Both the position numbers and the translations under genes were made by a program. From the NCBI GenBank assembly GCA_903843125.1, contig CAIMOR010000337.1:1-47891 (forward strand): a stretch of 47,891 nt of DNA, written 5' to 3'. This document shows, piece after piece, positions 1 to 47,891 of this stretch (position 1 is the stretch's first letter; each line of letters opens with the position of its first letter). The stretch is from an uncultured Rhodospirillales bacterium (GTDB taxonomy: Bacteria > Pseudomonadota > Alphaproteobacteria > Acetobacterales > Acetobacteraceae). The notes below the pieces were generated by a model, which was not told the DNA's origin, searched no databases, and saw only the letters and a program-made list of their open reading frames with translations.

Positions 1-1
1 A

Positions 2-2041
2 CCGCTGATGACCGTGACCGGCGCCAAGGCCGACCACCGTCTGGCCGTGGCACCGACCGAGGTATCGGCGGTAGCGCGCGCTCTGGCCGTGGCGTTCGGT
101 GCAGCGCTGGCGCCGGCCGAGCTGGACCCCGCGGCGCAGCGGTTCGTCGCCGCCGTGGCGGCGGACCTGCGGGCGCAGCCGGGTGCGGCCCTGGTGCTGT
201 GCGGCGAATGGCAGCCGCCCGAGGTGCAGGCGCTGGCGCATTGGCTCAACGCGCAGCTTCGGGCGCCGGTGGACCACGTGACGCCCGAAGCCGCCGCGGA
301 TGGCGACCTGGCCACGCTGCTGCAGGAGCTGCGCGAGGGCGATACGTTGCTGATCTTGGGCAGCAACCCCGGCTACGATGCGCCGGCGGCGTTGGACTTT
401 CCGGCAGCGGTGCGGCGCGCCGGATTCAGCGCCCATATGGGCGGTTGGCGGGACGAGACGGCGGCGCTGTGCCAGTGGCACCTGCCGGAGAGCCATGCGC
501 TGGAGGATTGGGCCGACCTGCGCGCGCTGGACGGCACCGCGGCCATCGCCCAGCCGCTGCTGCGGCCCTTGTATGGCACGCGCAGTGCCGCCTGGCTGTT
601 GGGGTTGCTGGGCGGCCAGTTGGACCTCTCGGCCCACGCGGCGGTACGCGAGACCTGGATGCGCGGCCGCACCGAAGACTGGTGGCAGGGTGCGCTGCGG
701 GCAGGTGTGGTGCCGGACAGTGCCGCGCCGCGCGTGGTGCCCCCCGCGGCGCGGCTGCCGACCCTGGCTGCTGCGCCGGTGCCTGCTGGGCTGACGCTGG
801 CATTGCGGCCGGACGCTGCGCTGTATGACGGCCGCGCTGCCAACAGTGCTTGGTTGCAGGAATGCCCGCGGCCGATCTCCTCACAGGTCTGGGGCAACGC
901 TGCGCTGCTGGCGCCGGCTGATGCGGCGGCGCATGGCATCGCGACCGGCGACGCGCTGCGCCTGGTGCTGGCGGGGCGCAGCGTGGAGGTGCCGGCGCTG
1001 GTGCAGCCAGGACAGGTGCCGGGAGTGGTCGGCCTGGCACTGGGTGGCGGCAGGCGCGCTGCCGGCGCCATCGGCGACGGCATCGGCGGCAATGCCTACC
1101 AGCTGCGCCAGCCGGAGGCGCCCTGGTACGCCGGCGGGCTGGAGATACAGCGCCTCGGCGCCGATGGCGGCCTGCTGCTGCTGCAACCGCAGCATAGGCT
1201 GGCCGGGCAGGCGCAGGAGCTGCTGCCAAGTTGGACCGCAGCCGGGGCGGCGGCCCGCCCGCCGGAGGCTGCCCAGCCCAGCCTGCTGCCGCCGCCGCCC
1301 GCCGCCGATGGGCCAGCCTGGGCCATGGTCATCGATACGGCTTTGTGCGTCGGCTGCAACGCCTGTGTCGTTGCCTGCCAGGCGGAGAACAACGTGCCCG
1401 TGGTGGGGCCGGAGGAAGTGGCGCGCGGCCGCGACATGCACTGGCTGCGGATCGACAGCTACGACATCGGCCGTGCCGAGGCGCCGCGGCCTGGCTTCCA
1501 GCCGGTGCCCTGCATGCACTGCGAGGCGGCGCCTTGCGAGCCGGTCTGCCCGGTTGCCGCCAGCGTGCATGACCATGAGGGCCTGAACCTGCAGGTCTAC
1601 AACCGCTGCGTCGGCACGCGGTTCTGCCAGGCGAACTGCCCCTACAAGGTGCGCCACTTCAACTTCCGCGACTACACGGACAGCCAGGCCTACGGCACCC
1701 AGGGGGCCGACAGCGTGGCGGCGCAGCGCAACCCGGAGGTCAGCGTGCGCGGCCGCGGCGTGATGGAGAAGTGCACCTACTGCGTCCAGCGGCTGAGCGC
1801 GGCGCGGCGCGACGCGAGCAAGGCGGGACATCCCGTGGGCGAGGTGACCACCGCCTGCCAGGACGCGTGCCCGGCAGGGGCCATCGGCTTCGGCGACCTG
1901 CGGCGGACGGAGGGCACGGTGGCGCGGCTGCGCGGCGAGGCGCAGCATTTCGCGCTGCTCGGGCACCTCGGCACCCGGCCGCGCACCACCTACCTGGCCG
2001 ACATCCGCAACCCGAACCCGGCCTTGGGGTCGGACGCGTGA
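2..2041 (+). CDS. actB: Alternative Complex III iron-sulfur subunit ActB (5' end outside window)
   Basis: This is the C-terminal part of the large peripheral subunit of Alternative Complex III, which oxidises quinol and passes electrons to cytochrome c or an oxidase. The visible part begins inside a molybdopterin-oxidoreductase-like domain that in this family does not bind molybdenum. Ferredoxin-like cysteine clusters follow: CVGCNAC near visible residue 450, [14 protein letters not shown] near 505, a RFCQANCP group near 540 and a MEKCTYC...CQDACP group near 585-620. In the family these hold three 4Fe-4S and one 3Fe-4S cluster. The frame is open to the left edge and family members are about 1000 residues long, so the ATG at 8 is probably an internal Met. 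The pentaheme ActA gene would be expected further left. The stop overlaps the next start. Confidence 0.93.
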
Positions 2042-3354
2042 CGCCCGGCGCCGAGGTGCTGGCCAGCGTCGCCGACCCGCTGCTGCAGCAGCGCTTCGGT
2101 TCCACCTGGTGGCGCGCCACCGGCGCCGCCGCCGCGCTGGTGCTGGTGATGCTGGCGAGCGTGGCGTGGCTGCTGCTGCAGGGCATCGGCATCTGGGGGG
2201 TCAACACCTCCGTGGTGTGGGGCTTCGCCATCGCCAACTACGTGTGGTGGATCGGCATCGGCAATGCGGGGACGCTGATCTCCTCCCTGCTGCTGCTGAC
2301 GCGGCAGGGCTGGCGCGCCTCCATCAATCGCTTCGCCGAGGCGATGACGCTGTTCGCCGCCGCCATCGCCGGGCTGTTCCCGGTGCTGCATCTTGGGCGG
2401 CCCTGGCTGTTCTACTGGCTGGCCCCCTACCCGAACTCCATGCAGCTGTGGCCACAGTGGCGCAGCGCGCTGGTGTGGGATTTCTGGGCCATCCTCGGCT
2501 ACCTGATGTTCAGCCTGATGTTCTGGTACATCGGCCTGCTGCCGGACCTGGCGACGTTGCGCGACCGCGCGCGCAACCGGTGGGCGCAACTGGCCTATGG
2601 CGCGCTGGCGCTGGGCTGGAACGGCTCGGCGCGCGGCTGGCTGCTGCTGGAGAGTGTCTACAAGGCGATGGCCGCGCTGGCGGTACCGCTGGTCTTCTCG
2701 GTGCACAGCGTGGTGGGCATGGACTTCGCCGCCAGCCTGATGCCCGGGTGGCAGTCCACGCTGTTCCCGCCCTATTTCGTCGTCGGCGCCATGTTTTCCG
2801 GCTTTGCCATGGTGGCGGTGCTGGCCGCCCTGCTGCGTTGGGGGCTGGCGCTGCAGGCGTTGATCACGCCGGCGCATTTCGACGCCATCGCGAAGTTCCT
2901 GCTGTTCGGCAGCATCGTGCTCGGGCTGTCCTACGCCACCGAGTGGTTCATGGCCTGGTATGGCGGCGAGCCGGCGGAGCGCGACATGGTCCGCTACATG
3001 TTCGGCGGCGACTACGGCGCGCTGTACTGGCTGATGCTGGCCTGCAACGTGGTGGCGCCGCAGCTGTTCTGGTGGCGCGCGGCGCGGCGCAGCCTGGTGG
3101 TGGTCTGCGTCGTCGCGGTGCTGATCAACCTGGGCATGTGGCTGGAACGCATCCTGATCGTCTGGAACACGCTGTCGCACGGCTTCCTGCCGGGCACCTG
3201 GCGGGTGTTCACGCCCACGCTGTGGGACTGGCTGCTGCTGGCCGGCTCGCTCGGCCTGTTCGCGCTGCTGTACCTGCTGTTCTGCCGGCTGCTGCCGGTG
3301 GTCTCGATGCATGAGGTCGCGCGGCAGCGGCACGAACAGGCTGCCGGCGCATGA
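2038..3354 (+). CDS. actC: Alternative Complex III NrfD-like membrane subunit ActC
   Basis: Polytopic membrane subunit of the NrfD/PsrC family, which carries the quinol site of Alternative Complex III. The 438-residue product has about ten hydrophobic helices. It has the typical ActC segments '[23 protein letters not shown]', shortened here to [18 protein letters not shown], and '[14 protein letters not shown]' near residues 105-118. The GTG start at 2038 overlaps the actB stop as GTGA, which implies translational coupling. A longer open frame begins at 1771 but would run far into actB and adds no family sequence, so I rejected it. It is followed by actD with a 4-base overlap. Confidence 0.93.
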
Positions 3355-3866
3355 GCCACCTGCTGCTGGCCGAGTTCGCCGACCCCGACACGCTGCTGAC
3401 CGCGGCGCGCCGGGCACGCGACGCCCGCATGGCCGGGCTGGACGCGTACGTGCCGTTCCATGTCGAGGGCTTGCCTGAGGCGTTGGGGCTGCGGCCGCCG
3501 GCGTTGCGGGAGGCGATGCTGCTGTCCGGTCTGGCCACGGCGGTGCTGGCCTTCGCGGTGCAGTGGTTCAGCGCGGTGCAGGACTATCCGCTGAACCTCG
3601 GCAGCCGGCCGCTCGGCAGCTGGCAGGCCTTCGTCATTCCCTGCTTCGAGATCGGCGTGCTGGCGGCGGGCTTCGCCGGCCTTGCCGGGCTGCTGCGCGG
3701 TGCCGGGCTGCCGCGGCCGCACCAGCCGCTGTTTGCGGTGCCGGGCTTCGAGCGGGCCAGCCAGGACCGCTTCTTCCTGGCGGTCGACGACCCCGCGGTA
3801 GGGCGGCAGCGGCTGCAGGAGGCGCTGGACGGGCTGGCGCCGCTCTCGCTGCATGAGGTGGGGTGA
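3351..3866 (+). CDS. actD: Alternative Complex III subunit ActD (DUF3341)
   Basis: Protein of 171 residues matching the DUF3341/ActD family. It has a short soluble N-terminal part that starts like a small-ligand-binding domain (LLLAEFADPDTLLTAARRA). A hydrophobic hairpin of two helices follows at about residues 48-68 and 85-110, and then a cytoplasmic C-terminal tail with 'DRFFLAVDDP'. In Alternative Complex III ActD sits beside ActC and has no redox cofactor, and I see no heme or cysteine cluster here. The ATG at 3351 overlaps the actC stop (ATGA). It is the third gene of the act-cox operon. Confidence 0.9.
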   Translation: MSHLLLAEFADPDTLLTAARRARDARMAGLDAYVPFHVEGLPEALGLRPPALREAMLLSGLATAVLAFAVQWFSAVQDYPLNLGSRPLGSWQAFVIPCFEIGVLAAGFAGLAGLLRGAGLPRPHQPLFAVPGFERASQDRFFLAVDDPAVGRQRLQEALDGLAPLSLHEVG

Positions 3867-4372
3867 TGCGGCACCACGCCCTGTTGCTGGCGCTGCTGCC
3901 CCTGCTGGGCTGCAAGCAGGATATGGCGCGCCAGCGCCGGCTGGGGCCGGATGCGCCGAGCGCGCTGTTCGGTGGTGGCACCGCCGCGCAGCCGCTGCCG
4001 GCGGGCGTGGTGCCGCAGGAGGACGCGGGGCCGCTGACGCCATCGCCGGTGAACGCGGCGCTGCTGGAACGCGGCCGCGAACGCTACGGCATCTTCTGCT
4101 CGCCCTGCCATGGCCTGGGCGGGGATGGCGACGGCATGGTGGTACGGCACGGCTTCCCGCCGCCGCCGAGCCTGCATTTGGCGCGGCTGCGCGCAGCGCC
4201 TGGGCAGCACTTCTTCGACGTCATCACCCAAGGCCATGGGGTGATGTACTCCTACGCCACGCGGGTGGCGCCGCCGGACCGCTGGGCCATCGCCGCCTAT
4301 GTGCGGGCGCTGCAGCTTGCCCGCCGCGTCGCGCTGGCCGAGGTGCCTGATGCGCGGGAGCGCCTGCCATGA
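3866..4372 (+). CDS. actE: Alternative Complex III monoheme cytochrome c ActE
   Basis: Monoheme c-type cytochrome of about 168 residues. It starts with a short hydrophobic leader ending in LLGC near residue 16, which looks like a lipobox, so it is probably an outer-face lipoprotein. The single heme motif is CSPCH near residue 78, in the context 'GIFCSPCHGLGGDGDG'. 'GHGVMYSYA' near residue 128 is likely to supply the methionine ligand. In this family ActE takes electrons from the complex towards the oxidase. The ATG at 3866 shares one base with the actD stop; the GTG one codon upstream at 3863 is an alternative start. Confidence 0.9.
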   Translation: MRHHALLLALLPLLGCKQDMARQRRLGPDAPSALFGGGTAAQPLPAGVVPQEDAGPLTPSPVNAALLERGRERYGIFCSPCHGLGGDGDGMVVRHGFPPPPSLHLARLRAAPGQHFFDVITQGHGVMYSYATRVAPPDRWAIAAYVRALQLARRVALAEVPDARERLP

Positions 4373-5370
4373 CGTGGCGCGTGCTCGGGCCGGCCGTCGC
4401 GGCAGCGGCGCTGCTGGGCTGGGCGGTGCTGGCGCCCTCGGCGGCCCTGGGTGCGGGGTGGCTGATCGCGATGCTGTTCTGGCTGGGCATTGCGCTGGGG
4501 GCGCTGGCATTGCTGGCGGTGGGCACCCTGACCGGCGGCCGCTGGTTGGCGGCCATGCGCCCCGGCCTGGCGCCCGCGGCAGCGACGGTGCCGGCCTTCC
4601 TGCTGGTCGGGCTGCCGTTGCTGCCGGCGATGCGCGGGCTCTACCCCTGGGTCACCCAACCCGAGGCGGCGGCACCCGGCGTGGCCGCGCTGTACCTGAA
4701 CCCGGCGGGCTGGTTGCTGCGTTCCGCGCTGGCGCTGGCCGGATGGTCGGTGCTGGCGCTGCTGCTGCGGCGAGACGGCGCGCCGCGGCTGGTGGCCGCG
4801 CTGGGGCTTTGCTTCCATGCCGTGGCGGTCAGCATGGTCGGCATGGATTGGGTGGTCTCGGCGACCCCGCGCTTTGTTTCCACCGCCTTCGGCACGGCGC
4901 TGGCGGTGACGCAGATGTTCGCGGCGCTGGCTTGGGTGGCGGTGCTGCGGGTGGTGCCGGCGGCGCGAGCCGCGGACCTGGGTGCCCTGCTGCTGGCGGC
5001 GACGCTCGGGACGCTCTACCTCGGCTTCGCGCAGTACCTCGTGATCTGGTACGGCAACCTGCCGGCGCAGGTGCCGTGGTACGTGGCGCGGCAGGCCAGC
5101 TGGTGGGGCTGGCTGGACGGCGCTGCGGTGGCCCTGTCGGCGCTGCTGCCGTTCGGCGTGCTGCTGCGGCAACGCTGGCGCGCTGACCCCGGCGCCCTGC
5201 AGCGGGTGGGCGGCGCGGTGCTGGTCGGGCTGCTGCTGCACCTGGCCTGGCTGGTGGCGCCGGGGCACGGCCTGGCAGCGCTGCTGGCGGCCGGGTTGGC
5301 GGTGGTGGCGATCGGCGGCGGCTGGCTGGCGCTGGCCGACCGGCGCCTGGGTGATGCCCATGGCCGCTGA
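4369..5370 (+). CDS. actF: Alternative Complex III membrane subunit ActF
   Basis: Integral membrane protein of 333 residues with around ten hydrophobic segments. It fits ActF, the second large membrane subunit, which in solved complexes is structurally related to ActC but lacks a quinol site. Supporting features are its place directly after actE, the segment 'GMDWVVSATPRFVSTAFG' near residues 163-180, and 'YLVIWYGNLPAQVPWY' near 223-238, which is typical of the family. It is somewhat shorter than many ActF proteins (about 400 residues). The start overlaps the actE stop as ATGA. Confidence 0.88.
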   Translation: MTWRVLGPAVAAAALLGWAVLAPSAALGAGWLIAMLFWLGIALGALALLAVGTLTGGRWLAAMRPGLAPAAATVPAFLLVGLPLLPAMRGLYPWVTQPEAAAPGVAALYLNPAGWLLRSALALAGWSVLALLLRRDGAPRLVAALGLCFHAVAVSMVGMDWVVSATPRFVSTAFGTALAVTQMFAALAWVAVLRVVPAARAADLGALLLAATLGTLYLGFAQYLVIWYGNLPAQVPWYVARQASWWGWLDGAAVALSALLPFGVLLRQRWRADPGALQRVGGAVLVGLLLHLAWLVAPGHGLAALLAAGLAVVAIGGGWLALADRRLGDAHGR

Positions 5371-5692
5371 ACCCCGGCGCGAGCGGGAGGACGTGGCCAC
5401 CTGGCGCGTGCTGGCGGTGGCGCTGGGCACGCTCGGCTTCATGCTGGTCTCGCTGGCGGCGCTCTGGTGGTTCTATGGCTGGATGGGCGGGCGGCAGGCC
5501 GCCGCGGCGCCGCCGCCGCCGATGGCCCCAGACCGTGCTGCGCCATTGCGGGCGTTCCGCGCAGCGCAGCACGAAGCGGTGGAGGGCTATGGCTGGGTGG
5601 ACCGCGAGGCCGGCCTGGTGCGGGTGCCGGTCGAGCGCGCCATGGGCCTGGTGGTGCAGCGCGGCGCCGCCGCCTACGAGCCCCTGCCATGA
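5360..5692 (+). CDS. Small single-span membrane protein of the act-cox operon
   Basis: Protein of about 110 residues with one membrane helix near residues 20-42, then a proline/alanine-rich linker. A conserved-looking tail follows, 'YGWVDREAGLVRVPVERAM'. That tail resembles small proteins I associate with cytochrome oxidase or Alternative Complex III operons, and it occupies the place where other organisms carry a small ActG-like subunit, but I cannot assign it firmly. I chose the ATG at 5360 because a GGTGA ribosome-binding sequence lies just upstream. The GTG at 5351 and ATG at 5354 are alternatives. It overlaps actF upstream and the SCO gene downstream (ATGA). Confidence 0.75.
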   Translation: MAAEPRREREDVATWRVLAVALGTLGFMLVSLAALWWFYGWMGGRQAAAAPPPPMAPDRAAPLRAFRAAQHEAVEGYGWVDREAGLVRVPVERAMGLVVQRGAAAYEPLP

Positions 5693-6371
5693 GGGTTCTG
5701 CTGCTGGCCCTGCTGCTGGTGGGCACGGCGCAGGCCTCGCCCGGGCTGGTGCCGCCTGAGGGCGCGCGGCTGCCGCTGGCGGCGCGGCTGCAGGATCAGC
5801 ACGGCCGCTGGCAGACGCTGGGCGCGGCGCTGGCCGGTCATCCCGCCGTGGTCGTCTTCGCCGATTGGACCTGCCGGGCACTGTGCGGCACCTCGCTGGG
5901 CCTGGCGCGAATGGCGCTGGCCGAGGGCGGCGTGCCCGAGGTGCGGCTGGTGGCGCTTGGGCTAGACCCGCGCGACGGGCCGGCCGACGCCCTGGCCATG
6001 GCCGGCGACGACGTGCTGGCGCTCTCGGGTGATGCCGCGACGGTGGCGGCGCTGACCGCGGCGGTTGGGCTGCACGCCGAGTTCGACGCGGCCAACGACC
6101 AGTTCGTGCATCCCGTCGCCCTGCTGGTGGTGGCGGCCGATGGCCGGCTGCTGCGCGTGCTGCCCGGCTTCGGCTTGGCGCCGGAGGAGTTGAGCGCGGC
6201 GGTGCGGGGCGAGCCCGACCGCTGGCAGCGCCTGCTGCTGATGTGCCACCAGGCGCTGCAGGCAGGGCCTGGTCGCTGGGCCTTGCCCGCGTTGAGCCTT
6301 GCCGCCACGGTGACGCTGCTGGTGGTGGGCGGCTGGCTGCTGCGGTTGCGCCGGCACGGGGCGCCGCGCTG

Positions 6372-6372
<1 letters not shown>
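5689..6372 (+). CDS. SCO1/SenC-type copper chaperone, C-terminally anchored
   Basis: Thioredoxin-fold SCO protein of 227 residues. It starts with a probable signal peptide (MRVLLLALLLVGTAQA). The copper-binding CxxxC is in 'DWTCRALCG' near residue 64, and the partner histidine is in 'QFVHPVALL' near residue 144. These proteins deliver copper to the CuA centre of cytochrome c oxidase, which fits its position immediately before coxB. It also has a hydrophobic helix near the C-terminus (about residues 203-220), so it is probably anchored at that end. The ATG overlaps the preceding stop as ATGA. Confidence 0.85.
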
Positions 6373-7309
<937 letters not shown>

Positions 7310-7313
<4 letters not shown>

Positions 7314-8989
7314 GCGAGGTAGCCTTCGACCCCACCGCGCCGCATGGCGTGCATCCGCCGAGCTACCTGACCGCCGGCCATACGCTGCGGTCCTGGCTGA
7401 CCACCACCGACCACAAGCGCATCGCCATCCTGTACATGCTGGCGCTGACGCTGTTCTTCTTCATCGGCGGCATCGCCGCGGCGCTGATCCGGCTGGAGCT
7501 GTTCACCCCGGCCGGCGACCTGCTGACCGCCGAGGGCTACAACCGCGCCTTCACGCTGCACGGCGTCATCATGGTGTGGTTCTTCCTGGTGCCGTCCATC
7601 CCGGTCACGCTGGGCAACTTCCTGGTGCCGCTGATGATCGGCGCCGAGGACATGGCCTTCCCGCGGCTGAACCTGCTGAGCTGGTACATCTTCATGGCCG
7701 CCGGGCTGCTGGCCGCCTTCACCATTCTGGCCGGCGGCGTGGAGACCGGCTGGACCTTCTACACGCCGTTGGCCACCGCCTTTGCCAACGGCAACGTGCT
7801 GGCGGCGGCGGGCGCGGTCTTCGTCGCCGGCTTCTCCAGCATCGCCACCGGCGTCAACCTCATCGCCACCATCCATACCCAGCGCGCCCCGGGCATGACC
7901 TGGTTCCGCCTGCCGCTGTTCGTCTGGGGCATGTACACGGTCAGCATCGTCATCGTGCTGGCAACCCCGGTGCTGGCCATGGCGCTGCTGCTGATCATGG
8001 CCGAGCGCGGCCTGGGCCTGCCGATCTTCGATCCCGCGCATGGCGGTGACCCGCTGCTGTTCCAGCACCTGTTCTGGTTCTACAGCCACCCTGCGGTCTA
8101 CATCATGATCCTGCCGTCCTTCGGCGTGATCAGCGAACTGGTCACCTGCTTCGCCCGGCGCCGCATCTTCGGCTACGAGTTCATGGTCTACGCCATGGCC
8201 TGGATCAGCATTGTCGGCTTCCTGGTGTGGGGCCACCACATGTTCGTCTCGGGCATGTCCTCCTACGCCAGCCTGGTGTTCTCCTTCCTGTCCTTCGTCG
8301 TCGCGGTGCCCTCGGCGATCAAGGTGTTCAACTGGACCTTCACCTTCTACCGCGGGGAGATCGGGTTCGCGGCGCCGATGCTCTACGCCATCGGCTTCAT
8401 CGGGCTGTTCACCGTGGGCGGGCTGACCGGGTTGTTCCTCGCCTCCGTGCCGGTGGACGTGCACGTGACCGACACCTACTTCGTCGTGGCCCATTTCCAC
8501 TACATCATGGTCGGCGGCGCGGTCTCCGCCTTCTATGGCGGGCTGCACTTCTGGTGGCCGAAGATCACCGGTCGGCTGTACCCGGAAGCCTGGGCGCGCT
8601 TCGCCGCGGTGCTGATGTTCTTCGGCTTCGCCTTCACCTTCACGCCGATGTTCCTGATGGGCTTCCTCGGCATGCCCAGGCGCTACTACAGCTATCCGGC
8701 GGAGTTCCAGATCTGGCATGTGCTGGCTTCCGCCGGCGCGTTGCTGCTGGCCTTCGCCTACCTGCTGCCGATGGCCTACCTGGCCTGGTCGCTGCGCTGG
8801 GGGCGCCGCGCCGGCGACAACCCGTGGCAGGCGACAGGCCTGGAATGGAGCACCACCTCGCCGCCGCCGCCGCACAACTTCGCCACCATGCCGCGCGTGG
8901 CTGAAGGCCCCTACCTGTACCATCCGGCGGAGACCGGCCCGCAGCATGGCCAGCCCGAACCCGAACAGAAGCAGGGCGACCACCCGTGA
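7310..8989 (+). CDS. coxA: Cytochrome c oxidase subunit I, A2-type
   Basis: Catalytic subunit of a heme-copper oxygen reductase, 559 residues with about twelve helices. It reduces oxygen at a heme a3/CuB site and pumps protons. Visible landmarks are the low-spin heme ligand in 'FTLHGVIMVWFF', the cross-linked His-Tyr pair in 'YSHPAVYIMILP', 'WGHHMFVSG' (two CuB histidines) and 'AHFHYIMVGG' (heme ligands). The residue after HP is Ala rather than Glu and the motif is preceded by Tyr-Ser, which is the A2-type signature. The GTG at 7310 overlaps the coxB stop as GTGA; the open frame reaching back to 6983 lies within coxB and is not coding. Confidence 0.95.
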
Positions 8990-9621
8990 GCCAGGCGCAC
9001 CCGGCGCTGCGCGAACCCTGGCGCAGCCTGCATCGCCAGCGCCAGGGCGCCAGCTTCGGCATCTGGGTATTCCTGGCCAGCGAGGTGATGTTCTTCGCGG
9101 GTGCGCTGATGGTCTTCGGCATGCTGCGGCTGCAGCACCCGGCGGGCTTCCTGGCGGCGGCACGGGCGACGGACATCTGGTTCGGCAGCGTCAACACCGC
9201 GGTGCTGCTGACCAGCAGCCTGACCATGGCCGTCGCTTCGCAGGCGGCCGAGGCGGGGCTGCGCCGGCTGGCGCTGCGCTGCCTCGGCATCACGGCCCTG
9301 CTCGGCCTGGCCTTCCTGGTGGTGAAGGGCTTCGAGTACCGCGCCGACATCCTCGGCGGCCTGGTGCCGGGCCCGACTTTCCGCCTGGAGGAGCCCGCGG
9401 CGCAGCTGTTCTTCGGCTTCTATTGGGCGCTGACCGGCGTACACGCGGTGCACCTGACGATCGGCATCGTCGCGGTGGCTGGGCTCGCCTGGCGGGGCTG
9501 GCGCGGCACGCTGCCGCTGGCCAGCCCCGCCTTCGAGGTGACGGCGCTGTACTGGCACCTGGTCGACCTGGTCTGGGTATTCCTCTACCCGCTGCTGTAC
9601 CTGCCGGGGCGCAGTGGATGA
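8986..9621 (+). CDS. coxC: Cytochrome c oxidase subunit III
   Basis: Integral membrane subunit III, 211 residues and about five helices, the short form typical of caa3 oxidases. Landmarks are 'GIWVFLASEVMFFAG' near residue 24, the conserved Glu-containing segment near 120-140 ('FFGFYWALTGVHAVHLTIG') and 'YWHLVDLVWVFLYPLLYL' near the end. Subunit III stabilises proton uptake in subunit I and has no redox centre. The GTG start at 8986 overlaps the coxA stop (GTGA), and the stop overlaps the next gene's ATG. Confidence 0.93.
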   Translation: MSQAHPALREPWRSLHRQRQGASFGIWVFLASEVMFFAGALMVFGMLRLQHPAGFLAAARATDIWFGSVNTAVLLTSSLTMAVASQAAEAGLRRLALRCLGITALLGLAFLVVKGFEYRADILGGLVPGPTFRLEEPAAQLFFGFYWALTGVHAVHLTIGIVAVAGLAWRGWRGTLPLASPAFEVTALYWHLVDLVWVFLYPLLYLPGRSG

Positions 9622-9938
9622 CGGCGCTGCGGCAACCCGGGCCGGCCAGCGCCGGCGTGCTTTGGCGCCGAACGGTGCCGGTGTGGCTGGTACTGCTGGG
9701 GCTGCTCGGCCTGACCCTGGCGCTGGCCTACCAGCCGCTTGGCCGCCTGGCCGGGCCGGTGGCACTGGGGATCGCGGCGCTGAAGGCGATGGTGGTCGCG
9801 CTGTGGTTCATGCAGCTGCGCCGACCGGACCCGCTGCTGCGCCTCGCGGCCTCGGTCAGCCTGGTGTGGGTGGCGTTCCTGTTCGCGTTGACCTTGAGCG
9901 ACCTGCTGACCCGGACGGCGGTGCAGGTGAGGAGCTAG
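9618..9938 (+). CDS. Cytochrome c oxidase subunit IV-like membrane protein
   Basis: Last gene of the act-cox operon, 106 residues with three hydrophobic segments. The central 'LKAMVVALWFMQLRR' segment matches the prokaryotic cytochrome c oxidase subunit IV / CoxD / CyoD-like family, in which a helix containing a 'K..LV...FM.L' pattern is conserved. It has no redox centre and probably helps assembly or stability of the oxidase. The ATG at 9618 overlaps the coxC stop. The kup gene converges on it after a 44-base gap. Confidence 0.82.
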   Translation: MTALRQPGPASAGVLWRRTVPVWLVLLGLLGLTLALAYQPLGRLAGPVALGIAALKAMVVALWFMQLRRPDPLLRLAASVSLVWVAFLFALTLSDLLTRTAVQVRS

Positions 9939-9963
9939 GTTTCGACCATTACCGGCGACCTCA

Positions 9964-9983
9964 ACCCGCCGCGCGAAGGCGGC
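9964..9983. terminator. Possible weak bidirectional hairpin between coxD and kup
   Basis: The 44-base gap between the convergent cox operon and kup contains a short inverted repeat, CCGCC...GGCGG, with a 7-base loop. It could end transcription from either side, but the stem is only five pairs and no clear T-run follows. I offer it as a position only. Confidence 0.25.
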
Positions 9984-11863
9984 TAAAGGGCAACCTGGCG
10001 TTCGATTTCCAGGAACCGGTCCGGCGCCAGGGCAAAGCGGTCCGGCGTGCGGACGGCGTTGCGGTACATCACCGCGAACAGCGCCCGTTGCCAGCCAGGC
10101 AGGCGGGGCCGCGCCTCACTGCGCACCACGGCGTCGCGTGCCGCGATGTAGATGGCATCGCCGAGGTCCAGCGGGCAGCCCTGTGCCTGGGCGCAGGCCA
10201 GCGCGGCGGTCAGGTTCGGCACCTCGACGAAACCGAAGCGGACGGTGATGTGCCAGAGCCCTTCGATGACCTGCGCCGTCTCCGCCCGCTGCGCGGCCGC
10301 CACGCGCGGTACCTGCTCGAAGCGCACGGTCAGGCTGACCACGGTCTGCTGCAGCGCCCTGAACTGCGCGACGTGGCGGAGCATCAGCGGCGACACCGCG
10401 GTATCCGCACGGCTGAAGAACACGACGGTGCCGGGCACCCGGGTGACCTGGCCGGCCTTGAGCCGGGCCACGAAGGCCGCGGTATTCGGCTTGGTTTCCT
10501 GCAGCCGGTCGCTGACCGCATCGATGCCGCGGCGCCAGGTCAGCATCACCGCGAACATCGCCGCGCCGAACACCAGCGGAATCCAGCCGCCCTCGCGCAG
10601 CTTGAGCAGGTTGGCGACGAAGAAGCCGAGATCCACCACCAGGAAGCCGCCGGCGGCCAGCACCGCCAGCGCCGGTGGCCAATGCCACATGTCGCGCATG
10701 GCGTTGAACAGCAGGGCCGTCGTCAGCAGCATGGTGGTGGAGACGGCGGCGCCATAGGCCCCGGCCAGCCGGTCCGAGCTGCCGAAGCCGTAGGCCAGCG
10801 CCAGCGTCCCGAGCATCATCGCCCAGTTCACGAAGGGCACGTAGATCTGGCCGTATTCGGTATCGGAGGTCTGCCGGATGTTGAGGCCCGGGAACCAGCC
10901 GAGCTGCATGGCCTGGCGAGTCAGGGAGAAGGCGCCGGTGATGATGGCCTGGCTGGCGATGATGGTGGCCAGCGTTGCCAGCACCACCAGCGGCACCACC
11001 GCCCAGTCAGGCGCCAGCCTGAAGAACGGGTTGCCCTCCAGCCCCGGCTGCGCGACCAGCAGCGCGGTCTGCCCGGCATAGTTCAGCAGCAGCGCCGGCA
11101 GCACCACGCAATACCAGGCCGAGCGGATCGGGTTGCGGCCGATATGGCCCATGTCTGCGTACAGCGCCTCGCCGCCGGTGATGGCCAGGAAGACGCCGCC
11201 CAGGACCACGAAGCTGCGCCAGCCATGCGCCAGCAGGAAGCCCAGGGCGTGCCGCGGGTCCAGCGCCCAGAGCACCTCGGGTTGGCGCAGCGCGCCCCGT
11301 AGCCCCAGAACCGCGAGCACCACGAACCAGGCCAGCATGACCGGCCCGAAGGCGCGGCCGATGCTGGCGGTGCCCCGTGTCTGAATGGCGAACAACGCCA
11401 GCAGGATCACCAGTGCCGCCGGCAGCACGTAGGGCCGCAGCGCCTCGGTCGCGACGTTGACGCCTTCCAGCGCGCTGAGCACCGAGATGGCCGGGGTGAT
11501 GACGCCATCGCCGTAGATCAGCGCGGCGCCGAACAGCCCCATGGCGACCAGCGCGCCGGCGCCGCGGCCACCCCCTTTCGTGACCAGCGACATGAGCGCG
11601 AGGATGCCGCCCTCGCCGTGGTTGTCCGCGCGCATGACGAACAGGCAGTACTTGACCGAGACCGTGACCAGCAGCGCCCAGGTGACCAGCGACAGCAGGC
11701 CGATGGCGTCGGCTGCCGAGATCGGGCCGGGCATCGCGGCGGCGATGGTCTGGTAGGTGTACAGCGGGCTGGTCCCCAGGTCGCCGTAGACGATGCCCAG
11801 GGCCGCCAGCGCCGCGGTGGGCGTGGTTGGCTTCGCCGCGGCCTCGGTCGCGCTTACCGGCAT
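9983..11863 (-). CDS. kup: Kup-family low-affinity potassium transporter
   Basis: Secondary potassium/proton symporter of the Kup/HAK family, 626 residues, the usual length. The N-terminus carries the family signature 'LGIVYGDLGTSPLYT' near residue 18. 'YGDGVITPAISVLSA' lies near 110, and about twelve membrane helices extend to about residue 450. A soluble C-terminal domain with 'VPGTVVFFS' follows. I took the ATG at 11863 (MPVSATEAAA); an in-frame ATG at 11884 would add seven residues. It converges on the cox operon and diverges from the ThDP enzyme gene across about 200 bp. Nothing ties it to photosynthesis. Confidence 0.93.
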   Translation of the reverse strand: MPVSATEAAAKPTTPTAALAALGIVYGDLGTSPLYTYQTIAAAMPGPISAADAIGLLSLVTWALLVTVSVKYCLFVMRADNHGEGGILALMSLVTKGGGRGAGALVAMGLFGAALIYGDGVITPAISVLSALEGVNVATEALRPYVLPAALVILLALFAIQTRGTASIGRAFGPVMLAWFVVLAVLGLRGALRQPEVLWALDPRHALGFLLAHGWRSFVVLGGVFLAITGGEALYADMGHIGRNPIRSAWYCVVLPALLLNYAGQTALLVAQPGLEGNPFFRLAPDWAVVPLVVLATLATIIASQAIITGAFSLTRQAMQLGWFPGLNIRQTSDTEYGQIYVPFVNWAMMLGTLALAYGFGSSDRLAGAYGAAVSTTMLLTTALLFNAMRDMWHWPPALAVLAAGGFLVVDLGFFVANLLKLREGGWIPLVFGAAMFAVMLTWRRGIDAVSDRLQETKPNTAAFVARLKAGQVTRVPGTVVFFSRADTAVSPLMLRHVAQFRALQQTVVSLTVRFEQVPRVAAAQRAETAQVIEGLWHITVRFGFVEVPNLTAALACAQAQGCPLDLGDAIYIAARDAVVRSEARPRLPGWQRALFAVMYRNAVRTPDRFALAPDRFLEIERQVAL

Positions 11864-12062
11864 GACATGGGCGCCGCCTTCCATCGGGTTCGCGCCGCGC
11901 CCGGCGCGTAGGGCCGGGCGTGCAGCGGGAAACCAGTAAGCGGCGGGACGCCGCGCGGTTCCGCCGGGCGCGCGGCAGGGCCGGGGCTGGATGGACACAG
12001 CGGCTGCGGCCCTGGCCTGGAACTTGCTGCAAACAGTCAAGAAAACGCCGGAGGGAGCCGCC

Positions 12063-13772
12063 ATGCACCGCATCACCACCGATGCCGAGACCGTTGCCGA
12101 AGCCTGGCTCACGCTGCTGAAGGCACGCGGCGTGGACTACCTGTTCGGCAATGCCGGCACCGATTTTCCCTCGGTGATCGAGGCCTTTGCCCGCGCCCAG
12201 GTTACCGGCACGGCGCTGCCGCAGCCCATCCTGGCGCCGCACGAAAATGCCGCGGTCTGCATGGCGCATGGCTACGCCATGGTCACCGGCCGCGCCCAGG
12301 CCGCCATGGTGCATGTGAACGTCGGTACCGCCAACGCTCTCGCCGGGCTGATGAACGCCTCCCGCGAGAAGGTTCCGCTGCTGCTGGCCGCCGGGCGCAC
12401 GCCGCTGCTGGAGGAAGGCGCGGCCGGCGCGCGCTCGATGACCATCCACTGGGCGCAGGAGATGTTCGACCAGGCCGGCATCGTGCGCGAGATGGTGCGG
12501 TGGGACTACGAACTGCGCGACGCGCGCCAGTTGGAGACCGTGACCGACCGCGCCTTGGCCATCGCCCATGGCAGCCCCTCCGGGCCGGTCTACCTCTCCC
12601 TGCCGCGGGAGGTGCTGGCCCAGCCGGCCGCCGGCTTCAGCTATGCCGAGCCCAGTCGGCTCGGAGCACCGGCGGCACCCGGGCCGGCGGCCGGCGCCGC
12701 TGCGCAGGCGGTGGCGCTGCTGGTGGCGGCGCGGCGGCCGCTCATCATTACCAGCCGGCTCGGCTGCGTCCCGGCCTCGGTGGCGGTGCTGGCAGCGTTC
12801 GCGCAGCGCCATGCGATTCCGGTGGTGGACACCAAGCCGCGCTACCTCAGCCTGCCGGACGACCACCCGATGCATGGCGGCTTCGAGGTCGGCCCCTGGC
12901 TGGCCGATGCCGACCTGATCCTGGTGCTGGACAGCGACGTGCCCTGGCTGCCGGAAAGCGGCAAGCCGGCGGCGGACTGCCCGGTGGTGCAGGTGGGCAC
13001 GGACCCGCTGCACGCCCGCTACCCGATCCGTGGCTTCGCCTCCGACCTCTCGATATTGGCCGACCCCGGCGCCACGTTGCTGGCGCTCGATACCGCGTTG
13101 GCCGCGCTGCCGGGGGCGGAGGCCGCCGCCGCCGCGCGACGGCCCGCCGCGCTGGCCCGCTGCGCGGAGTTGCGGCTGAAGGCCGAGGCGCTGGTGGCCG
13201 CGGCGCGGCAGGCGCCCCGCATGGGCCGTGCCTGGGTCAGCCGCTGCATCGCCGAGGCGGTCGGCGACGACGCCATCATCGTCAATGAGTACCCCTTCAG
13301 CCGGGAAGGCGGCACGCGGCGCCTGCCGGGCAGCTTCTTCGGCTCCAGCTCGGTCAGTGGGTTGGGCTGGGGCGTGCCGGCGGCGTTGGGTGCCAAGCTG
13401 GCAGCGCCGGACAGGGTGGTGGTCGCGACGGTCGGGGATGGCGCGTACATGTTCGCCAACCCCGTTGCCTGCCACCACATCGCGGCCGCCTACGGGCTGG
13501 CCACGCTGACCGTGGTGTTCAACAACGCCGAATGGGGCGCGGTGCGCAGCGCTACCGAGGCGATGTACCCGAACGGCCATGCGGTACGCGCGAATGCCAT
13601 GCCGCTGGTCTCGCTGGAGCCGGTGCCGGCCTACGAAGCGGTGATGCAGGCCTGTGGTGGCCATGGCGAGCTGGTCAGCGATGCCGATGCGCTGCCGGCG
13701 GCGCTGCAGCGCGCGCTGCGCATCATCCGGGAGGAAGGCCGCCAGGTGCTGCTGAACGTGCTGTGCAGTTGA
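12063..13772 (+). CDS. Thiamine-diphosphate-dependent enzyme of the acetolactate synthase/benzoylformate decarboxylase family
   Basis: ThDP enzyme of 569 residues with the three-domain pyruvate-oxidase-like fold. The activating glutamate is in 'APHENAAVCMAHGYA' near residue 60. The cofactor-binding motif is GDGAYMF near residue 459, with 'VVFNNAEWGA' about 28 residues later, completing the GDG...NN signature. The substrate cannot be read from sequence. The family includes acetolactate synthase, benzoylformate decarboxylase and oxalyl-CoA decarboxylase, and no ilvN-like small subunit lies next to it, so branched-chain synthesis is unlikely. The ATG at 12063 is preceded by a strong GGAGGGAG ribosome-binding sequence; the longer frame from 11991 is not needed. 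It converges on the efflux operon with a 7-base gap. Confidence 0.85.
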   Translation: MHRITTDAETVAEAWLTLLKARGVDYLFGNAGTDFPSVIEAFARAQVTGTALPQPILAPHENAAVCMAHGYAMVTGRAQAAMVHVNVGTANALAGLMNASREKVPLLLAAGRTPLLEEGAAGARSMTIHWAQEMFDQAGIVREMVRWDYELRDARQLETVTDRALAIAHGSPSGPVYLSLPREVLAQPAAGFSYAEPSRLGAPAAPGPAAGAAAQAVALLVAARRPLIITSRLGCVPASVAVLAAFAQRHAIPVVDTKPRYLSLPDDHPMHGGFEVGPWLADADLILVLDSDVPWLPESGKPAADCPVVQVGTDPLHARYPIRGFASDLSILADPGATLLALDTALAALPGAEAAAAARRPAALARCAELRLKAEALVAAARQAPRMGRAWVSRCIAEAVGDDAIIVNEYPFSREGGTRRLPGSFFGSSSVSGLGWGVPAALGAKLAAPDRVVVATVGDGAYMFANPVACHHIAAAYGLATLTVVFNNAEWGAVRSATEAMYPNGHAVRANAMPLVSLEPVPAYEAVMQACGGHGELVSDADALPAALQRALRIIREEGRQVLLNVLCS

Positions 13773-13779
13773 CCCGCCT

Positions 13780-16700
13780 CTAATCGGCGCCGTGCGGTAC
13801 GGCCTGGCGGCTGCGTGCCGGCGCGGCCGTGCGGGTCAGCCGGTGCAGCGCCAGGTAGACCACCGGCGTGGTGAACAGGGTCTGCGCCTGGCTCACCAGC
13901 AGGCCGCCGATCATCGCGCAGCCCAACGGCTGGCGCAGCTCCGCCCCGGTGCCGATGCCGAGCGCCAGCGGCACGGCGCCGAGCACCGCAGCGATGGTCG
14001 TCATCATGATCGGCCGGAAGCGCTTGAGGCAGGCGTCGCGGATGGCGTCCTCCGGCCTGGCGCCGCGCTGGCGTTCCGCCTGCAGGGCGAAGTCGACGAG
14101 GATGATGCCGTTCTTCTTGACGATGCCGATCAGCAGGATGATGCCGATGAGGCCCATGACATCCAGCCCGAAGCCGAGCAGCCACAGCGTCGCCAGCGCG
14201 CCCAACCCGGCGGAGGGCAGCGTTGACAGGATGGTCAGCGGGTGGATGTAGCTCTCATAGAGGATGCCCAGGATGATGTAGACGGCGACGATGGCGGCCG
14301 CGATCAGGTAGGGCTGGTTGGCCAAGGCGGCGTAGAACGCCTGCGCATTGCCCTGGAACACACCCTGGATGGAAGCCGGCGCGCCCAAGTCGGCGCGGGC
14401 CTGCTCGATGGCGGCGGTGGCCTCGCCGAGCGAGGCGCCGGGTGCCAGGTTGAAGGAGAGCGTGACCGCCGGGAACTGGTTCAGGTGGCTGATCGAGAGG
14501 TAGGCCGTGCCGCTGGTGTCCACGGTGACGAAGGTTGAAAGCGGCACCCGCTGACCCGTGGTGGGCGACGTCAGGTAGATGCGCTGCAGCGCCGCGGCCG
14601 GGTCGGCCTGCAGGGCAGGGTCCAGTTCCATCACCACGTGATAGTAGGTCAGCTGGGTGAACCATTGTGCCACCACCCGCTGGCCGAAGGCGTCGGCCAG
14701 GGTGTCGTCGATCAGCCGTGGCTGGATGCCGAAGCGCGCCGCCTGGTCGCGGTCGATCCGCAGGCTGGCGGTCGGGCCGCCGGGCTGCTGGTCCGTGGCC
14801 ACGTCGGTCAGTTGCGGCAAGCCGCGCAGCTTGTCCAGCAGCCGGGCGGACCATGTGTTCAGCTCGGCCAGGTCGGGGTCGCGCAGCACGTACTGATACT
14901 GGGTGCGGGACCCGCGGGCCGACAGGTTGATGTCCTGCGAGGCCTGCAGGTAGAGACGGGCGCCAGCCACTTCCTCCACTTTCGGGCGCAGCCGGGCGAT
15001 GACCTCGCCAGCGGTGGCGTCGCGCTGGTCGTGGGGCTTCAGGTCGATGAAGAAGCGCCCGGTGTTGGAGGTTTGCGTGCCGCCGGTGGCGCCGGCGGTG
15101 GCCAGCACGTTGGCCACCGCAGGGTCGGCCCGGATGATTGCCATCAAGCGTTCCTGCAGGCCGGACATGGTGGCGAAGGAGGTATCCGGCGAGGCCTCGG
15201 CGGTGCCGATCAGGAAGCCGGTATCCTGCTGGGGGAAAAAGCCTTTCGGGATCAGGATATAGAGGGCGACAGTGGCCGCCAGCGTCAGCCCGAACACGCC
15301 GAGCGTGAGCCAGCGCCGCGCCAGCACGTGGTCCAACACCCATTCGTAGGCGTGTTCCACCGCGTTGAAGCCGCGCTCCAGCCCGACGTTCAGGCGGCCG
15401 GCCCAGCCCTCGCGCCGGTGTTCCTCGCGCTTGCGCAGCAGCTTGGCTGAGAGCGTCGGCACCAGGGTCAGCGAGATGAACACCGAGAGCAGGATGGTGC
15501 CGGTGACCACCAGCGCAAACTCCCGGAACAATCGGCCGATCACCGCGCCCATCAGCAGCAGGGGAATGAACACCGCAACCAGGGAGATGCTGATGGCGAT
15601 GACGGTGAAGCTGATCTCGCCGGAACCCTCCTGCGCCGCCTGTTCCGGCTCCTGCCCGTCCTCCACCCGCCGATAGATGTTTTCCAGCACGACGATGCCG
15701 TCATCCACCACGAAGCCGACCGCAATGACCAGCGCCAGCAGCGAGAGGTTGTCCAGGCTGAAGCCCACCGGGTACATCAGCGCGACCGTGCCCAGCACTG
15801 CCACCATCACCACCAGCGCCGGGGGCAGCGTGGCGCGCCAGTCCCGCAGGAAGATGAACACCACCAGCACCACCAGCACGAAGGTCAGCGCCAGGCTGGT
15901 CTCGATATCGCTGACCGAGGCGCGGATGGTGGTGGTGCGGTCGCTGACCACCTGCACGTCGATGGCCGCGGGTACGGTGGCGCGCAGCTGCGGCAGCGCC
16001 GCGCGAATGCGGCCGACCACCTCCACCACGTTGGCACCGGGCTGCTTGAACACCACCAGCGCCACGCCGCGCCGGCCATTCTGCCAGGCCCCGATCAGCC
16101 TGTTCTCCGGCCCGTCCAGCGCGGCGCCGATGTCGCGCAGCCGCACGGGCGCGCCGTTGCGGTAGGCGATGATGATGTTCTCCCAGGCGCCTGGCGTCAG
16201 CACCTGGTCGTTGGCCAGCACGGCATAGGCCTGGCGCGGGCCGTCGAAGCTGCCCTTGGGGCGGTCCACCGTGGCGTTGTTGATGACGGTGCGGACATCC
16301 TCCAGCCCGAGACCCAGCGCGGCGATGCGGTCGGGGTCCACGCGGATGCGGATGCTGGGCTTCTGTTCGCCGGTGATGTTGACCTGGCCGACGCCGGATA
16401 TCTGCGACAATTGCTGGGCAATGCGCGTGTCGGCGAAGTCGTCGACCTGGTCGATCGCCGCGGTGTCCGACTGGACTGCGATGATGACGACAGGCGGGTC
16501 GGCCGGGTTCAGCTTGCGGTACAGCGGCGGCGCCGGCAGGTCGGTGGGCAACTGGCCGCCGGCCTGGTTGATGGCGGTCTGGATATCCTGGGCCGCGGCG
16601 TCGATGTCGCGGCTCAACACGAACTGTACCCCGATGGAGGTATTGCCCAGCGCGCTGGTGGAGACGATCTGCGTGACGCCGGGGATCTGCGCAAACTGCC

Positions 16701-16905
16701 GTTCCAGCGGTGTGGCCACCGCGCTGGCCATGGTCTCGGGGCTGGCGCCGGGATAGTTCACGGTCACCTGGATGGTGGGAAATTCCACCTGCGGCAGCGG
16801 CGCCACCGGCAGCAATGGATAGGCCACCACGCCGAGCAGCACGAAGGCCAGCATCAGCAGCGAGGTGCCGATGGGATGCCGGATGAACAGGCCCGAGGGG
16901 TTCAC
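13780..16905 (-). CDS. RND multidrug efflux permease (MdtB/MdtC-like)
   Basis: Inner-membrane proton-driven efflux permease of the HAE1 branch of the RND superfamily, 1041 residues. The N-terminus 'MNPSGLFIRHPIGTSLLML' is typical of MdtB/MdtC/MuxB proteins. The first periplasmic loop follows ('LPQVEFPTIQVTVNYPGASPE' begins near residue 37), and the transmembrane aspartate pair lies in 'VGFVVDDGIVVLENIYRR' near residue 400. The second half repeats the fold. It is coded downstream of its adaptor with a 4-base overlap. No outer-membrane TolC-type partner is present in the window. Substrates cannot be predicted. Confidence 0.93.
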   Translation of the reverse strand: MNPSGLFIRHPIGTSLLMLAFVLLGVVAYPLLPVAPLPQVEFPTIQVTVNYPGASPETMASAVATPLERQFAQIPGVTQIVSTSALGNTSIGVQFVLSRDIDAAAQDIQTAINQAGGQLPTDLPAPPLYRKLNPADPPVVIIAVQSDTAAIDQVDDFADTRIAQQLSQISGVGQVNITGEQKPSIRIRVDPDRIAALGLGLEDVRTVINNATVDRPKGSFDGPRQAYAVLANDQVLTPGAWENIIIAYRNGAPVRLRDIGAALDGPENRLIGAWQNGRRGVALVVFKQPGANVVEVVGRIRAALPQLRATVPAAIDVQVVSDRTTTIRASVSDIETSLALTFVLVVLVVFIFLRDWRATLPPALVVMVAVLGTVALMYPVGFSLDNLSLLALVIAVGFVVDDGIVVLENIYRRVEDGQEPEQAAQEGSGEISFTVIAISISLVAVFIPLLLMGAVIGRLFREFALVVTGTILLSVFISLTLVPTLSAKLLRKREEHRREGWAGRLNVGLERGFNAVEHAYEWVLDHVLARRWLTLGVFGLTLAATVALYILIPKGFFPQQDTGFLIGTAEASPDTSFATMSGLQERLMAIIRADPAVANVLATAGATGGTQTSNTGRFFIDLKPHDQRDATAGEVIARLRPKVEEVAGARLYLQASQDINLSARGSRTQYQYVLRDPDLAELNTWSARLLDKLRGLPQLTDVATDQQPGGPTASLRIDRDQAARFGIQPRLIDDTLADAFGQRVVAQWFTQLTYYHVVMELDPALQADPAAALQRIYLTSPTTGQRVPLSTFVTVDTSGTAYLSISHLNQFPAVTLSFNLAPGASLGEATAAIEQARADLGAPASIQGVFQGNAQAFYAALANQPYLIAAAIVAVYIILGILYESYIHPLTILSTLPSAGLGALATLWLLGFGLDVMGLIGIILLIGIVKKNGIILVDFALQAERQRGARPEDAIRDACLKRFRPIMMTTIAAVLGAVPLALGIGTGAELRQPLGCAMIGGLLVSQAQTLFTTPVVYLALHRLTRTAAPARSRQAVPHGAD

Positions 16906-18128
16906 CGGGCCGCCGCCCCAGGTGACGGACCAGCCTCGGCAGCAGCCTGGGCCTGCTGCGGCCGCACCCGCTGGCCGGGATGCAGCCGCTCGAAGCCCGC
17001 GGTGACCACCTGCTCCCCGGGGGCCAGGCCGGCTTCAGCCACCACGGCGCCATCGGCGCTGGGGCCGAGCCGGAGCGGCCGGACCTCCACCGTTTGGTCC
17101 GACGCCAGCACATAGACGAAACTGCCTTGCTGGCCGCGCTGCACCGCTGTCAGCGGCAGCGTCGTCGCACCGCGCCGGGTTTCCAGCAGCAGGCGCGCCG
17201 CCACCAACTGGCCGGGCCACAGCGCGTCGTCCTGGTTGGGAAAGCTGGCCTTCAGCCGTACCGTGCCGCTGCCGGGGTCGATCTGGTTGTCGGCCAGCAG
17301 CAGCCGGCCGCGCGAGAGCACGCTGCCGTCGCGCGCCAGGGCCTGAACCTGCAGCCCGTTCGGCGGCGGTTCATTGGGCTCAGTGTTCGCGGTGCCGGTG
17401 CTGATGGCGGCCTGGGCTTCCTGCTGGCCACGCAGCACCTCGGAAAGGTCGTCCTGCGGCAGGGTGAACAGCAGCGCGATGGGGTGCAACTGGGCGATGA
17501 CGACGATACCGGTGGTATCGGTGGCGTGGACGATGTTGCCCTGGTCCACCAGCCGCACGCCCAGCCGGCCGCCGATGGGCGCGGTGATCCGGGTATAGGC
17601 CAGCTGGGTGCGGGCGCTGTCGATGCTGGCCGCATCGCCCTGCACCGTCGCCTCCAGTTGGCCGACGGTGGCGCGCTGGGTATCGAGCTGCTGGCGCGAG
17701 GTCCCCTCGCTGCGCGACAGCGCCTGATAGCGCTGCAGGTCCAGCCGGGCATTGGCCAGCTGCGCCTCGTCGCGCGCCTTGGTGGCCATGGCCTGGTCCA
17801 ACGTGGCCTGGAACGGCCTTGGGTCGATCTGCGCCAACAGGTCACCGGCCTGGACCTGTTGCCCCTCGGTGAAGGCGATGCGGTCGAGCTGGCCGTCCAC
17901 CCGGGCGCGCACCGTCACGGTCTGGAACGCCTGCACCGTGCCGAGCCCGCTGCGCCAAACCGGCACGTCCCGCCTCTCGGCAGTGGCCAGGGCAACGGCC
18001 GCCGGCGCCGAGGGCGCGGGCCCTGCCGCACCGGCGGCCGGTTCGGCGAGCCAGTGCCAGCCGGCGATGCCAGCCAGGGCTGTGCCAAGGATCAGGCCGG
18101 CACCCAGGACGAAGCGGCGATGTTTCAT
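16902..18128 (-). CDS. RND efflux periplasmic adaptor (membrane fusion protein)
   Basis: Adaptor of the HlyD/AcrA/MdtA family, 408 residues. It has an N-terminal signal/anchor helix (about residues 6-26) and a biotinyl-lipoyl-like half domain 'VRARVDGQLDRIAFTEGQQVQAGD' beginning near 92, of which VRARVDGQLDRI is the diagnostic part. A coiled-coil hairpin spans about 125-190, and beta-barrel segments follow with 'ITAPIGGRLGVRLVDQGN'. It bridges the permease and an outer-membrane channel. The ATG at 18128 begins a clear signal sequence; the open frame continues upstream but without family sequence. It is first gene of the two-gene efflux operon, and the 226 bp upstream show no gene I can support. 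Confidence 0.92.
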   Translation of the reverse strand: MKHRRFVLGAGLILGTALAGIAGWHWLAEPAAGAAGPAPSAPAAVALATAERRDVPVWRSGLGTVQAFQTVTVRARVDGQLDRIAFTEGQQVQAGDLLAQIDPRPFQATLDQAMATKARDEAQLANARLDLQRYQALSRSEGTSRQQLDTQRATVGQLEATVQGDAASIDSARTQLAYTRITAPIGGRLGVRLVDQGNIVHATDTTGIVVIAQLHPIALLFTLPQDDLSEVLRGQQEAQAAISTGTANTEPNEPPPNGLQVQALARDGSVLSRGRLLLADNQIDPGSGTVRLKASFPNQDDALWPGQLVAARLLLETRRGATTLPLTAVQRGQQGSFVYVLASDQTVEVRPLRLGPSADGAVVAEAGLAPGEQVVTAGFERLHPGQRVRPQQAQAAAEAGPSPGAAAR

Positions 18129-18354
18129 GGGTTGTGCGGTGCAACGCGGGCCGGGCTGGGCCGGTTCGTTGCCGGAAGCGGTGCGGCAGTGGCCCGGGCC
18201 GGCGCATCGGAACGCCCAGAAAGTCTGCGTATGTGCTGCTGGCTGCGAACGTGCTGGATGCACCGCCGCTCCGCCCGGCGCCGGTTGTGGCGAGCCGAAA
18301 GGTCATCGGCGCGCGGGGTGTGCGGCCGACAACCGCGGGCGTTTCGGCTTGCAG

Positions 18355-19929
18355 CTAAGCCTTGCGCAGGTTCCAGAACAGCGGGAACCCCTTGAGCTGG
18401 CCGGTAACGTTGCGCCGCCAACTGGTGGGCTGGAAGAAGACCCCGAGCGGGATGTAGGGCACCTCCTCGAAGGCCGCCGCCTGCATCCGCGCGCAGATGC
18501 CCTGCCTGGTTGCCGTGTCCCCCGCAGCCATGAAGGCATCGCGCATCGCCTCCATCCGCGGGCTTTCCGGCCAGCCGTAGTTGCCGCGCCGGCCGATGCC
18601 GCGCAGCAGCCGGTTCTCCGCCGGGTCCATCGCTGTCAGCGCCGAGGTGGTGATGCAAACCGCGCTCCAGCCGCCCTTGTCCAGCGGTTGCTGCGAGTTC
18701 CAGCGCTGCACCTGGGTGCCCCAGTCCACCGCCTGATACTCCACGTTGAAGCCCACCTGGCGCAACAGGTCGGCCGAGACCTGGGTGATGGCGTTGATGC
18801 TGGCGTAGTCGGTCGGGCCCATCACCACCACGCGCTCGCCGCCGTAGCCGCTGGCACGCAGCGCGGCGCGGGCGGCGGCAAGGTCGCGTGGGGCGGTCAG
18901 CGCCGCCATGCCGGCATCGCTCGCCATTGGGCCAGGTGTCATGTAGCCGATGCCGTCGCGCCAGAAGCGCGGGTCGGCACCGGCGGCGGCGGTCATCGCG
19001 TCGGCCTGGTTCACCGCCGGCAGCAGCGCCCGGCGCACCGCCGGATTGTCGAATGGCGCGAACAGCTGGTTGAAGCGCAGCGCCGCCAGGTAGCCGGCGG
19101 GGTCCAGCACCTCGGTGCGCAGCGCCGGGTTGCGCAGCAGCGTCGGCAGCAGGTCCGGGATCGGCTGCGACCACCAGTCAACCTCGCCGGATTGCAGGGC
19201 GCCGGCGGCGGTGGCGGCATCCGGGATGGTCACCCATTCCACGCGGTCGAGATACGCGACCTTGGGGCCCGCGAGGAAGCTGGGCGTGCCGTCGGCGCGG
19301 GGCTGATACTCGGCGAAGCGCTCATAGACGGCGCGGGAGCCTGAGACGCGCTCCCCGGCGATGAAGCGGAACGGCCCGCTGCCGATCACCTCCGGTACCG
19401 GGCGCGTCGGCTCCGTGACAGCCAGGCGCGCCGGCATGATGGCCGGCATGTGGCTGCTGGCCTTGCCGAGCACGAAGGGCAGCAGCGGGAAGGGCTGCTT
19501 GAGCCGGAACCGCACTTCCCGGTCGCCGCTGGCACTCAGCTCATCCAGCCGGGGCAGCAGGTCGAAGCCGAAGAAGTCGCGCCTGAGCCAGCGCCCGATG
19601 CTGGCCACCACGTCGCGCGCCAGAACCGGCTCGCCGTCGTGGAAGCGCAGGCCGTCCCGCAGTGTCAGCCGCCAGAGCAGCCCGTCCTGTTCCACCACAT
19701 GGCCGGCGACCATCTGCGGATGCGGCACATTGTGCTCGTCGACGCCGTAGAGCGCATCGAACACCAGGTGGGCGTGGTCGCGCGTGACCAGCGCCGTGGT
19801 CATGAGGGGGTCAAGGATGGCGAGGTCGGCCTGCGGCACGTAGCGCAGGATGCGTGCCTGGGCACCGGCCGGGCGCAGCGCCGGGGCCGCCATCGCGGCG
19901 CCGAGCAGGCTGCGGCGAAGGAGCGTCAT
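18355..19929 (-). CDS. ABC transporter substrate-binding protein, family 5 (peptide/nickel type)
   Basis: Periplasmic solute-binding protein of 524 residues in the extracellular family 5 (DppA/OppA/NikA). The N-terminus 'MTLLRRSLLGAAMAAPALRPAGA' has twin arginines before a hydrophobic stretch, so export by Tat is possible. 'GLRFHDGEPVLARDVVASI' near residue 96 is the family signature. No permease or ATPase genes are adjacent, so it is an orphan receptor here. Its start overlaps the stop of the flavin monooxygenase (ATGA), which suggests a shared role in taking up and oxidising one substrate. The open frame upstream lies inside that gene and is not used. Confidence 0.88.
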   Translation of the reverse strand: MTLLRRSLLGAAMAAPALRPAGAQARILRYVPQADLAILDPLMTTALVTRDHAHLVFDALYGVDEHNVPHPQMVAGHVVEQDGLLWRLTLRDGLRFHDGEPVLARDVVASIGRWLRRDFFGFDLLPRLDELSASGDREVRFRLKQPFPLLPFVLGKASSHMPAIMPARLAVTEPTRPVPEVIGSGPFRFIAGERVSGSRAVYERFAEYQPRADGTPSFLAGPKVAYLDRVEWVTIPDAATAAGALQSGEVDWWSQPIPDLLPTLLRNPALRTEVLDPAGYLAALRFNQLFAPFDNPAVRRALLPAVNQADAMTAAAGADPRFWRDGIGYMTPGPMASDAGMAALTAPRDLAAARAALRASGYGGERVVVMGPTDYASINAITQVSADLLRQVGFNVEYQAVDWGTQVQRWNSQQPLDKGGWSAVCITTSALTAMDPAENRLLRGIGRRGNYGWPESPRMEAMRDAFMAAGDTATRQGICARMQAAAFEEVPYIPLGVFFQPTSWRRNVTGQLKGFPLFWNLRKA

Positions 19930-21224
19930 GCCAGCAGGTTCCCGCGCAGGGTCTCGGCGGCGTAGGCGGTGCGGAACAGCCCGCGGCGCTGCAACTCCGG
20001 CACGACCATCCGGGCGAAATCCTCGAACATGCCCGGCGTGACGTTGCCCATGACGACGAAGCCGTCGCAGGCACCGGCCTGGAACATCGCCTCCATGTGG
20101 TCCGCCACCTGGGTGGCGGTGCCGATGATGGTGCGGCGGCGGTTGCGCGTCGCCTCGGTGAAGCTGGCCTTGTCGGCGGCCATCTTGGCGCGCACCCGGT
20201 CCACATGGCCGCCATGCCCCTGGTGGCCGCGCGCCGCCTCCAACTCCTCCACCGTGCCTATCTTGCTGAGGTCGGCGCCGAGCATCGCGGAGCTGGTCGC
20301 GAGCTCCAGCTCCGGCGGGGTCAGGCTGTCCAGGTACTCCGCCTTTTCGCGCGCAATGGATTCGGTCTCCGCCACCACCACCGTCAGCGCCGGGCAGATC
20401 TGGCAATGCGCGGGATTGCGGCCCTGCGCCTCCATGCGGCCCTTGATGTCCTGGTAGAAGGCGCTGGCGTCGGCGATGCCGTGCGAGGAGGCGAAGATCA
20501 CCTCCGCCCAGCGCGCGGCGAAGGCGCGGCCACGCGGCGAGGAGCCGGCCTGCATCAGCACCGGGCGGCCCTGCGGGGAGCGCGGCATGGTCAGCGGGCC
20601 GCGGACACGGACGTATTTGCCCTCGTAGTCGGCACGGTGGACCTTGTCGGGGTCGGCAAAGCGTCCGCTGGCCTTGTCCAGCACCAGGGCGTCGGCGCCC
20701 CAGCAGTCCCACAGCGCGCAGCAGGCCTCGACCATCTCGTCGGCCTGGTCGTAGCGGTTCTGCACCGCGTCCATGGATTGCCGGCCGAAGTTGCGGGCCT
20801 CGAAGTCCATGCTGGACGTCACGATGTTCCAGCAGGCGCGGCCGCCGGAGAGGAAGTCCAGCGAGGCCAGCATGCGGGCCAGGTGGTAGGCCTGGTGGAA
20901 GGTGGTGGAGAGGGTGGCGCCAAGGCCGAGGTGACGCGTGACCCTCGCCATGACCGGCAGCACCATCATCGGGTCCAGGTGGGAAAGCTGCCCGCCGTAT
21001 TCGACATACGGCCGGATGCTGTCGGTGTAGAGGTCCGGGATGCCCAAGGTATCGGCATAGAAGCAGCCGTCGAAGCAGGCGGCCTCCAACACCCGGGCGA
21101 TGTGCTCATAGCGCGCCGGGCTGAAGACGTCGTGCAGGTCGGTCTGCGGATGGCGCCAGCCGCCTGGATGAACGGCGGTGGCGCCGGTCTTCAGGTAGGC
21201 CATCAGGTGCATCGTTCTTGGCAT
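19926..21224 (-). CDS. LLM-class flavin-dependent monooxygenase (NtaA/SnaA/DszA type)
   Basis: Luciferase-like monooxygenase of 432 residues. Family features are 'HPGGWRHPQ' near residue 19, 'DPMMVLPVMARVTRHLGLGATLSTTF' around 85-110 (shortened: GLGATLSTTF), and 'SGGRACWNIVTS' near 128. 'GRPVLMQAGSSPRGRAFAA' lies near 218 and is the NtaA/SnaA/DszA signature. These enzymes use reduced FMN from a separate reductase to oxidise chelators, sulfur compounds or similar; the substrate is unknown here. No flavin reductase gene is next to it. ATG at 21224 chosen. It is followed by the overlapping solute-binding protein gene. Confidence 0.9.
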   Translation of the reverse strand: MPRTMHLMAYLKTGATAVHPGGWRHPQTDLHDVFSPARYEHIARVLEAACFDGCFYADTLGIPDLYTDSIRPYVEYGGQLSHLDPMMVLPVMARVTRHLGLGATLSTTFHQAYHLARMLASLDFLSGGRACWNIVTSSMDFEARNFGRQSMDAVQNRYDQADEMVEACCALWDCWGADALVLDKASGRFADPDKVHRADYEGKYVRVRGPLTMPRSPQGRPVLMQAGSSPRGRAFAARWAEVIFASSHGIADASAFYQDIKGRMEAQGRNPAHCQICPALTVVVAETESIAREKAEYLDSLTPPELELATSSAMLGADLSKIGTVEELEAARGHQGHGGHVDRVRAKMAADKASFTEATRNRRRTIIGTATQVADHMEAMFQAGACDGFVVMGNVTPGMFEDFARMVVPELQRRGLFRTAYAAETLRGNLLA

Positions 21225-21291
21225 TGGTCAGACCCCGCCGTCGCCTTGGGTGGCAGCGGCGAAGGCAAGCAAGCCGCACGCCAGGCAAGGC

Positions 21292-21311
21292 CGGAAGGGT
21301 GCCGCCTTCCG
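21292..21311. terminator. Possible hairpin downstream of bphP
   Basis: A perfect 7-bp inverted repeat, CGGAAGG...CCTTCCG with a 6-base loop, lies 23 bases past the bphP stop in the 109-bp gap before the monooxygenase gene. There is no T-run after it on the minus strand, so it may be a weak or Rho-assisted end of the ppsR-bphP transcript. Confidence 0.35.
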
Positions 21312-21333
21312 CGCGGGCGTCAGCGCCGCCGCT

Positions 21334-23541
21334 TCAGTCCGTCTGGTTCAGGCCGCCGTCTGGGCGAGCATGGCGCACCAGCTGCTCCAGCACCTCGGTA
21401 GCGCGGCTGATGGAGGCGCTGACGCTGTCAAGCATCGCGGGCATGCGGGGCATCTCGACGCCGTCGGTGATCTCCAGCGCCGCCAGCCGGGCGTTCTCCA
21501 GCAGGGAGACGAACAGCCGCCGGAATGCGGCATCGTGGGCCAGCTCGAGCTGACCGGCCTTCAGCCGGTGCATCGCCACGATCCCGTCCTGGAAGCGGTC
21601 CCGTGCGGCCTGCGCCGCCTGGCGCTCGCCCAGGTCGGTGAACAGGAAGACGAAGCCAAGCACCGTCTCGGTGGCGTTGCAGACCGGGTCGGCGCGCAGC
21701 AGCAGGCGGCGGCCGCCATCCGGGCCTTCCCGCAGCCGCACGTCGCCGTGCCAGCTGCGCTGCCGCAGCAACAGGTCGTCCAGCCGGCTGCGCATCCCCG
21801 GCGGGTCGGCCAGGTGCTCCAGCAGTTCCTCCACGCGTTCGGGCGCGGCCACGGGCTGGCCGCCCGGCGCGGGCGGCAGCAGCTGCATGAAGGCGGCGTT
21901 GGTCAGCGTCACCCGGCCCGCGGCGTCGGCGATCAGCAGCGGCTGGTCAGAGACCGCGACCTGGCGCCGAACCTGGGCCAGCTGGTCCTGGGCAATGACC
22001 AGGCGGACCGAGCGGAACTGCAGCACCACGTCAGCCAGGGTGTCCCCCAACAGGCGGGCGGTGGTCAGGTCGCTGGCCGACCACGGCTCGCAGGTGCCTT
22101 CCACCACCTGGTGCCACTGCGTGAAGGAACGCCGGGGCGAGAGGTCGGCCGGGCTGTTGCCGACGATCACCGGCTTGAACGGGTTGCCGCCCCAGGTCAG
22201 CCGGCGGATGCGCTCGGGCCGGAACCAGATCAGGTATTCACCGGGCGTGGGGGAGACCGGGGTGGCCAGCAGGCCGGCGGCGGTGGTGCGCAGTTGCGGC
22301 AGGTCCGCCAGCTCGCCGGCCAGGGTGTTGCTGGCCACCACCTCCTGCGGCGGTTGGCCGGCCAGCCAGGCGCTGATGCGGCGCAGCTCAGGCGAGCCGG
22401 GTACTTCGCCGGCGGTCAGCACCTGGCCCTCGAACAGGAGGGCCGCGCCGGTGGCGTCCAGCGCCTGCAGCAGCGGCTGTGGGTTGTCGAACAGCGCGCC
22501 CCGCCAATCCCCGGCGCGGGAAATGCTCTCGATCATCCGCTGTTCCAGCCGGCGCACCGTCAGCTCGGCCTGCGCCTGGACGAAGCTTTCCAGCGCCGCG
22601 ATCCTGGTGCCCAGCGCCTCGGCCAACAGTTCGCACACCGCGCGCTGCTCGAACGGCAGGAAGCGGGCGGAGTAGTGGTGGCAGGAGACCAGCCCCCACA
22701 GCTTGCCGCCGACCATGATGGACGCCACCAGCGTGGCCGCCACGCCCATGTTCTTCAGGTACTGCACGTGGATCGGCGAACTGCTGCGCAGGAAGCACAG
22801 CGACATGTCGAGGTCGGCATCGGTGAAGGGCGACAGCCTTGGCTGCAGCGGCACCGGCGTGAAGTTGACGTCCACCAGCAGCCGGACGCGATTGCGCTCA
22901 TACAGCCGGCGGGCGATCTGCGGAATGTCCGAGGCCGGGTAGCGGTTGCCGCGATAGGGCTCAAGGTGTGGTTCGCGCTCCTCGGCGAAGACCTCGCCAT
23001 GGCCGTCGTCGTCGAAGCGGTAGACCATCACGCGGTCGTAGCCGGTGAGGTGACGGAAGGCGCGGGCCGCGGCGTCGCACAGCGTGGTCAGCGTGTAGCT
23101 GCCCAGCATGGCGCGGAGCCCGCTGTGCACCAGTTGGTCCAGGTCCACCGGCGCACCGGCCGGTGCCAGTTCCACCACCAGGCCGCCGCCTTTCGGGCGG
23201 TGCAGCAGGGCGTCCAGGTTGGTGGCGGGGTGGCCTGCGCGGCACCGCACCATGGTCGGGATGATGTCGAGCGGTGAGTCCAGCGCGGGCCGGATGCGTT
23301 GGTGCAGATTGCCGCCGAGCCTGGCCAGCGTGCGGCCCAGCAGGCTGCCGTCCAGGCCGAGGAAGCTGGCGGCGTTGGCGCTGGCCTGGACGACAACCGT
23401 ATCGGCTTCGCGCACCAGCAGCAGGGCACCATAGGGCTGGACCGAAGCCGCCAGGTGGATCGGCTCGCGTTCGCAGTTGGATAGATCCGCCTCGCCAAAG
23501 GCCGGCTGTGCCGGGGACCCCGATGGCGAGCCGCGGATCAT
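21334..23541 (-). CDS. bphP: Bacteriophytochrome, PAS-GAF-PHY-PAS architecture without kinase
   Basis: Red/far-red photoreceptor of 735 residues. Cys23, in 'SNCEREPIHLAASVQPYG', is the biliverdin-attachment site of bacterial phytochromes. The GAF domain has 'YPASDIPQIARRLYERNR' near residue 200, with pocket histidines in 'SPIHVQYLKNMG' and 'LWGLVSCHHYS'. The PHY tongue carries the PRxSF motif (PRRSF near 467). The C-terminus holds a PAS domain (about 550-650) and a helical segment (about 655-725) that could be a two-helix output module. I see no histidine-kinase N, G1 or G2 boxes. This layout matches Rhodopseudomonas palustris BphP1, which acts by binding PpsR2. The ATG overlaps the ppsR stop as ATGA, so repressor and photoreceptor are translationally coupled. 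Confidence 0.93.
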   Translation of the reverse strand: MIRGSPSGSPAQPAFGEADLSNCEREPIHLAASVQPYGALLLVREADTVVVQASANAASFLGLDGSLLGRTLARLGGNLHQRIRPALDSPLDIIPTMVRCRAGHPATNLDALLHRPKGGGLVVELAPAGAPVDLDQLVHSGLRAMLGSYTLTTLCDAAARAFRHLTGYDRVMVYRFDDDGHGEVFAEEREPHLEPYRGNRYPASDIPQIARRLYERNRVRLLVDVNFTPVPLQPRLSPFTDADLDMSLCFLRSSSPIHVQYLKNMGVAATLVASIMVGGKLWGLVSCHHYSARFLPFEQRAVCELLAEALGTRIAALESFVQAQAELTVRRLEQRMIESISRAGDWRGALFDNPQPLLQALDATGAALLFEGQVLTAGEVPGSPELRRISAWLAGQPPQEVVASNTLAGELADLPQLRTTAAGLLATPVSPTPGEYLIWFRPERIRRLTWGGNPFKPVIVGNSPADLSPRRSFTQWHQVVEGTCEPWSASDLTTARLLGDTLADVVLQFRSVRLVIAQDQLAQVRRQVAVSDQPLLIADAAGRVTLTNAAFMQLLPPAPGGQPVAAPERVEELLEHLADPPGMRSRLDDLLLRQRSWHGDVRLREGPDGGRRLLLRADPVCNATETVLGFVFLFTDLGERQAAQAARDRFQDGIVAMHRLKAGQLELAHDAAFRRLFVSLLENARLAALEITDGVEMPRMPAMLDSVSASISRATEVLEQLVRHARPDGGLNQTD

Positions 23542-24965
23542 TCGGTATCCTCCCCACCACGGTCGATGCCGTGACGCTTGAGTTTACCATAGAGGCTCTG
23601 ACGGCTGAGTCCCAGCATATCCGCAGTGGCACGCCGATTGCCGTGGCAGCGTTGCAACGCCTTCTCGATGCAGTGCCGCTCGACGATGTCGGAGGTCAGG
23701 CGGACGAGCTCGGGCAGGGAATGGTCGCCCATGCCGGCGGTCAGCCCCTCAAGCACCGCACGCAGGTCGCGCGGGTCCTCGGCCGCTTGCAGGCGGCGAC
23801 TGACATCGCGCACCACCAGGCCGATCATGCCGTGCTCGCCGCTGACACTGGCGGCGGAAATCTCCACCTGCACGGTGCTGCCCAGCTCTCCGGTCAGGCT
23901 GGTGGCGAACAACCGCACCGCGCCGTGGCGGGCCAGGTTGGCGAGGATCACATCCAGGTCGGCACCGGATTGCTGCAGCCAGCGCCCCAAGCCTTGCCCC
24001 AGCACCACGGCGGGGGCGGCGGCCTGCGCCATGTCGAGGAAGGAAGTATTGGCCTGCAGCACCTCGCCGCGGCTGCTGGCCAGCACGATGCCGTCCGGCA
24101 GCCGTTCCAACAGGGCGGCGAGACCCGGAACAGGGAGTGTCTGGCCCGCCGATGCCTGGCCCGGCAATGCCTGGCCAGCCGGGGCAGCCAGCGGGCCCGG
24201 TGCTATGGGGCCGGGGGTGGTCGCGGCGGGCCAGGCCGCCGGTTCCAGCGGCAGGGGCGGGGTCAGGTGCAGCATGAACACCTGGCCCGGCTCGGTCGCC
24301 ATCAGCGAAGCGCGCATGGTCCAGGCCACCTGGCCGGCACCAACCCGGACGACGATGCCGGGCGCGCGGCCACCTTCCCGCGCCCGCTGCAGCATGCCGC
24401 GGAAGGAGGCGTGGTCGGCCGGCGCGATCTCATCCAGGATATGCCAGCCTGGCGCCACGCCCAGGCCGCGGATTGCGGCAGGATTGGCCTCCAGCACCTG
24501 CAGCGTCTCGGCGCCCACCAGCAGCACCGCCTCGCCCGAGCTGTCGAACAGGAAGCGCGAGCGGGTCTCGATCTCGCGCAGCTTCCAGTAGTCCTGCTCG
24601 CGGGCCCGCTGGGTGGCCAGCAGGCGGCTTTGCAACTCATCCACCGCCAGGCGGCTGCGGCCGACAACCACCAGGCCGCCCTTGGCGCCGACCCTCACCA
24701 GGGTATACTCTATTGGATATTCACGGCCGCTGGGGAAGCGCTGGGTCAGCGCGTGGAAAGCGGAGAGACCATGGCGATGGGCGTCCGCCATCATGCCGCG
24801 GATCTGCTCGCCCACCGGGGCGCCAACCGTGTCGGTCCAGGGGCGCCCAACCCAGGCGCTGACGCTCTCCTCCGGCAGGTTGGCCGAGACCGTCGCTTCC
24901 AGGATCACGCCGTCCTTGTCCAGGCTGAGGGTGATGTCGGACGAGGCGAGGGTGACGCCGGTCAT
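23538..24965 (-). CDS. ppsR: Photosynthesis gene repressor PpsR/CrtJ
   Basis: Transcription repressor of 475 residues. It contains an N-terminal domain, a Q-linker, two PAS domains (about 140-250 and 265-400) and a C-terminal Fis-type helix-turn-helix, 'NRRATADMLGLSRQSLYGKL'. PpsR represses bch, crt and puc genes under oxygen, binding TGT-N12-ACA sites as a tetramer. Only two cysteines are present, Cys432 and Cys440, both at the HTH. Cys432 aligns with the redox cysteine of Rhodobacter PpsR in 'ERHCIEKAL', while the PAS-domain cysteine is missing. A proline/glycine/glutamine-rich stretch separates the two PAS domains. It is followed by the overlapping bphP gene. Confidence 0.95.
   Translation of the reverse strand: MTGVTLASSDITLSLDKDGVILEATVSANLPEESVSAWVGRPWTDTVGAPVGEQIRGMMADAHRHGLSAFHALTQRFPSGREYPIEYTLVRVGAKGGLVVVGRSRLAVDELQSRLLATQRAREQDYWKLREIETRSRFLFDSSGEAVLLVGAETLQVLEANPAAIRGLGVAPGWHILDEIAPADHASFRGMLQRAREGGRAPGIVVRVGAGQVAWTMRASLMATEPGQVFMLHLTPPLPLEPAAWPAATTPGPIAPGPLAAPAGQALPGQASAGQTLPVPGLAALLERLPDGIVLASSRGEVLQANTSFLDMAQAAAPAVVLGQGLGRWLQQSGADLDVILANLARHGAVRLFATSLTGELGSTVQVEISAASVSGEHGMIGLVVRDVSRRLQAAEDPRDLRAVLEGLTAGMGDHSLPELVRLTSDIVERHCIEKALQRCHGNRRATADMLGLSRQSLYGKLKRHGIDRGGEDTE
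24142..24186. repeat. Three imperfect 15-bp tandem repeats inside ppsR
   Basis: Three consecutive 15-base units lie in the linker between the PAS domains of ppsR: TGGCCCGCCGATGCC, TGGCCCGGCAATGCC and the more diverged TGGCCAGCCGGGGCA. On the coding strand each gives a five-residue Gly-Gln-containing unit (GQASA/GQALP-like). The repeats keep the frame, so length variation would be tolerated. Confidence 0.7.
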
Positions 24966-25114
24966 GGCCGCTCCAGCAGAGGATTACGCAACGGGCCGAG
25001 CGGCTAGACTCGTCCCCATGGTTCTCCATCGTACCATCGAACCCACGCCCCTGGGAAACCGCCCCGATGGCAACCTGTCAAGGGCGGCTTAGGATGGCGT
25101 CGGACACCTTGCCC

Positions 25115-26086
25115 TTATGGCAACGGCGCCGGCGTTTCGGCCAGGGTACGCAACCATGCGATGACGTCGGCCCGCTGCTGCGCATCCGGGATGCCGGTGA
25201 ACACCATGCGGGTGCCCGGCGCATAGGCGGCCGGGGCGCGCAGCCAGTCGTCCAACTCGGCATAGGTCCAGTTGCCGGGGTGGCCCTTGAGGCCGGCCGA
25301 ATAATTGAAACCCTCCATATGGCCGTGCGGTGCGCCCACCACGCCCCACAGGTTCGGCCCTACGCCGGCGCGGCCACCCTGGTTGAAGGTGTGGCACACC
25401 GCGCAGATGCGCTTGGCATAGGCCTCGCCCCGGGCGGCGTCGGCGCTGGCGAGACGGGCCTTGATATCGGGCACCGCCGGCGCGGCGGGGGCAGCCTGGC
25501 CGGCGGCGGCCGGCTGGGCAGGGGCCGCGGGGGCCGGGGCCGCCGCTGGCGGCAGCGGCTGTGGATTGGGCGAGAGCGTGCGCAGCCACGCGATCACATC
25601 GGCCCGCTGCTGGGTATTGGGAAGCCCGGCGAAGGCCATGCGCGTGCCCGGCGCGTAGCTGGCCGGACGATAGAGCCATTCGTTCAGCGCATCGTAGGTC
25701 CAGGGGCCAGGCTTGCCCTTCAACGCCGCCGAATAGGTGAAGCCCTCCATGTGGCCGTGCGGGCCACCGACCACGCCGTACAGGTTGGGGCCGACGCCCG
25801 CCTTGCCGCCTTCGTTGAAGCTGTGGCAGGCGGCGCAGTTGCGCTGCGCCAGTTGCTGGCCGCGCTGCACGTCGGCCTGTGCCAGCAGGCCGGCGATCGG
25901 CTCCGGCCCGGCCGGGGCGGCGGGAGCGCCGGGGGCCGCTGGCGCCGTCAGGTTCGGGATGGGGATGGCGGTCTTGGCCGGCGGCTCCGGATGGACCAGC
26001 ACCCCCGCGACGATGCCGGTTACCGCGAAGGCGATGCCGGCGCTGAGCAGCGCCGCCGCGGCCTTGTTGAACTCCATCGAAGCCAT
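25115..26086 (-). CDS. Membrane-anchored diheme cytochrome c with two duplicated domains
   Basis: Protein of 323 residues. It has an uncleaved-looking N-terminal helix (about residues 8-32), a proline/alanine-rich tether, and two class I cytochrome c domains. Heme motifs are Cys84-Ala-Ala-Cys87-His88 and Cys228-Ala-Val-Cys231-His232, and 'YAPGTRM' supplies methionine ligands at Met150 and Met294. The domains resemble mitochondrial/cytochrome c2 type. They are about three-quarters identical over 75 residues, so the duplication is internal and fairly recent. It lies 61 bp after pufC on the same strand, so a role as membrane-tethered electron donor to the reaction-centre cytochrome (a double-headed counterpart of cytochrome cy) is a reasonable inference. 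The oxidase operon could also use it. ATG 26086 chosen; 26077 is an alternative. Confidence 0.9.
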   Translation of the reverse strand: MASMEFNKAAAALLSAGIAFAVTGIVAGVLVHPEPPAKTAIPIPNLTAPAAPGAPAAPAGPEPIAGLLAQADVQRGQQLAQRNCAACHSFNEGGKAGVGPNLYGVVGGPHGHMEGFTYSAALKGKPGPWTYDALNEWLYRPASYAPGTRMAFAGLPNTQQRADVIAWLRTLSPNPQPLPPAAAPAPAAPAQPAAAGQAAPAAPAVPDIKARLASADAARGEAYAKRICAVCHTFNQGGRAGVGPNLWGVVGAPHGHMEGFNYSAGLKGHPGNWTYAELDDWLRAPAAYAPGTRMVFTGIPDAQQRADVIAWLRTLAETPAPLP

Positions 26087-26123
26087 GCGACGCGTATCCC
26101 TGCCAGCTTTTCCGACGCACTCA

Positions 26124-26149
26124 GAGGTGAGGCTATTCGGCCAGACCTC
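26124..26149 (-). other. Intercistronic hairpin at the pufC stop
   Basis: An inverted repeat GAGGT...ACCTC flanks an inner GGC...GCC with tandem G/A mismatches between the two stems and a 6-base loop. It overlaps the pufC stop codon and lies upstream of the diheme cytochrome gene. It may set transcript ends between pufC and the cytochrome, either as an RNA-processing barrier or as a partial terminator. The stem is modest. Confidence 0.35.
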
Positions 26150-27176
26150 AAGGCCCCGGCCGGGCAAGCTGCGGATAGTCCTGCAGCATGCTCGCCCCAA
26201 GCAGCGGCCGGTACGCGCCTTGGTGGCAGGTGGTGCAGTTCACCTTCAAGGCATCGCCCCCGGGACCCCGATGCGCCGCCGGAATCACCGATTGCAGCGG
26301 CCCGACGTAATTTACGTTCAGGTCCCGCACCATGCGGATGCCATGCCAGGCTATGCCGCGGCGCGGATTGCTCTCCTCCCAGCTCGAGAAGGAGCGGCTG
26401 TTGTGGCAGAAGGTGCAGTTGACGCCCAGTGCCTGGGAGAAGTGCATCATCAGCCCATATGTCCATTCGGTCTGCTTGATCGAATGGCTGTTGCCGCCGG
26501 CCAGCGGCGCCTGGCCCTGCACCCGGATATCGGCCGGCGCCGTGTTCAGGAAGGCGCTGAACGGGTCGAACGGCAACGAGGTACCGCCGACCACCGGGTC
26601 GGCCAGGTTCTGCCCGGCATTGCTGGCCGAGAAGCCGGCGGCCCGCATCGGCCCTGGGTTTTCCGACCACGTGTTGGCCGGCACGGGCTGGCCGCGGTGG
26701 CAGGTGTAGCAGGTGACGCCGGTGGCGCCGACATGGGCCTGCTGTTCGCTGTTGATGTGCATGACCATCTGCAGCATCCGCCGCGAGACGACCTTGGTGT
26801 ACAGGCTGTCATCGGCGAAGTTGGCGCCGACATGGCAGTAATTGCAGCCCTGCTGCGGCGCAACCCAGGCGGTCATCGCCACCATGGTCCGCGCCAGTTC
26901 GCCGACGCTGAGATGCCCCAGCACCTGCACGTTGCGGTACACCTGCCCAGCCCGGGGGCCGGTGGCGGGGGCGGCCGGCAGCGGCGTCGGCACCACGTTG
27001 GCGGCGGCCACGGCATCGAACAGCCGGGGATTGTACAACTGGTCCATCCCGGTGCCGCGGAAGCCCTGCTGGACCGCCAGCGGCCGCGGCCGCTCGAAGG
27101 TGGTGAGCGCCACGCCGAGGCCGGCGAGCACGGCGACGCCGAGCCCTATCGTGGTGCCGAGATTCAGCCTGATCAT
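26148..27176 (-). CDS. pufC: Reaction-centre tetraheme cytochrome c subunit PufC
   Basis: Periplasmic four-heme subunit that re-reduces the photo-oxidised special pair, 342 residues. All four heme motifs are present: CNYCH at 111-115, CYTCH at 156-160, CTFCH at 254-258 and CTTCH at 314-318. The N-terminus has a hydrophobic helix (about residues 8-25) but no lipobox cysteine, unlike the lipoprotein form in Blastochloris viridis, so anchoring is probably by an uncleaved helix. '[11 protein letters not shown]' near 132-142 offers methionine heme ligands. The ATG overlaps the pufM stop (ATGA). Its presence agrees with the absence of pufX. Confidence 0.95.
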
Positions 27177-28150
27177 TGGGGCGCTCCCACGGTCAGCAGG
27201 GGGTCGGGAATGGCAGGGAACACTGCGGGGTAGCCGGGCACGATGCCGTGCTTGATGCCCCACAGGTACCAGTTGTCCACCACGGTGCCGGTCAGCAGGA
27301 TGCCGATGCCGCCGGTCAGCGGGCACAGCACCGCGAACCACCAGGCCCAGCGATGGATGCTCTCGAAGCTGGCGTTGAAGCCCATGGTCCAGCGCCAGAA
27401 GATCGCGCAGCGCTCGGCCGCCGTGCCGCGGTCGATCACCTGTTCTATCTCGCGGTCAGCGCCGTAGCGCCCGGCGGCCAGAATGGTGGCGCCATGCATG
27501 GCGAACAGCAGCGTGGAGCCATACAGGAACACGATGCTGAGCATGTGGAACGGGTTGTAGAACAGGTTGCCGTAACGGATGGAAAACGCCGCGGTCCAGT
27601 CCAGGTGCGGGAAGATGCCGAAGGGCACGGCTTCCGACCAGCTGCCCATCATCAACGGGCGGATGAACCCCAGCACCAGGTACAGCCATATCGCGGCGGC
27701 GAAGGCCCAGGCGGTGTGCGTGCCCAACCCCAGCGCCCGGGCGCGGGTGTAGATGCGTACCCACCACAGCAGCACCGACAGTGTCAGGAAGAAGCCGGCC
27801 ATCAGCCACCAACCGCCCTGCGCCAGCGGCGGGATCGAGAGGCCATACCCGGGCGCCGGCGGCTCCAGCGCCAGCCAGGGCAGCTGGCGGATGAACTGCA
27901 CCGGGTCCCAGTTCACCGAGGCCCACATGTTCAGGCCGATGATCTCGAAGGCGGTGAAGCCGCAGATCAGCGCGATCAGCCCGGTCCAGCCGAGGTAGAT
28001 CGGCCCGACCTGGGCGTCTCCGAGTTGGCCCAGGAAATGACTGAAGCTGGGCTTGCCGTCGCGCGGGGAGTGGTGCCGGGCCAGCGGCACGCCGCCATAG
28101 GCCGGGCCGCGGACCTGCACGCGGGTGAACAGGTTCTGGTATTCGACCAT
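27173..28150 (-). CDS. pufM: Photosynthetic reaction centre M subunit
   Basis: Five-helix M subunit of the type II reaction centre, 325 residues. It starts with the canonical '[20 protein letters not shown]'. Landmarks are 'GPIYLGWTG', '[11 protein letters not shown]', 'SHLDW'-type segment (here [10 protein letters not shown]), '[12 protein letters not shown]' with the bacteriochlorophyll-ligating His, and '[19 protein letters not shown]' and 'ESIHRWAWW' with the iron ligands. In conventional numbering residue M44 is Asp ('[10 protein letters not shown]') where Rhodobacter has Asn. The C-terminus extends beyond the Rhodobacter form, as in species with PufC. ATG 28150 is 25 bases after pufL. 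Confidence 0.97.
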
Positions 28151-28175
28151 GGACGTTGCCTCCGCTACGTTTCGT

Positions 28176-29000
28176 TCAGCGCCAGATCGGCAGGTTGAGC
28201 CACCAGCTCCACCACTCCGGCCAGCCGCGGGTCCAGAACGGGCCACTCAGCACGATGCAGACCGCCGACCAGAACCCGGCGTTCAACGCCAGGAACAGGC
28301 CAAGCCGGTGGATGCCGAGCGTGCCGATCGAGTAGCCGATGATGTCGCGGTAGAAGGTGTTCTCGTGCTCGGCGGTCTTCACCGGCTCGCCCTTCGGCGG
28401 GTTCAACGCCGAGAGCACCAGGGAGCCATGCAGCGAGAGCGCCAGCACGGTGGTGAAGAAGAAGCTCACCGCCAGCATGTGCGCGGGGTTGTAGTGGAAG
28501 TGCAGGTACTGGTAGCCGACGTTCGACACCCAATCGAGGTGGCTGAGGATGCCGTAGGGGAAGCCGTGGCCCCAGGCGCCCATCAACACCGGCCGGATGA
28601 CGACCAGCGTGAAGTAGGCGAACACCGCCATGCCGTAGGCGAACGGGATGTGGTAGCCCATGCCCAGCTTGCGGGAGATCTCCGCCTGGCGCAGCGCCCA
28701 TGAGACGAAGGCGCCGAGCGCGCAGACGGTGACCACCTGCCAGATGCCGCCTTCCTGCAGCGGCGCCAGGCCCAGGCCGTATTTCAGGTCCGGCGGGGCG
28801 ATGTTGATGGTCCAGGGGTTCCAAACCCCCTGCAGCGCCGCGCCATAGATGATCAGCGCGGTGCCGAGCACGCTGAACAGGATGGTGGTGACGCCGAAGA
28901 ACCCGACATAGAAAGGCCCGACCCAGAAGTCGAACAGGTCGCCCCCGATCAGGGTTCCTCCGCGAACGCGGTACTTCTGCTCGAAACTGAGCATCGCCAT
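28176..29000 (-). CDS. pufL: Photosynthetic reaction centre L subunit
   Basis: Five-helix L subunit, 274 residues. It has the typical start '[20 protein letters not shown]'. '[24 protein letters not shown]' holds the accessory and special-pair bacteriochlorophyll histidines (shown here as SHLDWVSN and HYNPAHML). '[15 protein letters not shown]' carries an iron ligand. Around QB the sequence reads EHENTFYRD, so L212 is Glu but L213 is Asn instead of the Rhodobacter Asp. The ATG at 29000 has a good GGGAG ribosome-binding sequence seven bases upstream. It belongs to the puf operon, with an RNA hairpin upstream separating it from pufA. Confidence 0.97.
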
Positions 29001-29040
29001 GGCGAAACTCCCTGGGCCGGCGGTGGAAGGGGTGGCAGCG

Positions 29041-29066
29041 GGCGCGGACGGACCGCGTCCGCCGCC
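29041..29066 (-). other. pufA-pufL intercistronic RNA hairpin
   Basis: In the 73-base gap between the pufA stop and pufL start there is a strong inverted repeat: GGCG+CGGACG pairs with CGTCCG+CGCC around a 5-base loop, ten pairs with a single bulged C. In Rhodobacter, hairpins at this position protect the 3' end of the pufBA mRNA so that light-harvesting proteins outnumber reaction-centre proteins. The position and strength here fit the same job. Confidence 0.75.
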
Positions 29067-29073
29067 ATTCGGG

Positions 29074-29259
29074 TCAGCGAGGGCTGGCCGCCGGCAGCGG
29101 CGCATTCTGCGTCGCGACCGCCGGGCGCGGGCCCTCGATCCAGTTGAACCGGTTGGTGCTGAGCAGGATGAAGTGGATGATCAGCGCCAGCACCAGCAGG
29201 AAGGTGAACAGGCCGACCAGCGCGCGACGCGGGTCGAACAGCAGCCAGATGCGCCACAT
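29074..29259 (-). CDS. pufA: Light-harvesting 1 alpha polypeptide
   Basis: LH1 alpha chain, 61 residues. It begins [16 protein letters not shown], the standard amphipathic N-terminal region, followed by one membrane helix with the bacteriochlorophyll ligand His29 and Ala25 four residues before it (A-x-x-x-H). '[10 protein letters not shown]' follows the helix, and a proline/alanine-rich tail ends the protein. The ATG at 29259 is internal to a longer open frame whose extra N-terminus has no family match. It lies 14 bases after pufB. Confidence 0.95.
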
Positions 29260-29273
29260 GTCCTGTGCCTCCC

Positions 29274-29486
29274 TCAGACCAAAGCTGCGACGGTGGTGGT
29301 GACCCCGTCGATCAGCGAGGTGTACCCATTCGGCCCGGGCAGCCACGGGCGCCATTGCCACACCAGGAAGTGGGCAACGATTGCGATCAGCGTGAAGATG
29401 ATGAAGCTCGTGACGAAGATTCCGTGGAATTCCTTCGCCTCGGACTCCGTCAGCCCCGTCAGTGACCCGTCTCTGGAGTCAGCCAT
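29274..29486 (-). CDS. pufB: Light-harvesting 1 beta polypeptide
   Basis: LH1 beta chain, 70 residues. The N-terminal polar part carries '[17 protein letters not shown]'. His21 and His39 are the conserved histidine pair of beta chains, with His39 binding bacteriochlorophyll in '[14 protein letters not shown]'. The C-terminal tail of about 20 residues after RPWLP is longer than in Rhodobacter. A strong AAAGGAAA ribosome-binding sequence precedes the ATG, which fits high expression. No pufQ is recognisable before it. Confidence 0.95.
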
Positions 29487-29619
29487 CGAGTTTCCTTTCG
29501 GATGGCGGCCTTGCGGCCATTACCGCGCAGCTCCCGCGCGGCAGGGACCGCCGTGGCGAGGACCGCCACGGGCGACTGGAAGGCCGGCACCGCCGGGCCA
29601 AGGAGGATGGCGTGGTCAT
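29479..29619 (-). CDS. Candidate 46-residue ORF at the pufQ position (doubtful)
   Basis: An ATG overlaps the bchZ stop as ATGA, and the frame runs 46 codons to a TGA that overlaps the pufB start. The product is short, very basic and serine/proline/arginine-rich, with no membrane helix, so it does not look like PufQ (about 74 residues with a helix). The two overlaps would allow translational coupling from bchZ to pufB. The pufB ribosome-binding sequence lies inside it. It could equally be chance in GC-rich sequence. Confidence 0.25.
29551..29571 (-). other. bchZ-pufB intercistronic hairpin
   Basis: An 8-bp perfect inverted repeat CCGTGGCG...CGCCACGG around a 5-base loop lies in the 129-base space between the bchZ stop and pufB start. 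It would form in the superoperon transcript and may mark the 5' end of the processed pufBA message or slow decay. No separate promoter could be recognised with confidence. Confidence 0.45.
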
Positions 29620-31064
29620 GCCGGCACCCTTCGCGCCATGGCCGGCAGGCCGGCAGCGGCGCGGGCCAGCGTGACGCGGCTTTCGTCGGCGGCGCGGGCC
29701 GCCTGCTCCACCGCCTCGCGCAACTGGCGCGCGGCGGAGATGCGCAGCAGAAAAGGTTCGTGCGCCACCGCCTGGTCCAGCATCGCCTGGGCATCGGCGT
29801 CCCAGGGCAGCAGCGCGGCGCGGGCCGGCGTTGGCGCCACGCGGTCCATCTCGGTGCCCAGCGGCAGGATGTGGAACAGCGCGTCGAACAACCCGTTGCA
29901 GTATTCCTGCAGCACGTAGGTGGCGCCGGCGTAGCCCATGAAGGGCGTGCCGGTGCTGCGCCGGATGATGGCGCCGGGGAAGCTGGCCGGAATGTAGCTG
30001 GCGCGGCCCTTGGCCTCGGCCAGGTACATTCGCTCGTTGAAGGAGCCGAAAAGCACCAGCGGCGGCTTGCTGCGCACCGCTTCCCGCACCGCCTGGTTGT
30101 CCGGCTTCACCCCGGCGCTGCGGCTGAACGCGAAAGCGCAGGGAATGCCCAGTTCGTCCGTCAGGTAGCGTTGCAGCCCGCGCGCATAGGTCTCGGTGGC
30201 GACCACCGCAAAGCTGGCACTGCCGAAGAAATCCTGCGTCACGCTGCGCCACAAATCCCACACCGGCTTCAGCGTGGTGTGCTTCTCGCGCTCGATGAAC
30301 GGCTCCGGGTCCAGCCCGGTCAGCTCACCCAGCTTGCGCAGGAAGTTGGTGGTGGCGAACAGGCCGATCGGCGCCTGCAGGTAGGGCTGCTCCAGCGTCT
30401 CGCAGAGCTTGCGGCCGAATTCGCGGTACAGGCACACGCTCACCTCGGCATCGCCGAGCCGCGGGATGTCGTCCAGATGGCTGCCGAGCGGGAACACCAG
30501 GTTCACCTCGGCGCCGATGCCTTCCACCAGGCGGCAGATCTCCGCCAGGTCGGACGGCATGTTGAAGGTGCCGTAGATCGGCCCGATGATGTTGACCCGC
30601 GGCTTCTGCCCCTCGGCCCGCGGCTTCGGCTTGGCCCGGCGCTTCTGGCCGAACTCGCTCCACAGCCAGTTGATCGCGCGGTCGGCAGCCTGCCACTGGT
30701 CCTCGTCTATCGTGCGCGGGATGAAGCGCAGCAGGTTGCTGCCTTCCGGCGTCACGCCGCCGCCGATCATCTCGGCGATGCTGCCGGTGACGACGACGCT
30801 CGGCAGCTCCATTTCCTGCGTCGCGCGGGCGCGCTTCAGCAGGGATTCGGTGCCGGATTGCGTCAGCGCGTCCTCGTCCAACCCGGTGACGACGATGGGC
30901 AGCTCATGCGGCGGCAGCGCATCGGTGTAGTGCAGCACGGCGGTGACGGGCAAGTTCTCGCAGCCCACCGGGCCGTCGATCACCACGCGCAGGCCGCGCA
31001 CCGCGGAGAAGGCGTAGACCGCGCCCCAATAGCCGCCCGCGCGGTCGTGGTCGATCACCATCAT
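29616..31064 (-). CDS. bchZ: Chlorophyllide a reductase subunit Z
   Basis: Subunit Z of the nitrogenase-like chlorophyllide a oxidoreductase, 482 residues. With BchY it forms the catalytic component that reduces ring B on the way to bacteriochlorophyll a. The start '[19 protein letters not shown]' and the cluster-ligand segment '[12 protein letters not shown]' near residues 30-41 are diagnostic. '[14 protein letters not shown]' follows near 90, and later '[16 protein letters not shown]'. The ATG at 31064 (a second ATG directly follows) lies four bases after the bchY stop. It precedes the puf genes as in the classical superoperon. Confidence 0.96.
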
Positions 31065-31068
31065 GGCG

Positions 31069-32547
31069 TCACGTCCCCACCGCCGCTTCGGCCTTCAGCT
31101 TCGCGGCACGTTGGCGGGCCAGGCGGTCGCGGAAGCCGGGCGGGTCTCGCGGCTTGTCCTGCCAGCCATAGCCGGCGGCATCGCGCGTGCCGACGCCGTC
31201 GAAGAAGCTGACCATGCGGGTGAAGCGTTCCCGCCCACGCGTCTGCGCCGCGACGATGCCGGCCATGGCGCCGGCGCCGGCGGCACCGAACAGCGGCCGG
31301 GCGGAGACCATGTTGGTGTAGTACAGCGCGGGGATGCCGGCTTCCTTGGCCTGCTGCACCAGCGGCGTGGTGCCCACAGCCAGGTCGGGCTGCACGTCGC
31401 GCATCGCCGCCAGGTCCTGCTCAAAGCTGGCGCGGTATTGTACGTGCGTGCCGTGCGCGCTGAGCCAGTCGAGGTCGGCGGCGCTCCACTCGGTCTTCGG
31501 GCAGGCGGTGCCGACATAGGGCACCTCGGCGCCGGCTTCCACCAGCAGCCGCGCCACCAGCAACTCGCTGCCCTCATAGCCCGAGAGCGTGATGCGCGCC
31601 TTGATCGGCGCCGCCGCCAGCGTCGCGGCGATGCCCGGCAGCAGCTTGGCGCGTGCCGCATCCAGCACGCTGGCGGGTAGGTTCGCGGCCTTGGCGATCG
31701 CGCCGAGCCAGGCGGCCGTACCTTCCACGCCGACCGGACCGCTGCCGACAACCGGGCGGCCGGCGGCGCGGAACTCCCGCACCGTCGCGGTGTAGAAGGG
31801 ATGCACCGCCGCGGCCACGGCGCAGTCCAGCGCGCCGTACAGGTCGCGCCATTCGCGCGACGGCAGCCCCGGCGCCAAGGCGAGACCGAGAGGGGCGAGC
31901 AATGCGCCGATGCCGACCGGGTCGGCCGGGAACAGCTCGCCGATCAGCGCCACCATCGGCAGCTCGTCTCGCAGCCCGGCGGGGCGGGCCACCGGCCCGG
32001 CCTCGGCCTCGCCGCGCGCATAGCGCAGCATGGCGCCGCTCAGTACGTCCTTCGCCTCGGCATGGGTCGGCACACCGAAGCCCGGCACGTCGATGCCGAT
32101 GACGCGCACGCCGTCGATCTGCTTCGGCAGCAGGTCCAGCGGCACGCCGGAAGCGGTGGGCACGCACAGGTTGATGACGACGACCGCGTCATAGTCCTCG
32201 GGCTTAGCCGTCTCCCGCACCGCGTCGCGGATATCCTCGAACAGCTTGCCGGTGACCAGCGTCTCGGAGTTGAACGGCACGTAGCCGACGCTGCGCCGGG
32301 CGCCATAGAAATGGCTGGTGAACGTCAGGCCATACACGCAGCACGCGCTGCCGGAGAGGATCGTCGCCGTCCGCTTCATCCGCAGCCCCACGCGCAGCGC
32401 GCCGAAGGCCGGGCACATGCTCTGCGGCTGGTCGTGCGGGCCGCGCGGGTAGTCCTGCATCAGCTGCGCCATGCCGGCGGACTTGCCGGCGGCGCTGGCC
32501 GCTTCCAGCATGGTCTCGCGCCCACCATGGCAGCCGGTTTCGGCCAT
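31069..32547 (-). CDS. bchY: Chlorophyllide a reductase subunit Y
   Basis: Subunit Y of chlorophyllide a oxidoreductase, 492 residues, NifD-like. '[16 protein letters not shown]' near 42-57 and '[20 protein letters not shown]' near 65-85 hold cysteines for the shared 4Fe-4S cluster. '[16 protein letters not shown]' follows, and '[10 protein letters not shown]' appears later. The ATG at 32547 is two bases after the bchX stop. A longer open frame reaching 32760 is within bchX and is not coding. It is part of crtEF-bchCXYZ-puf. Confidence 0.96.
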
Positions 32548-32549
32548 GG

Positions 32550-33518
32550 TCACACGCCCTCGTAGACGACTTCGAGGCTGGGCTTGGCCAGCAGCTCGGG
32601 CGCGCACATGTCCTCGATGGTCGCGGGCTGCAGCGTCACGCCGCGGCCGACCACATCGCCCTTGAACAGGCCGAGCAGCCCTTCCTGGCTCAGCGGCGTC
32701 GGCCGCACCGGGGGCGCTTCCGCCACCTGCACGCCAAGCGCCGCGAACAGCGCGCCCCACGGGCTCTCCGGCCGGCCGATGATCTCGTAATTCGCGCTCT
32801 TGCGGCGGATGTCGTCATCGGCCGGAATGGCTGCCAGCACCGGAATGCCGGCGGCACTCGCAAAAGCCTGGGCCTCGCCGGTGCCGTCATCCTTGTTGAT
32901 GACCATGCCGGCCACGCCGACATTGCCGCCCAGCTTGCGGAAGTAGTCCACCGCCGAGCAGACGTTGTTGGCGACGTAGAGCGATTGCAGGTCGTTGGAG
33001 CCGACGACGATGACCTTCTGGCACATGTCGCGCGCAATCGGCAGGCCGAAGCCGCCGCACACCACGTCGCCGAGGAAGTCCAGCAGCACGTAGTCGAAGT
33101 CCCAGCTATGGAAGCCCAGCTTCTCCAGCAACTCGAAGCCGTGGATGATGCCGCGGCCGCCGCAGCCGCGGCCGACCTCCGGCCCGCCCAGCTCCATGGC
33201 GAAGACACCATCGCGCTTGAAGCAGACATCGCCGATCTGCACCGCCTCGCCGGCGGCCTTCTTGCGGGAGGAGGTCTCGATGATGGTCGGGCAGCTCTTG
33301 CCGCCGAACAGCAGGCTGGTGGTGTCGCTCTTCGGGTCGCAGCCGATCAGCAGCACGCGCTTGCCCTGCTGCGCCATCATGTAGCTGAGATTGGCGAGCG
33401 TGAACGACTTGCCGATGCCGCCCTTGCCGTAGATCGCGATCACCTGCGTCTTCGGCGCGGCGGCCGGCTCGCTCTGCGGGCCGCTGGCGGGGGTGGGCTT
33501 GCCAATGCTGGCGTTCAT
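32550..33518 (-). CDS. bchX: Chlorophyllide a reductase iron protein subunit X
   Basis: NifH-like ATPase that passes electrons to BchYZ, 322 residues. The P-loop is GKGGIGKS at 31-38. The bridging 4Fe-4S cysteines are in 'GRGCGGRGI' near residue 122 and 'DVVCGGFGLP' near 157. The variable N-terminal extension of about 25 residues before the P-loop strand is usual for BchX. The ATG at 33518 overlaps the bchC stop as ATGA, so the two are translationally coupled. The protein should be oxygen-sensitive like its relatives. Confidence 0.97.
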   Translation of the reverse strand: MNASIGKPTPASGPQSEPAAAPKTQVIAIYGKGGIGKSFTLANLSYMMAQQGKRVLLIGCDPKSDTTSLLFGGKSCPTIIETSSRKKAAGEAVQIGDVCFKRDGVFAMELGGPEVGRGCGGRGIIHGFELLEKLGFHSWDFDYVLLDFLGDVVCGGFGLPIARDMCQKVIVVGSNDLQSLYVANNVCSAVDYFRKLGGNVGVAGMVINKDDGTGEAQAFASAAGIPVLAAIPADDDIRRKSANYEIIGRPESPWGALFAALGVQVAEAPPVRPTPLSQEGLLGLFKGDVVGRGVTLQPATIEDMCAPELLAKPSLEVVYEGV

Positions 33519-34450
33519 GCGCAGGCGCTCCAGTTGAGGACCATCTTCAGGCAAGCCGGGTCGGAGAAGGCGGTGCGGTAGGCTTCGGGCGCCTCGGCGG
33601 CCGGGCGGCAATGGGTGAGCAGCCCGTCCAGCGGCAGCAGCCCGGCCAGCAGCAGGCGCTGCGCCGCGGCCATGTCCTCGGCGGTGAACTCGGCGGCGAT
33701 GCGCAGCCGCGCCTCGCGCATGAAGGCCGCGGGGAAGGTGAAGTGCAGCGGTTCGGCGTAGAAGCCGGCCAGCACCACCTCGCCACCGCGCGCCAGCCGG
33801 CCGATCAGGCAGTCCAGCAGGTTCGGATCGCCGCTGACGTCGTGGATGCAGCGATAGTCGCGCCGCGCATCGGCGGCCGGATCCAGCACCGCGTAGCCAA
33901 GCGCGCCGTCGCGCCGTGCCGGGTTCGTCTCCCACACCACCGGGGCGGGGTGGCCGAGCGCCACCGTCACGCGCGCCAGCAGCCTCCCTAGCACGCCATG
34001 ACCGACAATGAGTTCGGGCGGCGCCTGGCCGGCCAGCGCATGCACGGCGGTGGCGGCGAGCGACAGCAGCACGCCCTGCTGGCCCAGCGATTCGCCGATG
34101 CGGATGGCCTTGGCTGCCGGCACCACCAGCCGCGCCGCGGCGCCGCCGAACAGCCCGCGCACGTCCGCAAAGCAGCGCGCTCCGGCAACGAACACCGGCT
34201 CGCCCACCTGACGGCCGGAGGCTGGCCCGGCGGCGGCGATGCGGCCGACCGATTCGTAGCCCGGCACCAGCGGATAGCCCATGCCGGGGAAGGTCGGCAT
34301 GCGGCCCTGATAGAGCAGCCGCTCGGTCCCGGTGCTGATGCCGCTCCACTGCACCGCCACCACCACGTCCCCGGCGTTGGGCGGCGTCAGCGCCACCCTG
34401 TCGAGTTCGAGGTGCTCCGGTTCCCTGAGCAGCACCGCCACGGTGTCCAT
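33515..34450 (-). CDS. bchC: Bacteriochlorophyllide a dehydrogenase BchC
   Basis: Oxidises the 3-hydroxyethyl group of bacteriochlorophyllide to 3-acetyl, 311 residues. It belongs to the medium-chain dehydrogenase fold: 'QWSGISTGTERLLYQGRMP' near 35-53, 'GYPLVPGYESVGRI' near 58-71, and 'LIVGHGVLGRLLARV' as the nucleotide-binding turn near 148. The ATG at 34450 lies 22 bases from a TGT-N12-ACA operator. A promoter-like TTGACA (34504 to 34499 on the minus strand) with a weak -10 at 34481-34476 suggests that bchC has its own repressible promoter inside the superoperon. Confidence 0.96.
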   Translation of the reverse strand: MDTVAVLLREPEHLELDRVALTPPNAGDVVVAVQWSGISTGTERLLYQGRMPTFPGMGYPLVPGYESVGRIAAAGPASGRQVGEPVFVAGARCFADVRGLFGGAAARLVVPAAKAIRIGESLGQQGVLLSLAATAVHALAGQAPPELIVGHGVLGRLLARVTVALGHPAPVVWETNPARRDGALGYAVLDPAADARRDYRCIHDVSGDPNLLDCLIGRLARGGEVVLAGFYAEPLHFTFPAAFMREARLRIAAEFTAEDMAAAQRLLLAGLLPLDGLLTHCRPAAEAPEAYRTAFSDPACLKMVLNWSACA

Positions 34451-34472
34451 TCTTGTTGCGCCCTCACTTGAG

Positions 34473-34516
34473 TGTAAGTTTGACGGTACATTTATAAATG
34501 TCAACTCAAATAGACA
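34473..34516. promoter_or_regulatory. Tandem PpsR operator pair upstream of bchC
   Basis: Two TGT-N12-ACA boxes, 34473-34490 (TGTAAGTTTGACGGTACA) and 34499-34516 (TGTCAACTCAAATAGACA), are separated by exactly 8 bp, the spacing PpsR/CrtJ favours for cooperative binding. Read on the minus strand the second box has the full TGTC-N10-GACA consensus and contains a TTGACA -35-like hexamer. The first box overlaps the likely -10. The second box also covers the crtF stop codon. Confidence 0.9.
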
Positions 34517-35675
34517 GCCGGGCGCCTGAGGCTTGGGCGCTGATGACGCCGCACAACAGTGGCAAGCGCGTCCTGTGCCGGCGGGGCCGGACGAAGCCGG
34601 CCTGCACCAGCATGGCCGTCAGCTCCTCGGCGCGGCGCGGGCGGCCGCTGCCCATGGCCAGCAGGTAGAAGCCGAAATAGGCGCCGCCCATCGGCTCGGC
34701 CCCGGCCTCGGCGGCCATCGGTTCGGCCAGCAGCAGGGTGCCGCCCGGTGGCAGGGCTTGGCGGGCGGCGCGCAGGATCGTCATCGCCGCGGCGTCGTCG
34801 TGGTCGTGCACCACCCGCACCAGGCTGATGCAATCGGCGCCTGGCGGCAGCGAGCCGGGCAGGAAGCTGCCGCCATGCACCGTGCTGCGGCCGCTCAGCC
34901 CTGCCGCCGCCAGCCTGATGCGGGCGCGGTCCGCCACCGCCGGAAGATCCAACAGCATCAGGTGCAGTCGGGGTGCTGCCTGGGCGGCGGCAACCAGGAA
35001 GCCGCCCTCGCCGCCACCCAGGTCGAGCAGGCAGCGATGCCGGCTGAGGTCGTAGGCGGCCAGCACCTCGGCCGCGACCATCGGCTGGGTCGCCGCCATC
35101 AGCGCGGAGTAGTCGGCCACCGCCGCGCCGGGCACCGCCTCCGGCTGGTCGGCCCCGGCATAGGCCCAGTAGCGCCCCAGCGCGGTGTCGCCAGCTTCCC
35201 GCCGCAGCAGCGCCACCGGGTCGGCCAGGTCGGCGTAGAGCGCGGCATGGTGGCGCACCATCGCGGCCAGTCCGGCATCGCCCAGCATGGCGGCGCCGAG
35301 CGGCCCCAGACCCCAGCGCGGCTCGCCGGCGGCGTCCGCGCGGCGCCGTTCCAGCAGGCGAAGGCTTGTGGCGGCCTCGAGCAGGCGCGCGGCCGAGTCG
35401 CCGGGCAGTCCCAGTCGAACCGCCAGCGCGCCGGCTGGCAGCGGGCCGTCGCGCAACGCCTCGAACAGTTCCAACTGGACGCAGGCAGCCAGCACCTGGG
35501 CGTAGACGAAGCCGGCGCAGAGGTCGAACAGCGCGCGGGAACGGCGGCGCGCAATCGGTCGGGTCAGCGGAAAGCGGGTGGCCCAGGCACGGAAGGCGGG
35601 GCTGGCCAGGCGACGGTCGCGCCAGGCGCGCAGCCATTCCGGCAGGCCAGGCGCCGGCATCGCCAGGGCCGCCAC
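34506..35675 (-). CDS. crtF: Carotenoid O-methyltransferase CrtF
   Basis: SAM-dependent methyltransferase of 389 residues that methylates the 1-hydroxy group of demethylspheroidene or rhodopin-type intermediates, needed for spirilloxanthin. It has an N-terminal dimerisation/winged-helix region (about 30-130). The SAM-binding motif 'LLDLGGGEGGFLVAAA' is near residue 215, and 'VRVVHDHDDAAAMTILRAAR' is near 290. It starts with GTG at 35675, one base after the crtE stop; ATG at 35660 is an alternative. The 3' end carries a PpsR box for bchC. Confidence 0.93.
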   Translation of the reverse strand: MAALAMPAPGLPEWLRAWRDRRLASPAFRAWATRFPLTRPIARRRSRALFDLCAGFVYAQVLAACVQLELFEALRDGPLPAGALAVRLGLPGDSAARLLEAATSLRLLERRRADAAGEPRWGLGPLGAAMLGDAGLAAMVRHHAALYADLADPVALLRREAGDTALGRYWAYAGADQPEAVPGAAVADYSALMAATQPMVAAEVLAAYDLSRHRCLLDLGGGEGGFLVAAAQAAPRLHLMLLDLPAVADRARIRLAAAGLSGRSTVHGGSFLPGSLPPGADCISLVRVVHDHDDAAAMTILRAARQALPPGGTLLLAEPMAAEAGAEPMGGAYFGFYLLAMGSGRPRRAEELTAMLVQAGFVRPRRHRTRLPLLCGVISAQASGARLSI

Positions 35676-35676
35676 G

Positions 35677-36546
35677 TCAGGCCGCCTGCACCGCCAACTG
35701 GCGCGGCATCAGCCGGCGCACCTCCTGCAGAATCAGCGCACGCATCGGCTCGGCGCCCGGGCAGGGCGGTATCGCGTCGGCAGCGGCGGCGGCGAACTGC
35801 TCCAGCCGCGCCATGGCACCTTCCAGCCCCAACAGGGCCACGGCATTGGGCCGGTTGTGCAGGGCGTCCTGGCCGGTGGGCTTGCCGATCTCCTCGGCAT
35901 CGGCCACCGCGTCGCGCAGGTCGTCCGCCACCTGGTAGGCCTCGCCCAGGCATTCGCCCAGGCGCCGCCAGGGTTCCGCCGGGCTGCCGGCCGCGGCGGC
36001 CCCGGCCATGCCGGCGGCGGCGAACAGTGCCCCGGTCTTCTGCTGCTGGTAGCGCGAGAGGTCCACTGCGCTCTCGCATTCCCAGGCCTGGCCGGCGACG
36101 ATGCCGAAGGGCACGCCGACCGCGCCACCGACAATGCCGACCAGCCCCGCCAGGCGTTGTGGCGCCCGGGCCGCGCCTTGCGCCAACTGCTGGAAGGCCA
36201 GCACGATCAGCGCGTCCCCCGCCAGCACCGCCAGCGGCACGCCGAAGGCGGCATGCACCGAAGGTCGGCCGCGCCGGGTGGCGGCGTCGTCGAAGCAGGG
36301 CAGGTCGTCATGCACCAGCGACGCACAGTGCAGCAACTCTATCGCCGCCGCCGCCGCCGTGCTGACGGCCGGGCGGTCGTCGCCGCAGGCTGCGGCCACC
36401 GCCAGGCACAGCCGCGGCCGCAGTCGGGCGCCGCGTGGGAAGACGGCGTGGCGCAATGCCTGCGCCAATCGGGGCGGACTGCCGGGAAGCTCGGCGCTGG
36501 CGACCGCGCCGCTGAGCGCGTGTTCGATGCGCGTGATGGCATCCAT
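35677..36546 (-). CDS. crtE: Geranylgeranyl diphosphate synthase CrtE
   Basis: Trans-prenyltransferase of 289 residues that makes geranylgeranyl-PP for carotenoids and the bacteriochlorophyll tail. The first aspartate-rich motif is DDLPCFDD at 80-87, and the second is in 'EAYQVADDLRD' near 200. 'GDALIVLAFQQLA' lies between. The ATG at 36546 is preceded by GGGAGG. It heads the minus-strand superoperon and diverges from crtD across a 68-bp region containing a PpsR operator pair. Confidence 0.95.
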   Translation of the reverse strand: MDAITRIEHALSGAVASAELPGSPPRLAQALRHAVFPRGARLRPRLCLAVAAACGDDRPAVSTAAAAAIELLHCASLVHDDLPCFDDAATRRGRPSVHAAFGVPLAVLAGDALIVLAFQQLAQGAARAPQRLAGLVGIVGGAVGVPFGIVAGQAWECESAVDLSRYQQQKTGALFAAAGMAGAAAAGSPAEPWRRLGECLGEAYQVADDLRDAVADAEEIGKPTGQDALHNRPNAVALLGLEGAMARLEQFAAAAADAIPPCPGAEPMRALILQEVRRLMPRQLAVQAA

Positions 36547-36561
36547 GGCAGGCCTCCCGTA

Positions 36562-36605
36562 TGTAAGGTTAAATTGTCATTGGCAAATGTCAGTCTATGT
36601 GGACA
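36562..36605. promoter_or_regulatory. PpsR operator pair between crtE and crtD
   Basis: A consensus box TGTC-N10-GACA at 36588-36605 lies 8 bp from a half-degenerate partner at 36562-36579 (TGTAAGGTTAAATTGTCA, TGT-N12-TCA). The pair sits between the divergent crtE and crtD starts and could repress both. It covers the most upstream possible crtD start at 36597, which argues for a later start. Confidence 0.8.
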
Positions 36606-36614
36606 GTCTCGTCA

Positions 36615-38132
36615 ATGACAATCGTCAGCGACCTTGGCTTGATGCGCCGCCGCCACGTTGCCGTCATTGGCGCCGGCATGGGCGGGCTGGCCGCGGCGCT
36701 GGCCCTGGCGGCGCGCGGCTGCCGGGTGACGGTGCTGGAGCTTGCCGCCATGCCCGGCGGCAAGCTGCGCCAGGCCATGGCGGGCGGTGCGGCGGTGGAC
36801 GCGGGACCCACCGTCTTCACGTTGCCCTGGGTGCTGGAGGAGCTGTTCGCCGAGGCCGGTACCAGCCTGGCCGATCATGTCACGCTGGTGCCGGCCGAGG
36901 TCTTGGCCCGGCACGCCTGGGGTCCGCGCGAGCAACTGGACCTGTTCGCCGACATCGAGCGGTCCGCCGCGGCCATCGGCGCCTTCGCCGGCGCGGCCGA
37001 GGCGCGCGGCTACCGTGACTTCTGCGCCCGCGCCGGGCGGGTGTGGCACAGCCTTGAGCGCGACTTCATCCGCGCCCAGCGCCCAACCACGCTGGGGCTG
37101 GCGGCACGGGCGGGACCGGGCCGGATCGTGGGGTTGCTCGGCGGTGCGCCCTTCGCCTCGCTGTGGCAGGCGCTGGGCAGCCATTTCGCCGACCCGCGGC
37201 TGCGCCAGCTCTTCGGCCGCTACGCCACCTATTGCGGCAGTTCGCCGTTCGCCGCGCCGGCCACGCTGATGCTGGTGGCGCATGTCGAGCGCAGCGGCGT
37301 CTGGTACGTGGCAGGCGGCATGGTGCGGCTGGCGGCGGCGCTGCGGAGCGTGGCGGAAGGCCTTGGCGTGCGCTTCCGTTTCGGCGCCGAGGTGGCGCGG
37401 GTGGTGGTGGAACGCGGCCGTGCCGCCGGCGTGGTGCTGGCCAGCGACGAGCGGATCGGCGCCGACGCGGTACTCTGCAATGCCGATTGCGCCGCCGTGG
37501 CGGCGGGGCTGTTCGGGGCGGGGGCGGCGCGGGCGGTGCCGCTGCAACCGGCGGCGGGGCGCTCGCTTTCGGCGGTGACCTGGGCGATGCACGCGCCCAC
37601 GGCGGGGTTTCCGCTGCTGCGGCACAACGTGTTCTTCGGCACCGATTATGCCGGTGAATTCGCCAGCCTGTTTGGCGCGCGCCGGCTGCCGGCTGCGCCC
37701 ACAGTGTATGTCTGCGCGCAGGACCGAGGCGACGCGCCGTTGGACACCGCCGCGCCGGAACGCCTGCTGGTGCTGGTCAATGCGCCAGCCAGCGGCGACG
37801 GCCCCATCAGCCCCGAGGAGATCGCGGCATGCGAGACCGCCACCTTCGCCCAGCTTCGCCACTGCGGCCTGGTGCTGGAGCGCCCGCCGATGGCGACGGT
37901 GCGGACCACGCCGGCGGAGTTCCATCAGGCCTTCCCGGCGACGGGCGGGGCGCTGTACGGCCAGGCGGTGCATGGCTGGCAGGCCACCTTCCGCCGACCG
38001 GCAGCGCGGACCGGCCTGCCGGGCTTCTACCTGGCGGGGGGCAGCACGCATCCGGGGGCGGGGGTGCCGATGGCGGCGATGTCCGGCCGGCTCGCGGCTT
38101 CCTGCCTGCTGGCGGACCTGGCTTCGACCTGA
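36615..38132 (+). CDS. crtD: Hydroxyneurosporene/methoxyneurosporene dehydrogenase CrtD
   Basis: FAD-dependent carotenoid 3,4-desaturase of about 505 residues. It has an N-terminal Rossmann motif 'VAVIGAGMGGLAAALALAARG' (shortened: VAVIGAGMGG) followed by 'MPGGKLRQ', and a C-terminal FAD motif 'YLAGGSTHPGAGVPMAAMSG', both typical of CrtI/CrtD proteins. Operon position before crtC supports CrtD rather than CrtI, which is present separately. Three starts are possible, 36597, 36615 and 36642; none has a clear ribosome-binding sequence. 36597 lies inside the operator, so 36615 or 36642 is more likely. The stop overlaps the crtC frame. Confidence 0.92.
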   Translation: MTIVSDLGLMRRRHVAVIGAGMGGLAAALALAARGCRVTVLELAAMPGGKLRQAMAGGAAVDAGPTVFTLPWVLEELFAEAGTSLADHVTLVPAEVLARHAWGPREQLDLFADIERSAAAIGAFAGAAEARGYRDFCARAGRVWHSLERDFIRAQRPTTLGLAARAGPGRIVGLLGGAPFASLWQALGSHFADPRLRQLFGRYATYCGSSPFAAPATLMLVAHVERSGVWYVAGGMVRLAAALRSVAEGLGVRFRFGAEVARVVVERGRAAGVVLASDERIGADAVLCNADCAAVAAGLFGAGAARAVPLQPAAGRSLSAVTWAMHAPTAGFPLLRHNVFFGTDYAGEFASLFGARRLPAAPTVYVCAQDRGDAPLDTAAPERLLVLVNAPASGDGPISPEEIAACETATFAQLRHCGLVLERPPMATVRTTPAEFHQAFPATGGALYGQAVHGWQATFRRPAARTGLPGFYLAGGSTHPGAGVPMAAMSGRLAASCLLADLAST

Positions 38133-39040
38133 CCCCGCCGCCGCGCGGCTATCGCTGGTGGTATCTGGACGCGCTGAGCGACGACGGCGCCCACGGCCTG
38201 ACGATCATCGCCTTTCTCGGCAGCGTGTTCTCGCCCTGGTACGCCTGGGCGCGGCGCGGCGCCGCCGCCGCCGACCCGCTGGATCATTGCGCGGTGAACG
38301 TGGCGCTGTACGGCCGCGCCGGCAAGCGCTGGGCCATGACGGAACGCCCGCGGCAGGCGGTGGCGCGCGGGGCGGATTGGCTGGCGATCGGCCCCAGTTC
38401 GCTGCGCTGGGACGGTGAGGCGCTGGTGGTGCGCTTCGCCGAACGGAGCTGCCCGCTGCCCTATCGGATAACCGGCACGGTGCGGCTGCATCCTGGCGCC
38501 ATTTCGCGCAAAGTCTTCGCGCTGGATGCCGCCGGGCGCCACCATTGGCAGCCGATTGCGCCGCAGGGCCGGGTGGAGGTGGCGCTGAGCCAGCCCGCGC
38601 TGCGCTGGTCCGGTCCCGCCTATCTCGACAGCAATGCCGGCGAGGCGCCATTGGAGCAGGATTTCGTAAGCTGGGACTGGTGCCGTGCGCCGCTGCGCCA
38701 GGGGGCCGCCATTCTGTACAATGTGGAGCGGCGTGACGGCACTGCGCAGGCCCTGGCGCTGCGGGTGCGGCCGGATGGCAGCGTGGACCAGGTCTCGGCG
38801 CCACCGCCTGCTGCGCTGCCCCGCACCCGCTGGCGCCTGGCCCGGCCGACGCGCGCCGAGGCGCCGCCGCGGCTGCTGCAGACGCTGGAGGACGCGCCGT
38901 TCTACAGCCGCAGCGTCATCGCCACCCGGCTGCTGGGCGAAGACGTTACAGCGGTACACGAAAGCCTTTCATGCGACCGGTTCAGCGCCCTGCCGGTGCA
39001 GGCCATGCTGCCATTCCGTGCGCCGCGCGCGTGGCGCTAG
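38129..39040 (+). CDS. crtC: Carotenoid 1,2-hydratase CrtC (non-ATG start)
   Basis: Hydratase adding water to the 1,2 double bond of neurosporene or lycopene, about 300 residues. It is identified by 'GYRWWYLDALSDDG', 'FLGSVFSPWYAWAR', 'HCAVNVALYG', 'HYNVE'-like 'ILYNVERRDG' and 'EDAPFYSRSVI'. The conserved sequence starts right at the crtD stop, yet the frame has no ATG, GTG or TTG anywhere near. The best candidate is the CTG at 38129, which overlaps the crtD TGA as CTGA. The nearest ATG, at 37829, would overlap crtD by 300 bases. Its stop shares CTAG with an ORF on the other strand. Confidence 0.88.
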   Translation: MTPPPRGYRWWYLDALSDDGAHGLTIIAFLGSVFSPWYAWARRGAAAADPLDHCAVNVALYGRAGKRWAMTERPRQAVARGADWLAIGPSSLRWDGEALVVRFAERSCPLPYRITGTVRLHPGAISRKVFALDAAGRHHWQPIAPQGRVEVALSQPALRWSGPAYLDSNAGEAPLEQDFVSWDWCRAPLRQGAAILYNVERRDGTAQALALRVRPDGSVDQVSAPPPAALPRTRWRLARPTRAEAPPRLLQTLEDAPFYSRSVIATRLLGEDVTAVHESLSCDRFSALPVQAMLPFRAPRAWR

Positions 39041-39153
39041 CGCTGTTGCCGGTCTCGCCGCTGCGCGCGGCGCAGGGCCAGCAACTCCCACACCGCCAGG
39101 CCGAGAACCAGCAGCAGCATCAGCGCCCATTCGTACCGAGCTATGCTACCCAT
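39037..39153 (-). CDS. Candidate 38-residue single-span membrane protein
   Basis: A short frame runs opposite to crtC and tspO and fills most of the 139-base gap between them. The product starts MGSIARYEWALMLLL, has one hydrophobic helix (about residues 9-28) containing Trp and Glu, and ends in a strongly basic tail, QRRDRQQR. That is a plausible inside-positive membrane micro-protein. A weak AGGG lies before the ATG. Its TAG stop overlaps the crtC TAG as the palindrome CTAG. I recognise no family. Confidence 0.5.
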   Translation of the reverse strand: MGSIARYEWALMLLLVLGLAVWELLALRRAQRRDRQQR

Positions 39154-39179
39154 GTGATGCAGCCCTGGCGGAGATGGCG

Positions 39180-39653
39180 ATGAAGCGAGCGCAACCGGTT
39201 CTGGTGGCAGCAGGGGTGGCGCTGCTGGTGGCGCTCGTCGGCGGCAGCATGACCGATACCGGCCCCTGGTACCAAGCCCTGCACAAGCCGTCATGGCAGC
39301 CTCCGGGCTGGGCGTTCGGTCCGGCCTGGACGCTGATCTTCGCGCTGACCGTGCTTTCCGCGGTGCGCGCCTGGCGCGCGGCGCCGGGGCCGGGCGCACG
39401 CCGCGCCGTGGTGGCGCTGTACTGCCTGAACGGCCTGCTGAACGTGCTGTGGAGCGCGGTGTTCTTCGCGCTGCGCCGGCCCGACCAGGCGCTGGTGGAG
39501 GTGGTGTTCCTCTGGCTGTCGGTGCTGGTGCCATTGCTGGTGGTGCGGCGCTGGTCGGTTTCGGCGGCCTGGCTGTTGGTGCCCTACCTCGTCTGGGTGG
39601 CCTTCGCCGGCTGGCTGAACCTGGAGGTGGTGCGGCTGAACGGACCGTTCTGA
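39180..39653 (+). CDS. tspO: Tryptophan-rich sensory protein TspO/CrtK
   Basis: Five-helix membrane protein of 157 residues in the TspO/MBR (peripheral benzodiazepine receptor) family. Typical features are 'WYQALHKPSWQPPGWAFGPAWT' (shortened: KPSWQPPGWAFGPAWT) near residues 34-50, 'NGLLNVLWSAVFFALRRPD' near 85-103 and 'WVAFAGWLNLEVVRLN' at the end. In Rhodobacter TspO lowers pigment gene expression under oxygen, possibly by exporting porphyrin intermediates. It is often linked to crt genes, as here. ATG 39180 has GGAG seven bases upstream; ATG 39174 is possible. Confidence 0.93.
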   Translation: MKRAQPVLVAAGVALLVALVGGSMTDTGPWYQALHKPSWQPPGWAFGPAWTLIFALTVLSAVRAWRAAPGPGARRAVVALYCLNGLLNVLWSAVFFALRRPDQALVEVVFLWLSVLVPLLVVRRWSVSAAWLLVPYLVWVAFAGWLNLEVVRLNGPF

Positions 39654-39655
39654 GC

Positions 39656-39925
39656 ATGCAGGGCTGGTTCGCCAGCGGCGTGGTGGCCGAGGCCGCGCTG
39701 CTGCTGCTGGTGCTGGAAGGGGCGGTGCTGCTGGCGCTGCGGCGGGGGCCGGTGGCGCCGCTGCTGGCTTTCCTCGGCGCCGGGGCGGCGCTGCTGCTGG
39801 CGCTGCGGGCCGCGTTGCTGGGCCAATGGTGGGGCTGGGTGGCGTTCTGGCTGGCACTTTCGCTGCCGGCACACCTGGCCTGGTTGGCCTTGTGGCTTCA
39901 GCCGAAGGGACGGTCTGGCCGGTAG
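39656..39925 (+). CDS. Small hydrophobic protein downstream of tspO
   Basis: Protein of 89 residues with three hydrophobic segments separated by short loops and a basic end (PKGRSGR). The ATG at 39656 is three bases after the tspO stop, so it is probably co-transcribed. No motif or family is recognisable. Its last 28 bases overlap the end of the convergent membrane-protein gene on the other strand. Confidence 0.6.
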   Translation: MQGWFASGVVAEAALLLLVLEGAVLLALRRGPVAPLLAFLGAGAALLLALRAALLGQWWGWVAFWLALSLPAHLAWLALWLQPKGRSGR

Positions 39926-40242
39926 CGGGAGCGCAGCACCACCCAATGGCCCCAGGCCGCCAGCAGCGCCAGGAAACCCAGCAGGTCCAGCACCGAGAAC
40001 ACGCCGCCACCCTCGCCGGTGAGGAAGAAGGCCAACGTCACTTCCAGCCCGCCCGCGGCCAGGCCGAACAGCAGCAGCGGTGGCCCGAGCTCGGCCAAGG
40101 TGGCCAGCGAGCGGTGCAGCGTGGCCGCCGGCGCCGCCCCGGCGCGGGCGGCGTCCTGCAACGCGGCCTTGCGCCGCCACGCCGCCCAGACCAGCCAGGC
40201 GGCCAGGGCAAACAGCACCACGCCGGCGAGGTGCCGGGGCAT
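39898..40242 (-). CDS. Small membrane protein downstream of crtB
   Basis: Protein of 114 residues with three membrane helices (about 5-22, 50-72 and 80-103), a soluble basic loop after the first helix and a basic C-terminus (RSRYRPDRPFG). Its ATG overlaps the crtB stop as ATGA, so it is translated with the crtI-crtB operon. The function is unknown; location suggests a role near carotenoid assembly, but the sequence does not show one. It overlaps the convergent gene after tspO by 28 bases. Confidence 0.65.
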   Translation of the reverse strand: MPRHLAGVVLFALAAWLVWAAWRRKAALQDAARAGAAPAATLHRSLATLAELGPPLLLFGLAAGGLEVTLAFFLTGEGGGVFSVLDLLGFLALLAAWGHWVVLRSRYRPDRPFG

Positions 40243-41255
40243 CAGGGTTGCGTCCGGCCTGGTTGGGCCAGCATCTCGAGCACGCGCACCCAGCGGGTGC
40301 CCAACTGCCACCAGGGCGGCAGGGCCGGCGGCACCGGCACCGCCCGCACCAGGAAAGCGTTGGCTGCCAGCGGCGGCGCCCCGGCGGCTCCACCGAGCAA
40401 GCCGGCCCCAGCCAGGGCGCGGCCGGCCAGCACGAGCTTGCGCCGCCCCGGCACCACGGCGCGGGCGCTGACCGAATCGCCGCCGCGCGCAGCCACCACG
40501 GCGCCGATCTCGGCATAGATCAGCCGTGCCGCGAGAATGGCCGGTCGGCAGGCCACCGGCAGCAGGGCGATGCCCGGCTCGGCAGCGCGGTAGCGCAGGG
40601 CGGCGGCGTCCAGCAGGCGCTGCACCACCTGCCCCAGCGCCGGCGAGTGGACCGGCCGGGCAAGCAGCGCCGCGGGCGCCAGGCCGGCCTCGCGCAGCCA
40701 GGCCTCCGGCAGGTAGAGCCGGCCGTTGCGAGCGTCCTCGCCGACATCGCGGGCGATGTTGGTCAATTGCATCGCCACGCCAAGGTCGGCGGCGCGGGCA
40801 AGGGCGGCGGGGTCGCGCACGTCCATCAGCAACGCCATCATTACGCCGACACTGCCGGCGACGCGCGCGGCATAGGCCTCCAGCGCCGCCAGCGTCTCAT
40901 ACCGGCGGCCCTCGATATCCCACTGGAAGCCCTCCAGCAGCGCTTCCGGCAGCGCGCGGGGCATGCGGTACCGCGCGACCAGCGCGGCGAAGCAGCGGTC
41001 GGCTGGGCTGTCGGCCGGGGTGCCGGCATAGGCCAGTGCCAGGCGCTGTCGCAGCCGCAGCAGCGCCGCGGCCGGGCCGCCGCCGAGATCCACCGCATCG
41101 TCGGCCACCCGGCAGAAGGCATACAGCGCCACCACCGCGTCGCGCACCTCCCCGGGCAACAGGCGGGAGGCCGCGTGGAAGCTGCGCGAGCCCTGCCGCA
41201 GCAAGGCGCGGCAGGCCGCCAGGTCGGCGGGGTCAGGCAACGAAGGCATGCGCAT
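40242..41255 (-). CDS. crtB: Phytoene synthase CrtB
   Basis: Condenses two geranylgeranyl-PP to phytoene, 337 residues. 'YAFCRVADDAVDLGG' near 45-60 and 'NIARDVGEDARNGRLYLP' near 165-182 carry the two aspartate-rich magnesium-binding motifs of the squalene/phytoene synthase family. The C-terminus has a hydrophobic extension. The ATG at 41255 has AGGTGA six bases upstream and overlaps crtI by 23 bases; the ATG at 41249 is an alternative. Second gene of the crtI-crtB operon. Confidence 0.95.
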   Translation of the reverse strand: MRMPSLPDPADLAACRALLRQGSRSFHAASRLLPGEVRDAVVALYAFCRVADDAVDLGGGPAAALLRLRQRLALAYAGTPADSPADRCFAALVARYRMPRALPEALLEGFQWDIEGRRYETLAALEAYAARVAGSVGVMMALLMDVRDPAALARAADLGVAMQLTNIARDVGEDARNGRLYLPEAWLREAGLAPAALLARPVHSPALGQVVQRLLDAAALRYRAAEPGIALLPVACRPAILAARLIYAEIGAVVAARGGDSVSARAVVPGRRKLVLAGRALAGAGLLGGAAGAPPLAANAFLVRAVPVPPALPPWWQLGTRWVRVLEMLAQPGRTQP

Positions 41256-42768
41256 GCGGGATCACCTGGTCGAGCAGCTTGGCGGAAGACAGCACGCCGG
41301 GCAGGCCGGCGCCGGGATGCGTGCCGGCGCCCACGAGATAAAGCCCGCGCAACTCCTCGCTGACGTTGTGCGGCCGGAACCAGGCGCTTTGCGTCAGCAC
41401 CGGTTCAAGCCCGAAGCCGGCGCCATCCGGGCTGCGCAGCGTGTCGCGGAACTCCAGCGGCGTGGCGAGGCGGGAGGTGACGATATGCCTGCCCAGGCCG
41501 GGCAGCACGGTGGCCTCCAGCCGCTGCTGGATGGCCTTGCGCAGCGGTTCGGCCGCGCTTTCCCAGTCGATGCCGGCACGCAGATTCGGCACCGGGGCCA
41601 GGACGTAGAAGGCATCGCAGCCCGGCGGCGCCAGGCTGGTGTCCGTGGCGGTGGGGCGGTGCAGGTACAGGCTGGGGTCGTGTGCCAGCTGGTGGCGGCG
41701 GAAGATGTCATCCAGCAGGCCGCGGTAGCGCGGGCCGAGCAGGATGCTGTGGTGATCCACCCCCTCGTAGCGCCGGCTGGTGCCGAAATACCAGACGAAC
41801 AGGCTCATCGAGGGCCGGGCGCGGGCGAGGCGGCCATCTGTCCAGCGGCGGCGGAGCTGGCGGCCGAGCAGCGTGCCGTAGGTATGCGCCGCATCGGCGT
41901 TGGAGACGACGATGTCGGCATGCACGGCCTCGCCGCTTTCCAGCAGCACGCCGGCGGCGCGGCCACGCTGCACCAGCACCTGCGCCACCGGGGCATTCAG
42001 CCGCAGCGTGCCGCCCATGCCCCGCAGCAGCCCGGCCAGGCCCGAGGTCAGCGCGCCGGTGCCGCCCATGGCCCAGTGCACGCCCCAGCGATGCTCCAGG
42101 CTGCTGATCAGCGCATAGATCGCGCTGGCCGAGAACGGATTGCCGCCGATCAGCAGGGGATGGAAACTGAACGCCGTGCGCAGGCGGTCGTCGCGGAAGC
42201 AGGCGCGGGCGGCGGCGTGCACGCTGCGCCAGGCGCGCAGCCGCAGCAGGCCGGGCGCCACCTTCAGCATATCGGTGAAGCGGCTGAACGGCTTGAAGCC
42301 CAGCTGCTCGAAACCGAGCCGGCAGGTCTGCTCGCTCAGCGCCATGAAGCGGTCGTAGCCGGCCAAGTCGGCGGGGTTGATGCGGGCCACCTCGGCGCGG
42401 GTCTCGGCGCTGCTGGCGCCCATGCTGAACCAGCTGCCGTCGTCGAAGCGCAGCCGGTAGAACGGCGAGAGCGGCTTCAGCGTTACGTCATCCGCCAGCC
42501 GGCGGCCGGCCAGCGCCCACAATTCCTCCAGCAGGAAGGGCGCGGTGACGATGGTGGGGCCGGCATCGAAGCTGAAGCCGTCCTGCCGATGCACCCGGGC
42601 GCGGCCACCGGGCTGGTCCAGCGCCTCCAGCACCGTGACGCGCCAGCCGCGGGCCGCCAGCCGCACCGCCGCTGCCAGGCCGCCGAAGCCGCTGCCGATG
42701 ACCACGGCCACGGGCGCCCGCGCGGCGGCGGGGCGGTCCAGGTCGGCAGCGGAGGCAGCATCCAGCAT
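41233..42768 (-). CDS. crtI: Phytoene desaturase CrtI
   Basis: FAD-dependent desaturase of 511 residues converting phytoene to neurosporene or lycopene. It has an N-terminal 'VAVVIGSGFGGLAAAVRLAA' Rossmann motif near residue 20 with 'LDQPGGRARV', and a C-terminal 'GLYLVGAGTHPGAGLPGVL' bacterial phytoene dehydrogenase signature. Spirilloxanthin production would require the four-step form, which sequence alone cannot tell. The ATG at 42768 is 10 bases from a PpsR box. The open frame extending to 42879 crosses that operator and is not used. Confidence 0.95.
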   Translation of the reverse strand: MLDAASAADLDRPAAARAPVAVVIGSGFGGLAAAVRLAARGWRVTVLEALDQPGGRARVHRQDGFSFDAGPTIVTAPFLLEELWALAGRRLADDVTLKPLSPFYRLRFDDGSWFSMGASSAETRAEVARINPADLAGYDRFMALSEQTCRLGFEQLGFKPFSRFTDMLKVAPGLLRLRAWRSVHAAARACFRDDRLRTAFSFHPLLIGGNPFSASAIYALISSLEHRWGVHWAMGGTGALTSGLAGLLRGMGGTLRLNAPVAQVLVQRGRAAGVLLESGEAVHADIVVSNADAAHTYGTLLGRQLRRRWTDGRLARARPSMSLFVWYFGTSRRYEGVDHHSILLGPRYRGLLDDIFRRHQLAHDPSLYLHRPTATDTSLAPPGCDAFYVLAPVPNLRAGIDWESAAEPLRKAIQQRLEATVLPGLGRHIVTSRLATPLEFRDTLRSPDGAGFGLEPVLTQSAWFRPHNVSEELRGLYLVGAGTHPGAGLPGVLSSAKLLDQVIPHAHAFVA

Positions 42769-42777
42769 GGGCCAAAG

Positions 42778-42795
42778 TGTAAGAAGAAATTGACA
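42778..42795. promoter_or_regulatory. PpsR box upstream of crtI
   Basis: TGTAAGAAGAAATTGACA matches TGT-N12-ACA, with the GACA half of the consensus intact. It lies 10-27 bases before the crtI ATG. No second box is found 8 bp away, but a related box lies 57 bp further at the bciB start, so distant cooperative binding is possible. Confidence 0.78.
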
Positions 42796-42852
42796 CTCAC
42801 TGCAAGAAGCCTGTTGCGGGCGCGGGCGGAAAGGGGCAAGGCTGCCGGACGG

Positions 42853-42870
42853 TGACAGGATATCCTGACA
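42853..42870. promoter_or_regulatory. PpsR-like palindrome before bciB
   Basis: This stretch contains a perfect 12-bp palindrome, CAGGATATCCTG, within TGA-N12-ACA; on the minus strand it reads TGT-N12-TCA, one base off the PpsR motif. It ends two bases before the bciB ATG, where a bound protein would block transcription or early elongation. Confidence 0.55.
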
Positions 42871-42872
42871 GT

Positions 42873-44099
42873 ATGGCATGTCCGGACGGAGCCTCCGGCC
42901 TGTGGGTCCCGCCCTTGGCCGCAGCCGCGCCGCGCGGACTGTGCACGGATTGCGGCATCTCCCGCACCGCCGAGCCGAAGCGCTGCGGCCAGGCCTGCCA
43001 GTTCATCGCGCCGGATTATCCCGCCCGGGAAGCTCAGGTGCATGGCCGCAGCCGCGACCCCGGGCGGCGGGACGAGCTGCATTTCGGCCCCTTCCGCCGC
43101 ATGCTGCGCGCCAGCCTGCGGGCGCCGCTGGCCGGGGCGCAATGGACCGGCATCGCCACCCGGCTCGGTGAGCGCCTGCTGCAGCAGGGCCTGGTGGATG
43201 CGGTGCTGGCCGTGGCGCCGGACCCGACGGATAGCTGGCGCCCGATGCCGGTGCTGGTGACCGAGCCCGCCGCCATGGCGCAATGCCGCGGCATGCGCAT
43301 GGGCTACGCCCCGCTGCTGGCGCTGCTGGAACCCGCCCGGGCGCGCGGCTTCCGGCGCCTGGCCATCATTGGCATTCCCTGCCAGGTCTACGCGCTGCGC
43401 GCGCTGGAGCGGGAACTGGGGTTCGAGCGCCTCTACGTCATCGGCACGCCCTGTTCCGACAACACCACCACCGAGCGCTTCCACGAATTCCTGGCCCTGC
43501 TGGCCGAGGACCCCAGCACCATCACCTACCTGGAATTCCGCGCCGACTACCATGTGGAACTGCGCTTCAGGGATGGCCGGGTGCGCGAGATCCCGTTCCT
43601 GCAACTGCCGATCTCGAAGCTGCCGGCCGACTTCTTCCCGCTGACCTGCCGCACCTGCGTGGACTACACCAACGTGCTGGCCGACCTGACCGTGGGCTAC
43701 ATGGGCGGCCAGGGCGAGCAATGGCTGCTGGTGCGCAACCAGCGCGGCGAGGAACTGGTGGCCCTGCTGGGCGAGGAGTTGCGCGCCACCGCCCCCGGCA
43801 GCGCGGGCAAGCGCCACAACGCGGTGGCCGGCTTCCTGAAGAACGTGGAACGCGCCGCCGGCGGGCTGCCCCTGCGCGCCATGCCCAACTGGCTGCGCCC
43901 GCTGATGGGCTGGCTGATGCCGAGGGTTGGCCCGCGCGGCCTGGAGTTTGCCCGTACCCGGGTGGAGATGAAGGCGGTGGAGACCGTGCTGCACTTGCGC
44001 GCTCGGCATCCGCGCCGGCTGCGTCACATGGTGCCGGCGCATGTCTGGGCGCTGGTGCGGCCCTACGGCCTTGTCCCCCGCGAGGGAGAGCGCCGATGA
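42873..44099 (+). CDS. bciB: Ferredoxin-type 8-vinyl (proto)chlorophyllide reductase BciB
   Basis: Divinyl-(proto)chlorophyllide 8-vinyl reductase of the F420-hydrogenase beta-subunit family, 408 residues, with FAD and two 4Fe-4S clusters. The N-terminal cysteines Cys24, Cys27, Cys38 and Cys42 lie in 'GLCTDCG...KRCGQACQF'. 'IIGIPCQVYALR' and 'GTPCSDN' follow, and 'LTCRTCVDYTNVLADLTVGYMGG' carries the second set (shown: LTCRTCVDYTN). It uses reduced ferredoxin and is unrelated to the NADPH-dependent BciA. ATG 42873 gives the family N-terminus; a GTG at 42852 would start inside the palindrome. It overlaps the hydrolase downstream (ATGA). Confidence 0.9.
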   Translation: MACPDGASGLWVPPLAAAAPRGLCTDCGISRTAEPKRCGQACQFIAPDYPAREAQVHGRSRDPGRRDELHFGPFRRMLRASLRAPLAGAQWTGIATRLGERLLQQGLVDAVLAVAPDPTDSWRPMPVLVTEPAAMAQCRGMRMGYAPLLALLEPARARGFRRLAIIGIPCQVYALRALERELGFERLYVIGTPCSDNTTTERFHEFLALLAEDPSTITYLEFRADYHVELRFRDGRVREIPFLQLPISKLPADFFPLTCRTCVDYTNVLADLTVGYMGGQGEQWLLVRNQRGEELVALLGEELRATAPGSAGKRHNAVAGFLKNVERAAGGLPLRAMPNWLRPLMGWLMPRVGPRGLEFARTRVEMKAVETVLHLRARHPRRLRHMVPAHVWALVRPYGLVPREGERR

Positions 44100-45019
44100 G
44101 TCCCGCCAGCCTGCTGGGCGCGCTGGCCGTCGGCGCGCTGCTGGCCCTGGGCGCCTGGCTGTACACGCCGGACCTGCCGCGCGCCGCGCTGGAAGGGCGC
44201 TATGCCGGGCCACCCTCGCAATTCGTGCAGGTAGCGGGGCTGCGGCTGCACATGCGAGACACCGGCCCGCGAGACGCGCCCGTGGTGGTGCTGCTGCATG
44301 GCTTCGGTGCCACGCTGCACAGCTGGGACGCCTGGGCGGCCGGGCTGGAGGATGGCTGGCGCGTGCTGCGCTACGATCAGCCTGGCTTCGGCCTGACCGG
44401 CCCCGACCCGACCGGCGACTACTCGGATGCCCGCGGTGTGGCGGTGCTGGCGGCGCTGCTCGACCAGCTCGGCGTCCAGCGCGCCGTGGTGGTCGGGCAC
44501 TCGATGGGCGGCAAGCTGGCCTGGTTGTTCACCGCCGCCCACCCGGAACGCGTGACCAGGCTGGTACTGGCGGCGCCGGACGGCTTCGCCAGCCCCGGCT
44601 TCGAGTACGGCCGCGCGCCCGAAGTGCCGTGGTTGGCCCGGCTGCTGCCGTACACCTTGCCGCGCTTCCTGGTTCGCAGGAGCCTGGCGCCGGCCTTTGG
44701 CGACCCCTCCCTGATCACCGAGGCCGCGCTGACCAGCTACCGCGAACTGTTGCTGGCGCCGGGTGTGCGCCGGGCGATCCTGGCGCGGCTGGCGCAGGTG
44801 CGGCTGCAACGGCCGGAAAAGCTGCTGGCGCGCATCACCGCGCCGGTGCTGCTGCTGTGGGGCGGGCGCGACGCCATGATCCCGCCGGCCAACGCCGCCG
44901 ACTACCGGGCCAACCTGCGCGAGAGCGAGCTGGTGACCTTCCCGACGCTCGGCCATGTGCTGCATGAGGAAGCGCCGGCCGAGACCCTGGTGCCAGTGCG
45001 CGCCTTCCTGCAACGCTGA
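44096..45019 (+). CDS. Membrane-anchored alpha/beta hydrolase
   Basis: Hydrolase-fold protein of 307 residues with an N-terminal membrane helix (about 4-20). It has an oxyanion region 'LLHGFGATLHSWDAW' near residue 64, the nucleophile serine in 'VVGHSMGGKLAWLF' near 138, an acid in 'LWGGRDAMIPP' and His in 'TLGHVLHEEAP' near 284, so the catalytic triad is complete. It overlaps bciB by four bases, so it is co-translated. Its substrate is unknown. It is not BchO, which is present at 46316-47209. Confidence 0.85.
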   Translation: MSPASLLGALAVGALLALGAWLYTPDLPRAALEGRYAGPPSQFVQVAGLRLHMRDTGPRDAPVVVLLHGFGATLHSWDAWAAGLEDGWRVLRYDQPGFGLTGPDPTGDYSDARGVAVLAALLDQLGVQRAVVVGHSMGGKLAWLFTAAHPERVTRLVLAAPDGFASPGFEYGRAPEVPWLARLLPYTLPRFLVRRSLAPAFGDPSLITEAALTSYRELLLAPGVRRAILARLAQVRLQRPEKLLARITAPVLLLWGGRDAMIPPANAADYRANLRESELVTFPTLGHVLHEEAPAETLVPVRAFLQR

Positions 45020-45029
45020 GCGGTGCGGC

Positions 45030-46316
45030 TCAGCCCAGGTCGCGCCGGACCCGGTGGTGCATCTGCCGCACGCCGAGCGCCACGCCGGCCGCGATCAGCG
45101 GCAGTGACAGGCCGCTGAGCAGGTCGGCGTCCAGCTTCACGCCCGCGGCCTTCAGTCCCTTGGCCAGGTAGGCCACCAGCCCGACCAGGTAGTAGCTGAT
45201 GGCGGCCACCGAGAGCCCCTCCACCGTTTCCTGCAGGCGCAGCTGCAACTGGGCCCGGCGGTTCATGGTGGCCAGGGTGGCGTGGTTCTGCTGCTCCAGG
45301 GTGATGTCCACCCGGGTTGACAACAGTTGCGTGGTCCGCGCCATGCGCTGAGCCAGCGCCTGCTGCCGGGCGGCCACCGCGCGGCAGGTCTGCATGGCCG
45401 GTGCCACGCGGCGGTCGGTGAACTCCTGCAGGGTCTGCACGCCCTCGATCCGCTGCTCGCGCAGCTCCGCCACGCGGCGCTGCACCAGCTCCCAATAGGC
45501 TTCCGCGGCGCTGAAGCGGTAGCGGCTGACGGCGTCGTGCCGCTCGCTCTCGGCGGCAAGGCGGGTCAGGCGTTCCAGCAGCACCGGCTCGTCGGCTTGG
45601 CGGGCTGCGTCCAACGCCCCGGCAATCGCGGCCAGCTCGGTTTCCAAGCGGGTCAGCTCCGGCGCCAGGCGGCGCGCCACCGGCAGCGCCAGCAACGCCA
45701 TCATGCGGTAGGTGTCTATCTCCAGCAGGCGTTGCAGGCTGCGCCCGGCCTGGCGCGGCGACATGCCCTGGTCCTGCACCAGGAATCGGCTGAAGCCATC
45801 GGCGTGGATGCGGAAATCGGTCAGCGCCACCGCCAGCCCGCCGGCGATGGCGGAACCCACCAGCACGCTGCCGCCGAACAACCGGGCGCTGGCGCCGTCG
45901 AGGTCGAGCGGCACCGGACCGGCAGGCAGCAGCGCGGCGTGGCTGGCCACCAGCAGCCGGCCGGGCAGGGCGGCCACCCAGCCCGGCGGCACCGCCGAGA
46001 TCGCCGGCTGGGCAAAGGGGTCCTCGCCGGCGCCAGGGGTGATGAAGGTGCAGCGGCAGAACTCGGTATGGCGTTCCCATTTCAGCCGGAACGGGCCGAG
46101 ATCCGCGCTGAAGTGGTTGGCCTGGGGGGAAGGCGGCGCCAGCCCGCGCCGGCTGACCAGTGCGGCCACGGCCTCGCCATAGGCGTCGCGCTCGGTGCCC
46201 TCGGTCAGCGAGACCAGATAGGACAGGCGCAGCGGCGGGGTCATCGCCTCGGCCGGGCGGGCATGCACCTCGTCGTTCAGTTCCTGGCGCTGGGGATAGG
46301 CCGCCGGCAGCTGCAT
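45030..46316 (-). CDS. DUF3422 family membrane protein
   Basis: Protein of 428 residues matching DUF3422, a family of unknown function common in proteobacteria. The N-terminal 'RQELNDEVHARPAEA' near residue 10 is its signature. A central coiled-coil-like helical part (about 220-330) is followed by two hydrophobic helices near the C-terminus (about 370-415). The ATG shares one base with the bchO stop, so it is co-translated with bchD-bchO. It converges with the hydrolase after a 10-base gap. Linkage to bch genes here suggests expression with them, nothing more. Confidence 0.85.
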   Translation of the reverse strand: MQLPAAYPQRQELNDEVHARPAEAMTPPLRLSYLVSLTEGTERDAYGEAVAALVSRRGLAPPSPQANHFSADLGPFRLKWERHTEFCRCTFITPGAGEDPFAQPAISAVPPGWVAALPGRLLVASHAALLPAGPVPLDLDGASARLFGGSVLVGSAIAGGLAVALTDFRIHADGFSRFLVQDQGMSPRQAGRSLQRLLEIDTYRMMALLALPVARRLAPELTRLETELAAIAGALDAARQADEPVLLERLTRLAAESERHDAVSRYRFSAAEAYWELVQRRVAELREQRIEGVQTLQEFTDRRVAPAMQTCRAVAARQQALAQRMARTTQLLSTRVDITLEQQNHATLATMNRRAQLQLRLQETVEGLSVAAISYYLVGLVAYLAKGLKAAGVKLDADLLSGLSLPLIAAGVALGVRQMHHRVRRDLG

Positions 46317-47209
46317 CACGCGGCACAGTCGGCCGTGCCGTGGGCCGGGAACTCGGCCTCGATCAGAGCCGCGACCGCCGCTGGCCGTTCCTCATGCGCC
46401 AGATGGCCAAGGCCGGGCAAGGCAAGGCGCCGCGCGCCCGGCACCATGGCCTGCACCCGCCGCGCCTCGCCCGGCGGCACGGTGCGATCGAGCGCGCCGA
46501 CCACCAAAAGCAGCGGCACCGGCAGCTTCGGCAACTGCCGCGCCAGGCGTTCCAGCTGCCAATTCGCCATCATGCCCAGCGTGGCGCCGATATGCCGCGG
46601 CCGGCGCAGCAGCCGGGCGTACAGCGCGCGCCCCCGGGCATCCAGACGGGAGCCGGTGCCGTCCAGCACCCGGTCCACCACGGCGGGATCGGCGGCCACC
46701 CAGGCGAGCAGGGCCGGCACCGCGGCAAAGCCGACCAGCAGCCGCGCCAGCGGCGAGAACAGGTGCCCGGCGGCACCTTCCAGCGGCAGCAACGCACCGT
46801 TCAGGGCTATCAGGCTGCGCGGCGCGATGGTGCCATCCAGCGCCATGCGGGTCAGAACCGCAGCGCCGGCGGAATGCCCGGCCGCCAGCGCCGGCGCCAG
46901 TTGCAGTGCGCCCAGCAGCGCCGCCACCGCCGCCGCCATGCCGGGCAGCGAGAGCCCCGGACCGCTGGGCAGGCTGCTGAAACCATGGCCGGGCAGGTCC
47001 GGCGCCACCACGGTGAAGCGGCGGGCCAGCAGCGGCGCCAGGTCGCGCCAGGAATGCGTGGCGGCGCCGGTGCCGTGCAGCAGCAGCAGCACCGGGCCGT
47101 GGCCCATCACCTGCACATGCCAGCGCACGCCCCCGGCCTGCACGAAGCGGCTGTGCTGGCGATTGGGCCAGTCGGCGCCGTCGCGCGCCCAGTCCGGCGC
47201 GCCGCTCAT
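46316..47209 (-). CDS. bchO: Magnesium chelatase accessory hydrolase BchO
   Basis: Alpha/beta hydrolase-fold protein of 297 residues. It belongs to the BchO family by sequence ('DWPNRQHSRFVQAGGVRWHVQ' at residue 13 onward, shown as DWPNRQHSRFVQAGG) and by lying directly after bchD, as in most purple bacteria. 'LLLLHGTGAATHSWRDL', 'AAGHSAGAAVLTRMAL' and 'LPGLGHLAHEE' mark the oxyanion loop, nucleophile serine and His. Its exact role is unclear, and it is thought to assist magnesium insertion. The ATG overlaps the bchD stop (ATGA). Confidence 0.93.
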   Translation of the reverse strand: MSGAPDWARDGADWPNRQHSRFVQAGGVRWHVQVMGHGPVLLLLHGTGAATHSWRDLAPLLARRFTVVAPDLPGHGFSSLPSGPGLSLPGMAAAVAALLGALQLAPALAAGHSAGAAVLTRMALDGTIAPRSLIALNGALLPLEGAAGHLFSPLARLLVGFAAVPALLAWVAADPAVVDRVLDGTGSRLDARGRALYARLLRRPRHIGATLGMMANWQLERLARQLPKLPVPLLLVVGALDRTVPPGEARRVQAMVPGARRLALPGLGHLAHEERPAAVAALIEAEFPAHGTADCAA

Positions 47210-47891
47210 GCCGGCCGCGCCGCCTGCACCAGCCCGTACATCGCCGCGGCATCGGCGAAGGGCAACGGCACGTAGCGGGCGCCCATGGCCGAAGCGAGTG
47301 CCTGTGCCGCGGGGCCTGGGCGGGGCGCGGTATCCAGCACCAGGGCGGGGAACGCCTCCGCGTGCAGGGCGCGGGCGGCGGCCAGCGCCTCGGCCTCGGC
47401 ACGCGGCCGGCCGCCGGTGCCATCCAGCGCCACATTGGCGCGACCATCGCTCAGCAACACCAGCATCGGCACGTCTCCTCGCCGCCGCAGCGCCAGGCCG
47501 AGCAGGGTGGCGGCCTGCAGCGCCGCGGCCAGCGGGGTGCCGCCGCCGCCGGGCAGCCCGGCCAGGCTGCGCCGGGCGCGCGTCAGGGAACCGGTGGGCG
47601 GCAGCAGCAGTTCCGCGCCGGTGCCCCGGAAGGCGATGACGGCGACGTGGTCGCGCCGGGCGTAGCAATCGGCCAGCAGCAATTCCACCGCGCCCTTGGC
47701 CTCGGCCAGCCGGTGCAGCGCGGCGGAGCCGGAGGCGTCCACCAGGAATACCGTGGTGGCCCGGCGCCGATGCTGGAATCGCCGCAGCCGGAAGTCCGCC
47801 GGCTGCACCAAAACCCGGCCGGGTGCGGCCCCTGCGCGGCGCAGCGGTTGCCAGGGCGCGGCGGCGCGCAGCGTCTCCACCAGGTTGAAGA
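47206..47891 (-). CDS. bchD: Magnesium chelatase subunit D, C-terminal part (5' end outside window)
   Basis: The visible 228 residues are the integrin-I/VWA domain of BchD, the platform subunit of magnesium chelatase. The upstream 'VETLRAAAPWQPLR' is the typical linker of BchD before the VWA domain. The MIDAS is 'FLVDASGSAA' (D-x-S-x-S), with 'GGGGTPLAAAL' and 'LLSDGRANVAL' completing the metal site. The frame is open at the right edge, so the GTG at 47880 is an internal valine, and the AAA domain and probably bchI lie beyond it. It is followed by bchO. Confidence 0.95.
   Translation of the reverse strand, partial: FNLVETLRAAAPWQPLRRAGAAPGRVLVQPADFRLRRFQHRRRATTVFLVDASGSAALHRLAEAKGAVELLLADCYARRDHVAVIAFRGTGAELLLPPTGSLTRARRSLAGLPGGGGTPLAAALQAATLLGLALRRRGDVPMLVLLSDGRANVALDGTGGRPRAEAEALAAARALHAEAFPALVLDTAPRPGPAAQALASAMGARYVPLPFADAAAMYGLVQAARPA

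Follow-up and report, generated by a model that had tools for sequence, protein, structure and literature searches.

What controls the photosynthesis genes of an uncultured Rhodospirillales bacterium in which a gene for the repressor PpsR overlaps a gene for a bacteriophytochrome (BphP)? The BphP1-PpsR2 pair, known in detail from Rhodopseudomonas palustris, underlies a near-infrared optogenetic tool. A sequence-only reading of the window (i.e., the whole 47,891-nucleotide stretch of DNA analyzed here) had proposed that the overlapping genes represent the same system. We consider it very probable that ppsR and bphP form a two-gene operon, orthologous to PpsR2-BphP1 of R. palustris, in which the repressor is encoded together with a light-controlled antirepressor of its own. 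The pair is probably a far-red switch of an already known kind, and many purple bacteria carry it with the two genes in this order.

Domain architecture of the window BphP

Both reading frames and their ATGA overlap were recovered where that reading had placed them, and bch and crt genes lie within the same window; the photosynthesis cluster adjoins ppsR-bphP as proposed (Table 1).

TABLE 1 Features of the ppsR-bphP locus and candidate PpsR operators in the window
Feature	Position	Strand	Basis or remark
ppsR, BphP-linked clade (PpsR2 type), 475 aa	23538..24965	-	Reading frame, TIGR02040, tree, structure model
ppsR product layout: N-PAS, Q-linker helix, PAS1, disordered linker 242-277, PAS2, HTH			
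PpsR Q-linker helix, residues 105-142	24540..24653	-	Structure model
PpsR Trp127 (TGG)	24585..24587	-	Alignment
PpsR C-terminal helices with HTH (Fis-type), residues 417-464	23574..23717	-	Pfam, model
PpsR Cys432 (TGC), just ahead of HTH, presumed redox position	23670..23672	-	Alignment
GGGGAGGA, Shine-Dalgarno-like, 6 bases ahead of bphP ATG	23548..23555	-	Putative function
ATGA overlap, ppsR stop/bphP start	23538..23541	-	Sequence
bphP, kinase-less bacteriophytochrome, 735 aa, PAS-GAF-PHY-PAS-two helices; RpBphP1 ortholog	21334..23541	-	
BphP Cys23, expected biliverdin attachment site	23473..23475	-	Alignment
BphP C-terminal PAS domain, residues 531-641	21619..21951	-	Pfam, model
BphP C-terminal helical module, residues 638-725	21367..21630	-	Alignment, model; presumed equivalent of RpBphP1 HOS output (PMC6899989)
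Tandem TGTN12ACA (34473-34490, 34499-34516), start of bchC, likely PpsR operators	34473..34516	.	
TGTN12ACA between divergent crtE-like prenyl synthase gene and crtD, likely PpsR operator	36588..36605	.	
TGTN12ACA between crtI-family gene (-) and FrhB-type reductase gene (+), likely PpsR operator	42778..42795	.	
TGTN12ACA in crt/bch part of window	45305..45322	.	

The uninterrupted BphP frame encodes PAS_2, GAF, PHY, and PAS_4 domains (Pfam, E ≤ 0.01), and the PAS-GAF-PHY core carries the N-terminal Cys, DIP, and PRxSF motifs. No HisKA or HATPase_c domain was detected at the same threshold, and the C-terminal 212 aa searched alone (E ≤ 0.5) gave matches to three PAS families plus a single weak hit of an unrelated kind, with no kinase. 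The match to the NCBIfam BphP equivalog NF041576 scored below the cut-off (369.5 versus 1040 bits) and stopped at residue 554. In the AlphaFold model (mean pLDDT, 86.1), helices at residues 638-664, 670-692, and 697-725 form the C-terminal end, and no kinase alpha/beta domain is present. The earlier description of a BphP without kinase motifs, whose output is a PAS domain plus a helical module, is thus borne out by Pfam, the C-terminal search, and the model; that reading had also named a hidden functional kinase domain as one finding that would count against it, and structure prediction revealed none. Although the hairpin of C-terminal helices is similar to a kinase dimerization domain, a likeness noted for HOS (PMC6899989), Pfam and the model lack an ATP-binding domain, and the conserved ENAQLAALEI stretch (residues 680-692) is free of His in all 83 distinct BphP relatives. 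We therefore ruled out a hidden kinase and regard a two-component output signaling to a response regulator as having a negligible chance of being correct.

The residues expected for chromophore function were invariant: Cys23, Asp205, and the P, R, S, and F of PRxSF occur in 83/83 distinct BphPs, the window included (85 aligned pair rows minus the exact repeats L233 = L045 and L236 = L055). The window BphP deviates at 10 of the 165 positions conserved in at least 95% of the family, including H37Y, E126A, and L197R in the sensory part, and P360A is a further substitution at an otherwise conserved position. Given these changes, its photocycle could differ from that of the family.

Orthology with RpBphP1-PpsR2

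The best PDB match of the window BphP is 4gw9 (residues 1-643; E = 1.9e-224), the four chains of which also top the Foldseek ranking of its model; the BphP of a Rhodopseudomonas-like locus (L248) aligns to the same structure over residues 1-634 (1,288 bits). This match supports the proposal that the window contains the same system as R. palustris; the missing kinase and the location beside the photosynthesis cluster are likewise supported. RpBphP1 is a type 3 bacteriophytochrome with a PAS9-HOS output, and the window protein shares its domain order, key residues, and lack of a kinase, while gene adjacency, gene order, and the photosynthesis-cluster site are common to both species. The window BphP has the kinase-less PAS plus two-helix output of the RpBphP1 type (the helices being those of a predicted model, and 4gw9 lacking HOS), and its gene adjoins a ppsR of the linked clade described below. 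Its identity to the L248 protein is 60% in the sensory module, 34% in PAS9, and 45% in the helical module. Both the R. palustris (PMC6899989) and window genomes carry two PpsRs. RpBphP1 is reported to have a far-red-absorbing dark state and to form a light-dependent complex with PpsR2, driven by far-red light (PMC6899989); by analogy, the window BphP is most likely a light-driven antirepressor, its light dependence being presumed.

Gene order and linkage across genomes

The sequence-only reading took the repressor-first order as a contrast to R. palustris. This was not upheld, as L248 and the other 20 loci of its family have the same order, and we rejected the order as a distinguishing trait. 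A ppsR lies directly upstream of bphP on the same strand in 48/48 named loci with a BphP relative of this type, and ppsR comes first in 25/25 pairs of the order and in 21/21 loci of the second, Rhodopseudomonas-containing family (centered on G655; its Rhodopseudomonas-like label rests on L248), two of which repeat named loci. These three overlapping sets, in which bphP could lie on either side, carry the orientation claim; pairing for the aligned-pair set demanded bphP downstream of ppsR. Among the named loci, bphP is truncated in L058, L069, L070, and L077, and ppsR is truncated in L042, which is absent from the aligned pairs; organism names follow the record titles, and the delta- and gammaproteobacterial labels belong to metagenome-assembled genomes. 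No PpsR match (E ≤ 1e-8) was found at the other 32 phytochrome loci of the named-locus search, of which L087 and L105 are nearly devoid of upstream DNA. Chance does not account for the adjacency, which recurs at every examined locus containing a relative of this type of BphP.

In a set of 299 genomes from the order, BphPs of this type and linked-type PpsRs (25 of each) always occur together, counted from the best three BphP and best five PpsR candidates per genome, so that further copies could be missed (72 genomes with a PpsR entered the phytochrome search). The 25 proteins scoring at least 657 bits to the window BphP are exactly those beside ppsR, and the next-best match reaches 339.6 bits over residues 16-550 only. 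Pairs are rarer beyond the order (two besides the window among 385 genomes of the class; likewise two in a phylum sample of 398 genomes). Because each such BphP is matched by one such PpsR, Acetobacteraceae and related bacteria may commonly use a dedicated repressor for far-red control, which would then not be peculiar to two genera. Over 26 pairs (two genomes entered twice; the shuffled-label test ignores kinship), BphP distances correlate with those of the linked PpsR at r = 0.85 (partial, 0.73) but with those of the other copy at r = 0.69 (partial, 0.32), in keeping with co-descent of the linked pair. Overlaps of 4 or 1 bases are possible in 14 of the 48 named loci, all Roseomonas-like by record title or place in the tree, and four of these 14 have an ATG at a 4-base overlap, as in the window.

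Open frames of 1,139 to 1,209 aa around six BphPs of the order hinted at PpsR-BphP fusions. We rejected this idea because PpsR is a separate open frame of 451 to 655 aa in the same six genomes; in L075, where inspected, the long frame (3549-7175) crosses the ppsR frame (3559-4965) in another frame. A phytochrome beside ppsR does not by itself identify the system: in G445 (L224), a PpsR without the Trp discussed below lies near a kinase-type phytochrome (read by eye) in the opposite orientation.

PpsR clades, Trp127, and Cys432

The window PpsR exceeds the TIGR02040 (PpsR-CrtJ) cut-off (378.4 versus 275.4 bits) and has the PAS domains and Fis-type HTH of PpsR/CrtJ proteins. In a quick tree of 144 rows, whose root was not inferred, a single change divides linked from unlinked copies, and the window protein falls in the linked clade (SH-aLRT, 95). 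One PpsR clade of our samples lies beside bphP and the other beside aerR (30/30 checked, i.e., those of the 80 unlinked PpsRs that have 1.5-kb flanks, which are the best TIGR02040 scorers).

A Trp in the Q-linker (W127) occurs in 83/83 distinct BphP-linked PpsRs and in 1/101 others (1/79 unlinked, with one gap set aside, and 0/22 class-wide PpsRs). This marker emerged from the present analysis rather than from the literature. It falls inside the fragment of PpsR2 used for BphP1 binding (Q-PAS1, residues 101-251; PMC8993538). Because W127 marks one clade, defined by one change in the tree, its perfect match may reflect shared descent and is no proof of contact.

At the position of Cys432, the 83 linked PpsRs carry Y (44), C (21), F (10), R (3), L (2), H (1), S (1), or a gap (1). 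Cys absence therefore does not define the linked clade. All 21 loci of the Rhodopseudomonas-containing family have Tyr, in contrast to the window. RsPpsR Cys424 is presumably the conserved Cys of unlinked PpsRs, judging from the protein length and its distance to the C-terminus. A light-only PpsR2 subtype without the HTH Cys has been described for Bradyrhizobium and most R. palustris (PMC10569730, PMC4452267); the window PpsR, carrying Cys432 with its putative redox role, departs from it.

Cys432 also bears on whether the orthologous BphP has ceased to be a far-red switch here and either holds PpsR constitutively or senses redox. That Cys, the four substitutions named above, and the long end branch of the window PpsR (0.92) point in this direction, but the chromophore residues are intact, the sensory module is 60% identical to that of the Rhodopseudomonas-like protein, the frame is unbroken, and neither protein stands out by plain distance (ranks 7 and 9 of 26), which makes such a loss improbable. 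Degeneration of the window PpsR was likewise rejected: it deviates at 7/88 conserved positions, twelfth of 59 non-beta linked PpsRs.

Operators and the second PpsR

The earlier reading took a light-controlled antirepressor to be the likely regulator of operators that it had noted. Such sites do exist in the photosynthesis cluster, but none precedes the window ppsR, and a second PpsR of the genome had been left out of account. Over the whole window, TGTN12ACA is not enriched (six found versus 3.34 expected; 11 of 100 shuffles had as many). An operator precedes ppsR in 28/63 related operons, the window not being among them. The second PpsR, on contig C246, lies directly behind a B12-binding AerR-like gene, and the same contig carries the genome's only PF01126 heme oxygenase. 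As the operators may also serve the second PpsR, BphP-PpsR probably shares their control with it.

In the B12-dependent, blue-light AerR-CrtJ/PpsR system, the photoreceptor gene likewise lies directly beside a ppsR. It is a second, separate module in the window genome, with a chromophore and protein unrelated to BphP and a PpsR of the other clade. AppA and LdaP are, like BphP, light-controlled PpsR antirepressors (PMC3949515, PMC12654162), and AppA docks at the Q-linker of RsPpsR (PMC3949515); they are blue-light flavin proteins (LOV for LdaP, PMC12654162; AppA flavin, PMC4452267) rather than phytochromes. In the BrBphP-PpsR2 system of photosynthetic Bradyrhizobium, bphP, ppsR2, and a cytochrome c gene adjoin inside the photosynthesis cluster (PMC10569730), as in the window, where the region reads puf-cytochrome-ppsR-bphP, and the aerR-ppsR1-bchG-bchP order, already in print for this genus (PMC2890560), recurs on C246. 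Unlike the window, Bradyrhizobium has a PpsR1 described as an activator and a PpsR2 without the HTH Cys (PMC10569730, PMC4452267).

Such activators raise the question of sign. The lit BphP might stabilize PpsR on DNA, or PpsR might itself act as an activator; in either case, pigment synthesis would drop under far-red light. The sign cannot be read from the sequence, and switching is known: Bradyrhizobium PpsR1 activates (PMC10569730), and CrtJ can repress or activate (PMC9144470). However, the window PpsR belongs to the BphP-linked clade, and the characterized PpsR2s are described as repressors relieved by BphP (PMC10569730, PMC6899989); we therefore regard the opposite sign as unlikely.

With antirepression as the preferred reading, PpsR would repress bch and crt promoters at TGTN12ACA sites. 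BphP would bind biliverdin, which the heme oxygenase on C246 could supply, through Cys23. In the dark, BphP would rest in its far-red-absorbing form, its C-terminal helices being paired; conversion by far-red light would release the helices, which would bind the Q-linker and PAS1 of PpsR and take PpsR off the DNA. The overlapping start codons may couple translation and keep BphP and PpsR near a fixed ratio. Because it carries Cys432, the window PpsR may also respond to redox, unlike PpsR2 of most strains. The second PpsR, encoded behind the AerR-like gene, would respond to another signal, probably through shared operators.

Meaning and relation to the literature

A 2010 paper called the Bradyrhizobium BphP unique among four compared clusters (PMC2890560). 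In open-licence PMC full text, we recognized no account of the pair in Acetobacteraceae, of the two clades over many genera, or of the Trp; the main text of an Acetobacteraceae phylogeny (PMC10715153), in the version searched, contains none of the terms ppsR, phytochrome, crtJ, aerR, bphP, and PGC. We tentatively propose, as a possibility short of an expectation, that many purple bacteria hold two anciently separated PpsRs on shared operators, each with its own light sensor (PpsR1-AerR for blue light and PpsR2-BphP for far-red light), an arrangement described to date for Bradyrhizobium and R. palustris, that the Q-linker Trp marks, and perhaps makes, the BphP partnership, and that the Cys-bearing Roseomonas-like PpsR2, in a clade with mostly Tyr or Phe, integrates far-red and redox signals, against the published division of labor. 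This Cys variant makes light versus redox control directly testable, and W127 offers a specific residue for mutation tests of PpsR recognition by BphP. Together with the window, the 82 other distinct pairs provide natural variants from which faster, smaller, or tighter optogenetic pairs may be picked.

The ppsR-bphP pair and its sensor

Both reading frames were found in the window (see the table below), with an ATGA common to the ppsR stop and the bphP start, as the sequence-only reading had described; GGGGAGGA lies within ppsR, 6 bases 5' of the bphP ATG. The upstream genes on the same strand (i.e., a cytochrome c gene, pufC, pufM, pufL, bchZ, and bchY, then bchX and bchC) confirm that the pair lies beside the photosynthesis cluster. 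Since genes for a luciferase-like monooxygenase and an ABC substrate-binding protein follow downstream of bphP, the pair seems to be at the edge of this cluster. A search of the interval between the cytochrome gene and ppsR found no terminator-like site.

Features of the ppsR-bphP system in the window and on contig C246 of the same genome (locus L039)
Feature	Coordinates	Strand	Description
ppsR	23538-24965	minus	475 aa
bphP	21334-23541	minus	735 aa; downstream of ppsR
Cytochrome c protein gene	25115-26120	minus	two class I domains; between pufC and ppsR
Second regulator module	L039:7552-16147 (C246)		AerR-like, PpsR, UbiA-family gene, unassigned frame, bchP, porphobilinogen-deaminase-like, coproporphyrinogen-oxidase-like, heme oxygenase
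Tandem TGTN12ACA pair			at bchC
TGTN12ACA site			between crtE-like gene and crtD
TGTN12ACA site			between crtI-family gene and FrhB-type gene

Pfam searches identified PAS_2, GAF, PHY, and PAS_4 domains in BphP and no kinase domain, either in the full protein or in the C terminus searched alone. The structure model (built from 46 sequences; mean pLDDT, 86.1) is predicted to end in a signaling helix (residues 638 to 664) and a two-helix hairpin (670 to 692 and 697 to 725), in agreement with the proposed kinase-less sensor with a PAS-plus-helical output. The top PDB match (covering residues 1 to 643) was 4gw9, which is Rhodopseudomonas palustris BphP1 (RpBphP1) lacking the helical output (HOS) domain, and the four 4gw9 chains ranked first in a structure search with the model. 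Cys23, Asp205, and four residues of the PRxSF motif (P, R, S, and F) are invariant among 83 distinct RpBphP1-like BphPs, none of which has a His at residues 680 to 692. The hairpin stretch ENAQLAALEIT (ENARLAALEIT in the window) is conserved, being weaker in five beta-type BphPs.

Distribution of the pair

A genome-collection search with the window BphP yielded 80 loci. The match (42 to 65% identity) reaches into the C-terminal part, or continues up to the end of the contig, in 48 of these; every one of the 48 has ppsR as the immediate upstream neighbor in the same orientation, and a 4- or 1-base overlap is possible in 14. No PpsR was found in the remaining 32 loci, where matches stop by residue 647 (two of them, L087 and L105, include hardly any sequence on the upstream side). 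The two-domain cytochrome c of the window had no match of at least 60 bits in the other named loci, which reach up to ~3.7 kb before ppsR.

Within the order, PpsR occurs in 72 of 299 genomes (99 copies), and 31 of the 72 also contain a phytochrome. For 25 of the PpsRs, spread over 23 genomes, a PHY gene is located no more than 3 kb away, in every case downstream and on the same strand. A BphP search of the same 299 genomes gave 25 matches of at least 657 bits, exactly the paired ones (one, G149:C18, has an internal stop codon), and the next-best match scored 339.6 bits over residues 16 to 550 only. Two or three PpsRs are present in 22 of the 23 genomes with the pair, while 47 of the 49 PpsR-bearing genomes without it have a single copy. 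Two genomes (G149, with L137 and L143; G261, with L138 and L139) carry two pairs each.

In a family with Rhodopseudomonas-like genomes, BphP was found in 21 of 198 genomes, with ppsR upstream in all 21; one of these proteins (that of L248) gave an alignment with the 4gw9 (RpBphP1) sequence over residues 1 to 634. This linkage, together with the 4gw9 matches, bears out the likeness to the R. palustris BphP1-PpsR2 arrangement. The repressor-first order, put forward as distinctive, is not so, being the same in 48/48 named, 25/25 order, and 21/21 family loci (these sets overlap). The observation is real and well made, and the system is of an already known kind; what makes it valuable is the set of general rules that emerged from checking, rather than the gene order. 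The pair is rarer at class range (apart from the window, 2 pairs in 385 genomes) and phylum range (again apart from the window, 2 BphP matches in 398 genomes) than in the order.

Two genomes of the window's genus (G181 and G289) gave no PpsR match at an E value of ≤1e-20, and their phytochromes match the BphP sensory part only; the genus seems mixed in phototrophy. A different phytochrome-PpsR neighborhood is present at L224 (G445:C122:1-7500), where three genes stand divergent to a PpsR gene: one unassigned, one for a phytochrome with a kinase-like C terminus, and one response-regulator-like (the latter two features judged by eye). This PpsR lacks the Q-linker Trp marker of the linked PpsRs.

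Two PpsR clades

The window's genome encodes a second PpsR (444 bits) on contig C246, directly downstream of a B12-binding AerR-like gene. The sole PF01126 heme oxygenase of the genome is on the same contig, and this module may also supply biliverdin. Each of the 30 unlinked PpsR loci checked (those with 1.5-kb flanks, out of 80 unlinked PpsRs) has an AerR-like gene upstream in the same orientation. Such a gene was found in 3 of the 48 named BphP-linked loci, elsewhere in the locus and on the opposite strand. The order aerR-ppsR1-bchG-bchP is already described for Bradyrhizobium (PMC2890560).

In a tree of 144 PpsRs (quick search), a single change separates 64 linked from 80 unlinked sequences (SH-aLRT, 95). 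Across 26 pairs, BphP distances correlated more closely with linked-PpsR distances (r = 0.85; partial, 0.73) than with other-PpsR distances (r = 0.69; partial, 0.32). Therefore, the PpsR linked to BphP seems to represent an old lineage of its own that travels with its sensor.

Of single residues, Trp127 in the modeled Q-linker helix (residues 105 to 142) best marks the linked PpsRs. It occurs in 85/85 linked rows (83/83 distinct), in 1 of 79 unlinked PpsRs (one gap set aside), and in 0 of 22 further class PpsRs. The lone unlinked carrier comes from L059, where it is the second PpsR and shares its contig with a linked pair, and the five beta-type linked PpsRs retain the Trp with several other markers missing. 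The helix falls inside Q-PAS1 (PpsR2 101 to 251), the fragment with which binding to BphP1 is described (PMC8993538), and AppA is described as docking on this helix in RsPpsR (PMC3949515). All linked PpsRs fall on the same side of a single branch, so that common ancestry could by itself account for the perfect match.

Likely operator sites

TGTN12ACA occurs six times in the window (3.34 expected), which is not significant on its own since 11 of 100 shuffles reached as many. Four of the six sites are at the starts of, or between, photosynthesis genes. L039 contains two sites, one (7337-7354) upstream of the aerR-like gene; 46 of 200 shuffles reached this count. Among 63 linked loci with sufficient upstream sequence, 28 have a site between positions -300 and +30 relative to the approximate start of ppsR (shuffle mean, 2.9; largest, 9; coding control, 0), or 28 of 58 after removal of near-identical upstreams. 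This excess over shuffles hints that relatives regulate the pair by feedback. In the window, the same interval holds no exact site.

Proposed light and possible redox input

The orthology, domains, and gene linkage shared with RpBphP1-PpsR2 are established for the window pair. The RpBphP1-PpsR2 complex is described as forming after 760-nm light, but not in the dark or without HOS (PMC6899989). By analogy, the best reading of the window pair is that far-red light would free PpsR-repressed genes via BphP, with the photochemistry, the binding, and the sign of the effect carried over from RpBphP1-PpsR2.

Position 432, before the HTH, is Cys in 57 of 80 unlinked PpsRs (A, 11; S, 11; Y, 1) and in 22/22 class-wide PpsRs. 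The 83 distinct linked PpsRs mostly carry Tyr or Phe there (Y, 44; C, 21; F, 10; R, 3; L, 2; H, 1; S, 1; gap, 1), with at least 5 changes among 63 linked rows, whose direction depends on the root of this unrooted tree. Cys is found in 19 of 21 linked PpsRs of the Roseomonas-like branch, including the window PpsR; the other two have Arg. Since PpsR2 without the HTH Cys is described as light dedicated (PMC4452267; PMC6899989), the window PpsR may combine light and redox input. Cys432 need not be a redox switch, however, because an HTH Cys-to-Ala change in Rubrivivax PpsR is reported to leave aerobic repression intact (PMC4452267).

A TspO-like gene (window 38685-39653, plus strand; 106.6 bits, below the curated cutoff of 180) adjoins crtC in the photosynthesis cluster; in Bradyrhizobium, one type of cluster is also described as having tspO in the vicinity of BrBphP (PMC10569730).
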